DNA of 64,000 bases from Erysipelotrichaceae bacterium. Its GTDB lineage: Bacteria; Bacillota_I; Bacilli_A; Erysipelotrichales; Erysipelotrichaceae. The notes under the pieces are model-generated. The model had not been told where the DNA came from and did not search any database. It was given only the letters and a program-made list of their open reading frames with translations. A program made the translations under genes and the position numbers. Below, in pieces: positions 1 to 64,000 of this stretch; within the stretch, counting starts at the first letter, position 1, and each line of letters opens with the position of its first letter. The stretch spans positions 1-64,000 of the forward strand of contig JAUNEN010000003.1 in NCBI GenBank assembly GCA_030525525.1. The letters are read 5' to 3'.

Positions 1-33
1 TACGGCAAGTATGGTAAATATGACAAAAACTGA
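1..33 (+). CDS. 3' end of a BY-kinase gene (tyrosine-glycine tail)
   Basis: The first 33 bases read as ten codons and a TGA: YGKYGKYDKN. This Y-G-K repeat is the same kind of tail as on the complete kinase at 52085-53569. It therefore looks like the C-terminal tyrosine cluster of a Wzz/BY-kinase that lies mostly outside the window. In such kinases the tail tyrosines are autophosphorylation sites. The next kinase starts 22 bases later, mirroring the kinase pair of the second locus. The call rests on ten residues plus context. Confidence 0.7.
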   Translation, partial: YGKYGKYDKN

Positions 34-55
34 TTTCATGGAGATAGAGATTTAG

Positions 56-1483
56 ATGAGCGAAAAAGAGAAGGAAATCAATGAAGAAGAAGACGCCATA
101 GACCTGATCAGCCTGATCGATGAGCTGTTAAAGGGAATGGCACACTTCTGGATATTGATCTTATTGACGGCTGTATTACTGTCATCATTTTTCGCATGGC
201 GTTCCCTGCGTTCGTTCAGTCCGACCTATAAAGTAGAAGCCAATGTTTCCGTCGCAACGGATATCGGGGACGGATCAGATCAGAGCCAGTCGACTGCGAA
301 TCTGCTTGGTAAAGTATTTCCTTATATCCTGACTTCAGGACTATTAAGCGACATCGTGGCGGAAGATCTTGGCAGAGCATCTGTGCCCGGCAAAATCAGC
401 GTCACCAATGTGCCTAATACACCGTTATTGACCATATCAGTGACTTCGTCATCACAGTCAGACGCTTCCGCGATTCTGGAGTCGGTCATCAATAACTACC
501 CCAAAGTTGCGCAGTATGTTGTCGGTAGCACAACCCTCAATATGATCGGTGAAAGAAAGAGCAGTGTTGCCGTATCCAGACGCTCCGTTGTCATCAGGGC
601 TGTACGCAACGGCACAATCCTTTCGCTGGCTATGGGTGTCATACTTGGATTGTTTTACGCATTGACTTACAAGACCATTAAAACACCGAAGGATATACGC
701 TCTGTTGTCAACACATCGTATCTCGGCACATTGCCTGTTTACCGTAAAAAGAAAAGGAAGAACAGTTCCTCGGCAGGTATCAATATTCTTGAAACCAATG
801 TCCAGCAAAGCTATCTGGAAGCACTCAGACAGATCAGAACAAAGCTTGAAAGAAGGCTTAACAAGCATCACGCCAAGGTGCTCATGGTTACCAGTTCCAT
901 TCCCGGAGAAGGCAAATCAACCGTTTCCGCCAATCTGGCTATTTCCATGGCGATGAACAACAAGAATGTATTGCTTATTGACGCGGATTTGAGAAATCCA
1001 TCCCTGAAGGAAGTGCTTAATGTAAAAGGCAGCTATCCCGGTATAGCATCTGTCCTGAACGGTAAGTCATCCTTTTCACAGGCGGTTTCAAGCTATGAAA
1101 ATCAGGGTATAAAGCTGCACCTGATGTTCGGTTCTGATACACCCACAAAGCAGATCGAAGTTCTGGGAAGCCCTGTCATGAAACAATTCCTTGATCATGT
1201 CAAAAACAGATATGATCTGATTATTCTTGATACACCGCCAAGCGCAATGCTTGCGGATGCCATGATGCTTGCAAATTATGTGGACGCCACATTGTATGTC
1301 ATCATGTATGACTATGCCAGAAGACAGTATGTCATAGACGGCATCACCGAACTTACGGGTGCCAATGTCTATGTGGCAGGCTGTGTCATCAATGCCGGGA
1401 AGGATGAAGCCTCAGGCTATGGATATGGCTACGGGAAGGGCTCATATTATTACGGTAAATCCAAAACCAAGACAACCGCTTAA
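56..1483 (+). CDS. Polysaccharide co-polymerase / BY-type tyrosine autokinase (Wzz + kinase in one chain)
   Basis: 475 residues. The N-terminal Wzz-like part has two membrane segments (about 31-51 and 187-206) around an extracytoplasmic region. The cytoplasmic kinase follows: Walker A GEGKST at 284-289, Walker A' LLIDADLR near 306-313, Walker B IILDTPPS near 389-396, and a C-terminal tyrosine cluster (about 455-466: YGYGYGKGSYYYG). In Bacillota, CpsC/CpsD-like proteins set polysaccharide chain length through cycles of tyrosine phosphorylation. It is strongly similar along its length to the kinase at 53566-54999, including the LGTLPVYRK linker. It is preceded by another kinase tail and followed by a phosphoglycosyl transferase, the usual start of a capsule operon. 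Confidence 0.93.
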   Translation: MSEKEKEINEEEDAIDLISLIDELLKGMAHFWILILLTAVLLSSFFAWRSLRSFSPTYKVEANVSVATDIGDGSDQSQSTANLLGKVFPYILTSGLLSDIVAEDLGRASVPGKISVTNVPNTPLLTISVTSSSQSDASAILESVINNYPKVAQYVVGSTTLNMIGERKSSVAVSRRSVVIRAVRNGTILSLAMGVILGLFYALTYKTIKTPKDIRSVVNTSYLGTLPVYRKKKRKNSSSAGINILETNVQQSYLEALRQIRTKLERRLNKHHAKVLMVTSSIPGEGKSTVSANLAISMAMNNKNVLLIDADLRNPSLKEVLNVKGSYPGIASVLNGKSSFSQAVSSYENQGIKLHLMFGSDTPTKQIEVLGSPVMKQFLDHVKNRYDLIILDTPPSAMLADAMMLANYVDATLYVIMYDYARRQYVIDGITELTGANVYVAGCVINAGKDEASGYGYGYGKGSYYYGKSKTKTTA

Positions 1484-1509
1484 CAAAGATATAAAAGACA
1501 GATAACGCC

Positions 1510-2121
1510 ATGTATAAGAATGTGATAAAACGACTGCTCAGTATACTGATATCCGCCACCCTGCTGTTTTTCCTCTGGTGGGTTATTTTGCTTGTCGCTG
1601 TAGCGATCAAGATCACAGATCCCAATGGGCCGGTCATATTCAAACAAAAGAGAATCGGCTATCACGGAAAGGTATATTACATGTACAAATTCCGCTCTAT
1701 GAAAGTCAATTCCGAGCATACCGGTTCAGGCGTATATTCCGATGCCCGTGACTCAAGAGTCACCCCCATCGGAAGATTTATCCGCAAGACAAGTCTGGAT
1801 GAACTGCCGCAGTTAGTTAACATATTAAAAGGCGATATGGCGCTGATCGGTCCGCGCTCCCCGCTGACCTATCATCCATGGCCATATGAGGAATATACAG
1901 AAGAACAGAAGAAGATGTTCTCTGTACGTCCCGGTCTGACCGGATGGGCACAGATCCATGGCAGAAAGACCGTTGAATGGAATAAACGGATCCAGATGAA
2001 TGTATGGTATGCGGAACATTGTTCATTCTTTTTGGATCTGAAAATCTTCTTCATGACCTTCTATGTTGTGCTTTTTGCCAAAGATAATGCCAATGTCGGT
2101 GCGACAGCTATAAAAAAATGA
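1510..2121 (+). CDS. Initiating sugar transferase (undecaprenyl-phosphate phosphoglycosyl transferase)
   Basis: 203 residues, the short monotopic phosphoglycosyl transferase type (bacterial sugar transferase family). It has one N-terminal hydrophobic segment (about 10-33), then family motifs: KQKRIG near 45, KFRSMK near 60, SLDELPQ near 95, KGDMALIGPRSP near 108-119 and RPGLTGWAQ near 143. The family moves a sugar phosphate from a UDP-sugar to undecaprenyl phosphate at the inner membrane face, starting each repeat unit. The sugar cannot be told from sequence. It follows the BY-kinase by 26 bases and is probably co-transcribed. A second member lies at 47801-48397. Confidence 0.93.
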   Translation: MYKNVIKRLLSILISATLLFFLWWVILLVAVAIKITDPNGPVIFKQKRIGYHGKVYYMYKFRSMKVNSEHTGSGVYSDARDSRVTPIGRFIRKTSLDELPQLVNILKGDMALIGPRSPLTYHPWPYEEYTEEQKKMFSVRPGLTGWAQIHGRKTVEWNKRIQMNVWYAEHCSFFLDLKIFFMTFYVVLFAKDNANVGATAIKK

Positions 2122-2216
2122 CCTAAAAAGGATAGGATTGTTGCATAAATCTGTTAATTTCGTGGCCAGATTGCAATCGATAGTGCATTTTTTAAACATA
2201 TTCAAGTATAATAAAT

Positions 2217-2239
2217 AATGCCCTTCGGCATTGTTTTTT
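2217..2239 (+). terminator. Intrinsic terminator or attenuator after the initiation module
   Basis: AATGCC and GGCATT can pair around a CTTC loop (2217-2232), followed by G and six T. This is a standard Rho-independent shape. It lies between the sugar transferase (ends 2121) and the aldolase (starts 2324), where the locus changes from conserved to variable genes. It could end an initiation-module transcript or act as an attenuator. A TATAAT box stands just before it at 2207-2212 without a clear -35 partner. Confidence 0.6.
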
Positions 2240-2323
2240 ATATGATCGTCCAGCCGGAGAGATTCAGTGCAAGATCTTCTATCAGGAAACATCGTGCATT
2301 GTCAGAGAATGTAGGGGGAATTC

Positions 2324-3193
2324 ATGGCATTGAAGCTGATGTACATTACGAACAGACCGGATATAGCAGTTATTGCGGAAAACGCGGGAGTAGACCGCAT
2401 TTTTGTCGATATGGAATACATTGGCAAAGCCGAAAGACAGAAAGGCCACGATACTGCTCAGCATCACCATACGATTAAAGATATCAAGGCAATACGCCAG
2501 GTGCTCAAAAAAGCAGAACTTCTGGTCCGTGTCAATCCGATACATGAGGCAGCGGAGGATTACTGTTCTTCAAAAGAGGAAATCGACGCGGTGATTGAGG
2601 CAGGCGCGGATGTAGTGATGCTGCCATATTTCAAGACAGTTGAAGAAGTGAAGAAATTCATTGAATACGTTGACGGAAGAGCCATCACATTCCCTCTTCT
2701 TGAAACACCCGAAGCAGTTGAGGTGATTGATGACATTCTCAAAATCAAAGGAATTGATGAGATTCATATCGGTTTGAATGATCTGAGCCTTGGCTATCAT
2801 GAGAACTTCCTGTTTGAGCCTTTGGCGGACGGAACAGTTGATATGCTGGTAAAGAAGTTCAAAAAAGCAGGGATTCCTTACGGATTCGGCGGGATTGCTT
2901 CAATCGGAAAGGGAATGCTGCCGGCTGAATATGTAATAAAAGAACATTACAGGCTCAAATCAACAAGAGTGATCCTCTCCAGAAGCTTCTGCAATGTAAA
3001 CCTTATGGATAATCTGGAAAACCTTGATGAAATCCGACATACATTTGATGAGGGTGTCAAAGAGATCAGAATGCTGGAAAGAGAATGCGCAGCTAGAGAT
3101 ACTGATTCAGATTATTTCAAAAGAAACAGAGAGGCTGTTCTGGATACAATAACAATGATATGTATTAATCTTGAAGATCATCAGGGGAAGTAA
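2324..3193 (+). CDS. HpcH/HpaI-type aldolase (citrate lyase beta / PEP-utilising TIM-barrel superfamily)
   Basis: 289 residues. Motifs fit the HpcH/HpaI aldolase family: VDMEYIGKAERQ near 28-39, LVRVNP near 67-72, GADVVMLP near 93-100, a metal-site-like PLLETPEAV near 124-132 and IGLNDLSL near 148-155. Members join or split pyruvate and aldehydes or related keto acids. Within a sugar locus it may make an unusual keto-acid building block; that is inference. It starts at an ATG with a GGGGGA site just upstream (2314-2319). It abuts the 2-hydroxyacid dehydrogenase directly (stop 3193, start 3194), which suggests consecutive steps: aldol product, then reduction of a 2-keto group. Confidence 0.8.
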   Translation: MALKLMYITNRPDIAVIAENAGVDRIFVDMEYIGKAERQKGHDTAQHHHTIKDIKAIRQVLKKAELLVRVNPIHEAAEDYCSSKEEIDAVIEAGADVVMLPYFKTVEEVKKFIEYVDGRAITFPLLETPEAVEVIDDILKIKGIDEIHIGLNDLSLGYHENFLFEPLADGTVDMLVKKFKKAGIPYGFGGIASIGKGMLPAEYVIKEHYRLKSTRVILSRSFCNVNLMDNLENLDEIRHTFDEGVKEIRMLERECAARDTDSDYFKRNREAVLDTITMICINLEDHQGK

Positions 3194-4093
3194 ATGAATA
3201 TTCTGATTACCGGCGCATGGCAGAATGCCGGAAAACATATACATATGATTGAAGAAATGGGTCATCAAGTCACATTCCTTCAATATGAAAAAGACCAACT
3301 CCCCTGCACCTCGGAATGGGTGGAGGGAGTTATTTGTAATGGACTCTTCCTGTATCACAGCATTGAGCAATTCACCAACCTTAAATACATCCAGTTAACC
3401 AGTGCCGGTTATGACAGAGTTCCGATTGATTATGTCAAAGAACATAACATCACCATATTCAATGCCAGAGGTGTCTACAGCATACCTATGGCTGAATATG
3501 CACTCAGCAGTGCATTAAATCTCTGCAAAAAATCCACATTCTTCCATGAAAACCAGAAACAGAAAAAATGGATCAAAAACAGAGATCTCAAAGAATTATA
3601 CAAACAGACAGTATGCATCATCGGCTGCGGCTCAGTCGGTACGGAATGCGCAAAAAGATTCAAAGCATTCGGAACAGCAATCATTGGCATAGACCAGTAT
3701 CCTTATGAGAATGAAGCATTTGATCAGATGTATAACATCAATAACCTTAATGATGTTTTGCCCACATCAGATGTCATCATCCTTACATTGCCTCTGACCA
3801 ATGAAACAAAGCATCTGATTAATGAAGAGAGGCTTTCTTTACTAAAAGATGAAGCAGTATTAATCAATATTTCAAGAGGTGCAGTCATAGACACAGATGC
3901 ATTAATCAATGCATTAATCAACAAAAACATCTATGCCATCCTGGATGTCTTTGAAGAAGAACCTTTAAATGAAAAAAGTCCTCTATGGAATTATGAAAAC
4001 GTTATGATTACTCCTCATAACAGTTTTGTGGGAGAACATAACAGCGAAAGATTATCAAATCTGATTATCAGGAATCTGAGTGATCTGAAGTGA
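3194..4093 (+). CDS. D-isomer specific 2-hydroxyacid dehydrogenase (NAD(P)-dependent)
   Basis: 299 residues. The nucleotide-binding fold shows as CIIGCGSVGTECAKRF near 138-153. Catalytic-region motifs are visible: INISRGAVIDTDAL near 226-239 (substrate-site Arg) and a late ITPHNSF near 274-280 with the catalytic His. The family reduces 2-keto acids to D-2-hydroxyacids. It directly follows the HpcH/HpaI aldolase with no gap, so it may reduce that enzyme's product. A second, divergent member lies at 17607-18536. The true substrate is unknown; a glyoxylate, hydroxypyruvate or lactate type is possible. Confidence 0.87.
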   Translation: MNILITGAWQNAGKHIHMIEEMGHQVTFLQYEKDQLPCTSEWVEGVICNGLFLYHSIEQFTNLKYIQLTSAGYDRVPIDYVKEHNITIFNARGVYSIPMAEYALSSALNLCKKSTFFHENQKQKKWIKNRDLKELYKQTVCIIGCGSVGTECAKRFKAFGTAIIGIDQYPYENEAFDQMYNINNLNDVLPTSDVIILTLPLTNETKHLINEERLSLLKDEAVLINISRGAVIDTDALINALINKNIYAILDVFEEEPLNEKSPLWNYENVMITPHNSFVGEHNSERLSNLIIRNLSDLK

Positions 4094-4151
4094 TTCGGGT
4101 GAAAGAAACAAGCAGACATTACATGTTGAAATAAGAAAAACAGATAAATAT

Positions 4152-5267
4152 ATGATTAAGATCTTATTCTACATCGATGAATTATCAGCAGGTGGAGCAG
4201 AGAAGGTGTTATGCAACCTTGTCAATAATATGGATCCATCTTCTTTTGATATTACTGTTCATACAACATGGAAGTCAGATGCAAAGTCTCTTTTAAAACC
4301 TCATGTGAAATATAAATACGTTTTTTCTGAAAGAAATAAGATCAGCAGATTCATCTACAGAGCTGAAACACAACTGGGTTTATTCTATCAGTTGCATTTA
4401 AAAGGTGACTACGATATTGAAGTGGCATATCTTGAATGCGGACCAACAAAGGTGATGGCATCTTCTACCAATAAGATAGCTGCGCATGTTGCGTGGATTC
4501 ATTGTGATCTTGCAAAGAAGTTTTTGGATATTGATCAGTTTGCTAAACAAACAAGAAATCATTATAAGAAATATGATCAGGTTGTATGTGTTTCAGAAGC
4601 ATGTAAAGAATCATATGATCAATATTTTAAGGATTGTGTACCATCATTGGTTTTGCACAATGTAATTGATACAGAAGAAATCATCAATAAATCAAAAGTA
4701 AATTTGAATCTTGATCTGAAGAAAAAAAATCTGACTTTTGTGGCAGTCGGCAGACAATCATACGAAAAGAACTATATGATGCTTTTGAGAGTTCATAAGC
4801 AATTGCTTGATGAAGGTTATAAACACTCCCTTTGGCTGATTGGAGAAGGCTCGGAAACTGTAAACCTGAAGAAATATGTAAATGATGAACGGTTGAATGA
4901 TTCAGTTAGCTTTTTCGGTTTCCAAAGTAATCCTTATCCGATCATGAAAGAGGCAGATGTTCTTGTTTCTTCATCTATTTATGAAGGTTTTAGTACAGTT
5001 ATCAATGAGGCACTGATTCTCGGTTTGCCTGTGATCACAACGGACTGTTCCGGAATGCGTGAAATACTTGGCGATAGTGAATATGGAATGATCACAGAAA
5101 ATAACGAGAATGCATTCAAAGACGGTATGCGGAAAATGCTCTCTGATCATGAATTGAGAAATGATTATAAGGAGAAAGCTATTATAAGATCTGCACAATT
5201 AACGGGTAAAGCAATTGCAGAAATGACTGAATCTTTTTTTGAATCATTAGTCAGGAGGAAACACTGA
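4152..5267 (+). CDS. Glycosyltransferase family 4
   Basis: 371 residues. GT-B protein with the N-terminal signature LSAGGAEKVLCNL near 10-22, an acceptor-side domain, and the donor-binding half with AVGRQSYEKNYMMLL near 199-213, SSSIYEGFSTVINEAL near 275-290 and GLPVITTDCSGMREIL near 292-307. The EX7E-like motif (EGF...NEA) marks retaining GT4 enzymes, which use nucleotide-sugar donors at the inner membrane face. It is followed after 2 bases by the EpsG-like polymerase. Donor and linkage are not predictable. Confidence 0.9.
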   Translation: MIKILFYIDELSAGGAEKVLCNLVNNMDPSSFDITVHTTWKSDAKSLLKPHVKYKYVFSERNKISRFIYRAETQLGLFYQLHLKGDYDIEVAYLECGPTKVMASSTNKIAAHVAWIHCDLAKKFLDIDQFAKQTRNHYKKYDQVVCVSEACKESYDQYFKDCVPSLVLHNVIDTEEIINKSKVNLNLDLKKKNLTFVAVGRQSYEKNYMMLLRVHKQLLDEGYKHSLWLIGEGSETVNLKKYVNDERLNDSVSFFGFQSNPYPIMKEADVLVSSSIYEGFSTVINEALILGLPVITTDCSGMREILGDSEYGMITENNENAFKDGMRKMLSDHELRNDYKEKAIIRSAQLTGKAIAEMTESFFESLVRRKH

Positions 5268-5269
5268 CA

Positions 5270-6367
5270 ATGAAGAACTTATTAAATGTATATTGGGCGG
5301 TTTTGGCAATCACCGGTGTGCTTGCAATTATATTCAGAGATGATAAAAAGAAGTTTGTGATATCTGCTGCAATTGTTCATATTTTTGTTTGCGGATTTAG
5401 ATATGATTCTATGCATGGAGACTTGATGGCATATAAAAGAGGTTTTGAATCATTTGCTCAAGCTGATTGGCTGAGTAAAACCATTTTAAGCGATGGAAAA
5501 AATACTCTATTCTATGGATTAAATAAGTTAATTGCTAATTCAACAAATAATAATTTTCAAGTGCTTTTGTTTGTTATAGCCTCAATATCAATAATATCTA
5601 TCAGCATTATTATTTACAGATATTCTGAGATGCCGTTTGTCAGCTATTTGATGTGGAGTTGCTTTGGCTTTTATATGTTTGGTTTTTATTCAATCAAGCA
5701 GTCATTGGCAATGTCTATTCTTATGTTCGCAGGAATGGCAATTTTTGAAAAAAAACATATCTTATTTTATGCATTTGTCATAATTGCTGGTTTTATTCAT
5801 ATGCCTGCGTTTGTTTTTTTGCCTGCATATGAATTGTGCCTGGCAAAGAAATTGAGAACAATTATTTATTTTTATATTATTTTGGCGCTTATTGTTATTT
5901 TATTCAGAAATCAAATCGTAGGAACAATGGCGGATCTTTATTATGATGGTGAAAAGTTTTCGTCTATAACCTCCTTTGGTGTTGGAGGTAAGTCATTAAT
6001 GCTGATCGCATTGGTTTTTGTGGGAATCTTTTTGTGCAATATAAAAAATGATTATTTTAGATATACATTGATTTTGATCGCTACAGCATCACTGATTCAA
6101 ATGTTTTCGGTATATGATAATGTCTTCACTCGATTGGCAGATTATTATTTTCAGTTCATTATTCTATATGCGCCATTTATACTTAATCAGTCTCATGAAT
6201 CAAATAATGATGTGCCAATTATGCCTTTTAATGAACGGAGCAGGAAATTGATAACGGTGCTATTTTGTGTGATGGCTATGGTTTTTTATTATCGAGTCAA
6301 TTTTCTTCATGCAAGTGATGTTGCAGTAGATAATCTGGTCGCAAATTTTAAATTCTTCTGGCAGTAA
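5270..6367 (+). CDS. EpsG/Wzy-like polysaccharide polymerase
   Basis: 365 residues, a polytopic membrane protein with roughly nine to ten hydrophobic segments spread along its length. The first loop GFRYDSMHGDLMAYKRGFE (near 44-62) is typical of the EpsG family, in which this acidic/Tyr motif follows the first segments. EpsG-like proteins are taken to be Wzy-type polymerases that join lipid-linked repeats. The gene is very AT-rich compared with the 44-64 kb genes. It is paralogous in type, not closely in sequence, to the protein at 56081-57199. It is the only polymerase candidate seen in the first locus. Confidence 0.8.
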   Translation: MKNLLNVYWAVLAITGVLAIIFRDDKKKFVISAAIVHIFVCGFRYDSMHGDLMAYKRGFESFAQADWLSKTILSDGKNTLFYGLNKLIANSTNNNFQVLLFVIASISIISISIIIYRYSEMPFVSYLMWSCFGFYMFGFYSIKQSLAMSILMFAGMAIFEKKHILFYAFVIIAGFIHMPAFVFLPAYELCLAKKLRTIIYFYIILALIVILFRNQIVGTMADLYYDGEKFSSITSFGVGGKSLMLIALVFVGIFLCNIKNDYFRYTLILIATASLIQMFSVYDNVFTRLADYYFQFIILYAPFILNQSHESNNDVPIMPFNERSRKLITVLFCVMAMVFYYRVNFLHASDVAVDNLVANFKFFWQ

Positions 6368-6384
6368 AACGGAGGTTACATAGT

Positions 6385-7704
6385 ATGTTGTTTAATGACT
6401 TAGTTGAAAAGAAATCTTCATTAGCAGTAGTTGGCTTGGGTTATGTCGGTATGCCTTTGGCAGTCGCTTTCGCAAAAAAAGGTATAAAGGTCATTGGTTT
6501 TGATACCAATGAATCTAAGATTGATCTTTATAAAAATGGTATTGATCCGACTCATGAGGTCGGAGATGAAGCAATCAGAAATACTGAAGTAGAGTTTACA
6601 TGTGACAGTTCTGAAATAAAGAAGGCTTCATTTATTATTGTGGCTGTTCCGACTCCGATCAATCAGGATCATACTCCTGATCTTTATCCGGTTGAATCGG
6701 CCAGTGAGATTGTTGGAAAGAATCTTTCCAAAGGATCTGTGGTTGTCTATGAATCAACCGTTTATCCTGGTGTCACTGAAGATATCTGTGTACCGATTCT
6801 GGAAAAAGAATCCGGATTAAAATGCGGAACCGACTTCTTTATCGGCTATTCACCTGAAAGAATCAATCCCGGAGATCCTGTTCATAGATTGGAAAATATC
6901 CGTAAGATTGTTTCCGGCATGAATCAGGAAACAAGAGATGTAATTGAGAAGGTATATAACCTGGTCATTGAAGTAGGTACATATCCTGTATCTTCTATTA
7001 AAACAGCTGAGGCAATCAAGGTTGTTGAAAACAGCCAGAGAGATATCAATATTGCCTTTATGAATGAACTGGCAATGGTATTTGACCGTATGAATATTGA
7101 TACTGCAGAAGTTGTAGCAGGTATGAATACAAAATGGAATGCATTGGGATTCAGACCCGGTTTGGTAGGAGGCCATTGCATCGGAGTTGATCCCTACTAC
7201 TTTACATATGAAGCAGAGAAGCTTGGCTATCACAGTCAGATTATTCTGGCAGGAAGAAAAGTGAATGATGGTATGGGCAGCTTTGTGGCAGATGCGACAA
7301 TCAAGCAGCTTGTATTGGCAGGTAAAGCAGTCAGAGATTCTAAGGTTGTTATATTAGGTGTTACCTTCAAAGAAGACTGTCCTGATACAAGAAACAGTAA
7401 AGTAGAAGACATCGTCAAGAGATTAAAAGAATACGGTATTAAACCGGTATTGATTGATCCTCAGGCAGATGAAAAGGGATATGAACATGAATATGGAAAT
7501 ACTCTTTCTTCTATGGATGAAGCAAATGATGCAGACTGCATCATCATTGCAGTAGCTCATAAAGAATTCAAACAGCTGTCTTTAAATGATTATGATCATA
7601 TGTTTAAAGATATGGATAATTCTGAAAAAGTCTTGATTGATGTCAAGAGTATTCTGAATAAAGAAGAAGTTGAGTCTGCCGGTTACAGATATTGGAGACT
7701 GTAA
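6385..7704 (+). CDS. Nucleotide-sugar 6-dehydrogenase (UDP-HexNAc dehydrogenase, TviB/WbpO/CapL-like)
   Basis: 439 residues. The N-terminal NAD site is VVGLGYVGMPLAVAFAKKG near 14-32. The central domain has VYESTVYPGVTE near 120-131 and YSPERINPGDP near 154-164. The NSQRDINIAFMNELA helix lies near 221-235. The active-site loop is GLVGGHCIGVDPYYF near 258-272, with the catalytic Cys. Two four-electron oxidations turn UDP-HexNAc or UDP-hexose into the uronic acid. The RDINIAFMNE and GHCIGVDPYY combination favours the HexNAc group (TviB, WbpO, CapL) over UDP-glucose dehydrogenase; the exact donor is an inference. The product would give an acidic residue in the polymer. Confidence 0.9.
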   Translation: MLFNDLVEKKSSLAVVGLGYVGMPLAVAFAKKGIKVIGFDTNESKIDLYKNGIDPTHEVGDEAIRNTEVEFTCDSSEIKKASFIIVAVPTPINQDHTPDLYPVESASEIVGKNLSKGSVVVYESTVYPGVTEDICVPILEKESGLKCGTDFFIGYSPERINPGDPVHRLENIRKIVSGMNQETRDVIEKVYNLVIEVGTYPVSSIKTAEAIKVVENSQRDINIAFMNELAMVFDRMNIDTAEVVAGMNTKWNALGFRPGLVGGHCIGVDPYYFTYEAEKLGYHSQIILAGRKVNDGMGSFVADATIKQLVLAGKAVRDSKVVILGVTFKEDCPDTRNSKVEDIVKRLKEYGIKPVLIDPQADEKGYEHEYGNTLSSMDEANDADCIIIAVAHKEFKQLSLNDYDHMFKDMDNSEKVLIDVKSILNKEEVESAGYRYWRL

Positions 7705-7706
7705 AG

Positions 7707-8816
7707 ATGAAGGGTTATTACTTATTTGCACCGGTTGAACCTGGAAACGCAGGCCCTGAATCAGGAGTTGAAAGAAAGGTACGCGCTCAGCATAAAGCGT
7801 TGAATGCTTATGTGAATTGTGAACTTCTGATTCTTGATCCGGTCAGATATACAGGTTCAAAGAGTGAGAAAATCATCAGAAGACTTCCGTTTACAGCCGC
7901 CTGGAGAAAATGGAAGTATGAAGGTGAATTTGATGATGGTGATTTCCTTTATATCAGACAGGTATATCATGATCATTCCTTTGTAAGTTATTTAAAAGAA
8001 ATCAGGAAAAGAAATCCGAAGATCAAAATCATATATGAAATCCCTACATATCCATTTGATACTGAATCAAAGATATCTGTTTCTACTTTCTCATTTGCAA
8101 TGAAAGAGAGATTAAACAGAAAGAAACTTGCTAAGTATATTGATCGGATCGTTACTTTCTACGGTCAGAAAGAAATCTTCGGAATACCTTGTATTGATTT
8201 GATCAATGGATATGATTTCTCAACGATTGAATTACCTGAAAGAGAAAGAACTGACACAGTCAATGTAATCTCTGTTGCATTGACTGCTTTCTGGCATGGA
8301 TACGATCGTTTTATCAAAGGCTTGGCTGAATACTATGAAAACGGCGGTAATGAGAATATCGTTTATCACTATGTTGGTACAGTGATGCCTGAACATAGAG
8401 AATACGTCAAAGAACATCATCTTGATGAACACGTAATATTCTATGGGAAGATGTCAGGTGAACCGTTAAAAGAATTGATGAAGAGATGTTTCATTGGATT
8501 GGATGTATTGGGAGGCCATAGAAAAGACTATCCGGTCAGCAGCTCACTGAAATCCAGAGAATATTTTGCATATGGAATACCGATGATCACATCTTCTCCG
8601 ATTGACTTTCTTCCGAAGGATTCACCTTATCAGTTCTTAGTACCATATGATGACAGCCCGGTGGATATGAAAAAGATGCTGGAATATTATCATGGCTACT
8701 ATGATGGAAAAGACTGCAATGAACTTGCAAAAAAGATGAGAGAGTACGGAAAAGAAGTGTGTGATATGAGTATTACCATGAAGCCTGTAGCTGATTGGCT
8801 GGATAACAATAAATGA
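7707..8816 (+). CDS. GT4-like glycosyltransferase
   Basis: 369 residues from the ATG at 7707. That start has GGAG at 7694-7697 inside the previous gene's end; an in-frame TTG at 7692 lacks such a site. The protein begins with an unusual GYYLFAPVEPGNAGPESGVERKV motif reminiscent of GT-B acceptor domains. It ends with a donor-site-like region: YGKMSGEPLKELMKRCFIGLDVLGGHRKDY (about 247-276) and SREYFAYGIPMI near 286-297. The donor is unknown. The neighbour at 8835 is a comparable GT-B protein, so the two probably add consecutive sugars. Confidence 0.72.
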   Translation: MKGYYLFAPVEPGNAGPESGVERKVRAQHKALNAYVNCELLILDPVRYTGSKSEKIIRRLPFTAAWRKWKYEGEFDDGDFLYIRQVYHDHSFVSYLKEIRKRNPKIKIIYEIPTYPFDTESKISVSTFSFAMKERLNRKKLAKYIDRIVTFYGQKEIFGIPCIDLINGYDFSTIELPERERTDTVNVISVALTAFWHGYDRFIKGLAEYYENGGNENIVYHYVGTVMPEHREYVKEHHLDEHVIFYGKMSGEPLKELMKRCFIGLDVLGGHRKDYPVSSSLKSREYFAYGIPMITSSPIDFLPKDSPYQFLVPYDDSPVDMKKMLEYYHGYYDGKDCNELAKKMREYGKEVCDMSITMKPVADWLDNNK

Positions 8817-8834
8817 TATAGATGAGGAAGATTG

Positions 8835-9998
8835 ATGAAAATTCTGATCATGACAGGTCCCTTATATCCGGTAACCGGAAATAATGCAAACCTGATCGGA
8901 AAACTGATACCGTCATTGCTGGAGACGAAACATGAAGTCAGACAGTTCTCCGGATGTTTTGGTATTGATCAGTCTTCATTGCCTTCTTCTTTATTTGATG
9001 TACCAGTATATTGGGCAAATGATGACAGGAAAGATATAAAGCGCAGAGTATTATATCCATTATTATCAAAACTTGTCGATCCTAATGGATTTTCTGATGA
9101 ACTTCAGGTTCAGATTTATTCGAGTAAATTATCAGAAATCAGAAAAGAGTATCCTTTCGACACTGTGATTTCTACATGTGAACCATATTCAATGGCTGTG
9201 TGTGCATCCAGGATAAAGGAGGTCAGAAAAATCCTCTATTTAATGGATCCGCCTGCAGTAATTAGTAATGGGATTAAAACCAAATATAGAACCAATACCT
9301 TGAATAAAACGTTGATCAATCAGGATGCAATCATTTCGACTCCGTTTATCTTTGAAGCGTTAAAGAAACATGGAATAGATTTGAATGAGGTTAATGAGAT
9401 TTCTGTGGGTTTCCCTATGATAAATAAACATGGGCCAGGTTCAATGTATCAACAGAAGAAAAGGATCAAGCTTCTGTTTACCGGATGGTTATATTCTGAT
9501 ATCCGCTCTCCAGAATACTTTTTGAAGATTGTTGAAAAACTTGATGACAGATTTCAGATTACATTCATGGGCAAAGAATGTGAATATTTAAAAGAGAGGT
9601 TCTCGATTGAATCAAGAGCAGAGATTATTACACTTCCTCAGCAACCGTATGAAGCTGCCCTACAGGCGATGGCAGATTCTGACATTCTTATTAATATAGG
9701 TAACAGTGTGCCTGTGCATATGCCTTCTAAAACACTTGAGTATATTAATACAGGTAAGCCAGTTGTTAACTTTTTTAAATTTGAAGATTGTCCCACTCTT
9801 TACTACACAAGAAGGTATCCTTTAGCTCTTAATCTGTATGAAGGTGATCCTGATATAAATAAAGCTGCAGATCGGTTTATTCAATTCTGTGAGTCTACTA
9901 AAGGACAGGTTGTAGACAGAAAGTATATATTAGATGAATTTAAAGACTGTACACCTGAGTACATTGCAAATAGAATATTAGATGTTTTGGAGAAATAA
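8835..9998 (+). CDS. GT-B glycosyltransferase
   Basis: 387 residues. The ATG at 8835 is chosen because GAGGAAG stands just upstream (8824-8830). The N-terminal TGPLYPVTGNNANLIGKL resembles acceptor domains of GT4-like proteins. The C-terminal half has LLFTGWLYSDIRSPEYFLKIV (about 210-230) and HMPSKTLEYINTGKPVV near 295-311, the usual donor-site helix. It follows the preceding glycosyltransferase by 18 bases and leads into the ABC exporter genes. Specificity cannot be inferred. Confidence 0.75.
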   Translation: MKILIMTGPLYPVTGNNANLIGKLIPSLLETKHEVRQFSGCFGIDQSSLPSSLFDVPVYWANDDRKDIKRRVLYPLLSKLVDPNGFSDELQVQIYSSKLSEIRKEYPFDTVISTCEPYSMAVCASRIKEVRKILYLMDPPAVISNGIKTKYRTNTLNKTLINQDAIISTPFIFEALKKHGIDLNEVNEISVGFPMINKHGPGSMYQQKKRIKLLFTGWLYSDIRSPEYFLKIVEKLDDRFQITFMGKECEYLKERFSIESRAEIITLPQQPYEAALQAMADSDILINIGNSVPVHMPSKTLEYINTGKPVVNFFKFEDCPTLYYTRRYPLALNLYEGDPDINKAADRFIQFCESTKGQVVDRKYILDEFKDCTPEYIANRILDVLEK

Positions 9999-10001
9999 GC
10001 T

Positions 10002-10862
10002 ATGGAAGAGAAAGAAATACTGACGGTAATCAAACCTAAATCAGGATGGTTTGATCTGCCGATTAAAGAGTTATTTCATTATAAAGACTTGATTTTTCTC
10101 TTTGTTAAGAGAAACTTCATTTCATTATACAAGCAAACTATATTAGGACCTGCATGGGCTATTATTCAGCCATTCTTAACGACTGTAGTATTCTCACTGA
10201 TTTTTGGAAACATTGCAGGTTTGGCAGCTGCAGGAGTGCCGACATTTATATTCTATCTATCCGGCAATGTTGTTTGGCATTATTTTTCAAGTGTTTTAAC
10301 CGGTACATCATCAACATTTATAGCAAATGCCGGTATTTTAGGAAAAGTATATTTTCCTCGACTGGTAATGCCTATTTCTACCGCATTGTCCAAGTTAATT
10401 GATTTTGTAATTCAATATGCATTCATGATTGTGTTTCTGATCTATTATGCAGTGACAGGACAGGGAGTACATCCAAACTGGTACATATTGATGACACCCT
10501 TGATTCTTCTGCAGTTGGCTATGCTGAGTCTTGGCTGCGGTGTGATTATCTCTGCAGCAACAACAAAATACCGTGACTTACGTATGTTAGTTTCTTTCGG
10601 TGTTCAGCTCTGGATGTATGCTTCACCTGTTGCGTATGATATGTACTCAATGAGTGTATTTGCACCGGGTGGAAAATACCATACTTTGTATATGCTGAAT
10701 CCGGTGACTTCTGTAATTAACATCTTCAGATATGCATATCTTGGAATCGGTCAGATTGACTGGGCCTATTATGGAATCAGTTGGATTGTGACTTTGATTA
10801 TCCTGTTTTTAGGTATTATCCTATTCAGCAGGGTAGAGAAAACATTCATGGATACAGTGTAA
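10002..10862 (+). CDS. ABC-2 type polysaccharide export permease (Wzm/TagG-like)
   Basis: 286 residues with six predicted membrane segments. The N-terminal ELFHYKDLIFLFVKRNF followed by QTILGPAWAIIQPFL (near 46-60) is diagnostic of the polysaccharide/teichoic acid ABC-2 permease family (Wzm, RfbA, TagG, KpsM relatives). These permeases work with a Wzt-like ATPase to carry completed undecaprenyl-linked glycans across the membrane. The matching ATPase is at 11962-13278, separated by one GT2 gene. Confidence 0.92.
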   Translation: MEEKEILTVIKPKSGWFDLPIKELFHYKDLIFLFVKRNFISLYKQTILGPAWAIIQPFLTTVVFSLIFGNIAGLAAAGVPTFIFYLSGNVVWHYFSSVLTGTSSTFIANAGILGKVYFPRLVMPISTALSKLIDFVIQYAFMIVFLIYYAVTGQGVHPNWYILMTPLILLQLAMLSLGCGVIISAATTKYRDLRMLVSFGVQLWMYASPVAYDMYSMSVFAPGGKYHTLYMLNPVTSVINIFRYAYLGIGQIDWAYYGISWIVTLIILFLGIILFSRVEKTFMDTV

Positions 10863-10889
10863 TATATATACTCACGGAGATTAATCAAT

Positions 10890-11981
10890 ATGTCAGAGAA
10901 TGATATCAAAGTAACTGTATATCTCAGTACTTACAATCAGGAAGAATATGTAGCCCAGGCATTGGACAGTATTGTCATGCAGAGGACTACTTTTCCTGTT
11001 GAAGTGATTGTGGCAGATGATTGTTCTACTGACAAAACTCAGGAGATCATTAATCAATATAAAGAAAGATATCCTGAATTAATCAGAACATATTATCCTG
11101 AAAAGAATCTAGGCGGATGTAAGAAACTCACTAACTGTATAGATATGGGGTTATTCAGAGGTGAATATCTTGCATATCTTGAAGGTGATGATTATTGGTT
11201 AAATGAAAACAGACTGCAGATTCTTGTGGACTTTTTAGATACACATAAAGAGTATTCAAGAGTCAGTCATAAAAGATTAGTGATTGATGAAAATGATAAT
11301 AAAAAAGGTTTTGATATATCCGCTGATGTTTTAAACAAACCGTTTTATATCGAAGACTTTTTAAATGGAAGACAGTATTCTGACTTTGGATCTGTTTTCC
11401 GTAATTACTTCAAAGAAGCGGGTAATAAGTATCATCCTTTATTATTATCATCGAGAAATGTTTGTGATTTCCAGGATATGTTCATTACTCAAGATTTCGG
11501 TCCGGTATTTGTGATGGATGAATGTTTAGGAGTATACCGTTCACGAAGTATTGCAGGTGCATCCAATTACAATTCGATAACAACACAAAAAAAGAGATGT
11601 ATGGAGAATATAAATCTCGCTGAAGCTGTAGAAACATTCTATCATGGAAAATATGATCTCTCACCTATGATCAGACATAATCAAAAAAGGTTATTGTCAG
11701 AAGCAATCAGAAAAAAAGATAGTGCTTTATTGCAGGAAGTCAGAGAATATATTGGCAGTGATGTAATAAGGCAATTGATTCCTGAGCAGCTTTATCTGGC
11801 AAAAAGAGGCAAAAGGAAAGATGAAGTGAACTTTATCAATTCGAATCTTCTTAAAGAAGAAAGACAAGGATTGTTCTTCTCCTATCTGAATTATTGCCTA
11901 TATAGAGTCCAAACGAAGATTACTGGAAACCGTATTAATGAGAAAGTAAGAGGTACTGTCAATGTCAAAGCCAATGATTGA
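10890..11981 (+). CDS. GT2-family glycosyltransferase
   Basis: 363 residues. GT-A fold: VTVYLSTYNQEEYVAQALDSI near 8-28, VEVIVADDCSTDKT near 37-50 and YLEGDDYW near 93-100 (DXD-like GDD for metal and nucleotide). This version, with long insertions and EGDDYW, is common in capsule loci. Its end overlaps the Wzt gene by 20 bases, so translation is coupled. Its place between Wzm and Wzt suggests it could cap or modify the chain end recognised by the exporter; that is inference. Confidence 0.88.
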   Translation: MSENDIKVTVYLSTYNQEEYVAQALDSIVMQRTTFPVEVIVADDCSTDKTQEIINQYKERYPELIRTYYPEKNLGGCKKLTNCIDMGLFRGEYLAYLEGDDYWLNENRLQILVDFLDTHKEYSRVSHKRLVIDENDNKKGFDISADVLNKPFYIEDFLNGRQYSDFGSVFRNYFKEAGNKYHPLLLSSRNVCDFQDMFITQDFGPVFVMDECLGVYRSRSIAGASNYNSITTQKKRCMENINLAEAVETFYHGKYDLSPMIRHNQKRLLSEAIRKKDSALLQEVREYIGSDVIRQLIPEQLYLAKRGKRKDEVNFINSNLLKEERQGLFFSYLNYCLYRVQTKITGNRINEKVRGTVNVKAND

Positions 11982-13278
11982 AATAGATCATGTAACAAAA
12001 GAATATCGATTAGGTGCAATTGGCGGCACAACTTTGAATGCAGAAATACAGAGCAAAATTGCAAAGTTAAGAGGAAAAGAAGATCCTAATCTGAAAATTG
12101 GAACAAATAAACATCGCTATGGCGAGCTATTCAAGGCATTAGACGGTGTTACTTTTGATGTACAGCCAGGTGAGGCTGTTGGCATTATCGGGCATAATGG
12201 TGCAGGAAAATCAACTCTGCTGAAGCTTATTTCGCGGGTAACTGCACCTACCAGTGGTGAAATACGGCTTCGTGGACGTGTAGCTTCGATGTTGGAAGTA
12301 GGAACAGGTTTCCATCCTGAACTCACGGGAAGAGAGAATGTTTATCTTAACGGTGCAATCTTAGGCATGACAAAAGCAGAAATCGATTCGAAGTTTAGCG
12401 AAATTGTAGAGTTTGCTGAGATGGAACAATTTATCGACACACCGGTAAAGCGTTATTCATCAGGTATGTATGTAAAACTTGCATTCTCTGTAGCTGCACA
12501 TTTAGACAGCGAAATCATGATTATGGATGAAGTTTTGGCTGTTGGTGATGCGAAATTCCAAAGTAAGTGCCTCAGTAAAATGAATGATGCCGCTCATAAT
12601 TCCGGTAAGACAATTCTTTACGTTAGTCATAATATGGGAACAATTCAAAGATTATGTGATCGCTGTATTGTACTGGATCATGGACATAATATCTTCGACG
12701 GTTCAGTAGATGAAGCTATCGGGATTTATTTGAAGCAAGGTGGTGGAGAAGGCAGTATTGTTGATTTATCTGCTTTCGAACGAAATAGGTGGGTGACAAA
12801 AACTGTCAAAATGACATTGATGAGATTTGTAGGAAAAGACAATTGTGTTTTTCTTCAGAACTCAAATATGATCTTTGATTTTTATTGGGAAACTTCGGCT
12901 AATGCGGATATACAGGATTTAGTACTGCGTTGCACATTCTATCATCAAAGCGGTGTTGTTGCGGCTTTCACTACGATCGGATTGGGAAATGCCGGTCCTA
13001 ATGAAAAACATTATGATCGGATCGAAATATCATTACAAGGAATGATTCCGGGCAACTATTACTTCACATTTGATATGAATGAAGTCTACTCTGATGGAAG
13101 CGATGTTTGGAATGACAGTTGCGATCAGGTTACAACAATCAGCATTGAAAAACACCGGACTGAAGATAATTCGCTGCATTCAGATTATTCCCATATGCTT
13201 CCGTGGAGGCATTCCTCATATGGAAGCGTATGCCTGGCGTCAACGATTTTAGAAGAAAAGTCCGATTATGATCTTTAA
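11962..13278 (+). CDS. ABC polysaccharide exporter ATPase with C-terminal carbohydrate-binding domain (Wzt-like)
   Basis: 438 residues. Walker A GHNGAGKST at 77-85, signature region RYSSGMYVKLAFS near 166-178, Walker B IMIMDEVLAVGD near 187-198 and switch His in YVSHN near 221-225. After about residue 258 comes a beta-rich extension of roughly 180 residues, as in Wzt proteins whose C-terminal domain binds the modified end of the O-polysaccharide before export. An insertion between the first strand and Walker A (about 25-55) is typical of TagH/Wzt members. Partner permease: 10002-10862. Confidence 0.92.
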   Translation: MSKPMIEIDHVTKEYRLGAIGGTTLNAEIQSKIAKLRGKEDPNLKIGTNKHRYGELFKALDGVTFDVQPGEAVGIIGHNGAGKSTLLKLISRVTAPTSGEIRLRGRVASMLEVGTGFHPELTGRENVYLNGAILGMTKAEIDSKFSEIVEFAEMEQFIDTPVKRYSSGMYVKLAFSVAAHLDSEIMIMDEVLAVGDAKFQSKCLSKMNDAAHNSGKTILYVSHNMGTIQRLCDRCIVLDHGHNIFDGSVDEAIGIYLKQGGGEGSIVDLSAFERNRWVTKTVKMTLMRFVGKDNCVFLQNSNMIFDFYWETSANADIQDLVLRCTFYHQSGVVAAFTTIGLGNAGPNEKHYDRIEISLQGMIPGNYYFTFDMNEVYSDGSDVWNDSCDQVTTISIEKHRTEDNSLHSDYSHMLPWRHSSYGSVCLASTILEEKSDYDL

Positions 13279-13310
13279 TATTCATTTTGACCATTAGGAA
13301 GGTAACGGAT

Positions 13311-14285
13311 ATGGGAAAAATAAAGGCCCTAATCAGAAAAAAAGTACTAAATCGTTATAAACTTACAAGATTAAGACATACGAAACGATGGCTTATTACA
13401 CAGAATAATCGTATCAAGCATTGGTATAACGTTAAACTTGATGCGTATCTGATGGCTAAATATCGTGAGCATAATGAATTGCCGGAAATTAAGGGTATTG
13501 AAGAAACGCTGGAAACAATTGTTCAAAATAAATGCTCGATTGCCAGATTTGGGGATGGCGAAATAGGGCTGATTTTCGGTAAAGGAATTGGGTTTCAAAA
13601 AAATGATAAGGAATTAGGCGAACGTTTGGCATCTGTTTTACGCTCAGATGTTAGCGACCATATGTTAATTGGAATCAGCGAGTGGATTTTCAACTCGAAT
13701 TTTGGAACATATCCCGAATACAGGCTGAAATATCTTAAAAGTATCCTCAATCTTCTACTTCCTGGAAAAACATATTATTCAGCTGATATTTCTCGATTCT
13801 ATAAGACAACTCCTGACGGTCATGATGGCTTAAATCAAATTTGTCTTCTGAAAGAAATATGGGACGGAAGAAGTGTGATTTTGGTTGAAGGTGAAAAGAG
13901 TCGGATGGGGGTTGGAAACGATTTGTTAGATAATGCAAAAAGCATTAGAAGAATACTTTGCCCAGCTGAAAATGCATTTTCACATTATGAAGAGATATAT
14001 ACAACAACATTAGATAAAGCATCGAAGGATGATTTGATACTGATCGCACTTGGACCGACAGCAACTGTTTTAGCTTATGATTTATTTTTAGCAGGTTATC
14101 AAGCAGTGGATATAGGACATGCGGATATTTCATACGAGTGGTTTTTGAGAGATGTCAGTGATCCTTCTGGAAGAGTTGTGATAGCAGGTAAGTATGTGAA
14201 TGAAGTCGGTGGTGGAAATCAAGTTGAAGATATTAATGATGCTGATTATGAAGGACAGATCATTGCTGTAATTACTGATGAATAA
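13311..14285 (+). CDS. GT-D fold glycosyltransferase (DUF1792-like)
   Basis: 324 residues from the ATG at 13311, which has AGGAAGG at 13296-13302; an in-frame TTG at 13287 is less likely. The motif SIARFGDGEIGLI near 71-83 and the late GPTATVLAYDLFLAGYQAVDIGHADISYEWFL pattern (about 247-278) match the GT-D family (DUF1792). That family was first described for the third glucosyltransferase of Fap1-type serine-rich adhesin glycosylation and is also frequent in capsule loci. It overlaps the longest reading frame of the next gene by 8 bases. Confidence 0.78.
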   Translation: MGKIKALIRKKVLNRYKLTRLRHTKRWLITQNNRIKHWYNVKLDAYLMAKYREHNELPEIKGIEETLETIVQNKCSIARFGDGEIGLIFGKGIGFQKNDKELGERLASVLRSDVSDHMLIGISEWIFNSNFGTYPEYRLKYLKSILNLLLPGKTYYSADISRFYKTTPDGHDGLNQICLLKEIWDGRSVILVEGEKSRMGVGNDLLDNAKSIRRILCPAENAFSHYEEIYTTTLDKASKDDLILIALGPTATVLAYDLFLAGYQAVDIGHADISYEWFLRDVSDPSGRVVIAGKYVNEVGGGNQVEDINDADYEGQIIAVITDE

Positions 14286-14316
14286 AGCGAATTTGTATAT
14301 TAATTGGAACGAAAAT

Positions 14317-15414
14317 ATGACAGACCGTATTAACGTAACAAAAACATCTCTTCCTCCTATGGAGGAGTATATTCAGGAAATCTCATCCATGTGGGAATCT
14401 CACTGGATTACCAACATGGGAGAGAAACACATTGAATTAGAGAAGAAACTGAAAGAGTATCTGGATATTGATCATGTAACACTTTTTACCAATGGGCATC
14501 TTGCATTGGAAAATGCAATTGCAGCTATGGATTTAAAGGGTGAAATCATAACAACTCCGTATACCTTTGCATCTACTACGCATGCAATTATCAGAAATAA
14601 CATCAAGCCTGTTTTCTGTGATGTTGAGCCTGATACATGTACATTGGATGCAAATAAAATAGAAGAATTGATTACACCAGAAACAAGTGCAATCATTCCT
14701 GTTCATGTATATGGAAATATCTGCAATGTGGAAGAAATAGAGCGCATTGCTAAAAAGCACAACCTCAAAGTTATTTATGATGCTGCTCATGCCTTTGGTG
14801 AAAGCTATAAAGGTAAAAATGTATCACGTTTCGGAGACGCATCAATGTTCTCTTTCCATGCTACAAAGGTATTCAACACCGTTGAAGGCGGAGCTGTAAC
14901 ATGTGCTGATCAGGAACTGCAAAGCAAGTTATATTACATCAAGAATTTCGGTATTCCCGGTGAAGACAGAATTGTTTTCCCCGGAGGTAATGCCAAAATG
15001 AGTGAATTCCACGCTGCAATGGGATTATGCAATCTGAGACATCTGGAAGAATACAAAGCCGGAAGAAAGAATGTTGTAGAGAGATATCAAAAGAATTTAA
15101 GCAATATTGATGGTTTAAGAATATGGAAGAAACAGGCTGAAGTAGACTCCAACTATGCTTATTTCCCTGTATTCTTCGAATCAAACGGATATGACCGCAA
15201 TCATGTAGCCGATCAATTAAAAGAACATAACATCTTTGCAAGAAAATACTTCTATCCGTTAACCAACAATAATGAGTGGTTTGGAAATCATGGCAGTGAA
15301 ACACCTGTTGCATTAAGACTGTCAGAACAGGTATTAACGCTTCCTCTTTATCCGGATCTTCCTCTTGAAACAGTAGATGAGATCTGTGACATCGTAATTC
15401 ATTCAAAACTTTAA
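14317..15414 (+). CDS. DegT/DnrJ/EryC1 aminotransferase, VioA-like (sugar 4-aminotransferase)
   Basis: 365 residues from ATG 14317 (GGAA at 14306-14309). The upstream in-frame ATG at 14278 adds 13 residues but has no ribosome site. PLP-enzyme features: WITNMGEKHIELE near 29-41, PYTFASTTHAI near 82-92, DAAHAFGE near 156-163 and the lysine of SFHATKVFNTVEGGA (about 180-194). The start resembles VioA, which aminates dTDP-4-keto-6-deoxyglucose to dTDP-Qui4N. That reading is supported by the formyltransferase that follows. No RmlA/RmlB genes for the dTDP precursor lie in the window, so they must be elsewhere. Confidence 0.88.
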   Translation: MTDRINVTKTSLPPMEEYIQEISSMWESHWITNMGEKHIELEKKLKEYLDIDHVTLFTNGHLALENAIAAMDLKGEIITTPYTFASTTHAIIRNNIKPVFCDVEPDTCTLDANKIEELITPETSAIIPVHVYGNICNVEEIERIAKKHNLKVIYDAAHAFGESYKGKNVSRFGDASMFSFHATKVFNTVEGGAVTCADQELQSKLYYIKNFGIPGEDRIVFPGGNAKMSEFHAAMGLCNLRHLEEYKAGRKNVVERYQKNLSNIDGLRIWKKQAEVDSNYAYFPVFFESNGYDRNHVADQLKEHNIFARKYFYPLTNNNEWFGNHGSETPVALRLSEQVLTLPLYPDLPLETVDEICDIVIHSKL

Positions 15415-15430
15415 AAGGAGGTTATGATCC

Positions 15431-16162
15431 ATGAGAGTATGTATTATTACAGATAACAGTTACATCTATGATAATTTCATCCGTATTCTGAATCACAAAT
15501 CTCATATTGATGCAGAATTTGATTTTTACTATACCTCCTGGAATAAAGCATTTAAAGAGAAATATGGAGAAAACGGATTGATGAAACCTGTTCTTTTAAA
15601 GAACCAGGATCAATCCTTTTTTGATTCCTATGATTTATTCATTTCTCTTCATTGCAAACAGTTATTCCCTGAATACATGGTAAAAAACTATACATGTATC
15701 AATGTACATCCGGGATATAACCCATATAACAGAGGCTGGTTCCCTCAGGTGTTCAGTATTATTAATAAGAAACCGATCGGAGTAACAATCCACCTCATGG
15801 ATGCAGAACTTGATCACGGGGATATCCTTTATCAGAAGAAGTTAGAAATCTATCCGTATGAAACATCAAAAGATGTCTATAACAGAATTCTTGAAACAGA
15901 GATGGAATTAATGGATGAACATTTAGAAGAGATTCTGAACAGCACATATACACCTGTCAAAATGGATAGTGAAGGCAATATTAACTACAAAAAAGACTTT
16001 GATGAATTATGCAAGCTTGACCTTGACGAGAAAGCAACGTATCGTGATGTCATTGATCGATTGAGAGCATTAACATTCTCACCTTATGAGAATGCATATT
16101 TCTATGATGAAGAAGGAAACAAGATCTACGTAGGCATCACATTAAAGAAAGAAGAGAAGTAA
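15431..16162 (+). CDS. Sugar-amine N-formyltransferase (VioF-like)
   Basis: 243 residues with a formyl_transf fold. INVHPGYNPYNRGWFPQVF (near 94-112) contains the family's NxHPG.P..RG signature with catalytic Asn/His. DAELDHGDI near 128-136 supplies the second catalytic Asp. The length and the RGWFPQVFS motif match dTDP-4-amino-4,6-dideoxyglucose formyltransferases (VioF) better than ArnA or methionyl-tRNA formyltransferase. N10-formyl-THF would be the donor. An AAGGAGG site (15415-15421) precedes the ATG. The pair implies an N-formylated 4-amino-4,6-dideoxyhexose in the polymer. Confidence 0.88.
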   Translation: MRVCIITDNSYIYDNFIRILNHKSHIDAEFDFYYTSWNKAFKEKYGENGLMKPVLLKNQDQSFFDSYDLFISLHCKQLFPEYMVKNYTCINVHPGYNPYNRGWFPQVFSIINKKPIGVTIHLMDAELDHGDILYQKKLEIYPYETSKDVYNRILETEMELMDEHLEEILNSTYTPVKMDSEGNINYKKDFDELCKLDLDEKATYRDVIDRLRALTFSPYENAYFYDEEGNKIYVGITLKKEEK

Positions 16163-16168
16163 ATATCC

Positions 16169-17455
16169 ATGAAGATATTATGGCTTGTTAACATCATCAT
16201 GCCTGAGCTGGCAGTACATTTAGAAAAGAAACCAACCGTATTTGGTGGGTGGATTTCTGGTGCAATGAAAGCCGTAAAAGAAAATGGATATGAACTGGTT
16301 ATATGTACCACTGCGTCAGATGTTAATGAAACACAAAAGTATATTGTGAATGATGTTACCTACTACATTTCTAAAAGATCAGCAGTAGCTGAAATGGAAG
16401 AAGTATTTAAAGGAATTCTGAACAATGAAAACCCAGACGTGGTTCATATTTATGGCACAGAGTTTGAACATTCCTGGGCAATGGCTAAATGTTCAGATGT
16501 TAACAAAACAGTCGTAACAATCCAAGGGGCAATGACATATCTGAAAGATCATGTATATGCTGGACTTGAAGAGAAATATTGTAAGGATAATCTCCTGCAT
16601 AAAACTCTCAGATTAATTCATAAAGGCGGAACAAGCATCGAGCTTCAGAAAAAATCATTTGAGCAAAGAGCGGAAATAGAACAAAAAGTACTCAAGCATG
16701 TGAAATATGTCATGGGTGGAAGCAAATGGGGAAATGCAGTAGCCTGGTCGATTAATCCTCACTGTACAACATTTGACAGCGGTCTGATACTTAGAGATTC
16801 ATTCTATACAGAAGACAGATGGTCTTATGAAAACTGTGAACCGCATAGCATCTATATCCTCCACTCCTATCCAATTAAAGGATTTCATAAGTTTTTAGAT
16901 GCACTGCCATTAGTAGTTAATGAATTTCCGGATACGAAAGTATTTGTAGTTGCAAATACATTACCTGTTCGGAATTATACACATATCAAAAAGATGGTTT
17001 TGGATGCGGCGCCTGATTATAACTGGATTATTCAGAATAAAATTGAGCAGTTAAATCTTTCGGAACATATTAAGTTTCTCGGTTATTTGAATGAACAGCA
17101 AGTGAAGGAAAGAATGCTTAAGTCCAATGTGTTTGTGTCTGCATCTTCCTTGGAAAATCAATCTACAACATTAGGCGAGGCAATGATTCTGGGAGTTCCA
17201 AGTATCGCTTCATTTGTCGGTGCAATGCCTGAGATGATTGAACATGGAAAAGATGGATTTCTGTATCCATTCAACGAACCATATATAATGGCACATTATA
17301 TTTGCAAATTATTTAAGGATTCAGAGCTTGCAGAACAATACTCAGTACTAGGGCACAAACATGCAGAGAAAACATATGATAAAGAGAAAAATAAACAGCA
17401 ACTAATCAAAATGTATCAATGCATTGCCAAAGCAAAAAGGCTGGATAACGTATAA
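16169..17455 (+). CDS. Glycosyltransferase family 4
   Basis: 428 residues. N-terminal WLVNIIMPELAVHLEKKPTVFGGW and VHIYGTEFEHSW (about 91-102) belong to a GT4 subgroup common in capsule loci. The donor domain has ILHSYPIKGFHKFLDAL near 230-246, SASSLENQSTTLGEAMILG near 328-346 and VPSIASFVGAMPEM. It follows the formyltransferase by 6 bases and could transfer the formylated amino sugar. Intergenic DNA to the next gene (151 bases) has a small GCTGCTCTGCAGC stem but no T-run. Confidence 0.88.
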   Translation: MKILWLVNIIMPELAVHLEKKPTVFGGWISGAMKAVKENGYELVICTTASDVNETQKYIVNDVTYYISKRSAVAEMEEVFKGILNNENPDVVHIYGTEFEHSWAMAKCSDVNKTVVTIQGAMTYLKDHVYAGLEEKYCKDNLLHKTLRLIHKGGTSIELQKKSFEQRAEIEQKVLKHVKYVMGGSKWGNAVAWSINPHCTTFDSGLILRDSFYTEDRWSYENCEPHSIYILHSYPIKGFHKFLDALPLVVNEFPDTKVFVVANTLPVRNYTHIKKMVLDAAPDYNWIIQNKIEQLNLSEHIKFLGYLNEQQVKERMLKSNVFVSASSLENQSTTLGEAMILGVPSIASFVGAMPEMIEHGKDGFLYPFNEPYIMAHYICKLFKDSELAEQYSVLGHKHAEKTYDKEKNKQQLIKMYQCIAKAKRLDNV

Positions 17456-17606
17456 CCGTTGCTGCTCTGCAGCTTAGGCTTAACCAGAGTATTCTCTGCT
17501 TTTATAGATGAAATACAACCGAACTTACTCACAGCATGATCTGGTCAGTAAATAGCATCAGGCATGTAAATAAAATATGTTTAGTTAAAATGGGGTATAT
17601 TACAGC

Positions 17607-18536
17607 ATGAATATATATTGCATCTTTGATGATTATCCTAAGGAAGCCATTAACCGCCTGCTTGAGGCAGGCATTGTTTTGACAGTACATCCTAAAGGAA
17701 AATCCAGACCGAATAACACTGAGATGAAAATGATTCTTCAAGAGTATGATGGAGTTATCATTGGGACATCGCAGAGAATAAATGAAGATATGTTTGAGGG
17801 AATTGATGATCCACGTATCATTGCAACAGCTTCTGTTGGACTGGATCACATTCATGTCCCTGAAAACAAAAAGAAGCATGTAACGATTATCAATACTCCA
17901 ACAGCTAATGCACGCTCAGTAGCTGAGTATACAATTGGATGCTTTCTTTCCTGTACTAAGCGGTTTGCTGAAGGAAAGAATCTTTACCTGGAGGGAAAGA
18001 ATAATAAACAACTTAGTAAAAAGCCTGGAGATATTTACGGTAAGAGCTTAGGAGTTATCGGCGCAGGAAACATATCCAGAGAAATCATGCTTATGGCAAA
18101 GATGCTTGGGATGAACGTTTTTTTCTGGACTCCGCACCCTGAAAATCATATTGACCTCCATAAGGATGGAATGACATACAGAGAATTCGATCAGCTTATA
18201 TCAGAATCAGATTATATATCTGTCAATCTTCCCAACAACGAAGGTACAAAAGACCTGATCTCTGAGCGAGTTGTTTCTATTATGAAAGAAGATGCTGTTT
18301 TTGTGAGTGTATCACGTCTGCCAACTGTAAATCTTCGGGCTCTAGTTGAAAAGGCTGAACAGAGCAGAGATTTCTATGTGTGTTTGGATATTGATGTTGA
18401 TGATAGTGTGGTTAGCCAGTTGCCGAATCTTCCGAATCTTCAATTGACACCTCATATTGCCGGTGGAACAACTGAAACAAGGATAAGAATGTTTAATGAA
18501 ATTGCAAGTATGTTAGTTGGTATTGTCGAGGATTAG
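17607..18536 (+). CDS. D-2-hydroxyacid / phosphoglycerate-type dehydrogenase
   Basis: 309 residues. NAD-binding motif LGVIGAGNISREIM near 147-160, IATASVGLDHIHV near 71-83 and TANARSVAEYTIGCFLS near 100-116. The arginine region is VSVSRLPTVNLRAL (about 231-244), where the usual S-R-G is S-R-L. The C-terminal LTPHIAGGTTETR near 282-294 carries the catalytic His. Phosphoglycerate-dehydrogenase-like enzymes oxidise or reduce 2-hydroxyacids. Here, far from serine genes, it probably supplies a hydroxyacid used by the ATP-grasp or cytidylyltransferase enzymes downstream (inference). Confidence 0.85.
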   Translation: MNIYCIFDDYPKEAINRLLEAGIVLTVHPKGKSRPNNTEMKMILQEYDGVIIGTSQRINEDMFEGIDDPRIIATASVGLDHIHVPENKKKHVTIINTPTANARSVAEYTIGCFLSCTKRFAEGKNLYLEGKNNKQLSKKPGDIYGKSLGVIGAGNISREIMLMAKMLGMNVFFWTPHPENHIDLHKDGMTYREFDQLISESDYISVNLPNNEGTKDLISERVVSIMKEDAVFVSVSRLPTVNLRALVEKAEQSRDFYVCLDIDVDDSVVSQLPNLPNLQLTPHIAGGTTETRIRMFNEIASMLVGIVED

Positions 18537-18541
18537 TAGAT

Positions 18542-19591
18542 ATGATAATAACAAAAAGAGCACGAAGTGTGCTTAGGTGGATCAGAAAGATTTACAAGCA
18601 TAAGTATAAAGTTGATTTGAGTGTAAACATTCAAATACCATGGAAAACCAAAATGCGATATAACCTCATTGGGTTTACTGATCAGGATTATTTTTCTTTC
18701 AATTTGAAAGAAAATGATTACCATCAGTATATCAGCTATCAAGAGCGACTTAGGCTGGAAGATATTAATGGTGAATATGCATCGATTCTTGGTAATAAAC
18801 TTGTCTTTGAAAGATTATTTGGCAAGTATGTCAATGTGCCAAGAATATTTTGTTGGGAAAAAGGTGGCAACTTCTTAGACCTTGAATTGGGAAAAAAAGT
18901 AGATATAACACAAATTATACGCGAACAAAAAAAGGTTATTGTAAAACCTGTTAGAAGCGTTGGCGGTGGAATAGGGATTTCTTTACTTGAATTTGAAAAT
19001 GGACAATATTATATGAATCATGAAATGATAAGTGAAGCTGATTTGCTAACTATTCTATCGAAATGTGACAATTATATATTCATTCAATATATCAGTTCAG
19101 CTGAATATTCTAGAAATGTATATTCAGGTTCGACGAATACGATACGAGTTGTTACTTGCGTTTCCAATGATAATGATATTGATGTTTTATTAGCATTTCA
19201 TCGTTTTGGCTCTGACACCAGTGCTCCAGTAGATAACATCAGCAGTGGTGGGTTGTTCTCCTTAATTGATTTAGAGACAGGTGTGCTCAGCGAAGCAAGA
19301 CAGATTGTAAATCCATCAAATCATTTTACCATGCATCCAGATACAAACGTCTTGATAAAAGGTCTTCAAATACCTGGATGGCATGATTTGTTAGACTACA
19401 TAATAAATGCACATAAATGTTTTGCGTATTATAACTTTATGGCATGGGATATTGCCATTGATGAGTTTAATCAATATTGGGTATTAGAGATCAATAGAGG
19501 TTGTGATTTAAGCATTCAGATGATAAAACCTCAAAGATATGAAAAGCTCGGGAAATATATGCGTTCCAAAGGATTGCTTGATAAATGGTGA
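18542..19591 (+). CDS. Sugar-transfer-associated ATP-grasp protein
   Basis: 349 residues. ATP-grasp features: VIVKPVRSVGGGIGI near 130-144 (ATP-binding lysine and glycine loop), FIQYISSAEYSRN near 180-192, TNTIRVVTCVSND near 197-209, DNISSGGLFSLID near 230-242 and FMAWDIAID plus LEINRG near 299-322 (metal-binding acid residues). This is the pattern of ATPgrasp_ST proteins from capsule loci, expected to form an amide or ester through an acyl phosphate. It starts 6 bases after the dehydrogenase and is followed 33 bases later by a second ATP-grasp gene. Confidence 0.8.
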   Translation: MIITKRARSVLRWIRKIYKHKYKVDLSVNIQIPWKTKMRYNLIGFTDQDYFSFNLKENDYHQYISYQERLRLEDINGEYASILGNKLVFERLFGKYVNVPRIFCWEKGGNFLDLELGKKVDITQIIREQKKVIVKPVRSVGGGIGISLLEFENGQYYMNHEMISEADLLTILSKCDNYIFIQYISSAEYSRNVYSGSTNTIRVVTCVSNDNDIDVLLAFHRFGSDTSAPVDNISSGGLFSLIDLETGVLSEARQIVNPSNHFTMHPDTNVLIKGLQIPGWHDLLDYIINAHKCFAYYNFMAWDIAIDEFNQYWVLEINRGCDLSIQMIKPQRYEKLGKYMRSKGLLDKW

Positions 19592-19624
19592 ATTATATTT
19601 AATTTGAAATATCGAGGTGAAAAA

Positions 19625-20707
19625 GTGAACATAAACGAGGAATTTAAACGAAGTGTTAAGTTGTCGCCAATATACAAATTTCTTCTTTCAAAAGATTGGT
19701 TTTTGAAAAAAAAGTATTTTGAGCAATTAGAGTATGCTGAAAGATTTATAAAATTTCATAATGTGAAAATAAATAAAGACTCAAAGACAATTGCAAAGGA
19801 AATGGTAGATGCAAAAGTTCGATATGGAATGGCGTTTGAGGAATTCTTCCAATTTCATTTTGAAGGGAAGAATGATGATTATAAAAGTCAGTTTGTAGGA
19901 GATAACGAGCGTTTGAAAAGATTCACAGAGAAACTGAATGAAAAGCCTGATCTGTTTTGGAATGAATACAAAACATATGAGTATTTCAAACCATATTACA
20001 AACGTGATGTTTGCTGTTTAAATAATGAAATTGAACAAGAAAAAAACCTATATAGTTTTTTTGAAAAACACAAATGTTTTGTAGTAAAACCAATTGATGC
20101 AAGTCAAGGTAACGGTGTGAATAAGTATGATATTTCGAACATGGAATTATATCAAGTAATTAATATGATCAAAAATGATTATTCCGATAAACCAGTCATT
20201 ATTGAAGAACTAATTAGTCAAGATGAAGAACTATCTAGGTTGCATCCTCAATCTGTGAATACGGTGAGAATTGTGACGTTTAACTTTGGCGATCATATTG
20301 AGTGCAGATATCCGTGCTTAAGAATGGGAGTTGGGGATTCAATTGTTGATAACGGGGCTGCTGGTGGGATTTTTGCAGCTGTTGATGTTAACACCGGCAA
20401 ATTATTGAAAGTTGCTGATGAACTAGGCCATGAATATGCAGAGCATCCAGATACGAAAGTTGATTTTAGAAACTATGTTATTCCTAAATGGAACGAAGTG
20501 AAATCCTTAGGAATTAAGCTTGCTAAATTAATACCTGAAAATAGATATTGCAGTTGGGATTTTGCTCTTCAGAATGGCGAGTGGATATTAATTGAAGTGA
20601 ATTCAAGCGGCCATCTTCTTTGGCAAATTGCAATGAATCAAGGATTGAGAACAGATTTAAAAAATATTGTCAAAAAAATGAAAACTAACCAGATTCAACA
20701 TAAATAA
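19625..20707 (+). CDS. Second ATP-grasp protein (sugar-transfer-associated type)
   Basis: 360 residues from GTG 19625, which has GAGGTGA just upstream (19614-19620); a longer frame from TTG 19604 has no such site. Motifs: CFVVKPIDASQGNGV near 147-161, VIIEELISQDEE near 188-199, VNTVRIVTFN near 208-217, DNGAAGGIFAAVD near 239-251 and CSWDFAL with LIEVNSSG near 309-329. It is related in motif order to the preceding ATP-grasp but not a recent copy. Two adjacent ATP-grasp ligases suggest two sequential condensations, or one for each of two acids. Confidence 0.8.
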   Translation: MNINEEFKRSVKLSPIYKFLLSKDWFLKKKYFEQLEYAERFIKFHNVKINKDSKTIAKEMVDAKVRYGMAFEEFFQFHFEGKNDDYKSQFVGDNERLKRFTEKLNEKPDLFWNEYKTYEYFKPYYKRDVCCLNNEIEQEKNLYSFFEKHKCFVVKPIDASQGNGVNKYDISNMELYQVINMIKNDYSDKPVIIEELISQDEELSRLHPQSVNTVRIVTFNFGDHIECRYPCLRMGVGDSIVDNGAAGGIFAAVDVNTGKLLKVADELGHEYAEHPDTKVDFRNYVIPKWNEVKSLGIKLAKLIPENRYCSWDFALQNGEWILIEVNSSGHLLWQIAMNQGLRTDLKNIVKKMKTNQIQHK

Positions 20708-21028
20708 TTAGTGGTATTTTCATTGAGCTGTAGGAAGAAACTGCATCAATTACTGATGCATAAATACTGATTTACATATGGGTGAATCTATCAAATGAAC
20801 ATTCAAAACCGACAATAAAGTGAAGGATACTAGTTTCCGACTGATACTCAGATGTATAAAGAGGATCAATTACAATAAATAGAGTTACAGGTTTTAAGAA
20901 AATGGATAGGAAATAATGAATATCCTTACAAAATATTAAACTGAGGCGATATCTCTTTCGAAATCCAATTTGTGAAATCAATTATTTTGCACATTTGGTT
21001 AAGTTTTTTTGTAGATCGGAGATATTTG
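20708..21028. other. AT-rich non-coding stretch
   Basis: 321 bases with no convincing gene. A TGCATC/GATGCA stem lies at 20742-20760 without a T-run. Near 20925-21050 one + frame, lacking a start codon, reads about 40 basic/hydrophobic residues; it might be a decayed C-terminus but matches nothing recognised. GGAG at 21018-21021 serves the next gene. Confidence 0.5.
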
Positions 21029-21985
21029 ATGATTGGAATTATAGGTAGTGATACTACTAAGAATTATGGACTGTTTAATGAAGTGATAGATAAACCATAG
21101 TATAAGGTTGTGTATGCAGATAAACCTGCATATATCAAAACATTCCTAATCAGAGTACTTAGAAAACTTGGATTGCACTATGGAAATACTGATCAGAAAG
21201 TTCAGCCTTGGCAGGACAATATGTTAAGAGACATTATAGACTTTGAGAAACTGTTGGTGATTGGTACTGCTTTACGACGTTTTGATCTCCGATTTCTTGA
21301 GGACTGTAAAATAAAAAATCCAGAATTGAAGATTTATTGTCTTTTGCTGAATTCTGTTTCTTCTATTACGTTTAGCAATTATACTATCAAGTCTAAGTTT
21401 AATTCTTTTCCATGGGATTCAGTTTTGACTTTTGATCCAATTGATGCGAGAGAGAATAACTGGAGATATATTGGATTAAATTATTATTCAAAACATCAGA
21501 TGCTGGGCATAGAGAAAATTGAAAATGATATCTTCTTTGCTGGATCAATTGTCGGAAGCAGGGGTGATAAGATTATAGAAATACTGAAATATCTCAGTGA
21601 AAATAGTATTTCTTGTGAGTTTATGTGTCCTAGAGTGAACAAGTCACAGAGAAGCCAGGATTTTCCGGATGGAATAAATCTTCTTAGAAAAAGAGTTTCC
21701 TATTCGGAAATTCTTCAAAAAATGTTAAAGAGCAACTGCATTCTTGAAATTCTTCAGCCCGGACAAGGGGGGGGAACGCTACGCTATTTTGAAGCAGTTT
21801 GCTATAACAAGAAATTATTGACAACGAATCAGAGAATAAAAGAATACCTATTTTACAACGAGAAGTACATGAAGATATTTAGTGACTTTTCTGATATTGA
21901 TTTGAATTGGATTCGTAAAGTTGAACCAATTGATTATGGTTATGTCGATGAATTTTCCCCTAAGTATTTAAAACTTGATGAGTAG
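21029..21985 (+). pseudogene. Glycosyltransferase-like gene interrupted by an in-frame TAG
   Basis: The ATG at 21029 has GGAG 7 bases upstream and reads MIGIIGSDTTKNYGLFNEVIDKP. A TAG follows at 21098-21100, and the same frame stays open for 295 further codons to 21985. The start resembles Rossmann-type N-termini of capsule glycosyltransferases. The rest (FAGSIVGSRGDKI, YSEILQKMLKSNCILEI, GGGTLRYFEAVCYNKKLLTTN) resembles GT-B donor domains of poorly characterised polysaccharide proteins. A restart at GTG 21110 would give 291 residues but removes the first strand and has no good ribosome site. The gene also carries a G8 run at 21767-21774. Family assignment is moderate; the interruption is read directly. 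Confidence 0.72.
21767..21774 (+). repeat. G8 homopolymer tract in coding sequence
   Basis: Eight consecutive G encode part of Gln-Gly-Gly-Gly-Thr in the interrupted glycosyltransferase-like gene. Gly has other codons, and such tracts are rare in AT-rich DNA. Poly-G runs of this length slip during replication and switch genes on and off in some bacteria. The present length keeps the frame open. Confidence 0.85.
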
Positions 21986-22007
21986 AAATAAAAAACAGGA
22001 GGAGCAT

Positions 22008-23744
22008 ATGATCTACGGCGCAATATTAGCTGGCGGAATTGGAAAACGTATGGAAAACCATTCTGTTCCCAAGCAATTTATTACTATTGCAGGTACACCT
22101 ATTATTATTTTGACGTTACGGGAATTTCTGAGAAACGAACGCTTTGACCGAATATATGTGGCTGTGCATCCGGACTGGATGGATTATGCCATTCGCTTGT
22201 TTGACAGCTATCTGTCTGATGATGAAAAAGACAGAATTACAATTGTGAGCGGTGGTAAGGAGCGCCTGGACTCGTTTGCAAATATCATGGAAAAAGTGAT
22301 TCAGGAGAATGGAATATCTTCTGATGATGTTTTAATCTGCCATGATTCAGTCCGTCCATTTGTCAGACAGCAGATGATTAATGATTGTATAGATGCAACG
22401 CTAGAGGATCATTTTGCTCTTACTGTAGTACCCACGACAGATACAATTCATACTTCTTCTGATCACAGGTATCTTGAAGGAACACTTGACAGAACTCAGC
22501 TTTTCAATGGTCAGACACCTTCTGGTTTTAATGTGGAGCTGTTAAAAAAAGCCTTGGATAGCTTTACTGATGAGGCAAAAGCATCTATCACAGGCACAAC
22601 ACAATTGATTTTGAAACTTGGCTACAAGATAAGAATCGTTCAGGGGCATACAGGAAATTTTAAAATTACAACTGACAATGATTTGGAAGTGGCCGAGAGA
22701 ATCATGCAGTCTGCACCAAAGACACGGAAAGTCAGTTTGCTTGACTGCACATTGCGCGATGGCGGTATTGTTTTGAATTTTGATTATGGATCTGAAAGAA
22801 TGCAAAAAATCAAATCGATTCTTGAGGAGACTGGAGTGGAATATATCGAATGTGGATATATTGATGAAAAGAAAGGCAGTCCAGAAGGGCGGACGTGTTT
22901 TAACAATGAAGTATCGATTGAAAAAACACTCTTATCATCAGGAAAAAAAGAAGGTGTTACGTATGTGGCAATGATTGATTATGGCACATTTAATATGGAT
23001 CTTTTGCAGCCAAGAAATAATCAAGGTATTGATGGAATCAGACTTGCCTTTCATAAGGAACATGTTCCCAGGTTTGTTGAACAAGGCAGAAAAATCTTAG
23101 AAAAAGGCTATGATCTCTACATTCAGCCGATGGTTTCGATGCGATACACCGATGATGAATATAAAGATCTGATCAGGATGTGCAATGAAGAATTGCCGGA
23201 AGCGAAAGGCTTTTATGTTGTTGACAGTTTCGGCCAGATGGATAATATGGATCTTCGCCATAAACTTGATTTGGCAGATACACATCTGTCTATGTCCATG
23301 GTGTTGGGTTTTCATGCTCACAATAACAGGCAGATGGCTTATTCAAATGCACTTGCGTTCCTGGATTTCAATGCCAAACATGACACAATTCTTGATGCAA
23401 GTATTATGGGAATGGGAAAAGGAGCAGGCAATCTCTGTACAGAATTGATTGAAGCAGCCCTTAATAAAGAAGGAAAGAATTACAATTCAACAGTGATCTA
23501 TGATGCTATTTCAGAGTATTTTGCACAACAGCAGAAGATTACACCGTGGGGATATAGTCTTGATTACTATCTTTCTTCGCTTTATTCATGCACGCCGAGT
23601 TATATTAAGATTTTTACGAGTGATGAACGTGTGACAACAGATATATTAATTGATCTTCTGAAAAATATGCCTGACGAAAAGCGTGCAGCATGTGACAGGG
23701 TTTTCGCTAAGCAGTATCTTGTTAACTACTTTAAGGATTGCTGA
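22008..23744 (+). CDS. Fusion: IspD/TarI-type cytidylyltransferase + DRE-TIM (HMGL-like) aldolase
   Basis: 578 residues from ATG 22008 with AGGAGGAG just upstream (21997-22004). Residues 1-235 are a cytidylyltransferase: LAGGIGKRM 7-15, VPKQF 20-24, HDSVRPF 112-118 and FKITTDNDL 218-226. Residues 241 to about 490 are a DRE-TIM metallolyase-like barrel: DCTLRDGG 246-253, metal His pair in GFHAHNN 434-440 and GMGKGAGN 468-475. It resembles the 4-hydroxy-2-oxovalerate aldolase-like group found in polysaccharide loci. The joint suggests that a carbon skeleton made by the aldolase domain, or derived from it, is activated as a CDP ester. LicD genes downstream are the natural users. The product is unknown; a role in isoprenoid synthesis is unlikely. 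Confidence 0.87.
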   Translation: MIYGAILAGGIGKRMENHSVPKQFITIAGTPIIILTLREFLRNERFDRIYVAVHPDWMDYAIRLFDSYLSDDEKDRITIVSGGKERLDSFANIMEKVIQENGISSDDVLICHDSVRPFVRQQMINDCIDATLEDHFALTVVPTTDTIHTSSDHRYLEGTLDRTQLFNGQTPSGFNVELLKKALDSFTDEAKASITGTTQLILKLGYKIRIVQGHTGNFKITTDNDLEVAERIMQSAPKTRKVSLLDCTLRDGGIVLNFDYGSERMQKIKSILEETGVEYIECGYIDEKKGSPEGRTCFNNEVSIEKTLLSSGKKEGVTYVAMIDYGTFNMDLLQPRNNQGIDGIRLAFHKEHVPRFVEQGRKILEKGYDLYIQPMVSMRYTDDEYKDLIRMCNEELPEAKGFYVVDSFGQMDNMDLRHKLDLADTHLSMSMVLGFHAHNNRQMAYSNALAFLDFNAKHDTILDASIMGMGKGAGNLCTELIEAALNKEGKNYNSTVIYDAISEYFAQQQKITPWGYSLDYYLSSLYSCTPSYIKIFTSDERVTTDILIDLLKNMPDEKRAACDRVFAKQYLVNYFKDC

Positions 23745-23749
23745 CGTAC

Positions 23750-24769
23750 ATGAATGAGGAAAATAGGAATTATAAACTGCAGCTGATCAGCAAATACAGA
23801 ACGATTTTGATGGGAATATCTATTTTAATGATTACCTTCTGTCATTTGGATATAGCACGCAGATATAATGGTCTGCCGGGAATTAAACTCGGCAGTCTGC
23901 TGCACTTGTTTACTGTAGGTGTAGATATCTTCATGTTTCTTTCTGGATTTGGGTTATGGTATTCCTTAAGTAATAATAATGATGCTAAGACTTTTCTGAA
24001 AAAACGCATCATAAAGTTACTTCCTAAATACATTGTAATTGCCGGGATAACTTACTTTCTATATGATCTGATTATTGCAAAGCACGGATTTCTGAAGTTT
24101 GTACAGGATTATACGTTTCTATCTTGGGTATTGTATGGCAGTACCAGATACTGGTTCGTTGCAGGCATTTTAATATTTTATATATTCTTTCCGCTGATTT
24201 TCAAAGTTATTTCGAATGATGCGGTAAAAGATAGATATAAGATGTTTGTTTTCTTGATTGTCTTTCTTGCTATTGTTTTCTTTTTTGATACACATTTTGA
24301 GCGTTACCGTGATTTCAGGATTGCAATTGAGAGGCTTCCTGTATTCATCCTCGGGGCATTATGTGCAAAGTATTCTGATAAAACAATCAGCAGATTGCAT
24401 CTTGGCATAATGACAGCAATCGGATTAATATTTACTGCTGTGCAGATGCTCTCTGATCCTTTTCAATCATGGGTTTCGCATACGCCATATATGTATTATT
24501 TATCAAGAGGATTGTTCGCTGTTTCTTTGATGATCGTGTTTATTCTTATCCTGGAAAAATTGAGCGGGGACACACTTTCGATACTGCAAGGAGGATTTAC
24601 TCTTCTTGGCACAGCTACTTACGAGATATATCTCTTCCATCAGAGTTATATGATTTTATTGAATTTTCCACCTTACTTGCCCGGTTACATCCTGGCAGCA
24701 GTTATTATGCCTGTGTTTTCAGGCATAATACTAAAATCTATTACAAAAATAAGTAAATTAGAAATGTAA
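23750..24769 (+). CDS. Membrane acyltransferase (acyltransferase 3 / OafA family)
   Basis: 339 residues from ATG 23750 (AAGGA at 23733-23737). About ten hydrophobic segments. The family-specific start includes RTILMGISILMITFCHLDIAR near 17-37 (catalytic His region) and GVDIFMFLSGFGLWYSL near 55-71, with FHQSYM near 303-308 at the end. Acyltransferase-3 proteins O-acetylate sugars at the membrane using acetyl-CoA. Acceptor unknown. It starts 6 bases after the fusion enzyme's stop. A second full member is at 37440-38471. Confidence 0.88.
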   Translation: MNEENRNYKLQLISKYRTILMGISILMITFCHLDIARRYNGLPGIKLGSLLHLFTVGVDIFMFLSGFGLWYSLSNNNDAKTFLKKRIIKLLPKYIVIAGITYFLYDLIIAKHGFLKFVQDYTFLSWVLYGSTRYWFVAGILIFYIFFPLIFKVISNDAVKDRYKMFVFLIVFLAIVFFFDTHFERYRDFRIAIERLPVFILGALCAKYSDKTISRLHLGIMTAIGLIFTAVQMLSDPFQSWVSHTPYMYYLSRGLFAVSLMIVFILILEKLSGDTLSILQGGFTLLGTATYEIYLFHQSYMILLNFPPYLPGYILAAVIMPVFSGIILKSITKISKLEM

Positions 24770-24882
24770 AGTCAGTGATAATTTGCTGGATGTTATATGA
24801 TTGCAACTACTGAAATGTTACAGATACTTGGAATAAGCTATCATATCTGTATTAACTTTTGAATTCAATGGAGGAATACCTA

Positions 24883-25797
24883 ATGATTGAATTGAACATC
24901 GAAGTTCCAGATCAGTTTCTGGAACCTGAGGTAATATGTGACTATGAAGTGTCGAAGCAAATGAAGGAGATATGGGCAATTGAGCTTGACCTTTTCAATG
25001 AACTTGATCGAGTTTGCAAAAAACATGGGCTATCATATTTTGCGGGAGCCGGGACATTGCTTGGGGCTATTCGACATAAAGGTTTTATTCCATGGGATGA
25101 TGACATGGACTTTTATATGCTCAGATCAGATTATGACAAACTGATAAATTTGGCAAATGAGTTCGCCCATCCGTATTTTCTGCAGACCGGTTATACAGAT
25201 CAGGCTATTATGAGAACACATGTCCGAATAAGAAACAGCAATACAACTGCATGCTCATCATGGGAAAAGCAGTTTGACTGCAACAAAGGAGTATTTATAG
25301 ATATTTTTCCGCTGGATGGTATTACTGAAAATAAGTTTAAAGATAAGACGCAGAAAGCATTGAACATGATTTACCGGACAGTAATGAGGAACAAACAACC
25401 TATAAATTTCAAGCAACAGCCACTAAAGATATCGTTGAAACAAGCCGCCATTAATACGGTTGTGACAATTGCTCACCGTGACAAAACAAAAGCAATGATC
25501 AGATATGAAAATAATCTGAGAAAGTATTCTGATAAAAACGCAAAAATGTGGGGGAACAGGACGCTTGTTTTTGATTGCCCAAAATCAAGAAGACCTCTGG
25601 AAGATTGGATGGATATCATTCATGTACCTTTTGAGTTCATGGAGATCCCTATTCCAAGAAACTATGATGAAATACTTCGGCAGCAGTATGGGAATTATAT
25701 GGAATTTCCTAAAGATAAAACACAGGGTAAGCTTCATGAGGTGATTATCGTTTCCACAGATACCCCGTATAAGGAGTATCTGAAGAATTACAAATAA
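24883..25797 (+). CDS. LicD family phosphotransferase
   Basis: 304 residues. ATG 24883 is chosen because of GGAGGA at 24870-24875. The LicD hallmark lies near 45-73: GLSYFAGAGTLLGAIRHKG then FIPWDDDMDF, the nucleotidyltransferase-fold metal site. The C-terminal RQQYGNYMEFP (about 275-285) is also typical. LicD proteins transfer phosphocholine, phosphoribitol or other alcohol phosphates from CDP-linked donors to sugars. Donor genes are close: cytidylyltransferases at 22008 and 34378. No licA/licB/licC choline genes are visible, so choline is not assumed. Confidence 0.9.
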   Translation: MIELNIEVPDQFLEPEVICDYEVSKQMKEIWAIELDLFNELDRVCKKHGLSYFAGAGTLLGAIRHKGFIPWDDDMDFYMLRSDYDKLINLANEFAHPYFLQTGYTDQAIMRTHVRIRNSNTTACSSWEKQFDCNKGVFIDIFPLDGITENKFKDKTQKALNMIYRTVMRNKQPINFKQQPLKISLKQAAINTVVTIAHRDKTKAMIRYENNLRKYSDKNAKMWGNRTLVFDCPKSRRPLEDWMDIIHVPFEFMEIPIPRNYDEILRQQYGNYMEFPKDKTQGKLHEVIIVSTDTPYKEYLKNYK

Positions 25798-25920
25798 TAG
25801 TTTTATCCGTAATAACGGAACCGCACTTTTTATTAATAAATATGTATAACGAAGAGGATGTGATCCTGGTAGGACGTCAGGTATTACACCCAGTCCCTAT
25901 ATAGTAGGAGGAGAGTTTCT

Positions 25921-26970
25921 ATGGGAGAGTTGGTTTCTATTATTATTCCTGTATATAACTCGCAAGATTATTTGGAACAATGTCTGGATAGTATTCTAAA
26001 CCAGACATACAGCAATCTTGAAGTGATTTTGATAGATAATTGTTCTACTGACAGCAGTCTTTCAATCTGTGAAAAATACCAATATAAAGATGATCGGGTA
26101 AAAATCCTAAACGAAACAAAAAAGGGCTGTTCAGCTGTAAGAAATACCGGAATGAAGTATATGAGCGGCAAATATGTTTGCTTTGCTGACAGCGATGACT
26201 GGATGGATCGGGAAGCAATTGAAAAATGTGTTTCAGAAATCGAGCTTAGAGATGCAGACATGGTTATGTACAGCTATGTGCGCGAGTATGAAAATAGATC
26301 AGCAAAAAGACAGCTTTTTGATCATGACATGATTTTTGAAGAAGATGAAATTCGCAATACCCTGAGGCGGAGGTTGATTGGATTATATGGTGAAGAGCTT
26401 CGGCATCCTGAACTTGCCGATAGTTTTTCTACAGCATGGGCAAAGCTTTATCGTGCGGATTATGTCCGAGAAATTGAATTTATTGACAATCAATATATAG
26501 GAACCAATGAGGACGGGCTGTTTAATCTGGATTATCTCTTGCTTTCTCATAGAATTGTTTATATCAACCAATTCTACTATCATTATCGCAAACCGAATAA
26601 TGATAGAACTGCAACTTCAAGCTATAATGTCAGCCATATTGACAGGTGGAATCATATGATCGGTGAAATTCGAAATAGAATTGACCCGAATGATCCAGTT
26701 CAGACAACTGCATTGCAAAATAGAATCTGTATCAGCATTATCGGGCAGGCTATGAACGTTGTAAGATCCAGGCAATCCCTGCATCAAAAGAAAAAAGTTA
26801 TTGCTGACTTACTCAATTTGGAGTTATACCAGAATGCTTTTAAAGAATTACAGATTGAGTATTTCTCGGCGCATTGGAAAATCTTCTTTTATGCCTGTAA
26901 GAATAAACAATCTACTGCAGTACTGCTGATGGCAGAGGCTATTTTTCGACTGCGCAAATACGTCGGGTAA
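25921..26970 (+). CDS. GT2-family glycosyltransferase
   Basis: 349 residues. GT-A motifs: VSIIIPVYNSQDYLEQCLDSIL near 5-26, ILIDNCSTDSS near 37-47 (DNCS instead of the commoner DDGS) and CFADSDDWM near 91-99 (DXD). A GT2 insertion with ADSFSTAWAKLYRADYV near 166-182 is common in capsule enzymes of this type. GGAGGAG stands just before the start codon. The 123 bases upstream hold a small TCCGT/ACGGA stem followed by an interrupted T-run, too weak to call a terminator. Confidence 0.9.
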   Translation: MGELVSIIIPVYNSQDYLEQCLDSILNQTYSNLEVILIDNCSTDSSLSICEKYQYKDDRVKILNETKKGCSAVRNTGMKYMSGKYVCFADSDDWMDREAIEKCVSEIELRDADMVMYSYVREYENRSAKRQLFDHDMIFEEDEIRNTLRRRLIGLYGEELRHPELADSFSTAWAKLYRADYVREIEFIDNQYIGTNEDGLFNLDYLLLSHRIVYINQFYYHYRKPNNDRTATSSYNVSHIDRWNHMIGEIRNRIDPNDPVQTTALQNRICISIIGQAMNVVRSRQSLHQKKKVIADLLNLELYQNAFKELQIEYFSAHWKIFFYACKNKQSTAVLLMAEAIFRLRKYVG

Positions 26971-26979
26971 GAGACTGTT

Positions 26980-27942
26980 ATGAAATATTCTGTGATTATA
27001 CCCGTTTATCAGTCGGAATTCACTGTAGCACGCTGTTTGGACAGTCTGTTGATGCAGGAGTGTTCAAATGCGGAGCTGATTATTGTGAATGACGGATCTA
27101 CTGATAATTGCGACGAAATTTGCCGAGCCTATGCTAAAAAATACAGCAATATTAAATACTTCAAAAAAGAAAATGGAGGAGTATCCAGTGCCAGAAACTA
27201 CGGCTTGAAGCATAGTGAAGGAGAATACATTCTGTTTGTGGACAGCGACGACGCGGTCACAGCAGATTATTTTGCGACCATAAACAAGACAGTAAATGAA
27301 AATTCTGATCTTACTGTATTTGGCATTAAATTCCTGAATGACGCAAGAGAGTTGTGTCTGGATAATGCCTTGCTGGATGATAAAAAGAAGATTGCTCAAT
27401 ATATCTGCGAGTATATCCGCCGGAATAAATTCAATCATCTTTACTCTAAAGTGTTTAGGCGGAATATTATTCAGAAATACGGGATCAAGTTCAATGAGAG
27501 GTTATCGATTGCAGAAGATCTTTGCTTCATATTTGAATATGTCGTTCATATTTCAAAATTACATGTGATTCAGGATTGTCTTTATATTCTGGATGATACA
27601 AACCAGAACTCCTTATCCAGAAAGGCAAGAGCAGAACTTGGTAAGCAGCTCTTTGACGCGAATATGAGTATGTATGCAGCACTTGGACATGCAGAACCAG
27701 ATTGTAAACCGATTTATTTGGAAACTCTGAATTGGATGTTCTATCGAAGTGCATATTCTGCATTTACTGAATCGAAGAAATTCAGACTTAGCAAAAAAGA
27801 TGAGAAGAAATATATAAAGGAAATATGTGCGTTATACAAATCAGCGAAAATCAAAAATGATACATTGAAGACCAATTTAATTGCTCTACCAATATGGTTG
27901 GAGATGGTACCACTAATCCGTATAATGATAAGGATAAAATAA
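26980..27942 (+). CDS. GT2-family glycosyltransferase
   Basis: 320 residues. GT-A motifs: YSVIIPVYQSEFTVARCLDSLL near 3-24, LIIVNDGSTDNCDEI near 34-48, SSARNYGLKHSEGEYILFVDSDD near 69-91 and a later YSKVFRRNII with AEDLCF near 155-182. This is the classical capsule GT2 architecture. It begins 9 bases after the preceding GT2 and ends 18 bases before a LicD gene. The three genes probably add and decorate one branch. Confidence 0.9.
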   Translation: MKYSVIIPVYQSEFTVARCLDSLLMQECSNAELIIVNDGSTDNCDEICRAYAKKYSNIKYFKKENGGVSSARNYGLKHSEGEYILFVDSDDAVTADYFATINKTVNENSDLTVFGIKFLNDARELCLDNALLDDKKKIAQYICEYIRRNKFNHLYSKVFRRNIIQKYGIKFNERLSIAEDLCFIFEYVVHISKLHVIQDCLYILDDTNQNSLSRKARAELGKQLFDANMSMYAALGHAEPDCKPIYLETLNWMFYRSAYSAFTESKKFRLSKKDEKKYIKEICALYKSAKIKNDTLKTNLIALPIWLEMVPLIRIMIRIK

Positions 27943-27960
27943 ACTGTGGAGGGAAGAAGA

Positions 27961-28791
27961 ATGGACAATGAACACTTAAGGGATCTGCAGCTATGTGAAT
28001 ATGAGATTCTGAAAGTTTTGGATGATATTTGTAAAAAAGAGAATTTACAGTATTATCTTGCGGCCGGAACATTGCTCGGAGCGGTTAGACACCATGGTTT
28101 TATTCCGTGGGATGATGATGTCGATGTTATAATGCCGGTCGATGATTTTATAAAATTCAACGAAGTGGCAAAGAAACATCTTGGTGACCAATACTTTCTG
28201 CAGACTAGCAAAACAGATCCTGATTATGGATATCTTTTTACAAAAATCCGGAAAAATGGAACAACATTAATGAGTCCATGGGAAAGAAATAATCCTGGAC
28301 ATCACGGGGTGTGGGTGGATATTTTTCCTATTATTCCGATCAATAATAAAATGGATTACTATGTCAAAAAAACAACTGTTCGATTCAGCAACTTTTTGTG
28401 TATGAATGATGTGCTATTTAACTACAATTACGAGTATTTAGTAAAGCGCAGCAATCCAATTCTTATGAAGGCAATTGCCATAATGAGAAAAACACCAGCC
28501 GATGCTAGAAAGAGATTGCATCTGAAAATTCAAAAAGCATTGCTGAAAAGTAATCCGAAGGCATCTTCTGTTGGTATTATCTGGACTAATATTACATTAG
28601 TTGTTCCAAAACACCTGTTTGATGGTAAGCCTGAAATGTTAACATTTGAAACGCAAAAGTTTCCGGTAATGCCGGAATACGATGAATTTCTGACAAGGCA
28701 ATATGGTGATTACATGACTCCTCCTCCTGAAAATCAGCGCAATGGTGGTCATGGGATGATTATAGTTGATCTGGAAAAAGAGCTCTGGTAA
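27961..28791 (+). CDS. LicD family phosphotransferase (second copy)
   Basis: 276 residues from ATG 27961, preceded by GGAGGGAAG; a GTG frame start at 27946 overlaps that site. LicD motif near 27-57: LQYYLAAGTLLGAVRHHG then FIPWDDDVDVIMP. C-terminal FLTRQYGDYMTPPP near 243-256. Related in motifs to the LicD at 24883 but clearly divergent, so it probably has a different donor or acceptor. It would transfer an alcohol phosphate from a CDP donor to a glycan hydroxyl. Confidence 0.9.
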   Translation: MDNEHLRDLQLCEYEILKVLDDICKKENLQYYLAAGTLLGAVRHHGFIPWDDDVDVIMPVDDFIKFNEVAKKHLGDQYFLQTSKTDPDYGYLFTKIRKNGTTLMSPWERNNPGHHGVWVDIFPIIPINNKMDYYVKKTTVRFSNFLCMNDVLFNYNYEYLVKRSNPILMKAIAIMRKTPADARKRLHLKIQKALLKSNPKASSVGIIWTNITLVVPKHLFDGKPEMLTFETQKFPVMPEYDEFLTRQYGDYMTPPPENQRNGGHGMIIVDLEKELW

Positions 28792-28856
28792 CTACGCAAC
28801 TTGATTAGCATCAGCGTTTCATTCGTATAGATAATAAAAGGGTAATTGAATGATAT

Positions 28857-30002
28857 ATGGAAAAAATTAAGGTATTGATCATAGCTGGTGCTATGAATGT
28901 AGGCGGTATTGAAAATCAGCTGATGCATTTATTGCGTAAAGCGGATAAAAGTGTTTTTCAGATTGACTATACAACAACTGCTGAAAAAGCCTTCTATGAG
29001 GATGAAATGATTCGCTATGGTTCTGAATGTATTCATATTCCGAGGACAGGCGGAAAACACTTCTACCGTTATTGTAAAGCACTGTATAAGATAATCCGAG
29101 AAGGTGATTATGATATTGTTCATTCTCACGAACTTTTCCATAGCGGTATGGTGCTCTTGACAGCAAGACTTGCCGGAGTTCAGAACAGGTTCGTACATGC
29201 ACATAATTGGATGGAGGGGGATAATCCCAATGCACATAAAAGTGTTAAAAGGATTCTGTACAATCATGTGATGCAGCGTTTGATTCAATGGAATGCAACG
29301 GAGTTCATTGCCTGTTCATCGTTGGCTGGTGAATTTCTCTTTGGCAGAAAAGTAATAAATAAGGATAACTATCATCTTGTTTTCAATTCTGTTGATACAA
29401 ACAGATTTATTGATAACTATGGAAAAAAGGAAATTGGTGATTACGTAGATGATGAGTGGACAAATGTAATTCAAATTGGGAGATTCACGCCCGTGAAGAA
29501 TCAGCTGTTTACCGTTGAAATAGCAAATGAGCTCAGAAACAGGGGCAGGAAAATTCGTTTTCTCCTTGTAGGCAATACAGGCGGAACATATGATGAAAAA
29601 GTGAAGAGAAAGATTGAAGACTATGGATTGGAAGAATATGTGCATCTGCTAGGTATCCGAAAAGACATAGATTCACTGATGAGAAAATCTTCTGCCTTCT
29701 TATTGCCGTCTTTATATGAAGGGATGCCGCTGGTGTTGATTGAAGCACAGGCAAGCGGTTTACCGTGTGTTGTTGCAGATACATTCTCACATGAAGTTGA
29801 TTTCCACACAGGAAGTATTCACTGGCTGAAGCTGGAAGATGGATTGACCGTATGGTGTGATTCAGTTGAAAAAGCCGTAAGGACTGAAAGAGTGGATCTC
29901 AATAGCGTAAAAGCAGCAATAGAAAAGTATGGTTTTGATTCAGACTCGTTTGCCAGAAAAGTCTGTCAGCTCTATGAAAAAAGCGTTTATGGGAAAAAAT
30001 AA
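28857..30002 (+). CDS. Glycosyltransferase family 4
   Basis: 381 residues. Starts with VLIIAGAMNVGGIENQLMHLL near 6-26, the GT4 N-terminal signature (GG-E). The acceptor domain has YDIVHSHELFHSGM near 85-98. The donor half has VIQIGRFTPVKNQLFTVEIA near 202-221 and PSLYEGMPLVLIEAQASGLPCVV near 284-306 (E-x7-E). No strong ribosome site is seen close to the ATG; AAGGG at 28838-28842 is distant. It is related in layout to 57196-58314. Confidence 0.9.
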   Translation: MEKIKVLIIAGAMNVGGIENQLMHLLRKADKSVFQIDYTTTAEKAFYEDEMIRYGSECIHIPRTGGKHFYRYCKALYKIIREGDYDIVHSHELFHSGMVLLTARLAGVQNRFVHAHNWMEGDNPNAHKSVKRILYNHVMQRLIQWNATEFIACSSLAGEFLFGRKVINKDNYHLVFNSVDTNRFIDNYGKKEIGDYVDDEWTNVIQIGRFTPVKNQLFTVEIANELRNRGRKIRFLLVGNTGGTYDEKVKRKIEDYGLEEYVHLLGIRKDIDSLMRKSSAFLLPSLYEGMPLVLIEAQASGLPCVVADTFSHEVDFHTGSIHWLKLEDGLTVWCDSVEKAVRTERVDLNSVKAAIEKYGFDSDSFARKVCQLYEKSVYGKK

Positions 30003-30092
30003 TCTGGTAGCAGAAAACAGCAATGTGAGTACGATCGACACCAGAAAGATTTTTGCAATGGGAAAAATGTCAGTGTAGCTTCGGAGGTATGT

Positions 30093-31664
30093 ATGGGTCA
30101 ATTAAATTGGATATCAGAACTTAGCGACTTGATGATTCATAAAGTTTTTATCCGTGGATTTCTTCTGACTGAAAAACAGATCGAACAGAATCAATACAGA
30201 TGGATGGGCGACTGGAGAAATGAACAAATTGGTTTCTGTAACCTTTATGTTCACCCACTCCAACATTTTTATACATTCAGTAGTGATTCCCGCACGTTCA
30301 TTCTCATTGGTCATGCATATAATCCTTTTACATTGGAACATGATGAGCAGCGTATTTTGGAGATGTGCAGCAGCTGTCTTTCTGAAAATGAAGGGAAATT
30401 CTTTGAGTATTTTAATCAGCTTACTGGGATTTTTGCGTTTTTCATCATGACCGAAAATGATCTGAAGCTTATCGGTGATCCGACATGTATGCAGACTGTT
30501 TTTTATACAGATCATAGTAAAGAGATCTTTGTTACTTCCCACAGCATGATGGCGGGAATACTTTTAGATTTGCCGGAAGATGAATATGTCAGGAAGCTGG
30601 TAAATTACAAGTTTTTTCATCTTTTGGGAAATTCTCTTCCTGGTGATCTGTCTCAATTTAATGGGCTGAAACGGATTACACCGAACATTTGTTATCAGTT
30701 TGCAAACGGTTCTGTCAGAAAAGAACGCTTTTTTACACCTTATCAGATAAAAAATCGAACAATGAATCAACTGGCAGTTGATGCGGGTACTATTCTTCAT
30801 AACTCTCTCAAACTGATTCCCGAAAAGTGGAGTGCCCCGGCAATTTCACTAACTGGTGGATGTGACAGCAAGACTACACTTGCCTGCGCAAACAATCTCT
30901 ATGACATGTATACATATTTTAGTTACTGTTCCAGCGAAGCTGAAAAAGTCGATTGTGAAGGTGCTGCGGAAATCTGCAAGCGATTGGGAATTCAACATTC
31001 GATCATTGATATTCCTGAATCATGCAGTGCATCAGATGATTATGAGTCGGTCAGAAGAATACTGAAACTAAACTGCGGTGATATTCTTGACAGTAATCCT
31101 AATGATATCAGGAAGCGGATCTGTTTAGATAAGGTGAAGAACTATGATGTCGAGGTGAAATCATGGGCTTCCGAAATAGGTCGCGCATATTATTCCAAGC
31201 GATTCAACGGGAGGAAAGATTTTCCTGTTAAACCTAACGGCAGATACTGTACAACATTATATAAGTTTTTCCTTCATAACCGAAAGTTGGTAAAGGAAAC
31301 GGATCAGGTTTTTACTCAATTTATTGCAGATTTCTATGCCAAGGCAGACAATAATCCGCTTCCTTGGTTTGAACAGTTTTTCTGGGAGTTTCGAGTACCT
31401 TCCTGGAATGGATTGGTTATTTCAGGAGAGCATAGCTATACTTCTGACATTGAAATACCATATAATAACCGTCTTCTGCTGACAATATTGGTCAGCGCTC
31501 CAATAGAAGACAGAATAAATGATACTTTATACAGTATGATCCGTAGTAAGCAGAATTCGAAGGTAGATGAAAGTGGTATAGCTATTACCAATCTGAAACA
31601 TACTGCTCTGAGAGCCAGAGCAGAAGATATTTATTGGGTAGTGCATTCACATATTTCAATATAA
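30093..31664 (+). CDS. Asparagine-synthase-like protein lacking the N-terminal cysteine
   Basis: 523 residues. The N-terminal half keeps an Ntn/GATase-II-like pattern (LTGIFAFFIM near 110-119, IGDPTCMQTVFYT near 127-139) but begins MGQLNW, so the nucleophile Cys2 of glutamine-dependent asparagine synthases is absent. The PP-loop is present in altered form, SLTGGCDSK at 252-260 (usually SGG-DS), so AMP-forming chemistry remains plausible. Homologues with glutaminase defects use free ammonia or another amine, or modify sugar acids. In this locus it may amidate a uronic or hydroxy acid; that is inference. GGAGG at 30083-30087 fixes the start. Confidence 0.78.
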   Translation: MGQLNWISELSDLMIHKVFIRGFLLTEKQIEQNQYRWMGDWRNEQIGFCNLYVHPLQHFYTFSSDSRTFILIGHAYNPFTLEHDEQRILEMCSSCLSENEGKFFEYFNQLTGIFAFFIMTENDLKLIGDPTCMQTVFYTDHSKEIFVTSHSMMAGILLDLPEDEYVRKLVNYKFFHLLGNSLPGDLSQFNGLKRITPNICYQFANGSVRKERFFTPYQIKNRTMNQLAVDAGTILHNSLKLIPEKWSAPAISLTGGCDSKTTLACANNLYDMYTYFSYCSSEAEKVDCEGAAEICKRLGIQHSIIDIPESCSASDDYESVRRILKLNCGDILDSNPNDIRKRICLDKVKNYDVEVKSWASEIGRAYYSKRFNGRKDFPVKPNGRYCTTLYKFFLHNRKLVKETDQVFTQFIADFYAKADNNPLPWFEQFFWEFRVPSWNGLVISGEHSYTSDIEIPYNNRLLLTILVSAPIEDRINDTLYSMIRSKQNSKVDESGIAITNLKHTALRARAEDIYWVVHSHISI

Positions 31665-31710
31665 TAGAAAAACGGTTTATCGATGTAACTTGAATGAGAA
31701 TAGGGTGAGT

Positions 31711-32826
31711 ATGAAATATTTATATGTAGCAACAGTATTGAGTCATATTTGTCAGTTCCATCTGCCGCATATGAAAAAGCTTAAAGATAATGGGCATATA
31801 GTTCATGTAGCAGCTCATGATAATCTGAGTGTCAAAAATGGCTTATCGTTGAAGTATGCTGATCAATTTTACGAAGTACCGTTCGAACGCAGCCCTTTTG
31901 ATCCGAAAAACATTCGTGCTTTGAGTGAATTGCGTAAAGTTATTGGCCAGAATTACTATGATGTAATTATCTGTAATACACCGGTCGGCGGAGTACTGAC
32001 AAGAATTGGAGCTGTAAAAGCCAGGAAAAAAGGAACGCGTGTTATTTACATTGCGCATGGTTTTCATTTTTATAACGGTGCTTCAAAAAAGAACTGGTTA
32101 ATTTTTTATCCTCTTGAGCGCACTTTGGCCCATATGAACGATACATTGATTACAATCAATGAAGAAGACTATCAATTTGCAAAAGAACGTTTTTCATGTA
32201 ATGTTGCACATATTCATGGTATCGGTGTTGATTCAGAAAGATATCATCCCATCTCAAATGAAAAACAAATAGGATGGAGACTGGAGAATGGATATTCCCC
32301 TGATGACTTTATGATTCTGTGTACAGGGGAACTGAATGATAATAAAAATCAGAAGACATTAATTTCGGCAGCTTCTTTATTAAAAGCAAAGGGCAGAAGT
32401 ATAAAAATTCTTTTAGCTGGAAACGGGCCTAATGAACAAACTTTAAAAAATCAGATCAAGATGAATAATCTCGAGAACATGATCGATTTGTTGGGCTATC
32501 GCACGGATCTCGAGACAATTCTGCCATCCGTTGACCTTGTGGTTTCGTGTTCTTACAGGGAAGGAATGCCACTCAATATTATTGAAGCGATGTTGTGCCG
32601 GAAGCCAGTTCTTGCTTCCATTAACCGCGGCCATAAGGAACTGGTTAGTAGTGGAGAAAATGGATATCTCTTTGATCCAGATGATTATGTATCTCTTGCG
32701 GCGAGAATTGCAGAGATAGCAAATGATAAAGATTTAGCAATGCGATTTGGAGAATGCGGCTTCAATAGAGCTCAGGCGTATACATCAGACCATGTTTGGG
32801 AGGAATTGGAAGCTTTAATTATGTAA
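31711..32826 (+). CDS. Glycosyltransferase family 4
   Basis: 371 residues. ATG 31711 is chosen for the AGGGTGAG upstream (31702-31709); an in-frame TTG at 31690 is weaker. YLYVATVLSHICQFHLPHMKKL near 3-24 and YIAHGFHFYNGASKKNWL (about 113-130) are typical of the capsule GT4 group that includes galactosaminyl transferases. Donor half: CTGELNDNKNQKTLI near 202-216 and SCSYREGMPLNIIEAMLC near 275-292. It is the last intact glycosyltransferase before the rearranged 33-39 kb part. Confidence 0.9.
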   Translation: MKYLYVATVLSHICQFHLPHMKKLKDNGHIVHVAAHDNLSVKNGLSLKYADQFYEVPFERSPFDPKNIRALSELRKVIGQNYYDVIICNTPVGGVLTRIGAVKARKKGTRVIYIAHGFHFYNGASKKNWLIFYPLERTLAHMNDTLITINEEDYQFAKERFSCNVAHIHGIGVDSERYHPISNEKQIGWRLENGYSPDDFMILCTGELNDNKNQKTLISAASLLKAKGRSIKILLAGNGPNEQTLKNQIKMNNLENMIDLLGYRTDLETILPSVDLVVSCSYREGMPLNIIEAMLCRKPVLASINRGHKELVSSGENGYLFDPDDYVSLAARIAEIANDKDLAMRFGECGFNRAQAYTSDHVWEELEALIM

Positions 32827-33069
32827 GCCATCAAGAGTTTTGAGAAGGGTAGACAGTAATAAAATATATTTGCATAAACACATGTCAATCTAATGGAGAC
32901 TATGGCAAACTAATGCTTACGATAGTTTTGCAGGTGTTCTTGATTGGATTTTATTGGTACTGCGACGGTGGCAGCAGTGCTGGTGATGAGATAGTACTAT
33001 TGCATTTAATAATTGTTTAGGGTTTTGCGATTACATACATGCAGCAAACATTGTGTGTTATTTAAACAG
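32827..33069. other. Non-coding stretch before the metallophosphoesterase
   Basis: No gene, tRNA or clear terminator is seen in 32827-33069. The spacer is long for this compact locus and lies at the edge of the rearranged segment, so it may contain decayed sequence. Confidence 0.4.
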
Positions 33070-33098
33070 TTGTTCATTTACGCAAAGATGTCCATAAT
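33070..33098 (+). promoter_or_regulatory. Candidate sigma-70-type promoter
   Basis: TTGTTC (33070-33075), a 17-base spacer and CATAAT (33093-33098) precede the metallophosphoesterase gene by about 95 bases. The -35 box is poor. It is the only plausible promoter found in this spacer. Confidence 0.35.
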
Positions 33099-33194
33099 AT
33101 GGTATTTCGGATAGTGAAATGAATCAAACAGCAGAGAAGGTTCTGTTTTTATGCAATTGTGTATATATGGTTTTGTAAAAAACATAGGAGCACT

Positions 33195-34061
33195 ATGAAA
33201 TATAGAAAGAAAATTGCTGTATTAATCATGATTATCGTTCTGCTATTCATAGCAATCTTTTATTATTACATAGCTTTTCAGGGGCTTACTGTTACACACT
33301 ATGAGTTGAAACTCGGCGTGAAGGAATCAATTCGTATAGTTCATTTAACTGATCTTCATAATGCACAGTTTGGCGAGAATAACGAAGAACTTGTTGAATT
33401 GATTAAGGCGCAGGAGCCGGATCTTATCTTTATGAGTGGAGATATGTTAAATAATGATGATTCTAATGAAGATATAATGCTGGGCTTAATCTCTAATATT
33501 AAGGATGTCGCTCCGATTTACTTTGGTTACGGTAATCATGAATGTTCATGGGAAAAACGTTTTAAGAAAACTCTTAAACATGATATAGAAGCTGCTGGTG
33601 CAACTGTAGTCAATAACAACTACATTGATTTTGAATTTAAAGGGACTGAACTTCGTTTGGGGGGATATATGGGCTATTGGCATCAGCCGCATATGTTTAC
33701 CGAGAACAAAAATGCTATCCTCATTGAAAAGGAATTCGCGGATGATTTTGAGAATACAGAAAGGATAAAGTTATTAATCAATCATATTCCTACCCAATGG
33801 GTTGACTGGAATTATATTGATAAATACGAAATAGATGCCGTATTCAGCGGTCATTATCATGGCGGAATAATCAGAATTCCGATAGTTGACAGAGGTGTAT
33901 TTGCACCATATGTAGGATGGTTTCCTCCACGGACAAAGGGAATGTATACAGGCGAAAAAGCATCATGCATATTGTCTGCTGGGTTAGGGTCCGAGCATTT
34001 GGCTCCAAGAATCAACAATTCGCCTGAAATCGTGGTTATTGATCTTGTCCCTGAGAATTGA
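33195..34061 (+). CDS. Membrane-anchored metallophosphoesterase (YkuE/YaeI-like)
   Basis: 288 residues from ATG 33195 (TAGGAG at 33185-33190). One N-terminal membrane anchor (about 7-27), then the calcineurin-like metal ligands: LTDLHN near 50-55, MSGDML near 79-84, GYGNHECSW near 110-118, NHIPTQW near 197-203 and FSGHYHGG near 219-226. This family cleaves phosphomonoesters or pyrophosphates of lipids at the membrane. Here a role on a lipid-linked intermediate is possible (inference). Its C-terminal third is repeated as a broken copy at 37139-37423. Confidence 0.88.
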   Translation: MKYRKKIAVLIMIIVLLFIAIFYYYIAFQGLTVTHYELKLGVKESIRIVHLTDLHNAQFGENNEELVELIKAQEPDLIFMSGDMLNNDDSNEDIMLGLISNIKDVAPIYFGYGNHECSWEKRFKKTLKHDIEAAGATVVNNNYIDFEFKGTELRLGGYMGYWHQPHMFTENKNAILIEKEFADDFENTERIKLLINHIPTQWVDWNYIDKYEIDAVFSGHYHGGIIRIPIVDRGVFAPYVGWFPPRTKGMYTGEKASCILSAGLGSEHLAPRINNSPEIVVIDLVPEN

Positions 34062-34077
34062 TTGAGTTAAGGATTAA

Positions 34078-34267
34078 ATGAGTTTATTTTTGGCTGCTTA
34101 TGGTATTCCTGATTGTTTATAAAACCAGCTTCAACAGCTTTCAAAAGGAACATCTTGGAAAAGACCAAAGCACTGCAATCAAAGGAATCTTTGCTGTCAT
34201 TATCATTTTGTTGCATTCAAATGGAATTTGGGAAATTACCGTGTTGTCGTGTAACTGCTCGGCATAA
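34078..34267 (+). pseudogene. Truncated acyltransferase-3 remnant
   Basis: Starting 16 bases after the metallophosphoesterase stop, this stretch aligns closely with the first ~55 codons of the intact acyltransferase at 37440 (shared CCTGATTGTTTATAAAA, CTTTGCTGTCATTATC and others). The first codons are frameshifted (stop after about 14 codons from ATG 34078). The body stays readable in another frame (SFQKEHLGKDQ, IKGIFAVIIILLHSNG). It ends at TAA 34265-34267 after unrelated codons. The intergenic ATTGATTGAG before the start is also shared, so this is one end of a duplicated gene pair. Confidence 0.85.
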
Positions 34268-34270
34268 ACT

Positions 34271-34306
34271 GCCTACTTAAGGGCTGGAATGAATGCTTAA
34301 GCAGGC
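34271..34306. repeat. 11-bp imperfect inverted repeat at a rearrangement border
   Basis: GCCTACTTAAG (34271-34281) and CTTAAGCAGGC (34296-34306) pair with one mismatch around a 14-base loop. It lies four bases after the truncated acyltransferase ends. No T-run follows, so a terminator is unlikely. Confidence 0.6.
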
Positions 34307-34329
34307 ATAAAATACAGGGGGAAAGGAAG

Positions 34330-34365
34330 AAATATAAATCATTAAATAGTACATGATTTATATTT
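34330..34365. promoter_or_regulatory. Perfect 13-bp palindrome upstream of the cytidylyltransferase
   Basis: AAATATAAATCAT (34330-34342) and ATGATTTATATTT (34353-34365) are exact reverse complements around 10 bases. The right arm ends 12 bases before the ATG at 34378. It could be a regulator site, or an RNA hairpin affecting the weak ribosome site GGAAA just after it. Confidence 0.6.
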
Positions 34366-34377
34366 GGAAAAATTACT

Positions 34378-35109
34378 ATGGCAAACATAGCATTGATTAT
34401 TGCTGGCGGATCAGGACACAGAATGGGACAGGATGTTCCAAAGCAGTTTCTTACCGTCAATGATAAACCGATCATAATATATACAATGGAAGGATTTGAA
34501 AAGCATCCGTTAATTGATGCAATTGAAGTCGTATGTATAGATGGCTGGCATGATGTACTGGCAGCTTATGCAAAGCAATTCAATATCAGTAAATTGAAAT
34601 GGATTACAAGCGGGGGTAACAGCGGGCAGGAGTCCATACGCAATGGTGTTTACAATCTTGAAGGAGTTATTAATAACGATGACATTGTTATTATTCATGA
34701 TGGTATTCGTCCGCTTGTAGACGCAGATGTGCTTTCCGATGTGATCACCAAAGCGCAAAAGTATGGAAATGCTGTCACATCTCTTCCTTACAATGAGCAG
34801 ATCTTCGTGATTGATGATGATGTCTCTACGACTAAATATATACCAAGAGAAACCCTCAGAAGAGTGTCTACACCGCAGGCATACCAGTTTGGTTTACTTG
34901 ATGAAAAGTATCATGAAGCATTTGAAAAAGAAATCGGTATTTATGGATCCTCATATACCAATACGATGATGACGGAGCTTGGCGTAAGGCTGTATTTCGC
35001 TGCGGGATCTGATAAGAATATCAAATTAACAACTACAGATGATCTGTTTATTTTTAAAGCCTATCTTGAGGCCGATGAGATCAAGTGGCTGAAGAAGGAG
35101 AAGAAATGA
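34378..35109 (+). CDS. IspD/TarI-family cytidylyltransferase
   Basis: 243 residues. Motifs: IIAGGSGHRMG 7-17, VPKQF 20-24, IHDGIRPL near 109-116, IPRETLRRVSTPQAYQF near 160-176 and IKLTTTDDL near 221-229. The ETLRRVSTPQ segment and the neighbouring reductase and LicD genes favour a polyol-phosphate cytidylyltransferase (TarI-type, making a CDP-alditol) over the MEP-pathway IspD. It overlaps the next gene by ATGA, so the two are translationally coupled. Together they resemble pairs that make CDP-linked alditols for teichoic-acid-like or capsule decorations. Confidence 0.87.
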   Translation: MANIALIIAGGSGHRMGQDVPKQFLTVNDKPIIIYTMEGFEKHPLIDAIEVVCIDGWHDVLAAYAKQFNISKLKWITSGGNSGQESIRNGVYNLEGVINNDDIVIIHDGIRPLVDADVLSDVITKAQKYGNAVTSLPYNEQIFVIDDDVSTTKYIPRETLRRVSTPQAYQFGLLDEKYHEAFEKEIGIYGSSYTNTMMTELGVRLYFAAGSDKNIKLTTTDDLFIFKAYLEADEIKWLKKEKK

Positions 35110-36170
35110 AACTTTTTGAACATCCCTTATACAAGGAAGATATCCAAAGAATTGCTAACCTGCATTTACCATGGGATAAACTGAATAATAAATCTATTTT
35201 GATCTCAGGTGCTTCCGGTATGATTGGTAGTTTACTGTCAGATGTGTTGGCTTATAAAGATGACAAAGAACAACTGAATTGCAGAATAATCGCTTTGGGA
35301 AGAAATGAACAACGAGCACATGATAGATTTGCGCGATACTATGAAAAACCTTATTTTCAGTTTATATCGCATGATATAAGCAATCCTTTGGTATTGGAAG
35401 AAACTGAAAACATATCTTATGTAATTCATCTTGCAAGCAATACTCATCCCAAAGCTTATGCGACAGATCCGATTGGAACGATAACAACAAATATATTAGG
35501 TACTAAAAATCTTCTTGATATAGCAGTCAAGTATGATGCGGAAAGATTTCTGCTGGCTTCTTCGAATGAAATCTATGGAGAAAACCGCGGCGATACAGAA
35601 CTGTTTTCAGAAAATTATTGTGGATATATAGACTGTAATACTGTGCGGGCTGGATACCCTGAAAGTAAACGGTGTTCGGAAGCTCTTTGCCAGGCTTATA
35701 AGGCACAAAAAGGTGTAAATGTTGTCATAGCACGACTAACCCGTTCATACGGACCGTCATTGCTGTCTTCAGATACCAAGGCTATGTCACAGTTTATACA
35801 TAATGCATTGAAAGGCGAAGATATTGTTCTTAAAAGTGCTGGGACTCAATACTATTCATATACTTACGCAGCGGATGCAGTCAGCGGTCTGCTCACGGTA
35901 TTACTGTGTGGAGAAAATGGAGACGCATATAATGTTTCGGACATAGCTTCGGATATAACTCTTAAAGAACTGGCAAAAACTATTGCCGATGCAACAAGTA
36001 CCAAAGTCGTATTCGATTTGCCGGATTCAGTTGAGTCGATTGGCTTTTCAAAAGCTACAAAAGCGAGATTAGACAGTGCAAAACTACAAAAGTTTGGCTG
36101 GAAAGCACAATACACAATTTCAGATGGCATTAAGCGAACTTTAGAAATACTTAAGAGCCTTACTGATTAA
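35106..36170 (+). CDS. NAD-dependent epimerase/dehydratase (extended SDR)
   Basis: 354 residues from ATG 35106, overlapping the previous stop (ATGA), with AAGGAG at 35095-35100. NAD site ISGASGMIGSLL near 35-46, HLASNTHP near 103-110, LLASSNEIYGE near 141-151 and catalytic Tyr/Lys in GYPESKRCSEALC near 176-188. Extended SDRs change nucleotide-sugar stereochemistry or dehydrate at C4. Paired with a TarI-like enzyme, it probably acts on the sugar or alditol that becomes CDP-linked. TarJ, the usual partner, is a different fold, so this pathway differs from standard CDP-ribitol synthesis. Confidence 0.85.
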   Translation: MKLFEHPLYKEDIQRIANLHLPWDKLNNKSILISGASGMIGSLLSDVLAYKDDKEQLNCRIIALGRNEQRAHDRFARYYEKPYFQFISHDISNPLVLEETENISYVIHLASNTHPKAYATDPIGTITTNILGTKNLLDIAVKYDAERFLLASSNEIYGENRGDTELFSENYCGYIDCNTVRAGYPESKRCSEALCQAYKAQKGVNVVIARLTRSYGPSLLSSDTKAMSQFIHNALKGEDIVLKSAGTQYYSYTYAADAVSGLLTVLLCGENGDAYNVSDIASDITLKELAKTIADATSTKVVFDLPDSVESIGFSKATKARLDSAKLQKFGWKAQYTISDGIKRTLEILKSLTD

Positions 36171-36929
36171 CTTGGTAATTGCTTCGAATATCTGAAAATT
36201 GAATTACTTTACTTGCTAAATCTACAGAGGATTGGTGGAAATATTTGTAAAATACGATGAGTATCGTGGAAACTGATGCAACAGTCTCTGTATTTCAGGG
36301 TTTAATGCTAATACAAATTTCATAAAATAATGATCCTGACTTTCTCCAGTGTTTTATTTGGCGAATTATATAGAAAACTAATAGATTCAGATATCCTTGC
36401 AGTTCAATCTTCTTAAAGTTGGAATGTGTATGCAGGAAGCGCTTTCAGTTATTTGGAATCATAGCTGTGACTTTTTAATAACAAAATTTTAACCACTGGC
36501 TTGAGACTGCGCTCACTATCGTGGATTAGTACTGAATCAAACATTATGTGTTTGGAATATGAAATAATAGTTCTTTTGCTGATGACTTCTCCTGACCATT
36601 ATGTTCGAGGGAATACTGTCCGTGATTGTTTATGTTAATAGCGATACACATCTGATTCACCAACAGCCTCGATATTGTATACCGTTTTCTTTGATATCTC
36701 TGTTTGACCATCTGAGTAGAATGTAAATCTCATCAATCTCAACTCAGTCATACAGGAGTGTTCTTTCCTGAAATCCTTCCAGACAGTGAAAAAGATTAGC
36801 GGTCCAATATTTCGTTGAAGTTACGTTGTTTCTTCTTTCATAAGATGTTATGTGAAAATTCTCATGACAAATGATCCAGATCAGAAAATCCGCTCATTCG
36901 ATCAAAGAGATCCTGCGATTCAGAAACAA
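36171..36929. other. Long gene-free, probably decayed stretch
   Basis: About 760 bases without an intact gene. The reverse strand between about 36790 and 36560 reads short protein-like pieces broken by stops: LFHCLEGFQERT, then VEIDEIYILLRW and DIKENGIQYRGCW. These are faintly reminiscent of a transposase C-terminus, but the match is too weak to name a family. The stretch separates the inserted cytidylyltransferase/SDR pair from two further gene fragments. Confidence 0.45.
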
Positions 36930-37055
36930 GAGTCTTTTTTGAGCCGAAGAATACATCTGGCAAAAGATATTGTTGCTACTGATGAAGAGGCGCTTAAAGG
37001 TTACATTATCTTTGCAAGGAAATCAGTCTGTAGATTATCAGAAGAAATTACATAA
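36930..37055 (+). pseudogene. 3' fragment of a nucleotidyltransferase-family gene
   Basis: The frame reads ESFLSRRIHLAKDIVATDEEALK and ends at TAA 37053-37055. It matches the C-terminus of the intact gene at 38499-39674 (HLLLKRIHMAKDLVAVDENE). The DNA match includes ATACATCTGGCAAAAGAT. No upstream body of the gene remains. It precedes a metallophosphoesterase fragment, so gene order in the lost copy was nucleotidyltransferase then phosphoesterase. Confidence 0.75.
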
Positions 37056-37138
37056 TTGTTGATTCAAAGTAATCAGATATCGCAGAACACAAATGCAGAT
37101 ACTGCATGTAAATTCCGCTCTATCGGACTACGGAATTT

Positions 37139-37423
37139 TCAATCAATCACATACCTACAGGCTGGCTTGACTGGCATTATATAGATAAATATCCGGTTGA
37201 TGTTGTATTCAGCGGACATTATCATGGCGGCATGATCAGAATACCGCTGATTGAAAGAGGAGTATTTGCACCTTATGTGGGGCTGTTTCCGCCTTATACA
37301 AAAGGAATGTTTGTCGGTGAAAAGGCAACGTGTATACTATCAGCAGGTTTAGGTTCAGAACATTGGGTGCCGAGGATTAACAATCCTCCTGAAATTGTTG
37401 TTGATCTTGTTCCTGGAAATTGA
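37139..37423 (+). pseudogene. 3' fragment of a second metallophosphoesterase gene
   Basis: In frame from about 37139 it reads SINHIPTGWLDWHYIDKYPV, then VFSGHYHGGMIRIPLIERGVF and AGLGSEHWVPRINNPPE, ending VDLVPGN. This is nearly the last third of the intact enzyme at 33195 (NHIPTQWVDWNYIDKYEI, FSGHYHGGIIRIP). The N-terminal two thirds, including the first metal ligands, are missing, so it is not functional. It keeps the same spacing to the following acyltransferase as the intact copy does to its remnant. Confidence 0.88.
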
Positions 37424-37439
37424 TTGAGTGAGGGATTGA

Positions 37440-38471
37440 ATGGGTATATTTATTCTGCTTCTGGCTTGCCTGATTGTTTATAAAATCAGCTTCAGCAGCT
37501 TTCAAAACGAATATCTTGGAAAAGAACAGAGTATTGCGATTAAGGGGATCTTTGCTGTCATTATCTTTTTATCGCATTCAAGAGGATATATTGAAATCGG
37601 GAACAGTTTTCTGGATCATCTGTTTATGCTTGTTATGCATGCTGTCGGGCAATCCATGGTTTCAATGTTTTTCTTCTATTCGGGATACGGAATTCTGCTG
37701 TCTTATCAGAATAAGATGGATTATGAAAAACATTTTTTCAGAAATCGTTTGATCAAGACATTGATTCATTTCGATCTGGCTGTTTTTCTTTATGTGATTC
37801 TGAATCTCTGCTTTGGGAAAATCTACTCATTGAAAACATATCTGTTAAGCATGATCGGATTAGTTTCCATACGTAATTCCAACTGGTTTATATGTGTGAT
37901 TCTCATGCTTTATCTGATTACGTGGATTTCATTTGTGATGATAAATATGTTCCATGTGAAGAAGAAAGAGAATATCTGCTATATTGTTTTGTGCTTATCT
38001 TTGCTGATGTGGGTGCTACTGTATCAGATGAAGTTAAATGGATATTGGTATAATACATTGCTTTGCTATCCTGTCGGTATGATCTATGGAAGATATAAAG
38101 ATGAGATCACATCCTTGCTGAGAGATCATAAGAAGTATGTTCTTTCTTTGATCTGTATATTGGGAATCATGCTGATGTGCTATATGCTGCGGGGAAACAA
38201 TGTGATATACAGCATCTACTCAATCATGTTTTCTTTGATGGTTGTATTCATGACATCTAGAGTTCGTATTCAGAATCAGATATTGTTATGGATCGGGAAG
38301 TATTCGTTTTCAATTTACATCCTTCAGAGAATACCTATGATTCTGCTGAGTCATTTCGGTGTTGAGAATGAAATAGTGTTTGTTATATTGGCATGGATCT
38401 GTACTGCATTAATGGCATACTGCTTTGAGATGATATTGAAATGGGTTGATCGGAATGTTATTCATTGCTGA
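37440..38471 (+). CDS. Membrane acyltransferase (acyltransferase 3 family)
   Basis: 343 residues, about ten hydrophobic segments. SIAIKGIFAVIIFLSHSRGYIE near 27-48 holds the conserved His. SMFFFYSGYGILLSYQNK near 75-92 and SNWFICVILMLYLITW near 142-157 are also family-like. The acceptor is probably a sugar hydroxyl in the polymer. The first ~55 codons exist again, broken, at 34078-34267. AGGGA just before the ATG is the ribosome site. Four bases separate its stop from the longest frame of the next gene. Confidence 0.87.
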   Translation: MGIFILLLACLIVYKISFSSFQNEYLGKEQSIAIKGIFAVIIFLSHSRGYIEIGNSFLDHLFMLVMHAVGQSMVSMFFFYSGYGILLSYQNKMDYEKHFFRNRLIKTLIHFDLAVFLYVILNLCFGKIYSLKTYLLSMIGLVSIRNSNWFICVILMLYLITWISFVMINMFHVKKKENICYIVLCLSLLMWVLLYQMKLNGYWYNTLLCYPVGMIYGRYKDEITSLLRDHKKYVLSLICILGIMLMCYMLRGNNVIYSIYSIMFSLMVVFMTSRVRIQNQILLWIGKYSFSIYILQRIPMILLSHFGVENEIVFVILAWICTALMAYCFEMILKWVDRNVIHC

Positions 38472-38498
38472 ATTGTGTACAATAGAGCCGGTGAACAG

Positions 38499-39674
38499 AT
38501 GAACAAAGAAACAGCTGAAAACATATTCCGGATATTAAAAGCATTCATCTTTGATGAGAAGCCTGTATTGACTGACGGCTGTGACTGGGATGAAATCTTT
38601 TACTATGCAAGGATTCATTCACAGGCAGGGATTGCAGGCTATGTGATACTGAAATATCAGCTTTGTGAAGATCCGCAAATCTGCGCGAAGTTTGAGAACG
38701 AAATGATCCATACATACGGTTATCAATATCGCAGACGCAGACAGATGGAAAAGCTGATCGGGATATTGAATGAACATCATATAGACCATCTGATTATGAA
38801 GGGATATATCATCAAGGATCTTTATCCTGTACCTGAATTGAGATGGTACGGGGATATTGACTTTGTGATTCATAAAGAAGACAGAATTAAAGTTGATGAG
38901 CTGATGAAGAGTCTCGGTTATAAGGTTTATGAAGCCTGGGAGCCGGTATATACTTACAAAAAAGATACGGAATATTATGAAATCCATACTGAAATACTGG
39001 ATTCGGAAATCAATAACGGCACTCAGAAAGAATATTTCCGTGACTGTTGGCAGCATGTTTCCGGACGTAACGGATCAACATATTATTTCAGAAGGGAATA
39101 CCATTTTATTTACCTCATTGCGCATCTTGCCAAGCATGCTTCAAGAAGGGGAGCCGGACTGCGTATGTATCTGGATATTGCGCTGATCATCAGACAATAC
39201 AGGGATTCCATGGACTGGTCATATATACTGGAACAGCTGGATGTTCTCCGGCTGAAACGGTTCTTCTATACTGTATGTACTGTATGCAGCCTCTGGTATG
39301 GAGTAAAACCTCCTTGTGAGATTGAAACCATTGATCCGGATATGATTGATCTTTTTACAGATATGACAATCGAAGGCGGTTCATTTGGCTTTCATAAGTC
39401 TAACGACGCGGTTATTACATTGAAAGAATCCGACCAGTCTGAAAGCAGGGCGGCAACCCTGTTCAGACAGATTTTCCCGCCTGCAGATGAAATCAAGGCG
39501 AGATATACATATCTGCAGAAATACAGATGGCTTCTTCCCGCTGCCTGGATTGACAGGGTTTTCCGCAACAGACATCTGCTGCTGAAAAGAATACACATGG
39601 CAAAAGATCTTGTTGCCGTTGACGAGAATGAGATTCAGAAGATCCGTGATCTGAACAAAGAGATCGGCTTATAA
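38499..39674 (+). CDS. Uncharacterised nucleotidyltransferase-fold protein (NTP_transf_5-like)
   Basis: 391 residues from ATG 38499 (GGTGA upstream); a GTG frame start at 38475 is less likely. HLIMKGYIIKDLYPVPELRWYGDIDFVIHKED (about 97-128) is the core signature of the NTP_transf_5 family, with GDIDF as the metal-binding acid pair. EIHTEI near 164-169 supplies a third acid and HLAKHASRRGAGLRMYLDIALI near 212-233 follows. Proteins of this type are frequent next to capsule genes, but their reaction is not known. A fragment of a paralogue lies at 36930-37055. Confidence 0.8.
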   Translation: MNKETAENIFRILKAFIFDEKPVLTDGCDWDEIFYYARIHSQAGIAGYVILKYQLCEDPQICAKFENEMIHTYGYQYRRRRQMEKLIGILNEHHIDHLIMKGYIIKDLYPVPELRWYGDIDFVIHKEDRIKVDELMKSLGYKVYEAWEPVYTYKKDTEYYEIHTEILDSEINNGTQKEYFRDCWQHVSGRNGSTYYFRREYHFIYLIAHLAKHASRRGAGLRMYLDIALIIRQYRDSMDWSYILEQLDVLRLKRFFYTVCTVCSLWYGVKPPCEIETIDPDMIDLFTDMTIEGGSFGFHKSNDAVITLKESDQSESRAATLFRQIFPPADEIKARYTYLQKYRWLLPAAWIDRVFRNRHLLLKRIHMAKDLVAVDENEIQKIRDLNKEIGL

Positions 39675-39702
39675 AACATATACTTTAAGATAGTATACAT
39701 AA

Positions 39703-39732
39703 TTGGTCTTTTTTCGAAAAAGAATATAGAAT
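39703..39732 (+). promoter_or_regulatory. Candidate promoter for the lipoprotein gene
   Basis: TTGGTC (39703-39708), 18-base spacer, TAGAAT (39727-39732). AGGAGG follows at 39744-39749, 11 bases before ATG 39761. The -35 box is weak. Confidence 0.42.
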
Positions 39733-39760
39733 AGATACTGTTCAGGAGGAACAATACTAT

Positions 39761-40291
39761 ATGAACAGAAAAAATGCATATATGAATATACTGAAAAGCA
39801 TGCTGTCACTGACACTGGCAGCCGGCCTCACCGCCTGCGGAAACTCATCTGCCGATCATGAAGCAGACACATCGGAGTCCGGTGATGAACCCACTGTACA
39901 GACAGGTTCAGAAAACACAGTAGAAACAGATAAAGAAAACACTGATGCAGATACTTCAGGACTTGAAGTACAGGGCTCTGCGATCATTGATTACAACGGC
40001 AATGTCACAATCGTTGATGAAGAGGGAAATGTGATAGAAGAAAGTCCGTCTGATAATAACACATCAGGTCAGAGCGGCAGTTCCTCATCATCTTCGGGAA
40101 GCGGCAGCGGTTCATCGAATCAGGGATCTTCTTCCGGTTCAGGTTAAAACACCGGTTCAGCAGAAAATACAGGTTCCGGTGAAAACACAGGCGCAGGAGA
40201 GAATACCGGCTCAGGAGAATCATCTTCTGAAGAGGGCGGCTCATCAGAACAGGAACCGATTGAAGGCGGTGAAGCGACCGGCGGCTTCTGA
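39761..40291 (+). pseudogene. Repeat-rich lipoprotein gene interrupted by an in-frame TAA
   Basis: From ATG 39761 the frame encodes a lipoprotein signal (lipobox LTAC, Cys26), an acidic Thr/Glu-rich region, one ordered piece (VQGSAIIDYNGNVTIVDEEGNVIEE), then Ser/Gly-rich low complexity. TAA at 40145-40147 stops it at 128 residues. Beyond it the same frame continues through ENTGSGENTGAG-type repeats to TGA 40289-40291. The repeat pattern puts GAA where TAA stands, so one G-to-T change explains the break. The short 128-residue lipoprotein may still be made and anchored. Function unknown; a cell-surface spacer is likely. Confidence 0.75.
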
Positions 40292-40363
40292 TTGATATAA
40301 CCTGATCGGAATTGCAGACGGAAAATACAGATCAAAAAGGGTCAGAATAAAGGATATTGAAAA

Positions 40364-40410
40364 GAGAGTCCTAAACATGTGTGCATGGTTTGAGGGCTCT
40401 CTTGATGTTT
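40364..40410. terminator. Candidate terminator between converging genes
   Basis: GAGAGTCCT (40364-40372) and AGGGCTCTC (40393-40401) pair with one G-U, followed by TTGATGTTTT. It lies between the + lipoprotein gene and the - operon ending at 40551. The long loop and broken T-run lower confidence. Confidence 0.35.
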
Positions 40411-40550
40411 TAGAAGGCTTCTATACATGGTTTGCCGCTGCTGCAGATTTCACTGAACAGAGTGTTGCGGCGATTTGTGACAGCCTTGAACAGTTTATGC
40501 TGTATACGATGCTTCTTTACGAAAGAGGGGGAAGTGCGTTATCAGATATG

Positions 40551-41210
40551 CTATTCTTCATCTTCGCTTTCTTCGTAGGAATCATTCATTGCGGCTTCAA
40601 ACCTCGCAATGAGTGAAATTACACGTGACCAGAAGACAACTCTGAGCCTGTAATCTTTAATTGTATCTGCAAGTGCCATTAATAACGAAGTACGTTGGGT
40701 TTTCTGCTCAAATTCTGAATATATGATGAATCTCGCTTTTTTGAGCTCGGGAGACAGTTCCCAGAGTGATTTTTCATATTCGTCATCCTCCATTGAGCAG
40801 CTTTCTTCCAATTGATAGTAAGGAATGCGTACATCAAACCAAAGTGTAAGAAGAAAAGCTTTTCGCTCATCATCGTCAGGAAATAAATCGGTATCGTTGA
40901 ATTTGTTCCATAATTTCTCATAGAATTCATCTTCATCAACATTTGTGCTGATCAGATTCCGAAGGATTCTTCTCGTTATTTTTCCTGCTTCCGTGAATTT
41001 AAAATAATTCTCATCGGACAGATTGAAATGATCGTCTAATTGCGATAAATCAAGGTCACTGGCATCGATTCCTTTCAAGAATAAAGCAAAAATATTCTGT
41101 TGATCTTTTATGAAACAGCTGTGAATATGATCGATGATATCTGATGATAACAGCCATGGATTATTAGAGTCATTGTCAACAATCTTTTTTAATACGTCAA
41201 TCTTGTTCAT
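40551..41210 (-). CDS. Hypothetical acidic protein, third gene of nitrilase operon
   Basis: 219 residues, not recognised. It is strongly acidic, predicted mostly helical and ends in an acidic tail (ESEDEE); no signal peptide or membrane segment. SPELKKARFIIYSEFEQKTQRTSLLMALADTI (about 153-184) looks like a long helix. The gene starts inside the stop of the winged-helix gene (ATGA overlap, 41207-41210), so the two are translationally coupled and probably work together. An adaptor or inhibitor role is possible but not supported by any motif. Confidence 0.75.
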   Translation of the reverse strand: MNKIDVLKKIVDNDSNNPWLLSSDIIDHIHSCFIKDQQNIFALFLKGIDASDLDLSQLDDHFNLSDENYFKFTEAGKITRRILRNLISTNVDEDEFYEKLWNKFNDTDLFPDDDERKAFLLTLWFDVRIPYYQLEESCSMEDDEYEKSLWELSPELKKARFIIYSEFEQKTQRTSLLMALADTIKDYRLRVVFWSRVISLIARFEAAMNDSYEESEDEE

Positions 41211-42052
41211 AAAGTTTCCAACCTTTTATTCTGATCTGCATTGATCAGCAATGTATCCATATTGATATTTCTTATGTAATTTGAATCCTCGGCTTGCAGA
41301 TTTGCGGCCCTGACTAAAAACAGTGATGCGGATGCGGAATTTTTGCGGGTATTAACAATAGAATCTGTCCTGATTTCCGAAACTGATTTCTGATTCATCG
41401 GTTCATTCAGATGTTCCAGTATAGAATCTAATTTTTCGGAGACTACATCATATCCACCGGATAAATCATGATTCATTGATGAAGCCAGATAGTTCTCGTA
41501 ATATCTTTTTCCTGCAGGAGTGATTCGATAGCTGACCGTCCGGCCTTCTCTGATCAACTCAACTGCATTTGATGTGACAAGACGTTTCATAATATTGGAA
41601 AGAGCGTTAGAAGCCAGTGAAGTCTGTTTTATTAATTCTGCATTCGTTACCCAATCGTAATTTTTGCCTGCTTCATAAAGGATATGAAGAATACGTTTGG
41701 ATGAGGGTTTGCTGCTGCTCAGTAATTCTGAAATGGCAGAATCGATTCTTTTTATTTCTTCCTCCTGTCTGTACAGATATTCAAATACTTCAATAATGCC
41801 GCTTAATCTGCCTGCTTCGTAATCGACTGTACTGTCTCCTCCGTTCAGCCTCCTGTTAATCCGTCTGATCAGCCGTGACCACATTGTGAGCAGCTTATAA
41901 GTTTTGTCATGTGATTCTTTTGACCATGATGAGGCCAGTTCATAAAGAGAAGACTCTGCTGCTTCGTAGAGAGCTTTATATGCATCTGACCCGGCTTCAC
42001 TGACTGCCGAGAGCAACAGTGCATGTGTTTCGTTTGTTTCCATTATTATCAT
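41207..42052 (-). CDS. Winged-helix DNA-binding protein (MarR/ArsR-like domain in the middle)
   Basis: 281 residues. Residues 1-110 are helical (EAAESSLYELASSW and others). Residues about 115-190 form a winged helix: SKRILHILYEAGKNYDWVT, then recognition-helix region NALSNIMKRLVTSNAVELI and wing REGRTVSYRITPAGKRYYENYL. The last 90 residues are less ordered. It is probably a transcription regulator of its own operon, though HTH parts also occur in toxin and defence systems. The AUG at 42052 has no adjacent ribosome site; AAAGGAG lies beyond an 11-bp hairpin (see 42054-42103). A second in-frame ATG is at 42043. Confidence 0.75.
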   Translation of the reverse strand: MIIMETNETHALLLSAVSEAGSDAYKALYEAAESSLYELASSWSKESHDKTYKLLTMWSRLIRRINRRLNGGDSTVDYEAGRLSGIIEVFEYLYRQEEEIKRIDSAISELLSSSKPSSKRILHILYEAGKNYDWVTNAELIKQTSLASNALSNIMKRLVTSNAVELIREGRTVSYRITPAGKRYYENYLASSMNHDLSGGYDVVSEKLDSILEHLNEPMNQKSVSEIRTDSIVNTRKNSASASLFLVRAANLQAEDSNYIRNINMDTLLINADQNKRLETL

Positions 42053-42053
42053 G

Positions 42054-42103
42054 TATGCAGATCACAGTCATCCAGCCGGACATGATCTGCATATTTCTCC
42101 TTT
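42054..42103 (-). promoter_or_regulatory. Shine-Dalgarno site and hairpin directly before the winged-helix start codon
   Basis: On the minus strand AAAGGAG (42103-42097) is followed by three A, then a perfect 11-bp inverted repeat (42093-42083 with 42064-42054) around 18 bases, one C, and the AUG at 42052. Folding would bring the ribosome site close to the AUG. Alternatively, the site serves a 31-codon leader frame beginning at 42092 and ending at 41997, or the palindrome binds the winged-helix protein. Confidence 0.6.
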
Positions 42104-42425
42104 CTGTATTATTCTGGTATTTATTTTGAAAGCAAAGTGAAATTGAGGATATCTATCAATTGATTCTGATACTTCATGGATGCTCTCTGTATTGAAAGTT
42201 TATCAGAGAAGAATTGAAAAGCAGTAATTTGTATTCAACAAAGCGAAGAGCAGATACATCTTCTCTGGGCTTGACTTTCATAAACACATACGTGCATCCA
42301 ATGTGATTATGTATAATATCAGCAGTAAAATGAATCAGTGATTCTGATCCTACATTTCAAAGAGCATTCCAATATAGCTGGATGAGTGAATACTGCGGTT
42401 GAAGCAAATGCAAACCGCTTTATAA
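42104..42425. other. Spacer between nitrilase-like and winged-helix genes
   Basis: About 320 bases without a gene. AT-rich. It contains a GCGGTT/AACCGC stem near 42396-42420. A separate promoter for the two downstream minus-strand genes probably lies here, but no convincing boxes were found. Confidence 0.4.
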
Positions 42426-42445
42426 GTCCGGGTATTCTGCCGGAC
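42426..42445 (-). terminator. Stem-loop just after the nitrilase-like gene
   Basis: GTCCGG (42426-42431) and CCGGAC (42440-42445) pair around an 8-base loop, 3 bases past the stop codon of the minus-strand gene. The following TTATAAAG is a poor T-run, so termination may be partial. Confidence 0.45.
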
Positions 42446-42448
42446 ATT

Positions 42449-43936
42449 TTATTTGTGGATATGTTTTACCTTTATTCTGCCGCTGCTGGTGATTGTGACA
42501 ATAAATACACAGCATGTATCAGGCCCGCCGCATACTCCGTTGCATTGCGGCTTCAGCAGTCTGTATGGTGAACCGTACTTAGTGCCGGCGGATCTGGTCA
42601 ATGAAACTTCTCCGACAATGCATTTACTGTTGATAGGAGTGTATACACCGCCTGGATTTGCTCTTGCAGCACAGCAATTGATGAATAAGCCGTAAGTACC
42701 GCTCTGCTTCAATCCATCCATACAGTTTTTAAAAGAGTCAATTTCAGGAGTGAAGGCAGGTACCAGAATGATCGATGCTTCAAGACTTTCACATAACATT
42801 CTTCTGTAGGAATCCATCAGAAAGTCTTTACAAATGCATACACAGATTCTGCCGATATCAGGATAATGAAACAGATACACCAGATTCTCATGATGTTCCA
42901 GATCTTCCAGTTCCCCGGGTTCCCCGACCATGTATAAGAACGGAGAATGTTTGGATTGAGAACATAAAGGAGTCAGAGAATCATCCATTACCGGTGCTTC
43001 ATTGGTTTGGTCATGCCACCAGCTTGGCATAATGATCAGAGGTCCATCACCGTCAGAGGCGTTTCTGATGATTTCGTCCGCATGACGGGACAGGTTTTCT
43101 GTGCCGTACATCTCAGGAAACATCAGCAAATGAGGTTTGTATTCGCAAGCCGTTCTGTATGCACTTTTAACTCGTCTGGTAATAAAGTCTTCGTCTGTTA
43201 AGCCGTCGATCTGAAAACGATATTCTTTTGTTCCGAATTCATTCTCATAAATAACCGGACTGTCTTTCAGAAGCCAGCGGTCGCAGATCGGAGAAAGAGC
43301 AAACGTCAACGTTGCGTTATCCGTAGTTTGCTGTAAGTGTGAATGCTTGTCGGCTATCACATTTCTGACTTCAAACAGCGTCTTGTCCTTTGTTACAAGA
43401 TCATCAGGAGTCAGTATGATCAGATTTTTCAGCCAGATCTTCTCATATCGGGTTGTGGATTTGCTCATTTTATTTCCGAAGGTTCCTAAATCAGGAAGAA
43501 GGATATATCCGGTTTCTTTTACACTTTGATCAGAATTAAGCTGTTTGAATCCGGTTGTATGATCTTTATTATTTGCTAACTTATATGCTTCCTGAGATGC
43601 TTTGAGGAGATTGTCGGGACTGAGAAAACTTTTGGCTGCATCAGATGCGAGCTGATAGACAGCGTCAGTGTTCTTTCTGAATTCTTCATTGGTTACATAT
43701 TGGTTGAATATGTCAGGCGGGATTCCATCTGTCACGATGTTTTGCAGGAGGTCTTTATCGTTTTGGCGATAATTGTCTTTTACTTCATCAATCAAATCAT
43801 CTATAAATTTCTGATATTCGCAATGAATACCGCGCGATTTGACCTGCAAGCCTGCATATCTGGTGCTGTTCTCTTTCAGATCGGACAGCAGCAAAGCGAT
43901 AAAGTCAAACAAACTGATATTTCCGCTGTGATTCAT
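42449..43936 (-). CDS. Nitrilase-superfamily protein with a long N-terminal extension
   Basis: 495 residues. The C-terminal half has a carbon-nitrogen hydrolase pattern with a complete candidate triad: Glu275 in MFPEMYG, Lys329 in QSKHSPF and Cys369 in CVCICKDF. LVPAFTPEID and GLFINCCAA follow, as in the family. Residues 1-240 have no recognised domain and make the protein much longer than ordinary amidases. Cysteines are numerous near the end. The substrate is unknown. Fusions of nitrilase domains occur in some phage-defence proteins, which makes this operon a candidate, but no known system is matched. A good promoter is at 43962-43991 and GGGGAG precedes the start. Confidence 0.75.
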   Translation of the reverse strand: MNHSGNISLFDFIALLLSDLKENSTRYAGLQVKSRGIHCEYQKFIDDLIDEVKDNYRQNDKDLLQNIVTDGIPPDIFNQYVTNEEFRKNTDAVYQLASDAAKSFLSPDNLLKASQEAYKLANNKDHTTGFKQLNSDQSVKETGYILLPDLGTFGNKMSKSTTRYEKIWLKNLIILTPDDLVTKDKTLFEVRNVIADKHSHLQQTTDNATLTFALSPICDRWLLKDSPVIYENEFGTKEYRFQIDGLTDEDFITRRVKSAYRTACEYKPHLLMFPEMYGTENLSRHADEIIRNASDGDGPLIIMPSWWHDQTNEAPVMDDSLTPLCSQSKHSPFLYMVGEPGELEDLEHHENLVYLFHYPDIGRICVCICKDFLMDSYRRMLCESLEASIILVPAFTPEIDSFKNCMDGLKQSGTYGLFINCCAARANPGGVYTPINSKCIVGEVSLTRSAGTKYGSPYRLLKPQCNGVCGGPDTCCVFIVTITSSGRIKVKHIHK

Positions 43937-43961
43937 GTCATTGCTCCCCCTTCCCGATTTC

Positions 43962-43991
43962 AGTATAGCCTAAGACAGGAAAGGAAATCAA
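43962..43991 (-). promoter_or_regulatory. Promoter of the nitrilase-like gene
   Basis: On the minus strand: TTGATT (43991-43986), 18-base spacer, TATACT (43967-43962), then the start codon at 43936. Near-consensus -10. The ribosome site GGGGAG is at 43950-43945. Confidence 0.62.
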
Positions 43992-43998
43992 TTGCGAC

Positions 43999-44026
43999 AG
44001 TTCACGAAAATAAAAATACGTGAACT
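43999..44026. promoter_or_regulatory. 8-bp palindrome upstream of the nitrilase promoter
   Basis: AGTTCACG (43999-44006) and CGTGAACT (44019-44026) are exact reverse complements with an AT-rich 12-base spacer. The site ends 8 bases before the -35 box. This is a plausible binding site for the winged-helix protein; as a terminator it would serve no known gene. Confidence 0.5.
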
Positions 44027-44585
44027 ATTTTAATAATCTGTTTTAAGCGGGCAGAATTCCGATTGTTAATTCAGCATCGAATTTACAATGAAGAAGATGA
44101 CAAATGAAGCTCATTGCTTATTTCAGATATCATCTTAAATTCGAACTGTTCAGCTTTGCCTGCCTGTTCATAAGGGCTTGTTCAGGCGGGATACATTGTT
44201 GAACATCAGTTTTTCTGAAGAGTATATGAAGTCATCAGTGAGATAAACAGCTATAGTTTTCTTAGTACATCATTAAGAAAAGAATTTTTTATGCAGAATA
44301 CCAAAATTCTCCGGCTTGATCGGAAAGAAGTCAGAAAGTCAGGCGGTGACAGCTCAGGCAGCTGTTTTTGAAATCAAAGAGAAGAAATCGAGAATACTGA
44401 AAAGCTGCTTTGAAAAGTAATTTCAATTTTCAAAAGGACAGGTATTCAAAGAACTTTGTCAGCACACAAGATATGTGTACTTCATTATTGGCTTTTTATT
44501 GCAAAAACTTGTAGAATGTAAAGGGTTTACAGGAATATTACAGCACTGATAAAAAAGGCTGATCCCTGTGGCTTCGACATCCGGA
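44027..44585. other. Gene-free divergent region
   Basis: About 560 bases without a credible gene on either strand. It holds a terminator-like element, ACAGCT-CAGGC-AGCTGT followed by TTTT (44349-44369), although no + strand gene is seen before it. A small RNA ending there is possible but unsupported by a clear promoter. Confidence 0.4.
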
Positions 44586-44616
44586 TTGACTGAAAGAAAA
44601 CGGATTCTGATTAAAT
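44586..44616 (+). promoter_or_regulatory. Weak candidate promoter for the sigma-like gene
   Basis: TTGACT (44586-44591), 19-base spacer, TTAAAT (44611-44616); ATG at 44635. The long spacer and short leader make it uncertain. No GGAAC-type ECF box was noticed. Confidence 0.28.
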
Positions 44617-44634
44617 ATAAGGGATTGAAGATTA

Positions 44635-45960
44635 ATGCAGCAGACAGATAACAGAGAAATACAGGCACTGATGCAAAGTGCGATTAATGATAAAAACGAT
44701 GCCGTTAAGCTGCTGAAGTATTTCAGGCTGAGCATGCTGAGCGAAGCGGAATTATACTTCAGTGACGGGAATGATGCCAAGGATGCGGTTATACAGGCAT
44801 TTAAAAATGCATATCCTTATTTTTCCGAAACGGATGCATCGCATCTGAAAGACTGGCTGAATCAATATGTTCAGAATGAATGCATTCACAGAATACTTCC
44901 GTTAACCGCTTCATCAGCACCTGCATATACCGACAGTGATGAAATTCCTGCCAAAGTCAAAGGAATCCCTGAAGATCCGGAAAAAATCAAAAAGCTTCTT
45001 CGTTCGGTACTTGGATATCTGAATCCGGCTGAACGCGCAGTCTGTGTATTGAAATACCGTGATCAGCTGAGTGTTGAACAGATTGCTGAGAAATGCGAAA
45101 GCAATGCGGAAACTGTCAGGAGTATTCTTTCAGAAGCCAAACAGAAGCTCAAAGACAATAATGCAAATACCGGTGCAATCTATGCGATGATCAACAGGCT
45201 TTACCCTTTCTATGAAGAAAAGGAAGAAACGATACAGCCGTTTGTTCTTGAAAGGACAAGTCAGCTGTCAGACGAAGAAGAGGAGTTTAAAACATCAGTC
45301 CATGAACTGCGGCTTTTCTTTGAAGGAAGAGCAGCTTCAAAAAACAATATCGCTGACAGCGATATTGATGATGAAGACATGAGTCCGGAAGATATCGAAA
45401 AGACATTTGAGATGAAAGCAATCCGCAGTCTGGGAAAAAACGAAGTGGATGATACTGCTTCTTCCGCGAAGATGATCATGGCTGCTGCGATGGCGGCAGA
45501 ATCTGATAAGAAAGTATCAGAAAGAGAATATAATCCGAGAGAATACTGGCTCAAACGGATTATCGTGATTGTTTTATTTGCAATCCTGGCAGTCGGTATC
45601 GGTGTGGCTTATGCAATCATCAGGACAAATCATACCGAAAAGCCTGAACCTGTAAACACAACAGAAACTGAAACACCGGCTCCCGAAGAAACAACGGAAA
45701 CAACCGCATCACCGGAACCGACGGAAGAAACAGTCCCTGAAGACGCTTCAATCGGAACCGCATTCATTCTTGTGACTGATCTGACGATGAGAAAAGGCCC
45801 GGGTGTCATTTATGAACAGAACGGCATGGCAGAGCCTTTGCAAACATATACAGTTTATGAAGTGACAGAAGCAGACGGCTATACCTGGTATCGGGTAGGC
45901 GATGAACAATGGGTTCCCGATCTGCAGTCGCAGTTTGTAACATATACACCTAAGTCTTGA
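44635..45960 (+). CDS. ECF-sigma-like protein fused to a membrane anchor and extracellular SH3b domain
   Basis: 441 residues. Residues about 18-90 resemble a sigma region 2-like helical part. Residues 118-173 are a sigma region 4: LNPAERAVCVLKYRDQLS then VEQIAEKCESNAETVRSILSEAKQKL. An acidic linker leads to one membrane segment (309-329), a Thr/Pro/Glu-rich spacer (331-372) and an SH3b domain (about 376-438: TMRKGPGVIYE, WYRVGDEQWVP). Topology would place the sigma part inside and the SH3b outside, as if one chain senses the wall and acts on transcription. Proteolytic release would be needed for promoter binding; that is inference. It may instead be a structural anchor that has lost sigma activity. 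Confidence 0.8.
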   Translation: MQQTDNREIQALMQSAINDKNDAVKLLKYFRLSMLSEAELYFSDGNDAKDAVIQAFKNAYPYFSETDASHLKDWLNQYVQNECIHRILPLTASSAPAYTDSDEIPAKVKGIPEDPEKIKKLLRSVLGYLNPAERAVCVLKYRDQLSVEQIAEKCESNAETVRSILSEAKQKLKDNNANTGAIYAMINRLYPFYEEKEETIQPFVLERTSQLSDEEEEFKTSVHELRLFFEGRAASKNNIADSDIDDEDMSPEDIEKTFEMKAIRSLGKNEVDDTASSAKMIMAAAMAAESDKKVSEREYNPREYWLKRIIVIVLFAILAVGIGVAYAIIRTNHTEKPEPVNTTETETPAPEETTETTASPEPTEETVPEDASIGTAFILVTDLTMRKGPGVIYEQNGMAEPLQTYTVYEVTEADGYTWYRVGDEQWVPDLQSQFVTYTPKS

Positions 45961-45979
45961 TCCGGAGACTTAGGTTTTT
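45949..45979 (+). terminator. Rho-independent terminator overlapping the stop codon
   Basis: CCTAAGTCT (45949-45957) pairs perfectly with AGACTTAGG (45966-45974), followed by five T. The TGA of the sigma-like gene lies in the loop. Confidence 0.9.
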
Positions 45980-46087
45980 GTAAGCCTGAAGTCAATTCAG
46001 ACAGATGAATCCGGTACGATCCCGCAAAGATACGGAATTATGCAGTAACTGAACAACTTACTGCAAATGGTTTATACCGGAGGATAG

Positions 46088-46116
46088 TTATTCGTTGATA
46101 TTTCCTGTGATATAAT
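46088..46116 (+). promoter_or_regulatory. Extended -10 promoter for the second polysaccharide locus
   Basis: TGATATAAT (46108-46116) is an extended -10 box; the -35 position (46088-46093, TTATTC) is poor. The LCP start codon is at 46155, giving a leader of about 30 bases. Confidence 0.6.
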
Positions 46117-46154
46117 TTCATCTAGTTCGATTGAACTCATACAGAGGTAAAACC

Positions 46155-47672
46155 GTGGCAAAAAAGAAAAGAAGAAAACTCAGAGCTATCAAATGGGGTG
46201 CATTAACCTGGCTGATTCTGCTGGTGGCATTCCTTGTATTTGCTGTTGTTGTATATCGCTTCCCGATGATTCCGAAAAAATGGAAGCTGGTTCCGATCGG
46301 CGTTGTTGCATTGATTACAGCCATTCTTGCTTTTTTCTCATTCAGAAAAAAGACAAAGGGAGACAAATCCGTTGTATCGGTGATCAATACAATCCTTGCG
46401 GTCTGCCTGATTGTTGTGTCGGTATTGCTGCCGGGAATTTCCGGTAAGATTGATGACATCTTCGAAGATCTGCCGGAAACGGAAGATATGACCGTGAATG
46501 TCTATGCTCTGACAACCCAATACAAATCCGAACATTCTGATGTATTCCGTGAAAAAGGCGTCAGTATGATCACAGATCCGGATCTGACAAATTATAAAAA
46601 CAGACAGTTTATCACCCAGACGAGTGTCGATCAGGTGAATCAGAACTGGGCAATTGAACAGATCAAAACATTCTTCGCAACAGATTCACTCTGGATGAAT
46701 GAAACTGCGACTGTTTGGGATGCAGTCAGGGCATTGTATAACGCGGATGGCGAAGCACTGATTCTGAATGAGACATATGTCAGCACCATCGAAGAAAACG
46801 GATGGGAATCTTTCACAGAGGATACGATCATTCTGAAATCATTTACCAGATCTGACGAAAGCTCCAGATCAAAGATGAAACTGGATACCGAAGAGCCGTT
46901 TGCGGTGCTGATTGCAGGAAGTGACTCCCGTGACGCAGCTCTGACTCTCAATACAAGAACCGACGTGGATATCATTGCAGTTGTCAATCCGAAGAAGAGA
47001 ACAATCCTTCTGGCTTCCCTTCCCCGAGACAGCTATATTGCCAATCCCGCGTTAAGCGGCGGACTGGATAAGCTGACTCATATGGGAAACAGTGGCATTG
47101 ACAATGCAACTGCCGCATTAAGCGGATATTTCGGGATTGAACTGAACAATTATGTTCTTGTCAACTTCAATACATATGAGAAAATCATCAACACACTCGG
47201 CGGAGTGGATATTGTGAATCCATATGAATTTACAGCCGGAAGCTATACATTCCGGGGTGGGAATATCCATCTGAGCGGTGATGAAGCACTGGCTTATGTC
47301 AGAGAACGTCATTCTCTGGCAAACGGTGACTTCGACCGTAACGAGCATCAGGTCATTGTATTGAAAGCAATCATCCGTAAACTGATCAGTGCGGAAGTGA
47401 TCGCGAATTACTCGGCAGTTCTGGATTCTTTGAGCGGAACCTTCCTGACAAATATCGCGACAGAATCAATATATGATCTGGCTGCCGCGCAGCTGGAATC
47501 CATGAGCGCATGGACAATCAATTCCAGACATCTGGACGGAAGCACCGGAAGTGCGGAATGTGCATCTGCTCCGGGACAGCTGCTGTCGGTTGTCTATCCG
47601 GACGAAAGCATCCGCAGCGCAATCAGTGAAGAGATCAAAACGATTCTTGAAGGCGGTTCAGCCGGTAATTAA
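46155..47672 (+). CDS. LytR-CpsA-Psr (LCP) family glycopolymer ligase
   Basis: 505 residues from GTG 46155, with AGAGGT upstream; a TTG at 46131 is upstream of that site. Three N-terminal membrane segments (about 13-33, 38-53, 68-88), more than the usual one. The LCP domain starts near 247: VLIAGSDSRDAAL, TRTDVDIIAVVNPKK, LLASLPRDSYI (substrate Arg/Asp), LGGVDIV and LAYVRERHSL. LCP enzymes move undecaprenyl-linked polymers onto peptidoglycan outside the cell. It opens the locus and is probably its wall-attachment enzyme. The region between membrane part and LCP domain (90-245) is long and unassigned. Confidence 0.92.
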   Translation: MAKKKRRKLRAIKWGALTWLILLVAFLVFAVVVYRFPMIPKKWKLVPIGVVALITAILAFFSFRKKTKGDKSVVSVINTILAVCLIVVSVLLPGISGKIDDIFEDLPETEDMTVNVYALTTQYKSEHSDVFREKGVSMITDPDLTNYKNRQFITQTSVDQVNQNWAIEQIKTFFATDSLWMNETATVWDAVRALYNADGEALILNETYVSTIEENGWESFTEDTIILKSFTRSDESSRSKMKLDTEEPFAVLIAGSDSRDAALTLNTRTDVDIIAVVNPKKRTILLASLPRDSYIANPALSGGLDKLTHMGNSGIDNATAALSGYFGIELNNYVLVNFNTYEKIINTLGGVDIVNPYEFTAGSYTFRGGNIHLSGDEALAYVRERHSLANGDFDRNEHQVIVLKAIIRKLISAEVIANYSAVLDSLSGTFLTNIATESIYDLAAAQLESMSAWTINSRHLDGSTGSAECASAPGQLLSVVYPDESIRSAISEEIKTILEGGSAGN

Positions 47673-47750
47673 AAAAGATTTCACAGGATTATATACGAAA
47701 AAAAGCTTGTGAGTAGAATAATCAGTCCTGAACGGATAAAATAAATGCGA

Positions 47751-47773
47751 TATATAGGTCAGTGATCTATATA
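47751..47773. promoter_or_regulatory. 7-bp inverted repeat before the sugar transferase
   Basis: TATATAG (47751-47757) and CTATATA (47767-47773) are exact reverse complements around nine bases, 27 bases before the start codon at 47801. A possible operator; AT-only arms could also arise by chance. Confidence 0.3.
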
Positions 47774-47800
47774 GCGTTGTTGGTTTATTGGGGAAACAGA

Positions 47801-48397
47801 ATGTATCTGGTGATTAAAAGAGGGATCGACTTTATATTATCAATAGCGGCGCTCATTGTTCTGAGTCCCTTATTTATCGTGCTTATGATCTGGATTAAGG
47901 CGGAAGAGCCGAATGCACCGATCTTTTTCAGACAGAAGCGGATCGGAAAAGACAAGAGTATCTTCAAAATTTATAAATTCCGTTCCATGAAGCAGGAAGC
48001 GCCAAGCGAAGTTGCAACGGAGGATCTGGATGATCCGAACAGATATGTGACGAAAGCAGGTGTTTTCTTAAGAAGATATTCTCTGGATGAACTGCCGCAG
48101 CTGATCAATATTATAAAAGGTGACATGTCGATCGTCGCGCCGCGGCCGGCATTATGGAATCAGTACAAACTGATTGAAGAAAGAGACAAATATGTCGGCA
48201 GATACGGACTGACTCCGAATCAGATCCGTCCGGGCCTGACCGGATGGGCGCAGATCAACGGCAGAGATTCCCTGAACGATGCTGAAAAAGCAGTCATGGA
48301 CGGGGAATATATCAAAAACATCAGTTTCCTGTTTGATCTGAAATGCATATTCGGCACAGTCGGAAAAGTGCTCACTCACGACAATGTGAAAGAATGA
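47801..48397 (+). CDS. Initiating sugar transferase (phosphoglycosyl transferase)
   Basis: 198 residues from ATG 47801 (GGGGA at 47790-47794). Single hydrophobic N-terminal helix (about 9-32), then FRQKRIGKDKS, YKFRSMKQEAP, RRYSLDELPQLINIIKGDMSIVAPRPA (about 86-112) and RPGLTGWAQINGRD near 144-157. Starts repeat-unit synthesis on undecaprenyl phosphate. Paralogue of 1510-2121, but with the VAPRPA motif rather than IGPRSP, so it may use a different sugar. A terminator follows directly. Confidence 0.93.
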   Translation: MYLVIKRGIDFILSIAALIVLSPLFIVLMIWIKAEEPNAPIFFRQKRIGKDKSIFKIYKFRSMKQEAPSEVATEDLDDPNRYVTKAGVFLRRYSLDELPQLINIIKGDMSIVAPRPALWNQYKLIEERDKYVGRYGLTPNQIRPGLTGWAQINGRDSLNDAEKAVMDGEYIKNISFLFDLKCIFGTVGKVLTHDNVKE

Positions 48398-48409
48398 TGA
48401 TTCATTCAG

Positions 48410-48435
48410 GCGGATGCCTTCGGGCGTCCGCTTTT
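48410..48435 (+). terminator. Rho-independent terminator with UUCG loop
   Basis: GCGGATGCC (48410-48418) pairs with GGCGTCCGC (48423-48431, one G-U) around TTCG, then TTTT. It ends the LCP/sugar transferase unit. Confidence 0.88.
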
Positions 48436-48497
48436 CAAATGCACCAAAGACAATAAAATACCGCATACGTGATTGATTAGGATATAATGTTAACGCT

Positions 48498-50282
48498 ATG
48501 AGTGAGCGGGAAACAGATCGGACGATTTCATTTGAATCGCTTTCGACTCTTCACAGAAAGATACAGGACGGCTCCTTTTCCGAAATCGTTGATGACTGGA
48601 AATGGATCTTTTCCTACAGCGTCAGGTATAAAAAAGCAATCTTTTTCTATACCTTCCTGGGAATTTTCGGCACCACACTGGGACTTGTATCAAGTGTTGC
48701 CAGCAAGTTTGTGATCGACATTATTACCGGAGACAAAATCGAACAGCTTCCGGTTATGATTGCAATCATGGTGGGCAGTGCGCTGTTCTCTTTGTTCTTC
48801 AGCAACTATATCGGCAGACTGTCACTGAAGCTGAGTCTTCGCATCAACAATGAAATTCAGGCAGATATCTTCGATCAGATCATGGATTCCGAATGGCTTG
48901 CCATTTCGAAGTATTCCAACGGTGACGTACTGAACCGTTTTTCCAATGATGTGCATATCGTTGCCAGCAATGCGATCAGCTGGCTGCCCAACATTGTGAT
49001 TGCAGTCTATAAATTCTTTGCCACATTTGTTGTGATCTGGCATTACAACAAGCTTATGTCACTGTTTGCTTTCGCCAGCGCACCGATCATGCTGCTGATG
49101 TCAAAATATGTGATCAAAAGACAGCGTGCTTTCCGCAAGAAGGTGCAGGAAATGGGTTCCAGGCTCATGACCTTCGAAGTGGAAGCTTTCTATAATACAG
49201 ATACGATCAAATCGTTCGGCATTACCGATCAATACGGAAGAAATCTCAGAAAGTGGCAGGAAAAATATAAAGATGTCAATCTGGAATACAACCTGTTCTC
49301 GATCAAGACCAACATCTTCATGTCAATTCTTTCGATGATTATTCAGTTTGCCGCATTTGGCTACTGTCTCTATCTGAAGTGGACCGGACAGATCACATAC
49401 GGAACGATGACACTGTTTTTGGAACAGAGAGCGTCATTGAGTACAGCATTCAACAATGTGGTGTCCATTGTACCTTCCTTCCTGAACAGCTCAGTTTCCG
49501 CACACCGTATCCGTGAGCTGGCTCAGCTGCCGAAAGAAAAGCATATCCCGGAAAGCGAATATCTGAATGCACTGGCGGCGGATGGCTTCAAAGTGGAAAT
49601 GAAAGATGTCGATTTCTCATATAAAGAAGGAGACAAAGTCATCACCAATTCCTTCTTCATCGGAGCACCGGGTGAAATCGTTGCACTCGTCGGCCCGAGC
49701 GGCGAAGGAAAAACAACGACGATCCGTCTGATTCTCGGTCTCATCCGTCCCGAAAAGGGTGAAGCATATATCGAGGCATCGGACGGCACAAGAATAGAGT
49801 GCAATGCCGATACGAGATATCTTTTCTCCTATGTTCCGCAGGGCAATACGATTATTTCCGGAACCATTGCCGAAAACCTGCGCATGGGCAAGGAAGACGC
49901 AACGGAAGAAGAAATGATCGAAGCACTCAAAGACGCATGCGCATGGGATTTCATTGAAAAACTTCCTGACAAGCTGGAAAGCTCTGTCGGTGAAAGAGGA
50001 AGAGGACTTTCCGAAGGCCAGGCACAAAGAGTCGCGATTGCCAGAGCATTGCTCAGAAAAGCGCCGATTATGCTTCTGGATGAAGCAACTTCCGCACTGG
50101 ATGTAACAACCGAAAGAAAAGTACTCAGGAATATCATGGGCAACCACCCGGATAAAACATGCATTGTCACAACCCACAGACCGAGTGTTCTGAATTTATG
50201 CAAGAGAGTATACAGAGTCATGGATACAACGATTACCGAACTTTCAGAAGAAGAAAGCAGCCGTATGGCGATGGATTTCTGA
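48498..50282 (+). CDS. ABC transporter, fused permease and ATPase (lipid-linked glycan flippase candidate)
   Basis: 594 residues. A 40-residue N-terminal extension precedes six membrane segments (about 50-330). ATPase: Walker A GPSGEGKTT near 396-404, signature GLSEGQAQRVAIARAL near 500-515, Walker B IMLLDEATSALD near 523-534 and TTHRP near 552-556. The type is MsbA/PglK-like. In this locus, with no Wzx, it is the natural candidate to flip the lipid-linked repeat unit; a lipid or peptide exporter is the alternative. A TATAAT box (48483-48488) lies only ten bases before the ATG, and no ribosome site is close, so the message may be leaderless. Confidence 0.88.
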   Translation: MSERETDRTISFESLSTLHRKIQDGSFSEIVDDWKWIFSYSVRYKKAIFFYTFLGIFGTTLGLVSSVASKFVIDIITGDKIEQLPVMIAIMVGSALFSLFFSNYIGRLSLKLSLRINNEIQADIFDQIMDSEWLAISKYSNGDVLNRFSNDVHIVASNAISWLPNIVIAVYKFFATFVVIWHYNKLMSLFAFASAPIMLLMSKYVIKRQRAFRKKVQEMGSRLMTFEVEAFYNTDTIKSFGITDQYGRNLRKWQEKYKDVNLEYNLFSIKTNIFMSILSMIIQFAAFGYCLYLKWTGQITYGTMTLFLEQRASLSTAFNNVVSIVPSFLNSSVSAHRIRELAQLPKEKHIPESEYLNALAADGFKVEMKDVDFSYKEGDKVITNSFFIGAPGEIVALVGPSGEGKTTTIRLILGLIRPEKGEAYIEASDGTRIECNADTRYLFSYVPQGNTIISGTIAENLRMGKEDATEEEMIEALKDACAWDFIEKLPDKLESSVGERGRGLSEGQAQRVAIARALLRKAPIMLLDEATSALDVTTERKVLRNIMGNHPDKTCIVTTHRPSVLNLCKRVYRVMDTTITELSEEESSRMAMDF

Positions 50283-50290
50283 TCGTTACA

Positions 50291-50350
50291 GAAAAAAAGG
50301 CAGAAGATCGGATCATTTCCGTTCAGAAGCCTTTTTCTCTTCTTAATGCA
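50291..50350 (+). terminator. Terminator after the ABC transporter gene
   Basis: AAAAAGGC (50294-50301) pairs with GCCTTTTT (50339-50346), with a smaller CGGA/TCCG stem inside, followed by CTCTTCTT. A two-part hairpin with pyrimidine tail. Confidence 0.6.
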
Positions 50351-50409
50351 AGGTAAACCGGTGTTATCCATAAAGACAGTACATGCCTGCAGTTTGGCAA
50401 AAGACAAGT

Positions 50410-50431
50410 AGCATCATGGACTTATGATGCT
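50410..50431. promoter_or_regulatory. 8-bp palindrome upstream of cpsB
   Basis: AGCATCAT (50410-50417) and ATGATGCT (50424-50431) are exact reverse complements around GGACTT, 17 bases before the cpsB start. No T-run follows. A possible operator or leader hairpin for the kinase/glycosyltransferase operon. Confidence 0.45.
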
Positions 50432-50448
50432 CGTTGTGATAGGATTCA

Positions 50449-51204
50449 ATGGATATGATTGATATACATACACATATCCTTTTCGGGATAGATGATGGCT
50501 CCAAAAGCCTGGAAATGTCATTGAAGATGGCAAAAATGGCATATGAAAGCGGTGTGGATACAATCGTAGCGACACCTCACTGCATGCCCGGTATGTACAA
50601 CAACTATGCCGGGGAAAAACTGCAGAACCGCTTTGATTTACTGAAGCAGGCAATTTATGATTACGGAATTCCGGTTCATCTGAGAAAAGGAATGGAAGTG
50701 CTTGTGACAGAAAAAATCGAAAAGCTTCTTGATGAGAATAAACTGTGGACATTGAACGGGACACATTACCTTCTTGTGGAGTTCTCATTTGATGAAGATC
50801 CTGTTTTCTGCAGAGATTCACTGAAAAAAATTAAAGAGAAGGGCTATATTCCGGTTGTTGCCCATCCCTGCAGATATTATTTTGTTCAAAGATATCCGCA
50901 GATTGTCTATGACTGGTATCAGGCAGGCTATGGGATTCAGGTGAACAAAGGCAGCATTCTCGGAATGTTTGGAAAAAAGGAACAGAACTGCGTGCACAGA
51001 CTGCTGCGGCACAGAGTGGTTTCATGTGCTGCAAGCGATGCCCATCGCTTAGACAGGCGGACACCGCGCATGGATGAAGTCAGAGACCTTCTCTATGACA
51101 GATACGGCGGTGAATACAGCTATATGCTGCTGGATGAGAACCCGAAGCGGATTCTCAGAGACAGATCGTTGGTCGGATATGATCCGGTTTCATTTGAGGA
51201 ATGA
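50449..51204 (+). CDS. cpsB: CpsB/CapB-type protein-tyrosine phosphatase (PHP domain)
   Basis: 251 residues. PHP metal motifs: DIHTHILFGIDDGS near 5-18, ATPHCMPGMY near 42-51, KGMEVLV near 83-89, VVAHPCRYYF near 138-147 and ASDAHRLDRR near 197-206. The family is a manganese-dependent phosphatase that removes phosphate from BY-kinase tyrosine tails. The kinases it would act on are at 52085 and 53566. There is no equivalent in the visible part of the first locus, where it would lie before position 1. Confidence 0.92.
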   Translation: MDMIDIHTHILFGIDDGSKSLEMSLKMAKMAYESGVDTIVATPHCMPGMYNNYAGEKLQNRFDLLKQAIYDYGIPVHLRKGMEVLVTEKIEKLLDENKLWTLNGTHYLLVEFSFDEDPVFCRDSLKKIKEKGYIPVVAHPCRYYFVQRYPQIVYDWYQAGYGIQVNKGSILGMFGKKEQNCVHRLLRHRVVSCAASDAHRLDRRTPRMDEVRDLLYDRYGGEYSYMLLDENPKRILRDRSLVGYDPVSFEE

Positions 51205-51214
51205 ATAAATCGTT

Positions 51215-52075
51215 ATGAGATTATTAAAGATTGTCATACTTGTTATATTTCTGATCACAGCCGTGGTTTACGGTGTGATTTTTGCGCGTGAAAAGTTCAC
51301 GGAAGATAACCAGGCTCCGGTAATCAAGGCGGATGTCGATGAAATCACGGTCAGCGTCAATGCAGATGAAAGTGAACTTCTGCAGGGGATGAGCGCGACT
51401 GACAACAAAGACGGTGATGTGACAGATTCGCTGGTTGTTGTCGCAGAGCTTGATTTTATTACCAAAGGCACAAGAAAAGTGAACTATGCGGCATTTGACG
51501 CACACAACAATGTGGCGACATACACAAGAACGATTACATATTCCGATTACCGTTCGCCCCATATCAGTTCAACCGTTCCGTTCCACTTTGTCTATGCCGG
51601 AACAACATCTTCCTCCAATCTGTTTTCACAGGTCAGGGCGGATGATGTCCTGGACGGCGATCTGACTGCCAGTATCCGGGTGGTTTACGGAAGCTCCAAT
51701 GAGGCGGGGACGGTCTATCCGGTTGTGCTGAATGTGACCAATTCGGCAGGCGACACCGCGACAGTTTCGGTGAATGTATACCGCGAAGATAATGCGACCT
51801 ACGCAATTCCTTCGCCTGCATTGTCAGACTACATTGTGTATACAAAAGTCGGCCAGTCGATCAATCCATGGGATTATGTCAAAGGATATTATACAAACGG
51901 AAAACTGATTGAGTTTACCGAGAACAGTCGCTATACATCGGACAATATCGACTGGGATGAATCAGGCGTCAATTATGATACACCGGGTGAATATATTATT
52001 ACCTACCGTATGTACGGAAACGGAGAAGAAGGAGAGCTTCGCTCGGTTGAACAATATATTATTGTGGAAGGATAG
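51215..52075 (+). CDS. Membrane-anchored surface protein with Ig-like repeats (DUF5011-like)
   Basis: 286 residues. One N-terminal membrane segment (about 5-25), then extracytoplasmic beta domains. The first two units (about 34-110 and 113-190) share the pattern NKDGDVTDSL / DVLDGDLTASI followed by a strand-rich stretch (VNYAAFDAHNNVATYT; VVLNVTNSAGDTATVSV), typical of bacterial Ig-like DUF5011 or HYR-type repeats. A third C-terminal part (200-286) is different. Such proteins are unusual between cpsB and the kinases. It may be a periplasmic-face partner of the Wzz domains, or a polymer-binding protein; both are inference. Confidence 0.7.
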   Translation: MRLLKIVILVIFLITAVVYGVIFAREKFTEDNQAPVIKADVDEITVSVNADESELLQGMSATDNKDGDVTDSLVVVAELDFITKGTRKVNYAAFDAHNNVATYTRTITYSDYRSPHISSTVPFHFVYAGTTSSSNLFSQVRADDVLDGDLTASIRVVYGSSNEAGTVYPVVLNVTNSAGDTATVSVNVYREDNATYAIPSPALSDYIVYTKVGQSINPWDYVKGYYTNGKLIEFTENSRYTSDNIDWDESGVNYDTPGEYIITYRMYGNGEEGELRSVEQYIIVEG

Positions 52076-52084
52076 TCAGCAGTT

Positions 52085-53569
52085 ATGTCAGAAAGAAATG
52101 AAGACAGGTTCAATTTTGATTTCTACAGCCTGCTGACGGATATATTTAAAAGTCTGTGGGCTGTGCTGCTCGGAGCGATCGCAGCAGTTTTGATCGTTGA
52201 TCTGATAACAACGGTCGGTACGGCAAAAACATATTCGACAAGAGCGACATTTGTCGTTACATCCAAAGATTACTCCACCAATGTTTACAGCAACCTGAAA
52301 GCCGCTGAAAATATGGCCGGTACATTGACCAATATTCTGAACTCCGATGTCCTGAAAAAAGAAGTATGCAAGGATATCAGCATGGATACCTTCAATGCGA
52401 CGGTGCGTGCCAATGTGGTCAGTGAAACCAATCTGCTTGTGCTGCGGGTATCCGCGGATTCCCCTCTGCAGACATTCAGGATCATCCGTTCGATCATGAA
52501 CAATTACGGTGAACTGACCAAGTATGTCAACCAGAAGATCATCATGCAGGTACTGGAAGAGCCTTCGGTGCCTCTTTCATCGGATTCCGGAAACCGGAAT
52601 ATGGGACTGTTAAGAAGAGTCTTTATCGCTGCTTTCGGCGGATTATTGCTGCTGTTTGCGTGGATGTCTTATAAACATGATACGATCAAGAGCGAATTTG
52701 ATCTCAACAGCAAGCTTGACGCGAAATCCATCGGTGTCATTGATCATGAAGGAAAAGCTCTTTTCAAAAAGAAGAGACCGCTTGTAACAGATGTAGAAGT
52801 ATCCTTCACCTTTGTTGAGCAATATAAAAAAGTTGTTGCCAGACTTGTTACACTGGCAGAACAGGCAGATGCGAAAATCATTCTGATTACCAGTGTTTCG
52901 GAACATGAAGGAAAATCAAATGTGGCAGCCAACATTGCCTTTACGCTGGCAAAACAGAATTACAGAACAGTATTGATTGACTGTGACTTGAGAAGACCAA
53001 CACAGTCAGTGCAGCTTGCGCTGGGAGAAAATATGGAGAAGGATGTTGTTGATCTGATCAACAACCAGGCTGAATTTGCGGAAATCGTGATAGAACAGGA
53101 CGGCCTGTTTATTCTCGGTGCGAAGAAAAAATATCCCAATTCAACTGAAATTGTCACCGCAAAGAATATGCAGGCATTGCTGCAGAATCTGAAAGAAGTG
53201 ACGGATTATATTATTCTCGATACACCGCCGATGGGCATTCTGGGTGATGCGGAAGCACTGGCGGAATTTGCTGATATGTCAGTTCTGGTTGTTCAGTACA
53301 ACCGTGTTCTGGCGGAAGATCTCAATGATGCAATCGACACACTCGGCAATGCCAAAGCAGAGTTCGGCGGAACCATTCTGAACAACCTTCACGTTCTGGC
53401 AGGCACGCACAATGCCGCCGTGACGAAAGGATATGGCAGATACGGCAGCTACGGTAAATACGGAAAGTATGGCCGTTACGGCAATTACGGCCGCTATGGC
53501 CGCTATGGCAACTATGGCCATTATGCGGAGCGCAAATCTTCCGGCAAGGAAAGTGAGGCGGAATCATGA
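52085..53569 (+). CDS. Wzz/BY-kinase with long Tyr-Gly tail
   Basis: 494 residues. N-terminal Wzz-like region with membrane segments near 20-42 and 180-198. Kinase: ITSVSEHEGKSNVAANIA near 262-279 is the Walker A, but reads SEHEGKSN instead of the usual GEGKST. Walker A' TVLIDCDLRRP near 295-305 and Walker B YIILDTPPMGILGD near 375-388. The tail has eleven tyrosines at three-residue intervals (450-480). It is the larger, more divergent member of the kinase pair. The stop overlaps the start of the next kinase (ATGA). The tail at window start (1-33) appears to belong to its counterpart in the first locus. Confidence 0.92.
   Translation: MSERNEDRFNFDFYSLLTDIFKSLWAVLLGAIAAVLIVDLITTVGTAKTYSTRATFVVTSKDYSTNVYSNLKAAENMAGTLTNILNSDVLKKEVCKDISMDTFNATVRANVVSETNLLVLRVSADSPLQTFRIIRSIMNNYGELTKYVNQKIIMQVLEEPSVPLSSDSGNRNMGLLRRVFIAAFGGLLLLFAWMSYKHDTIKSEFDLNSKLDAKSIGVIDHEGKALFKKKRPLVTDVEVSFTFVEQYKKVVARLVTLAEQADAKIILITSVSEHEGKSNVAANIAFTLAKQNYRTVLIDCDLRRPTQSVQLALGENMEKDVVDLINNQAEFAEIVIEQDGLFILGAKKKYPNSTEIVTAKNMQALLQNLKEVTDYIILDTPPMGILGDAEALAEFADMSVLVVQYNRVLAEDLNDAIDTLGNAKAEFGGTILNNLHVLAGTHNAAVTKGYGRYGSYGKYGKYGRYGNYGRYGRYGNYGHYAERKSSGKESEAES
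53432..53524 (+). repeat. Degenerate 9-bp tandem repeat encoding Tyr-Gly-X
   Basis: Eleven Tyr codons spaced exactly nine bases apart (TAY GGN NNN units, X = Arg, Ser, Lys or Asn). The units are similar enough to slip or recombine, which would change tail length and number of phosphorylation sites without breaking the frame. Confidence 0.85.
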
Positions 53570-54999
53570 GTACTTATGAAAATACCGGCACATTGGAAAA
53601 GATTGATATTACATCGATGCTTTTCAGCATCTGGAATTCGGTTAAGAAGATCTGGTATGTATTTGTATTGCTTCCCTTTATTCTGGCGGTTTTGAACTAC
53701 TTCCGTGTTTCCACGACATATTCACCGACATATACGGCGGAATCTACCATTTCGATTTCAGTTGTCGGAACGGACGGCACCGCAACAAACAATGCAAGAA
53801 CGGCAGATCAGCTCGGTAAGGTGTTCCCTTATATCTTCACATCGAGCGCAATGAAGGACATCATCGCAAACGATCTCGGCATGAGCTATGTTCCCGGAAA
53901 TATCACAGTGCAGAATGTTTCCGGAACCAATCTTCTGACAATCCGTGTTACCGGTTCGGATCCGGAACTGGTTTATAAGGTACTGCAGTCTGCGATTGTG
54001 ACTTATCCGGAGATTTCCCAGCATGTTGTCGGCAGAACCGCCGTCGAAGTGATCGATGACAGCGGTGTTCCGACAGATTCGGGAAAAAGAGGGGCAGCGA
54101 AAGGCTCGGTTATCGCCGGAGCAGTCGCGGGAGTGATTCTTTCTGTCATTATTCTGATTATCTATATGCTGACATTCAGAACAGTTCTGAATGCAAGGGA
54201 TATCCGCAGCATTACCAGTGTACCTTATCTCGGAACGCTGCCGGTTTACCGCAAGAGAAAGAGAAGAAAGTCAGACGCAAACGGAATCAATATTCTGCGG
54301 GACAATACCCAGCATGACTATCTGGAAGCGATCCGTGTTATCCGTACCAGACTTTCCAGAAACCTCAAATCGAATACGGCTCTGATGGTTACTTCCTCCC
54401 TTCCGGGCGAAGGAAAATCAACCGTTTCCGTCAACCTCGCACTGGCCTTTGCAATGCAGAATAAAAAGGTTGCGCTGATTGACTGCGATTTAAGAAATCC
54501 TTCTGTTATGGAAGTGCTGAACATGAAGGGTGATTATCCCGGCATTGCCGAAGTGCTTGCCGGGAACTGTGAACTGGAAGATACTCTGATTTCATATTCC
54601 AATAAAGGTACAGAAATGATGATTCTTCCCGGCACCCCGCCGACCGGTGCAGATCATCCGGAGCTTCTCAGATCGAAGAAGATGCGGCAGATCATCAATA
54701 CAATCAAGAAACAGGTTGATATCGTTGTTCTTGATACACCGCCGAGTGCAATGCTCGCGGATGCGGAAATGGTTGTCCGTCATGCGGATGCTGCAGTTTA
54801 TGTTGTGATGTGCGATTATGCAAGATCGCAATACGTTCAGAAAGGAATCAGCGAACTCGCTGAAACCGGAATTGATATTAAAGGCGTGATTCTGAATGCA
54901 GGCAAGGAAGCTTCTTCTTCCGGGTACGGCGGATATGGTTACGGCTATTACGGCAGTAAGTCCAGCAGTTATTATGGATCTGAAGATGCAGAGAGGTGA
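53566..54999 (+). CDS. Wzz/BY-kinase, paralogue of the first-locus kinase
   Basis: 477 residues. Membrane segments near 30-47 and 183-205. Extracytoplasmic Wzz part shares TADQLGKVFPYI with 56-1483 (TANLLGKVFPYI). Kinase: TSSLPGEGKSTVSVNLA near 279-295, ALIDCDLRNPSV near 307-318, VVLDTPPSAMLADAE near 389-403 and tail SGYGGYGYGYYGSKSSSYYGS near 453-473. It is plainly a duplicate of the 56-1483 protein. Starts within the stop of the upstream kinase and is followed by a glycosyltransferase. Two kinases per locus suggests division of labour or hetero-oligomers. Confidence 0.93.
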   Translation: MSTYENTGTLEKIDITSMLFSIWNSVKKIWYVFVLLPFILAVLNYFRVSTTYSPTYTAESTISISVVGTDGTATNNARTADQLGKVFPYIFTSSAMKDIIANDLGMSYVPGNITVQNVSGTNLLTIRVTGSDPELVYKVLQSAIVTYPEISQHVVGRTAVEVIDDSGVPTDSGKRGAAKGSVIAGAVAGVILSVIILIIYMLTFRTVLNARDIRSITSVPYLGTLPVYRKRKRRKSDANGINILRDNTQHDYLEAIRVIRTRLSRNLKSNTALMVTSSLPGEGKSTVSVNLALAFAMQNKKVALIDCDLRNPSVMEVLNMKGDYPGIAEVLAGNCELEDTLISYSNKGTEMMILPGTPPTGADHPELLRSKKMRQIINTIKKQVDIVVLDTPPSAMLADAEMVVRHADAAVYVVMCDYARSQYVQKGISELAETGIDIKGVILNAGKEASSSGYGGYGYGYYGSKSSSYYGSEDAER

Positions 55000-55004
55000 A
55001 ATGG

Positions 55005-56084
55005 ATGAAAAAGATTCTCTTTATCACAAATCACTCATATATGTTCTACCAGTTCCGCAGGGAGCTGGTTTCCGACCTGCTGCAGGACTATGAAGTCGCA
55101 GTCCTGACTCCGTTCAACGGCAGAGAAGAGGATCTCAGAAACCTTGGCTGCAAACTGATTGAAACTCCTTTTGAAAGAAGAGGCATCTCCTTAACAAAGG
55201 AATACGGCCTTTACAAGCTTTACCTGGAACTGCTTGAGCAGGAAAAACCTGACTTTGTAATCACCTATTCCATCAAGCCGAATATTTTCGGCGGTATGGC
55301 TTGTGAAAAGCTCGGGATCCCTTATGCAGTCAATGTGCAGGGACTCGGAACTGCCTTCGAAAAGGCAGGAATGAAACAGGTTGCTTCAAAGCTCTATAAG
55401 GAAGCCTGCAAAGGCGCACGTGTTGTCTTCTTTGAAAACAACGAAAATGCCCAGTATTTTACGGATCATAAGATCATTCCCAAAGATCTGGCATTTGTAC
55501 TGCCCGGGGCAGGTGTCAATACGACCTATTATGCATATTCCCCGCTTGAACATCATGACAAATTCCATTTCCTCTATATCGGAAGAATTATGAAGGAAAA
55601 AGGTGTAGATGAGCTGTTTGAGGCTATGAGGAGAATCCACGACGAATTTCCGGACACGATTCTGGATATTGTCGGCTTTACCGAAGAAGACTACGAAGAA
55701 ACCATCAAAAAGCTGGAAGACGACGGAATTGCTGTTTTCCATGGTTTCCACAAAGATCCGAGACCTTATTACATCATGTCCGACTGCGTTGTGCTTCCTT
55801 CCTATCATGAAGGAATGTCCAATGTACTTCTGGAAGCCGCTTCTACAGGCAGGCTGTTAATCACAACGGATATTCCGGGATGCAGGGAAGCAGTAGATCT
55901 GACAAAAACCGGCTATCTTGTAAAACCGAAAGATACAGACTCTCTTTACAAAACCATGAAGCAGGCACTTGCTCTGCCTCAGGAAGAAAGAGAAAAGGCT
56001 TCCCGTCTGGCCAGAGAAAAGATGGAATATGAGTTTACAAAGGAAGAAGTTGTAAAACTGACACGGAACGCCTGCAGAATATGA
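55005..56084 (+). CDS. Glycosyltransferase family 4
   Basis: 359 residues from ATG 55005, with AGAGG upstream; a GTG at 54996 overlaps that site. ILFITNHSYMFYQFRRELVS near 4-23 and TYSIKPNIFGGMACEKLGIPYAVNVQGLG (about 86-114) are typical of the capsule GT4 group that adds N-acetylated sugars as second step. Donor half: FLYIGRIMKEKGVDELF near 188-204 and PSYHEGMSNVLLEAASTGR near 264-282. Being first after the kinases and sugar transferase, it may add the second residue of the repeat. Confidence 0.9.
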   Translation: MKKILFITNHSYMFYQFRRELVSDLLQDYEVAVLTPFNGREEDLRNLGCKLIETPFERRGISLTKEYGLYKLYLELLEQEKPDFVITYSIKPNIFGGMACEKLGIPYAVNVQGLGTAFEKAGMKQVASKLYKEACKGARVVFFENNENAQYFTDHKIIPKDLAFVLPGAGVNTTYYAYSPLEHHDKFHFLYIGRIMKEKGVDELFEAMRRIHDEFPDTILDIVGFTEEDYEETIKKLEDDGIAVFHGFHKDPRPYYIMSDCVVLPSYHEGMSNVLLEAASTGRLLITTDIPGCREAVDLTKTGYLVKPKDTDSLYKTMKQALALPQEEREKASRLAREKMEYEFTKEEVVKLTRNACRI

Positions 56085-57199
56085 ATGCTTATATCAGATA
56101 TTTCGGATATTTCGGCTATCTGCTTCTTCTGTGGTTTATTTCTTCCAGAAGGCACGGCAGTGTGACCCGAAAAGAACAGATCGGCAATGAGACAGTTACC
56201 AGGTATAACTGGCTTTTTGCATTGCTTGCCATAGCGCCTCTGATTTATCTGGCAGCCACAAGATCGATCTATTTCGGTGATACGAATGTTTACAGAAGAG
56301 GCTTTGAACAGTCGCCGAGCTCTTTTTCAGGATTCGGCGCGTTTTTGGAGACTCTGACAAAAGACAGAGGCTTTTATCTGTTTGCGGCTTTGATGCGGAC
56401 AGTTCTGGGAAACAGGCCGGTTGTGTATTTCGGCATTGTAGCTGCGATCCAGCTTGTCCTGCTGGTTTCAATGCTTCGGAAGTATTCAAACGATCTGCTG
56501 ATTTCCCTTTTTGTTTTTGTGGCATCCGCGGATTATCTTTCTTTTATGCATAACGGAATCAGACAGTTTGTTGCTGTCTGTATGATCTGCGCTGCTTCAA
56601 AATTCATTTTTGAACGCAGATATATTCCTGCTGTTCTTGTAATCCTGTTTGCGTCACAGTTTCACCAGTCTGCTCTGATTATGATTCCCATTATTTTCAT
56701 CACGCAGGGCAATCCATGGAACAAGAGTACGGTCGGCCTGCTTTTCGGTGCCATTATTGTCGTTGTGCTTGTCAATCAGTTTACCGGATTGCTCGATTCA
56801 CTTCTGCAGGAAACACAGTATGCGAATATCGTCAGTGACTGGACAGAGTGGGATGATAACGGAACGAATCCGCTGCGCGTACTGGTTTATTGTGTCCCGG
56901 CAATCCTCTCTTTGCTCGGATTAAGATATATCCGCGAAGAAAATAATCCGATGATTAATATCTGCACGAATATGTCGGTTATTTCGGCAGGTCTTTATAT
57001 TGTTTCCATGGCGACATCCGGAATCTATATCGGACGTCTGCCGATTTACGTCTGTCTTTACGCAAACTGCATCCTGCTTCCATGGGAACTTGAAAATCTG
57101 TTCAGCCGGCAGTCATCAGAAATCATACGCGCTCTGATGATTGTGCTCTTCCTTGCGTTCTACTATTACCAGATACATTTTACGTGGGGTGTCATATGA
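56081..57199 (+). CDS. EpsG/Wzy-like polysaccharide polymerase
   Basis: 372 residues, about ten hydrophobic segments. STRSIYFGDTNVYRRGFEQSPSSF type loop near 60-80 carries the EpsG Asp/Tyr motif. FVASADYLSFMHNGIRQFVAVCM (about 147-169) resembles the conserved central region. It probably links lipid-carried repeats outside. It overlaps both neighbours by ATGA. Confidence 0.8.
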   Translation: MNAYIRYFGYFGYLLLLWFISSRRHGSVTRKEQIGNETVTRYNWLFALLAIAPLIYLAATRSIYFGDTNVYRRGFEQSPSSFSGFGAFLETLTKDRGFYLFAALMRTVLGNRPVVYFGIVAAIQLVLLVSMLRKYSNDLLISLFVFVASADYLSFMHNGIRQFVAVCMICAASKFIFERRYIPAVLVILFASQFHQSALIMIPIIFITQGNPWNKSTVGLLFGAIIVVVLVNQFTGLLDSLLQETQYANIVSDWTEWDDNGTNPLRVLVYCVPAILSLLGLRYIREENNPMINICTNMSVISAGLYIVSMATSGIYIGRLPIYVCLYANCILLPWELENLFSRQSSEIIRALMIVLFLAFYYYQIHFTWGVI

Positions 57200-58314
57200 G
57201 CAAAGCAGAACAGAGAGTGCTCCGCATTCTTCATGTCATCGGCGTTTTGAACCGCGGTGGGGCAGAGACGATGATTATGAATCTTTACCGGAATATCGAC
57301 CGTACAAAGGTTCAGTTTGATTTTGTGGAGAATACAGATGAAACCGGAATTTATGAGCAGGAGATCAGAGAGCTCGGAGGAAGAATCTATCACTGCCCGA
57401 AATTTTCGGGAAATGTGATTTCCTATATGAAATGGTGGAATGAATTCTTTGATCATCATATGAATGAGTTTGCCTTCGTGCACGGTCATATCGGCAGCAC
57501 CGCCGCAATGTATCTTCATTCCGCCAAAAAGCACGGAATCCCGACCATTGCGCACAGCCATAACGTATTCAGAGGATATGATCTGAATCAGATTGAATAC
57601 CGGATTCTTTCGTATCCGACAAGATTCATTTCCGATTATTTCTTTGCCTGCTCACTGGATGCAGGGATCAGCCGCTTTGGCAGAAAAGCTTCCTTTCAGG
57701 TGATCCGCAACGCGATCGACACAAAGCAGTTTGAATACAGAGAAGAGTACCGCAGGCAGATTCTGGATGAATTGCAGATTGATGAGACAACGGCAGTCTT
57801 CGGCCATATCGGCCGTTTCTGGCCGCAGAAGAACCATGCATTCCTGATTGATATTTTCAAAGAGGTTCTGAAACTTCATCCTGATTCAATTTTGCTGCTG
57901 GTCGGGGACGGACCTCTGAAAGAAGAAACCGAACAGAGAGTTATTTCGTCGGGACTGCAGGATCGGATCAGATTCCTCGGTGTCAGAGAAGATATTCCGA
58001 AGATGATGTGTGCCATCGATGTCATGATCTTCCCGTCAGTCTATGAAGGACTTCCGGTTACTTTGGTTGAATCACAATGTTCGGGACTGAAATGCCTGAT
58101 GTCGGACGTGATTTCGGATGAGACGATTCTCTGTCCTGAACTGATCGAAAAAATGTCACTCAATGAATCTGCGCATCAATGGGCAGAGAAAGCCTTAAGC
58201 ATGCGGGGATATGAAAGAAGATCCTTTGTACATGAAATTACGGAACAGGGATTTGATATCGCAGAAAATGCTGCACGGCTGCAGAAGTTTTATCAATCGG
58301 GAGGCAATGCATGA
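57196..58314 (+). CDS. Glycosyltransferase family 4
   Basis: 372 residues from ATG 57196 (ATGA overlap with the polymerase stop). VLRILHVIGVLNRGGAETMIMNLY near 7-30 is the GT4 opening. Acceptor side: FVHGHIGSTAAMYL near 94-107 and SHNVFRG near 121-127. Donor side: FGHIGRFWPQKNHAFL near 200-215 and PSVYEGLPVTLVESQCSGL near 281-299 (E-x7-E). Similar layout to 28857-30002 in the first locus. Confidence 0.92.
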   Translation: MSKAEQRVLRILHVIGVLNRGGAETMIMNLYRNIDRTKVQFDFVENTDETGIYEQEIRELGGRIYHCPKFSGNVISYMKWWNEFFDHHMNEFAFVHGHIGSTAAMYLHSAKKHGIPTIAHSHNVFRGYDLNQIEYRILSYPTRFISDYFFACSLDAGISRFGRKASFQVIRNAIDTKQFEYREEYRRQILDELQIDETTAVFGHIGRFWPQKNHAFLIDIFKEVLKLHPDSILLLVGDGPLKEETEQRVISSGLQDRIRFLGVREDIPKMMCAIDVMIFPSVYEGLPVTLVESQCSGLKCLMSDVISDETILCPELIEKMSLNESAHQWAEKALSMRGYERRSFVHEITEQGFDIAENAARLQKFYQSGGNA

Positions 58315-59204
58315 AAGAGATTCAGCTGACAATCTTTACACCGGCCTACAACCGCGCGCATACAATCGGGCGGACTTACGAATCTCTGAAGAAGCAGACC
58401 TGCAAAGATTTCATATGGCTTGTAGTGGATGACGGTTCATCTGACAATACAGCCGATCTTGTAAAGAACTGGATGAAAGAAGAAAAAGAATTTGAAATCC
58501 AGTATGTTTATAAAGAAAACGGAGGCATGCATACAGCTCATAACGCAGCTTATGCTAATATACATACAGAGATCAATACCTGTCTTGATTCAGATGATGC
58601 CATGCCTGAAAAAGCTGCCGAAGCGATTCTGAAGAAATGGAATGAAATCAAAGATCAGGGTTATGCCGGAATCATTGCGCTGGATGCGGTTATGGATACC
58701 GGTGAAGTGATCGGAAAAGGCTTCCCTTCCGGAATGAACGAAACAACTGTCAGCGGCTATTATGCACAGGGCGGATCAGGTGATAAAAAACTGATTTACC
58801 GGACGGATATCATCAATCAATATCCGGAGTATCCTGTTTTTGAAGGAGAAAAGTATGTTTCTCTTGCATATAAATACCGTCTGATCGATCAATCTTATAA
58901 AATGGCAGTATTGGATGAGATTGTATGTCTGGTTGATTATCAGCCCGACGGCTCCACCAATACGATGTGGAAGCAGTATTATAAATATCCCAAAGGATTT
59001 GCATTCTGGCGTACAATCCGGATCAAATATCCTGATTCAAAAAAGAGACAGTTTATTGACTGCATCCACTATGTGGCAGAAAGCAGAATCGCCAAAAACA
59101 AACACTACATCAGAGAATCACCTGCGAAGTTCATGACAGCCTTGGCTGTTCCGGCAGGAATTCTGTTTGAGCAGCTGATCTACCTGAAAGGGAAGAAAGC
59201 ATGA
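58311..59204 (+). CDS. GT2-family glycosyltransferase
   Basis: 297 residues. LTIFTPAYNRAHTIGRTYESLKKQ near 6-29, WLVVDDGSSDNTA near 36-48 with metal-site DSDD at 93-96, and YKENGGMHTAHNAAY near 67-81. This matches the capsule GT2 group in which YNRA and GGKHTAHN-like motifs occur. Ends with a lysine-rich tail, common in membrane-associated GT2 enzymes. ATGA overlaps at both ends. Confidence 0.92.
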   Translation: MKEIQLTIFTPAYNRAHTIGRTYESLKKQTCKDFIWLVVDDGSSDNTADLVKNWMKEEKEFEIQYVYKENGGMHTAHNAAYANIHTEINTCLDSDDAMPEKAAEAILKKWNEIKDQGYAGIIALDAVMDTGEVIGKGFPSGMNETTVSGYYAQGGSGDKKLIYRTDIINQYPEYPVFEGEKYVSLAYKYRLIDQSYKMAVLDEIVCLVDYQPDGSTNTMWKQYYKYPKGFAFWRTIRIKYPDSKKRQFIDCIHYVAESRIAKNKHYIRESPAKFMTALAVPAGILFEQLIYLKGKKA

Positions 59205-59911
59205 TACCGAAGAAAATACATTACTGCTGGTTCGGCAGAGGTGAGATGAATCAGAAAGCACTGAAGTGCATAGAGAGCTGGAAGAAACACTGCCCCGATT
59301 ATGAATTGATTGAGTGGAGCGAAGATAACTACGATGTCAACGGCAATGCCTATACTGCATATCTTTACCAGGAGAGAAAGTTTGCTTTTTTAAGCGATGT
59401 TGTCAGACTGCAGAAGATTTACGAAGAAGGCGGCATTTACTTTGATGTTGATGTGGAAGCAGTGAAATCATTTGATGATCTGCTGAATCAGAAAGCTTTT
59501 TTCGGCTTTGAAACAGAAAGCTATATCAATACCGGCCTGGGATTCGGTGCAGAACCCCATAATGAAGCAGTCGGAGCAATGCTGCATGAATACGACAGCT
59601 ACGTAGGCGGCGGTATCAATGAGACAATCGGTTCGCCGATTATCAATACAAGAGCACTTGTAAAACTCGGACTGGAACAGAACGGAAAGCTTCAGCATCT
59701 GAAAGATGCGACCGTCTATCCGCCTGAGTATTTCAACCCGTATGATGACCCGACAGGAATATTGAATCAGACCAAAAACACATATTCCATTCACTGGTAC
59801 GCAAAGAGCTGGATGCCGATGAGAAAGAGAGTCCGCAGCGCTTTGATGAAACCGGTGCACAGATTATTTGGAAAGGATCGTTTTTCATGGCTGACAAGAA
59901 AAAAGTCCTGA
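59201..59911 (+). CDS. GT32-type glycosyltransferase (Gly_transf_sug family)
   Basis: 236 residues. IPKKIHYCWFGRGEMNQKALKCIESWKKH near 2-30 and SDVVRLQKIYEEGGIYFDVDVEAV (about 65-88) with the DXD pair are the hallmarks of GT32 capsule enzymes related to yeast Och1. IHWYAKSW near 199-206 supplies the late conserved His/Trp. Family members often use UDP-Gal, UDP-Glc or GDP-Man; the donor is not certain here. Its 3' end overlaps the next gene by 25 bases. Confidence 0.92.
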   Translation: MIPKKIHYCWFGRGEMNQKALKCIESWKKHCPDYELIEWSEDNYDVNGNAYTAYLYQERKFAFLSDVVRLQKIYEEGGIYFDVDVEAVKSFDDLLNQKAFFGFETESYINTGLGFGAEPHNEAVGAMLHEYDSYVGGGINETIGSPIINTRALVKLGLEQNGKLQHLKDATVYPPEYFNPYDDPTGILNQTKNTYSIHWYAKSWMPMRKRVRSALMKPVHRLFGKDRFSWLTRKKS

Positions 59912-61086
59912 TCTTTTCACATGCGATGGAAATCGGAGGAGCTGAAAAATCTCTTCTCGGTCTTCTGAGTGCCTTTGATACAGACCGCTGTGAGGTTTTT
60001 CTTTTTCTGATGCGCCATCAGGGTGAGCTGATGCAATGTATTCCGGATCAGATTCATCTGATGCCGGAAATCCCGGCATATGCAGATCTTGCCGTTCCGA
60101 TTAAGACAGTCATCCGGAAAAAGCATTTCAGAATATTCTTCGGCAGAGCTCTCGGAAAACTGATGGCAAAACGCTATGTCAGAACACACTTTCCGGGGTG
60201 TGACAATGATGTCGGACTGCAGTACAGCCACAAATATACAGAAGCGTTCATGCCGAAGATTCCGGGTGAATACGACCTTGTGATCAGCTATCTGACACCT
60301 CACTACTTCGCTGCAGACAAGGTGAATGCGAAGAAAAGAGCCGCATGGATCCATACCGACTATGCAAATGTGGCAATGGATAGAGATTCCCAGCTTGCAA
60401 TGTGGGGGAAATATGATCATATCATCTCAATTTCAGATGAATGTTCAGAATCATTTACATCAGTTTTCCCTTCATTGAAAAACAGACTGATCCGAATCAA
60501 CAACATCCTGCCGGCTGAACTGATTGAAGCAATGTCTCTGGAAAAGCAGGATGAAATTGAAAAGGGAACATCCGTCAATCTGCTTTCGATCGGCAGATTC
60601 TGCTATGCAAAGAATTTCGAAAGCATCCCTTTGATCTGTAAAGAAGTATTGAAGAGCATTCCTGATCTGAAGTGGTATATCATCGGTTACGGAATTGATG
60701 AAACAAAAATCAGACAGGCAATCGCTGATGAAAAAATGCAGGATCATGTGATTGTTCTCGGGAAACGAACAAATCCCTACCCGTATATCAGAGACTGCGA
60801 TATGTATGTTCAGCCAAGCAGATATGAAGGCCGTGCAGTCACCGTTCAGGAAGCACAGATTCTGCAGAAGCCGGTTGTGATCACAAATTATAAAACTGCA
60901 GTCAGCCAGCTGGAAAACGGCATTGACGGCATCATTGTACAGAATGACATCAAAGCCTGTGCAGATGGGATCGTGAATCTTCTGCAGGATGAAAAACAGC
61001 AGGAATTCCTGATCCGGAATATGGCGGCAAGAGATTATACGGACCGCGACGGGATTGAAAAGATTTATCAGCTGCTGGAACGATAG
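59887..61086 (+). CDS. Glycosyltransferase family 4
   Basis: 399 residues. VLIFSHAMEIGGAEKSLLGLLSAF near 7-30, KKRAAWIHTDYANV near 149-162 and VSFDESC-like SISDECSESF near 180-189. Donor half: LLSIGRFCYAKNFESIPLI near 234-252 and PSRYEGRAVTVQEAQILQKPVVIT near 314-337. It starts within the preceding gene (25-base overlap). Its acceptor region resembles that of 4152-5267 (AAHVAWIHCDLAKKFL), hinting at a similar linkage in both polymers. Confidence 0.92.
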   Translation: MADKKKVLIFSHAMEIGGAEKSLLGLLSAFDTDRCEVFLFLMRHQGELMQCIPDQIHLMPEIPAYADLAVPIKTVIRKKHFRIFFGRALGKLMAKRYVRTHFPGCDNDVGLQYSHKYTEAFMPKIPGEYDLVISYLTPHYFAADKVNAKKRAAWIHTDYANVAMDRDSQLAMWGKYDHIISISDECSESFTSVFPSLKNRLIRINNILPAELIEAMSLEKQDEIEKGTSVNLLSIGRFCYAKNFESIPLICKEVLKSIPDLKWYIIGYGIDETKIRQAIADEKMQDHVIVLGKRTNPYPYIRDCDMYVQPSRYEGRAVTVQEAQILQKPVVITNYKTAVSQLENGIDGIIVQNDIKACADGIVNLLQDEKQQEFLIRNMAARDYTDRDGIEKIYQLLER

Positions 61087-61095
61087 GATTTGACT

Positions 61096-62109
61096 ATGCT
61101 GAAAGTGAGTATTGTTGTACCGGTTTACAATACAGAAAAATATCTGGAACGCTGTGTGCAGAGTCTGCTGGCGCAGACATTGCATGAAATTGAAATCATC
61201 CTGGTGGATGACGGCGCAACGGATTCAAGTCCGGAGATCTGCGACAGATATGCGCAGGAATACGGATTTGTGAAAGCGGTACATAAAGCAAACGGCGGTC
61301 TTTCATCCGCAAGAAATGCAGGTATGAAAGCTGCGTCGGGGGAGTATATCGGATTTGTGGACAGCGATGATGATGTCGAACCTGACATGTATCAGAAAAT
61401 GTATGAATGTGCGCACCGTGAAGGTGTGGATTTTGTGATGTCTGATTACATCCGTATCCCTTCAGAAGGAGACAGCTATCTGAAAACACTGCCGATCAGA
61501 GGCGGATTATATCAGAAAGAAGATATTGTAAAAGACATATATCCGAGTCTGATCATGGCCGGAAACATTGACTACGGTCCTCTTTTATCTGTCTGGCATT
61601 GCTTATATAAAAGAGATTTTCTGGAAAAGAATAATCTTTACTTCAATGAAGATGTCAGGTGGTCGGAAGATAATATATTCAGTGCAAAAGCAGGCTATTG
61701 CGCTTCCTCGTTTTATTACATGAAGGGAAGCGGATTATATCATTACTATCAGAATGCCGGAACAATCACCACCAGCTACCGAAAAGGCGCATGGGATGTT
61801 TATCTGACCATGCACAGGCATCTGCAGAAACACTTTGCGGATGTACCTGATTATGACTTTACCCAACAGCTCAAATGGCATCTGATTTACTATGCATGCA
61901 ACTGCATCGGCCAGACAGCAGCGCTCAAAGAAGAACAGCAGAAAGAAGAAATCCGCAGAATCCTGGAAACAGATGAATTGAAGAAGGCGCTTCGTCATGT
62001 TGATCTCAGTCAGGCTTCACGGAAGCTGAGAGTGCAGATTGATCTTATGAAGCTGCGGCAGGCAGGATTATTGCAGAAGATGATTCAGCGGAGAAACAGC
62101 CATGCCTGA
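61096..62109 (+). CDS. GT2-family glycosyltransferase
   Basis: 337 residues from ATG 61096 (AGGA at 61086-61089); a TTG at 61090 is not used. VSIVVPVYNTEKYLERCVQSLLAQT near 4-28, IILVDDGATDSSPEICD near 34-50, GGLSSARNAGMKAASGEYIGFVDSDDDV near 68-95 and WSEDNIFSAKAGYCA near 193-207. Standard capsule GT2. Its stop overlaps the next start by eight bases. Confidence 0.92.
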   Translation: MLKVSIVVPVYNTEKYLERCVQSLLAQTLHEIEIILVDDGATDSSPEICDRYAQEYGFVKAVHKANGGLSSARNAGMKAASGEYIGFVDSDDDVEPDMYQKMYECAHREGVDFVMSDYIRIPSEGDSYLKTLPIRGGLYQKEDIVKDIYPSLIMAGNIDYGPLLSVWHCLYKRDFLEKNNLYFNEDVRWSEDNIFSAKAGYCASSFYYMKGSGLYHYYQNAGTITTSYRKGAWDVYLTMHRHLQKHFADVPDYDFTQQLKWHLIYYACNCIGQTAALKEEQQKEEIRRILETDELKKALRHVDLSQASRKLRVQIDLMKLRQAGLLQKMIQRRNSHA

Positions 62110-63106
62110 AGTATCCATCATCATGCCGGTATTCAATAAGGAAAAATATCTGAGAAGCAGTCTGGATTCTGTGCTTGCTCAGACTTTTTCAGATTTTGAA
62201 CTGATTGCGGTCAATGACGGATCAACCGACATGAGTCAGAAGATTCTGGATGAATATGCAGAAAAAGACAGCCGCATTCATGTGATTGTCCAGCAGAATC
62301 AAGGTGTTTCTGCCGCAAGAAACAGAGGCCTTTTTGAAGCAAAAGGAACATGGATTCAGTTTCTTGACGGAGACGATCTGATTCAAAATGATTATCTGTC
62401 AAAGATTCTGAATACAGAATTCACGGAATCTGCAGATATCATATTTTCTGATTTCAGCAAAATGGATGAAACCGGCAAAGTGACGGAAGTAGTCAGATCC
62501 GGTGTATGCACGGAAACAGATCAATACGGACTGGCAGAGCTGTATCTGAATCTGCAGTATCAAAACGGCTTTTTCGGATTTATTTCTAATAAACTGATCC
62601 GCAAAGATCTGATTGATTCATGCAATGCCCTGTTCAATGAAAAGCTGACCCTGGCGGAGGATCTGGATTTTTTCCTGCAGATTTATCCGTCTGTGAAAAA
62701 AGCTGTATTCAGCGATATAAACAGCTTTTTGTATCTGCAGACCGATACCAATTATCTTCTGCGCAAAGAGGTGGATTATGATCTGCAGATCGGCATTCAG
62801 CTGAGAGCTGCAGAATGGATTGATTCTTTCAATCTGAATCATCCGATTGAAAACGGTCCTGAAAAAGCGATCGGTAATTATGTTTATGCGATTCTGTTTG
62901 AAGCGGAAGAGAGCGGTGCAGCTGCCGAAAGGCTGTTGGGACAGAGTCACTCTGCTGATATTCTGAGACATGTTGATCCGGATCAGTTTACGGGTTTGAA
63001 ACGGCAGATTCTTTCTCTTTTGAAAAAGAAAAAGATATGGGAAATACAGGCACTTCTCAAAGTACGCAATTCTGTCAGAACAGTATACAGGAGGCTGAAA
63101 AAATGA
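62102..63106 (+). CDS. GT2-family glycosyltransferase
   Basis: 334 residues. VSIIMPVFNKEKYLRSSLDSVLAQT near 4-28, LIAVNDGSTDMSQKILDEY near 34-52, QGVSAARNRGLFEAKGTWIQFLDGDD near 69-94 and LTLAEDLDFFLQIYP near 181-195. It differs from the preceding GT2 in DXD (DGDD instead of DSDD). It overlaps the pyruvyltransferase start (ATGA 63103-63106). Confidence 0.92.
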   Translation: MPEVSIIMPVFNKEKYLRSSLDSVLAQTFSDFELIAVNDGSTDMSQKILDEYAEKDSRIHVIVQQNQGVSAARNRGLFEAKGTWIQFLDGDDLIQNDYLSKILNTEFTESADIIFSDFSKMDETGKVTEVVRSGVCTETDQYGLAELYLNLQYQNGFFGFISNKLIRKDLIDSCNALFNEKLTLAEDLDFFLQIYPSVKKAVFSDINSFLYLQTDTNYLLRKEVDYDLQIGIQLRAAEWIDSFNLNHPIENGPEKAIGNYVYAILFEAEESGAAAERLLGQSHSADILRHVDPDQFTGLKRQILSLLKKKKIWEIQALLKVRNSVRTVYRRLKK

Positions 63107-64000
63107 GTAAGCAGATATTGATATACAATCATGGCGGCAGTAAGAATCACGGGTGTGAAGCACTTGCCCGGACATTGATTGCGATGATTCCTGAAGACTG
63201 CAGAATCACTCTGCTGTCGGAAGCGGCAGATCAGGATGCAATGTACGGACTCGGCGGGTTATGTGAAATCATTTCAGCGAAAGCTTCGTATTCATCAAAA
63301 TCACTTGATTTTGTCAAAGCTTATGCAGCTCTCAAGATCAAAAAGGATTATTTCCAGATGGATGTTCTTCCGTATAAGGAAGCGATCCGTCATCTTGGAA
63401 CATATGACATTGCCGTTTCGATCGGCGGGGATGTTTATTGTTATGACAATTATCCTCTGTATATCGAAATTGATCATCTGATCCGCAGGCATGCAGAACG
63501 TACAGTTCTTCTCGGATGCTCGATTGAAAAGAAGCTGTTTGATGATCCTGCATTCCTGAAAGATATCAGACAGTTTGATGTCATCTCAGCCAGAGAATCT
63601 CTGACATATGATCTTCTGAAAAAAGCAGGCTGTCAGAATACAGTCCTGATTCCCGATCTGGCTTTTACCCTTGAAAAAGAAGAAGCTGAACTTCCGGAAC
63701 ACTTTATTGCCGGAAATACAGTCGGAATCAATGTCAGTCCGCTGGTAATTGAAAGAGAGCAGAATCACGGGATTATTCTGAAAAACTATCAGAATCTGAT
63801 TGAATGCATATTAAAAGAGACGGATATGAATGTCGCTTTGATTCCGCATGTTGTATGGGATGGCAATGATGACCGTGAACCTCTGAAGAAACTTTTTGAG
63901 ATATATCAGGATACAGGCAGAGTGGTACTGATTGAAGATCATGACTGCAGAACATTGAAAGGCTATATTGCAGGATGCCGTTTTATGATCGGCGCAAGAA
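63103..64000 (+). CDS. Polysaccharide pyruvyl transferase family protein (3' end outside window)
   Basis: 299 codons are present, open to the window end. ILIYNHGGSKNHGCEALARTLI near 5-26 is the characteristic N-terminus. AVSIGGDVYCYDNYPL near 105-120, VISARESLTYDLLKKAG near 160-176, PDLAFTLE near 184-191, VGINVSPLV near 205-213 and ALIPHVVWDGNDDREPLK near 244-261 are family motifs. Members add pyruvate ketals from PEP, or act on related acceptors, giving negative charge. The ATG at 63103 overlaps the previous stop (ATGA). Confidence 0.9.
   Translation, partial: MSKQILIYNHGGSKNHGCEALARTLIAMIPEDCRITLLSEAADQDAMYGLGGLCEIISAKASYSSKSLDFVKAYAALKIKKDYFQMDVLPYKEAIRHLGTYDIAVSIGGDVYCYDNYPLYIEIDHLIRRHAERTVLLGCSIEKKLFDDPAFLKDIRQFDVISARESLTYDLLKKAGCQNTVLIPDLAFTLEKEEAELPEHFIAGNTVGINVSPLVIEREQNHGIILKNYQNLIECILKETDMNVALIPHVVWDGNDDREPLKKLFEIYQDTGRVVLIEDHDCRTLKGYIAGCRFMIGAR

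Follow-up and report, generated by a model that had tools for sequence, protein, structure and literature searches.

Cytidylyltransferases of the IspD/TarI type couple CTP to a phosphate, and with KdsB and NeuA it is the anomeric hydroxyl of a 2-keto acid that receives CMP. To our knowledge, the CDP-activated units placed by LicD-type phosphotransferases have so far been mostly choline, ethanolamine and simple polyols. The TarI/Bcs1-type ribitol-5-phosphate cytidylyltransferases (6xhp, 2vsh and 4jis) have a TarJ-type reductase as a partner or as a fused domain, while a protein encoded in the 64,000-nt stretch of DNA analyzed here (the window), from a gut- or rumen-type Erysipelotrichaceae bacterium, is fused to an aldolase domain instead. 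What is new here is a predicted CDP-forming glycan enzyme in which the carbon skeleton would be built by its own aldolase domain. Neither a characterized homologue nor a description of the fusion was found in the literature searched, which lay mostly outside subscription journals; a prior description is possible.

The first-pass annotation had described one 578-residue chain joining a TarI/IspD-like domain to an HMGL-like aldolase, and translation, Pfam and the NCBIfam model NF001183 confirmed this arrangement (Table 1). The reading frame is uninterrupted, and an AGGAGG sequence lies just 5′ of its ATG. When genome contigs were searched with an aldolase alignment, the same domain order was found in two further genomes. 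The protein of Ruminococcaceae UBA1236 (L019) shares 72.5% identity with the window fusion over 575 residues, and that of Bacteroidaceae RGIG2785 (L020) shares 63%. A chance fusion, a read-through or a frameshift was therefore ruled out, because these two genomes carry the same fusion over nearly the full length at 63–73% identity.

Table 1. Fusion gene, its domains and neighboring genes (positions in the 64,000-nt window).
Feature	Position	Strand	Evidence
Fusion protein, 578 aa: cytidylyltransferase and pyruvate-aldolase-like domain	22008..23744	+	Translation, Pfam, NCBIfam, alignment, structure comparison
IspD/TarI-type cytidylyltransferase domain, residues 1–235	22008..22712	+	Pfam IspD, NF001183, TarI structures
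DRE-TIM/DmpG-like pyruvate-aldolase domain with C-terminal helical part, residues 240–578	22725..23741	+	HMGL-like, 3dxi, 1nvm
D-2-hydroxyacid dehydrogenase, subfamily found only with the fusion	17607..18536	+	Pfam 2-Hacid_dh_C 1e-32
Acyltransferase-3 membrane protein, overlapping the fusion end	23738..24769	+	Pfam Acyl_transf_3 3.7e-25
LicD-type phosphotransferase	24859..25797	+	Pfam LicD 6.7e-47; shares 51.5% identity with the LicD next to the UBA1236 fusion
Second LicD-type protein, candidate for the module	27946..28791	+	Pfam LicD 6.6e-40; 33% identical to the UBA1236 LicD

In a quick tree of 87 rows, the three fusions formed one clade (SH-aLRT 100), with unfused aldolases (L021–L027) as its sister (SH-aLRT 99). 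Beyond these three, no further fusion was found among 100 relatives of the window genome, about 390 genomes of the phylum, and 250 and 301 genomes of the families, nor in the plasmids, E. coli and phages searched. A candidate fourth fusion in G493 was rejected, as a separate KdsB-like gene lies there 6 bases from an unfused aldolase. At least two of the three known fusions come from metagenome assemblies, and their occurrence in Bacillota and in a Bacteroidota metagenome-assembled genome, whose contigs may be misbinned, suggests horizontal transfer.

The N-terminal domain matched Pfam IspD at 4e-45 over residues 6–234, passed NF001183 (D-ribitol-5-phosphate cytidylyltransferase) with 228.5 bits against a cut-off of 166, and matched S. 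aureus TarI (6xhp) in sequence at 4e-49. Its CTP-binding motifs are intact on alignment to 6xhp, 3f1c, 4jis and 2vsh, and LAGGxGKR, PKQF, HDSVRPF and NFKITT are present in all three fusions. An AlphaFold2 model (mean pLDDT 77; pTM 0.56, so that the domain orientation was not interpreted) was built from an alignment that excluded misaligned IspD-only rows. The N-domain of the model is weaker for this reason, and its residues 1–218 aligned to S. aureus TarI 6xhs with a Z of 23.6 and an rmsd of 2.8 (186 aligned). A housekeeping isoprenoid role is unlikely for the fusion, since each of the three genomes has other IspD-type genes at separate sites and isoprenoid synthesis does not have to depend on the fusion. 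At 34378–36170 of the window, a second IspD-like gene precedes an SDR/epimerase gene, and RGIG2785 has the same pair (48% and 41% identical) ~3 kb downstream from its fusion, at 12186–13891; this pair is perhaps another CDP-compound cassette.

The C-terminal domain matched Pfam HMGL-like (PF00682) at 4e-15, with 56.2 bits against a cut-off of 29, and its best sequence match was 3dxi (5.5e-24), followed by 4-hydroxy-2-oxovalerate aldolases. The RDG metal Asp, the HxH pair and the barrel fold of the DRE-TIM superfamily were found; D251, H436 and H438 are invariant, and R250, E281 and N475 are also conserved throughout the 87-row family alignment, in agreement with the complete metal motifs noted in the first-pass annotation. 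On alignment, neither domain has lost its motif residues: those of the aldolase and the CTP motifs are retained. In the structure comparison, residues 233–577 of the model aligned to DmpG (1nvm) with a Z of 30.8 and an rmsd of 2.9 (327 aligned), and this match covers the entire aldolase domain up to its C-terminal end; the alignments to the Claisen enzymes stop at residue ~514. However, the domain failed the curated DmpG/BphI models (80.7 vs. 286 bits for TIGR03217, and 89.4 vs. 229 bits for NF006049). The catalytic His21 of DmpG is absent, with Ile in the three fusions, Cys or Ile in the sister clade and mostly Tyr elsewhere, so the acid/base residue differs from that of DmpG, which is a point against the explanation favored below. 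Judged from its sequence, the C-terminal domain is a DRE-TIM metallo-aldolase, although it fails the curated DmpG models.

Most of the unfused relatives are of ~530 aa and consist of the aldolase and a C-terminal extension. In their neighborhoods, counted from the 80 best hits, a CTP_transf_3 gene (KdsB-like or PseF/NeuA-like) was within four genes of the aldolase in 43 of 84 loci and directly adjoined it in 40 of 84, an adjacency much more frequent than at other positions of these loci (Fisher 7e-24). Most of the adjoining CTP_transf_3 genes are upstream and either overlap the aldolase gene or end at most 73 bases from it, and KdsC/HAD phosphatase genes are often downstream. The cytidylyltransferase partners in L018 and L110 scored over the cut-off of NCBIfam KdsB models, as did genes in L021 and L025 with the KdsC-type model TIGR01670. 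Among 68 scanned neighbors, HAD hydrolases were the commonest other family, followed by families that included MptE-like proteins, polysialyltransferases and family-52 glycosyltransferases; the 25 commonest Pfam families listed for these neighbors did not include a PEP-dependent synthase. Based on this gene context, the unfused aldolase seems to act as the condensing enzyme of CMP-ulosonic-acid cassettes.

Unfused aldolases directly behind KdsB/PseF-like genes, often before KdsC/HAD genes, were observed in L021, L022, L025, L029, L040, L043, L055, L110 and others, and an undescribed pyruvate-aldolase route to CMP-ulosonic acids in several phyla is possible. In another branch of the aldolase family (L044, L049, L077, L086, L091, L094 and L097), a DegT aminotransferase gene replaces the cytidylyltransferase directly upstream. 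In L016 and L073, the family is represented by short unfused aldolases beside split transketolase genes, suggesting yet another product.

The fused loci have a different set of partners. No match to CTP_transf_3 or KdsC/HAD was obtained in any of the three fused loci, and no NeuB sialic-acid synthase in the three fusion genomes. In contrast, a D-2-hydroxyacid dehydrogenase was present in 3/3 fused vs. 0/82 unfused loci (Fisher 1e-5). The window enzyme shares 53% and 42% identity with its counterparts at the UBA1236 and RGIG2785 fusions, respectively. In searches at E 1e-45, its subfamily was confined to the fusion-bearing genome in each of three samples, taken from the UBA1236 family (300 genomes), from relatives of the window genome (100) and from the RGIG2785 family (301). 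In RGIG2785, there is a 4-nt overlap between the dehydrogenase gene and the fusion. Weak points of the proposal below are that three genes and ~3.5 kb separate the window dehydrogenase from the fusion, that this enzyme keeps Arg and His but is missing the usual Glu, and that the known fusions number only three. Two consecutive sugar-transfer-associated ATP-grasp genes (PF14397, 18542–20707) are located between the dehydrogenase and the fusion.

Other genes of the locus were also recorded. An HpcH/HpaI-type aldolase gene (2324–3193) is followed by a D-2-hydroxyacid dehydrogenase gene (3194–4093) encoding the canonical Arg/Glu/His, which is a second aldolase and 2-hydroxyacid dehydrogenase pair of the same glycan locus. 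A DegT aminotransferase gene and then a dTDP-4-amino-4,6-dideoxyglucose formyltransferase gene (NF005755 over cut-off) at 14278–16162 probably provide this glycan with an N-formylated amino sugar.

Two LicD genes are indeed near the fusion, as the first-pass annotation had pointed out. LicD is genetically linked to the CDP-forming enzyme to varying extents: in UBA1236 the sole LicD gene of the genome adjoins the fusion, overlapping it by 4 nt, and in the window LicD genes are in the same locus as the fusion; in RGIG2785 the nearest LicD gene is ~9 kb upstream and its product 30% identical, a further point against the favored explanation. An Acyl_transf_3 gene adjoins the fusion in 3/3 loci and was found at most two genes away from the aldolase in 2/76 unfused loci with a home-made profile; this evidence is weaker, as those same loci had served to build the profile.

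We consider it about evenly balanced whether the fusion is a bifunctional surface-glycan enzyme that would act through aldol addition, reduction, formation of a CDP-3-deoxyaldonate and LicD transfer. As family and neighborhood suggest, the aldolase domain would add a pyruvate enolate, held on a divalent metal, to a terminally phosphorylated aldehyde, producing a 2-oxo-3-deoxy-4-hydroxy acid phosphate, of which the dehydrogenase would reduce the 2-oxo group (C2) to give a 3-deoxyaldonate phosphate. The TarI-type domain would then place CMP from CTP onto this phosphate, and the LicD encoded at 24859 would transfer the phospho-3-deoxyaldonate from the CDP-3-deoxyaldonate onto the glycan as a phosphodiester, where the acyltransferase may decorate it. 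With a shift from KdsB/NeuA-type to IspD/TarI-type activation, the phosphate must stay and no KdsC would act; the fused clade being without the phosphatase is consistent with the phosphate being retained as a handle. The keto group would be eliminated by a dehydrogenase acting on 2-oxo acids, and an IspD-type enzyme, which uses a phosphate, stands in place of a CMP-ulosonate synthetase, which uses the anomeric hydroxyl. The fused clade thus differs from its ulosonic-acid relatives in exactly the ways that the proposed chemistry requires. The first-pass annotation had predicted a CDP-activated product with an aldol-derived skeleton, and the family-wide gene neighborhoods independently support that prediction; it had missed the dehydrogenase and the CMP-ulosonate-type cassettes of the relatives, and the dehydrogenase, which co-occurs only with the fusion, changes the predicted product. 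Its core idea is therefore partly supported, in outline, and is refined here.

The same domains may be read otherwise. A phosphorylated ulosonic acid could keep its 2-keto (ring) form and receive CMP on its phosphate from the TarI domain, resulting in a CDP-ulosonate, with the dehydrogenase acting elsewhere. The sister clade is beside KdsC-like and CMP-ulosonate-synthetase-like genes, and therefore an ulosonate phosphate was probably the product of the direct ancestor; however, a CDP-ulosonate leaves the fusion-only dehydrogenase subfamily unexplained, and such a product appears unlikely. The DRE-TIM domain might instead perform another C–C reaction, such as a Claisen condensation with an acyl-CoA, a cleavage, or a reaction with a 2-oxo acid other than pyruvate, given that the superfamily includes isopropylmalate synthase, homocitrate synthase and HMG-CoA lyase and that the DmpG His21 is missing. 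Against this, the 4-hydroxy-2-oxovalerate aldolases and 3dxi are nearest in sequence and fold, the C-terminal part is also DmpG-like and the neighbors are of the ulosonic-acid type, making a different reaction improbable.

The curated D-ribitol-5-phosphate cytidylyltransferase model and the closest structures, those of TarI, would also suit an ordinary CDP-alditol (ribitol or similar), in which case the aldolase would supply or remove a different metabolite and the fusion would serve co-regulation. Yet no TarJ-type reductase was found among the Pfam-scanned genes, a part of the locus genes, near the window fusion or in UBA1236. Further, the relatives also have their aldolase gene linked to that of a CTP-using enzyme, suggesting consecutive steps, and a CDP-alditol is the least probable of these alternatives.

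The broader proposal is that CDP-3-deoxyaldonic acid represents a new class of nucleotide-activated glycan precursor, made by the fused aldolase/cytidylyltransferase with a dedicated 2-hydroxyacid dehydrogenase and derived from a widespread undescribed pyruvate-aldolase route to CMP-ulosonic acids; this is advanced tentatively, at somewhat less than even confidence. If true, an acidic aldol-built unit would be a new chemical class in bacterial coats, and a function would be provided for a family whose structure 3dxi is solved but uncharacterized. The aldolase family, present in many gut bacteria and in several phyla, points to an ulosonic-acid route in which a pyruvate aldolase replaces the PEP-dependent condensing step.

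Compared with known systems, the aldolase domain is similar to DmpG/BphI (1nvm) in the DRE-TIM fold with its C-terminal domain and in the metal HxH and RDG motifs, but the two share only 17% identity in the structural alignment, the fusion scores far below the curated cut-offs and is missing His21, and it is in a glycan locus with no acylating aldehyde dehydrogenase partner seen. The putative aldolase BVU_2661 of Bacteroides vulgatus (3dxi) and the glycan-locus proteins annotated as "aldolase catalytic domain-containing" belong to the same family and have the signature DCTLRDGG, and no description of their function was found in the literature; unlike the fusion, they are unfused and mostly have a C-terminal extension of ~190 aa beside CMP-ulosonate-synthetase-like genes. 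The Kdo and sialic-acid pathways (KdsA–KdsC–KdsB and NeuB–NeuA) have the phosphatase and CMP-synthetase steps in common with the unfused relatives, but use a PEP-dependent synthase where these relatives show a pyruvate aldolase, while the fused clade is without both of those steps. The TarI/Bcs1-type enzymes are similar to the N-terminal domain of the fusion, with the same CTP motifs and the same NF001183 model passed, whereas the predicted substrate of the fusion would be an acidic aldol product.
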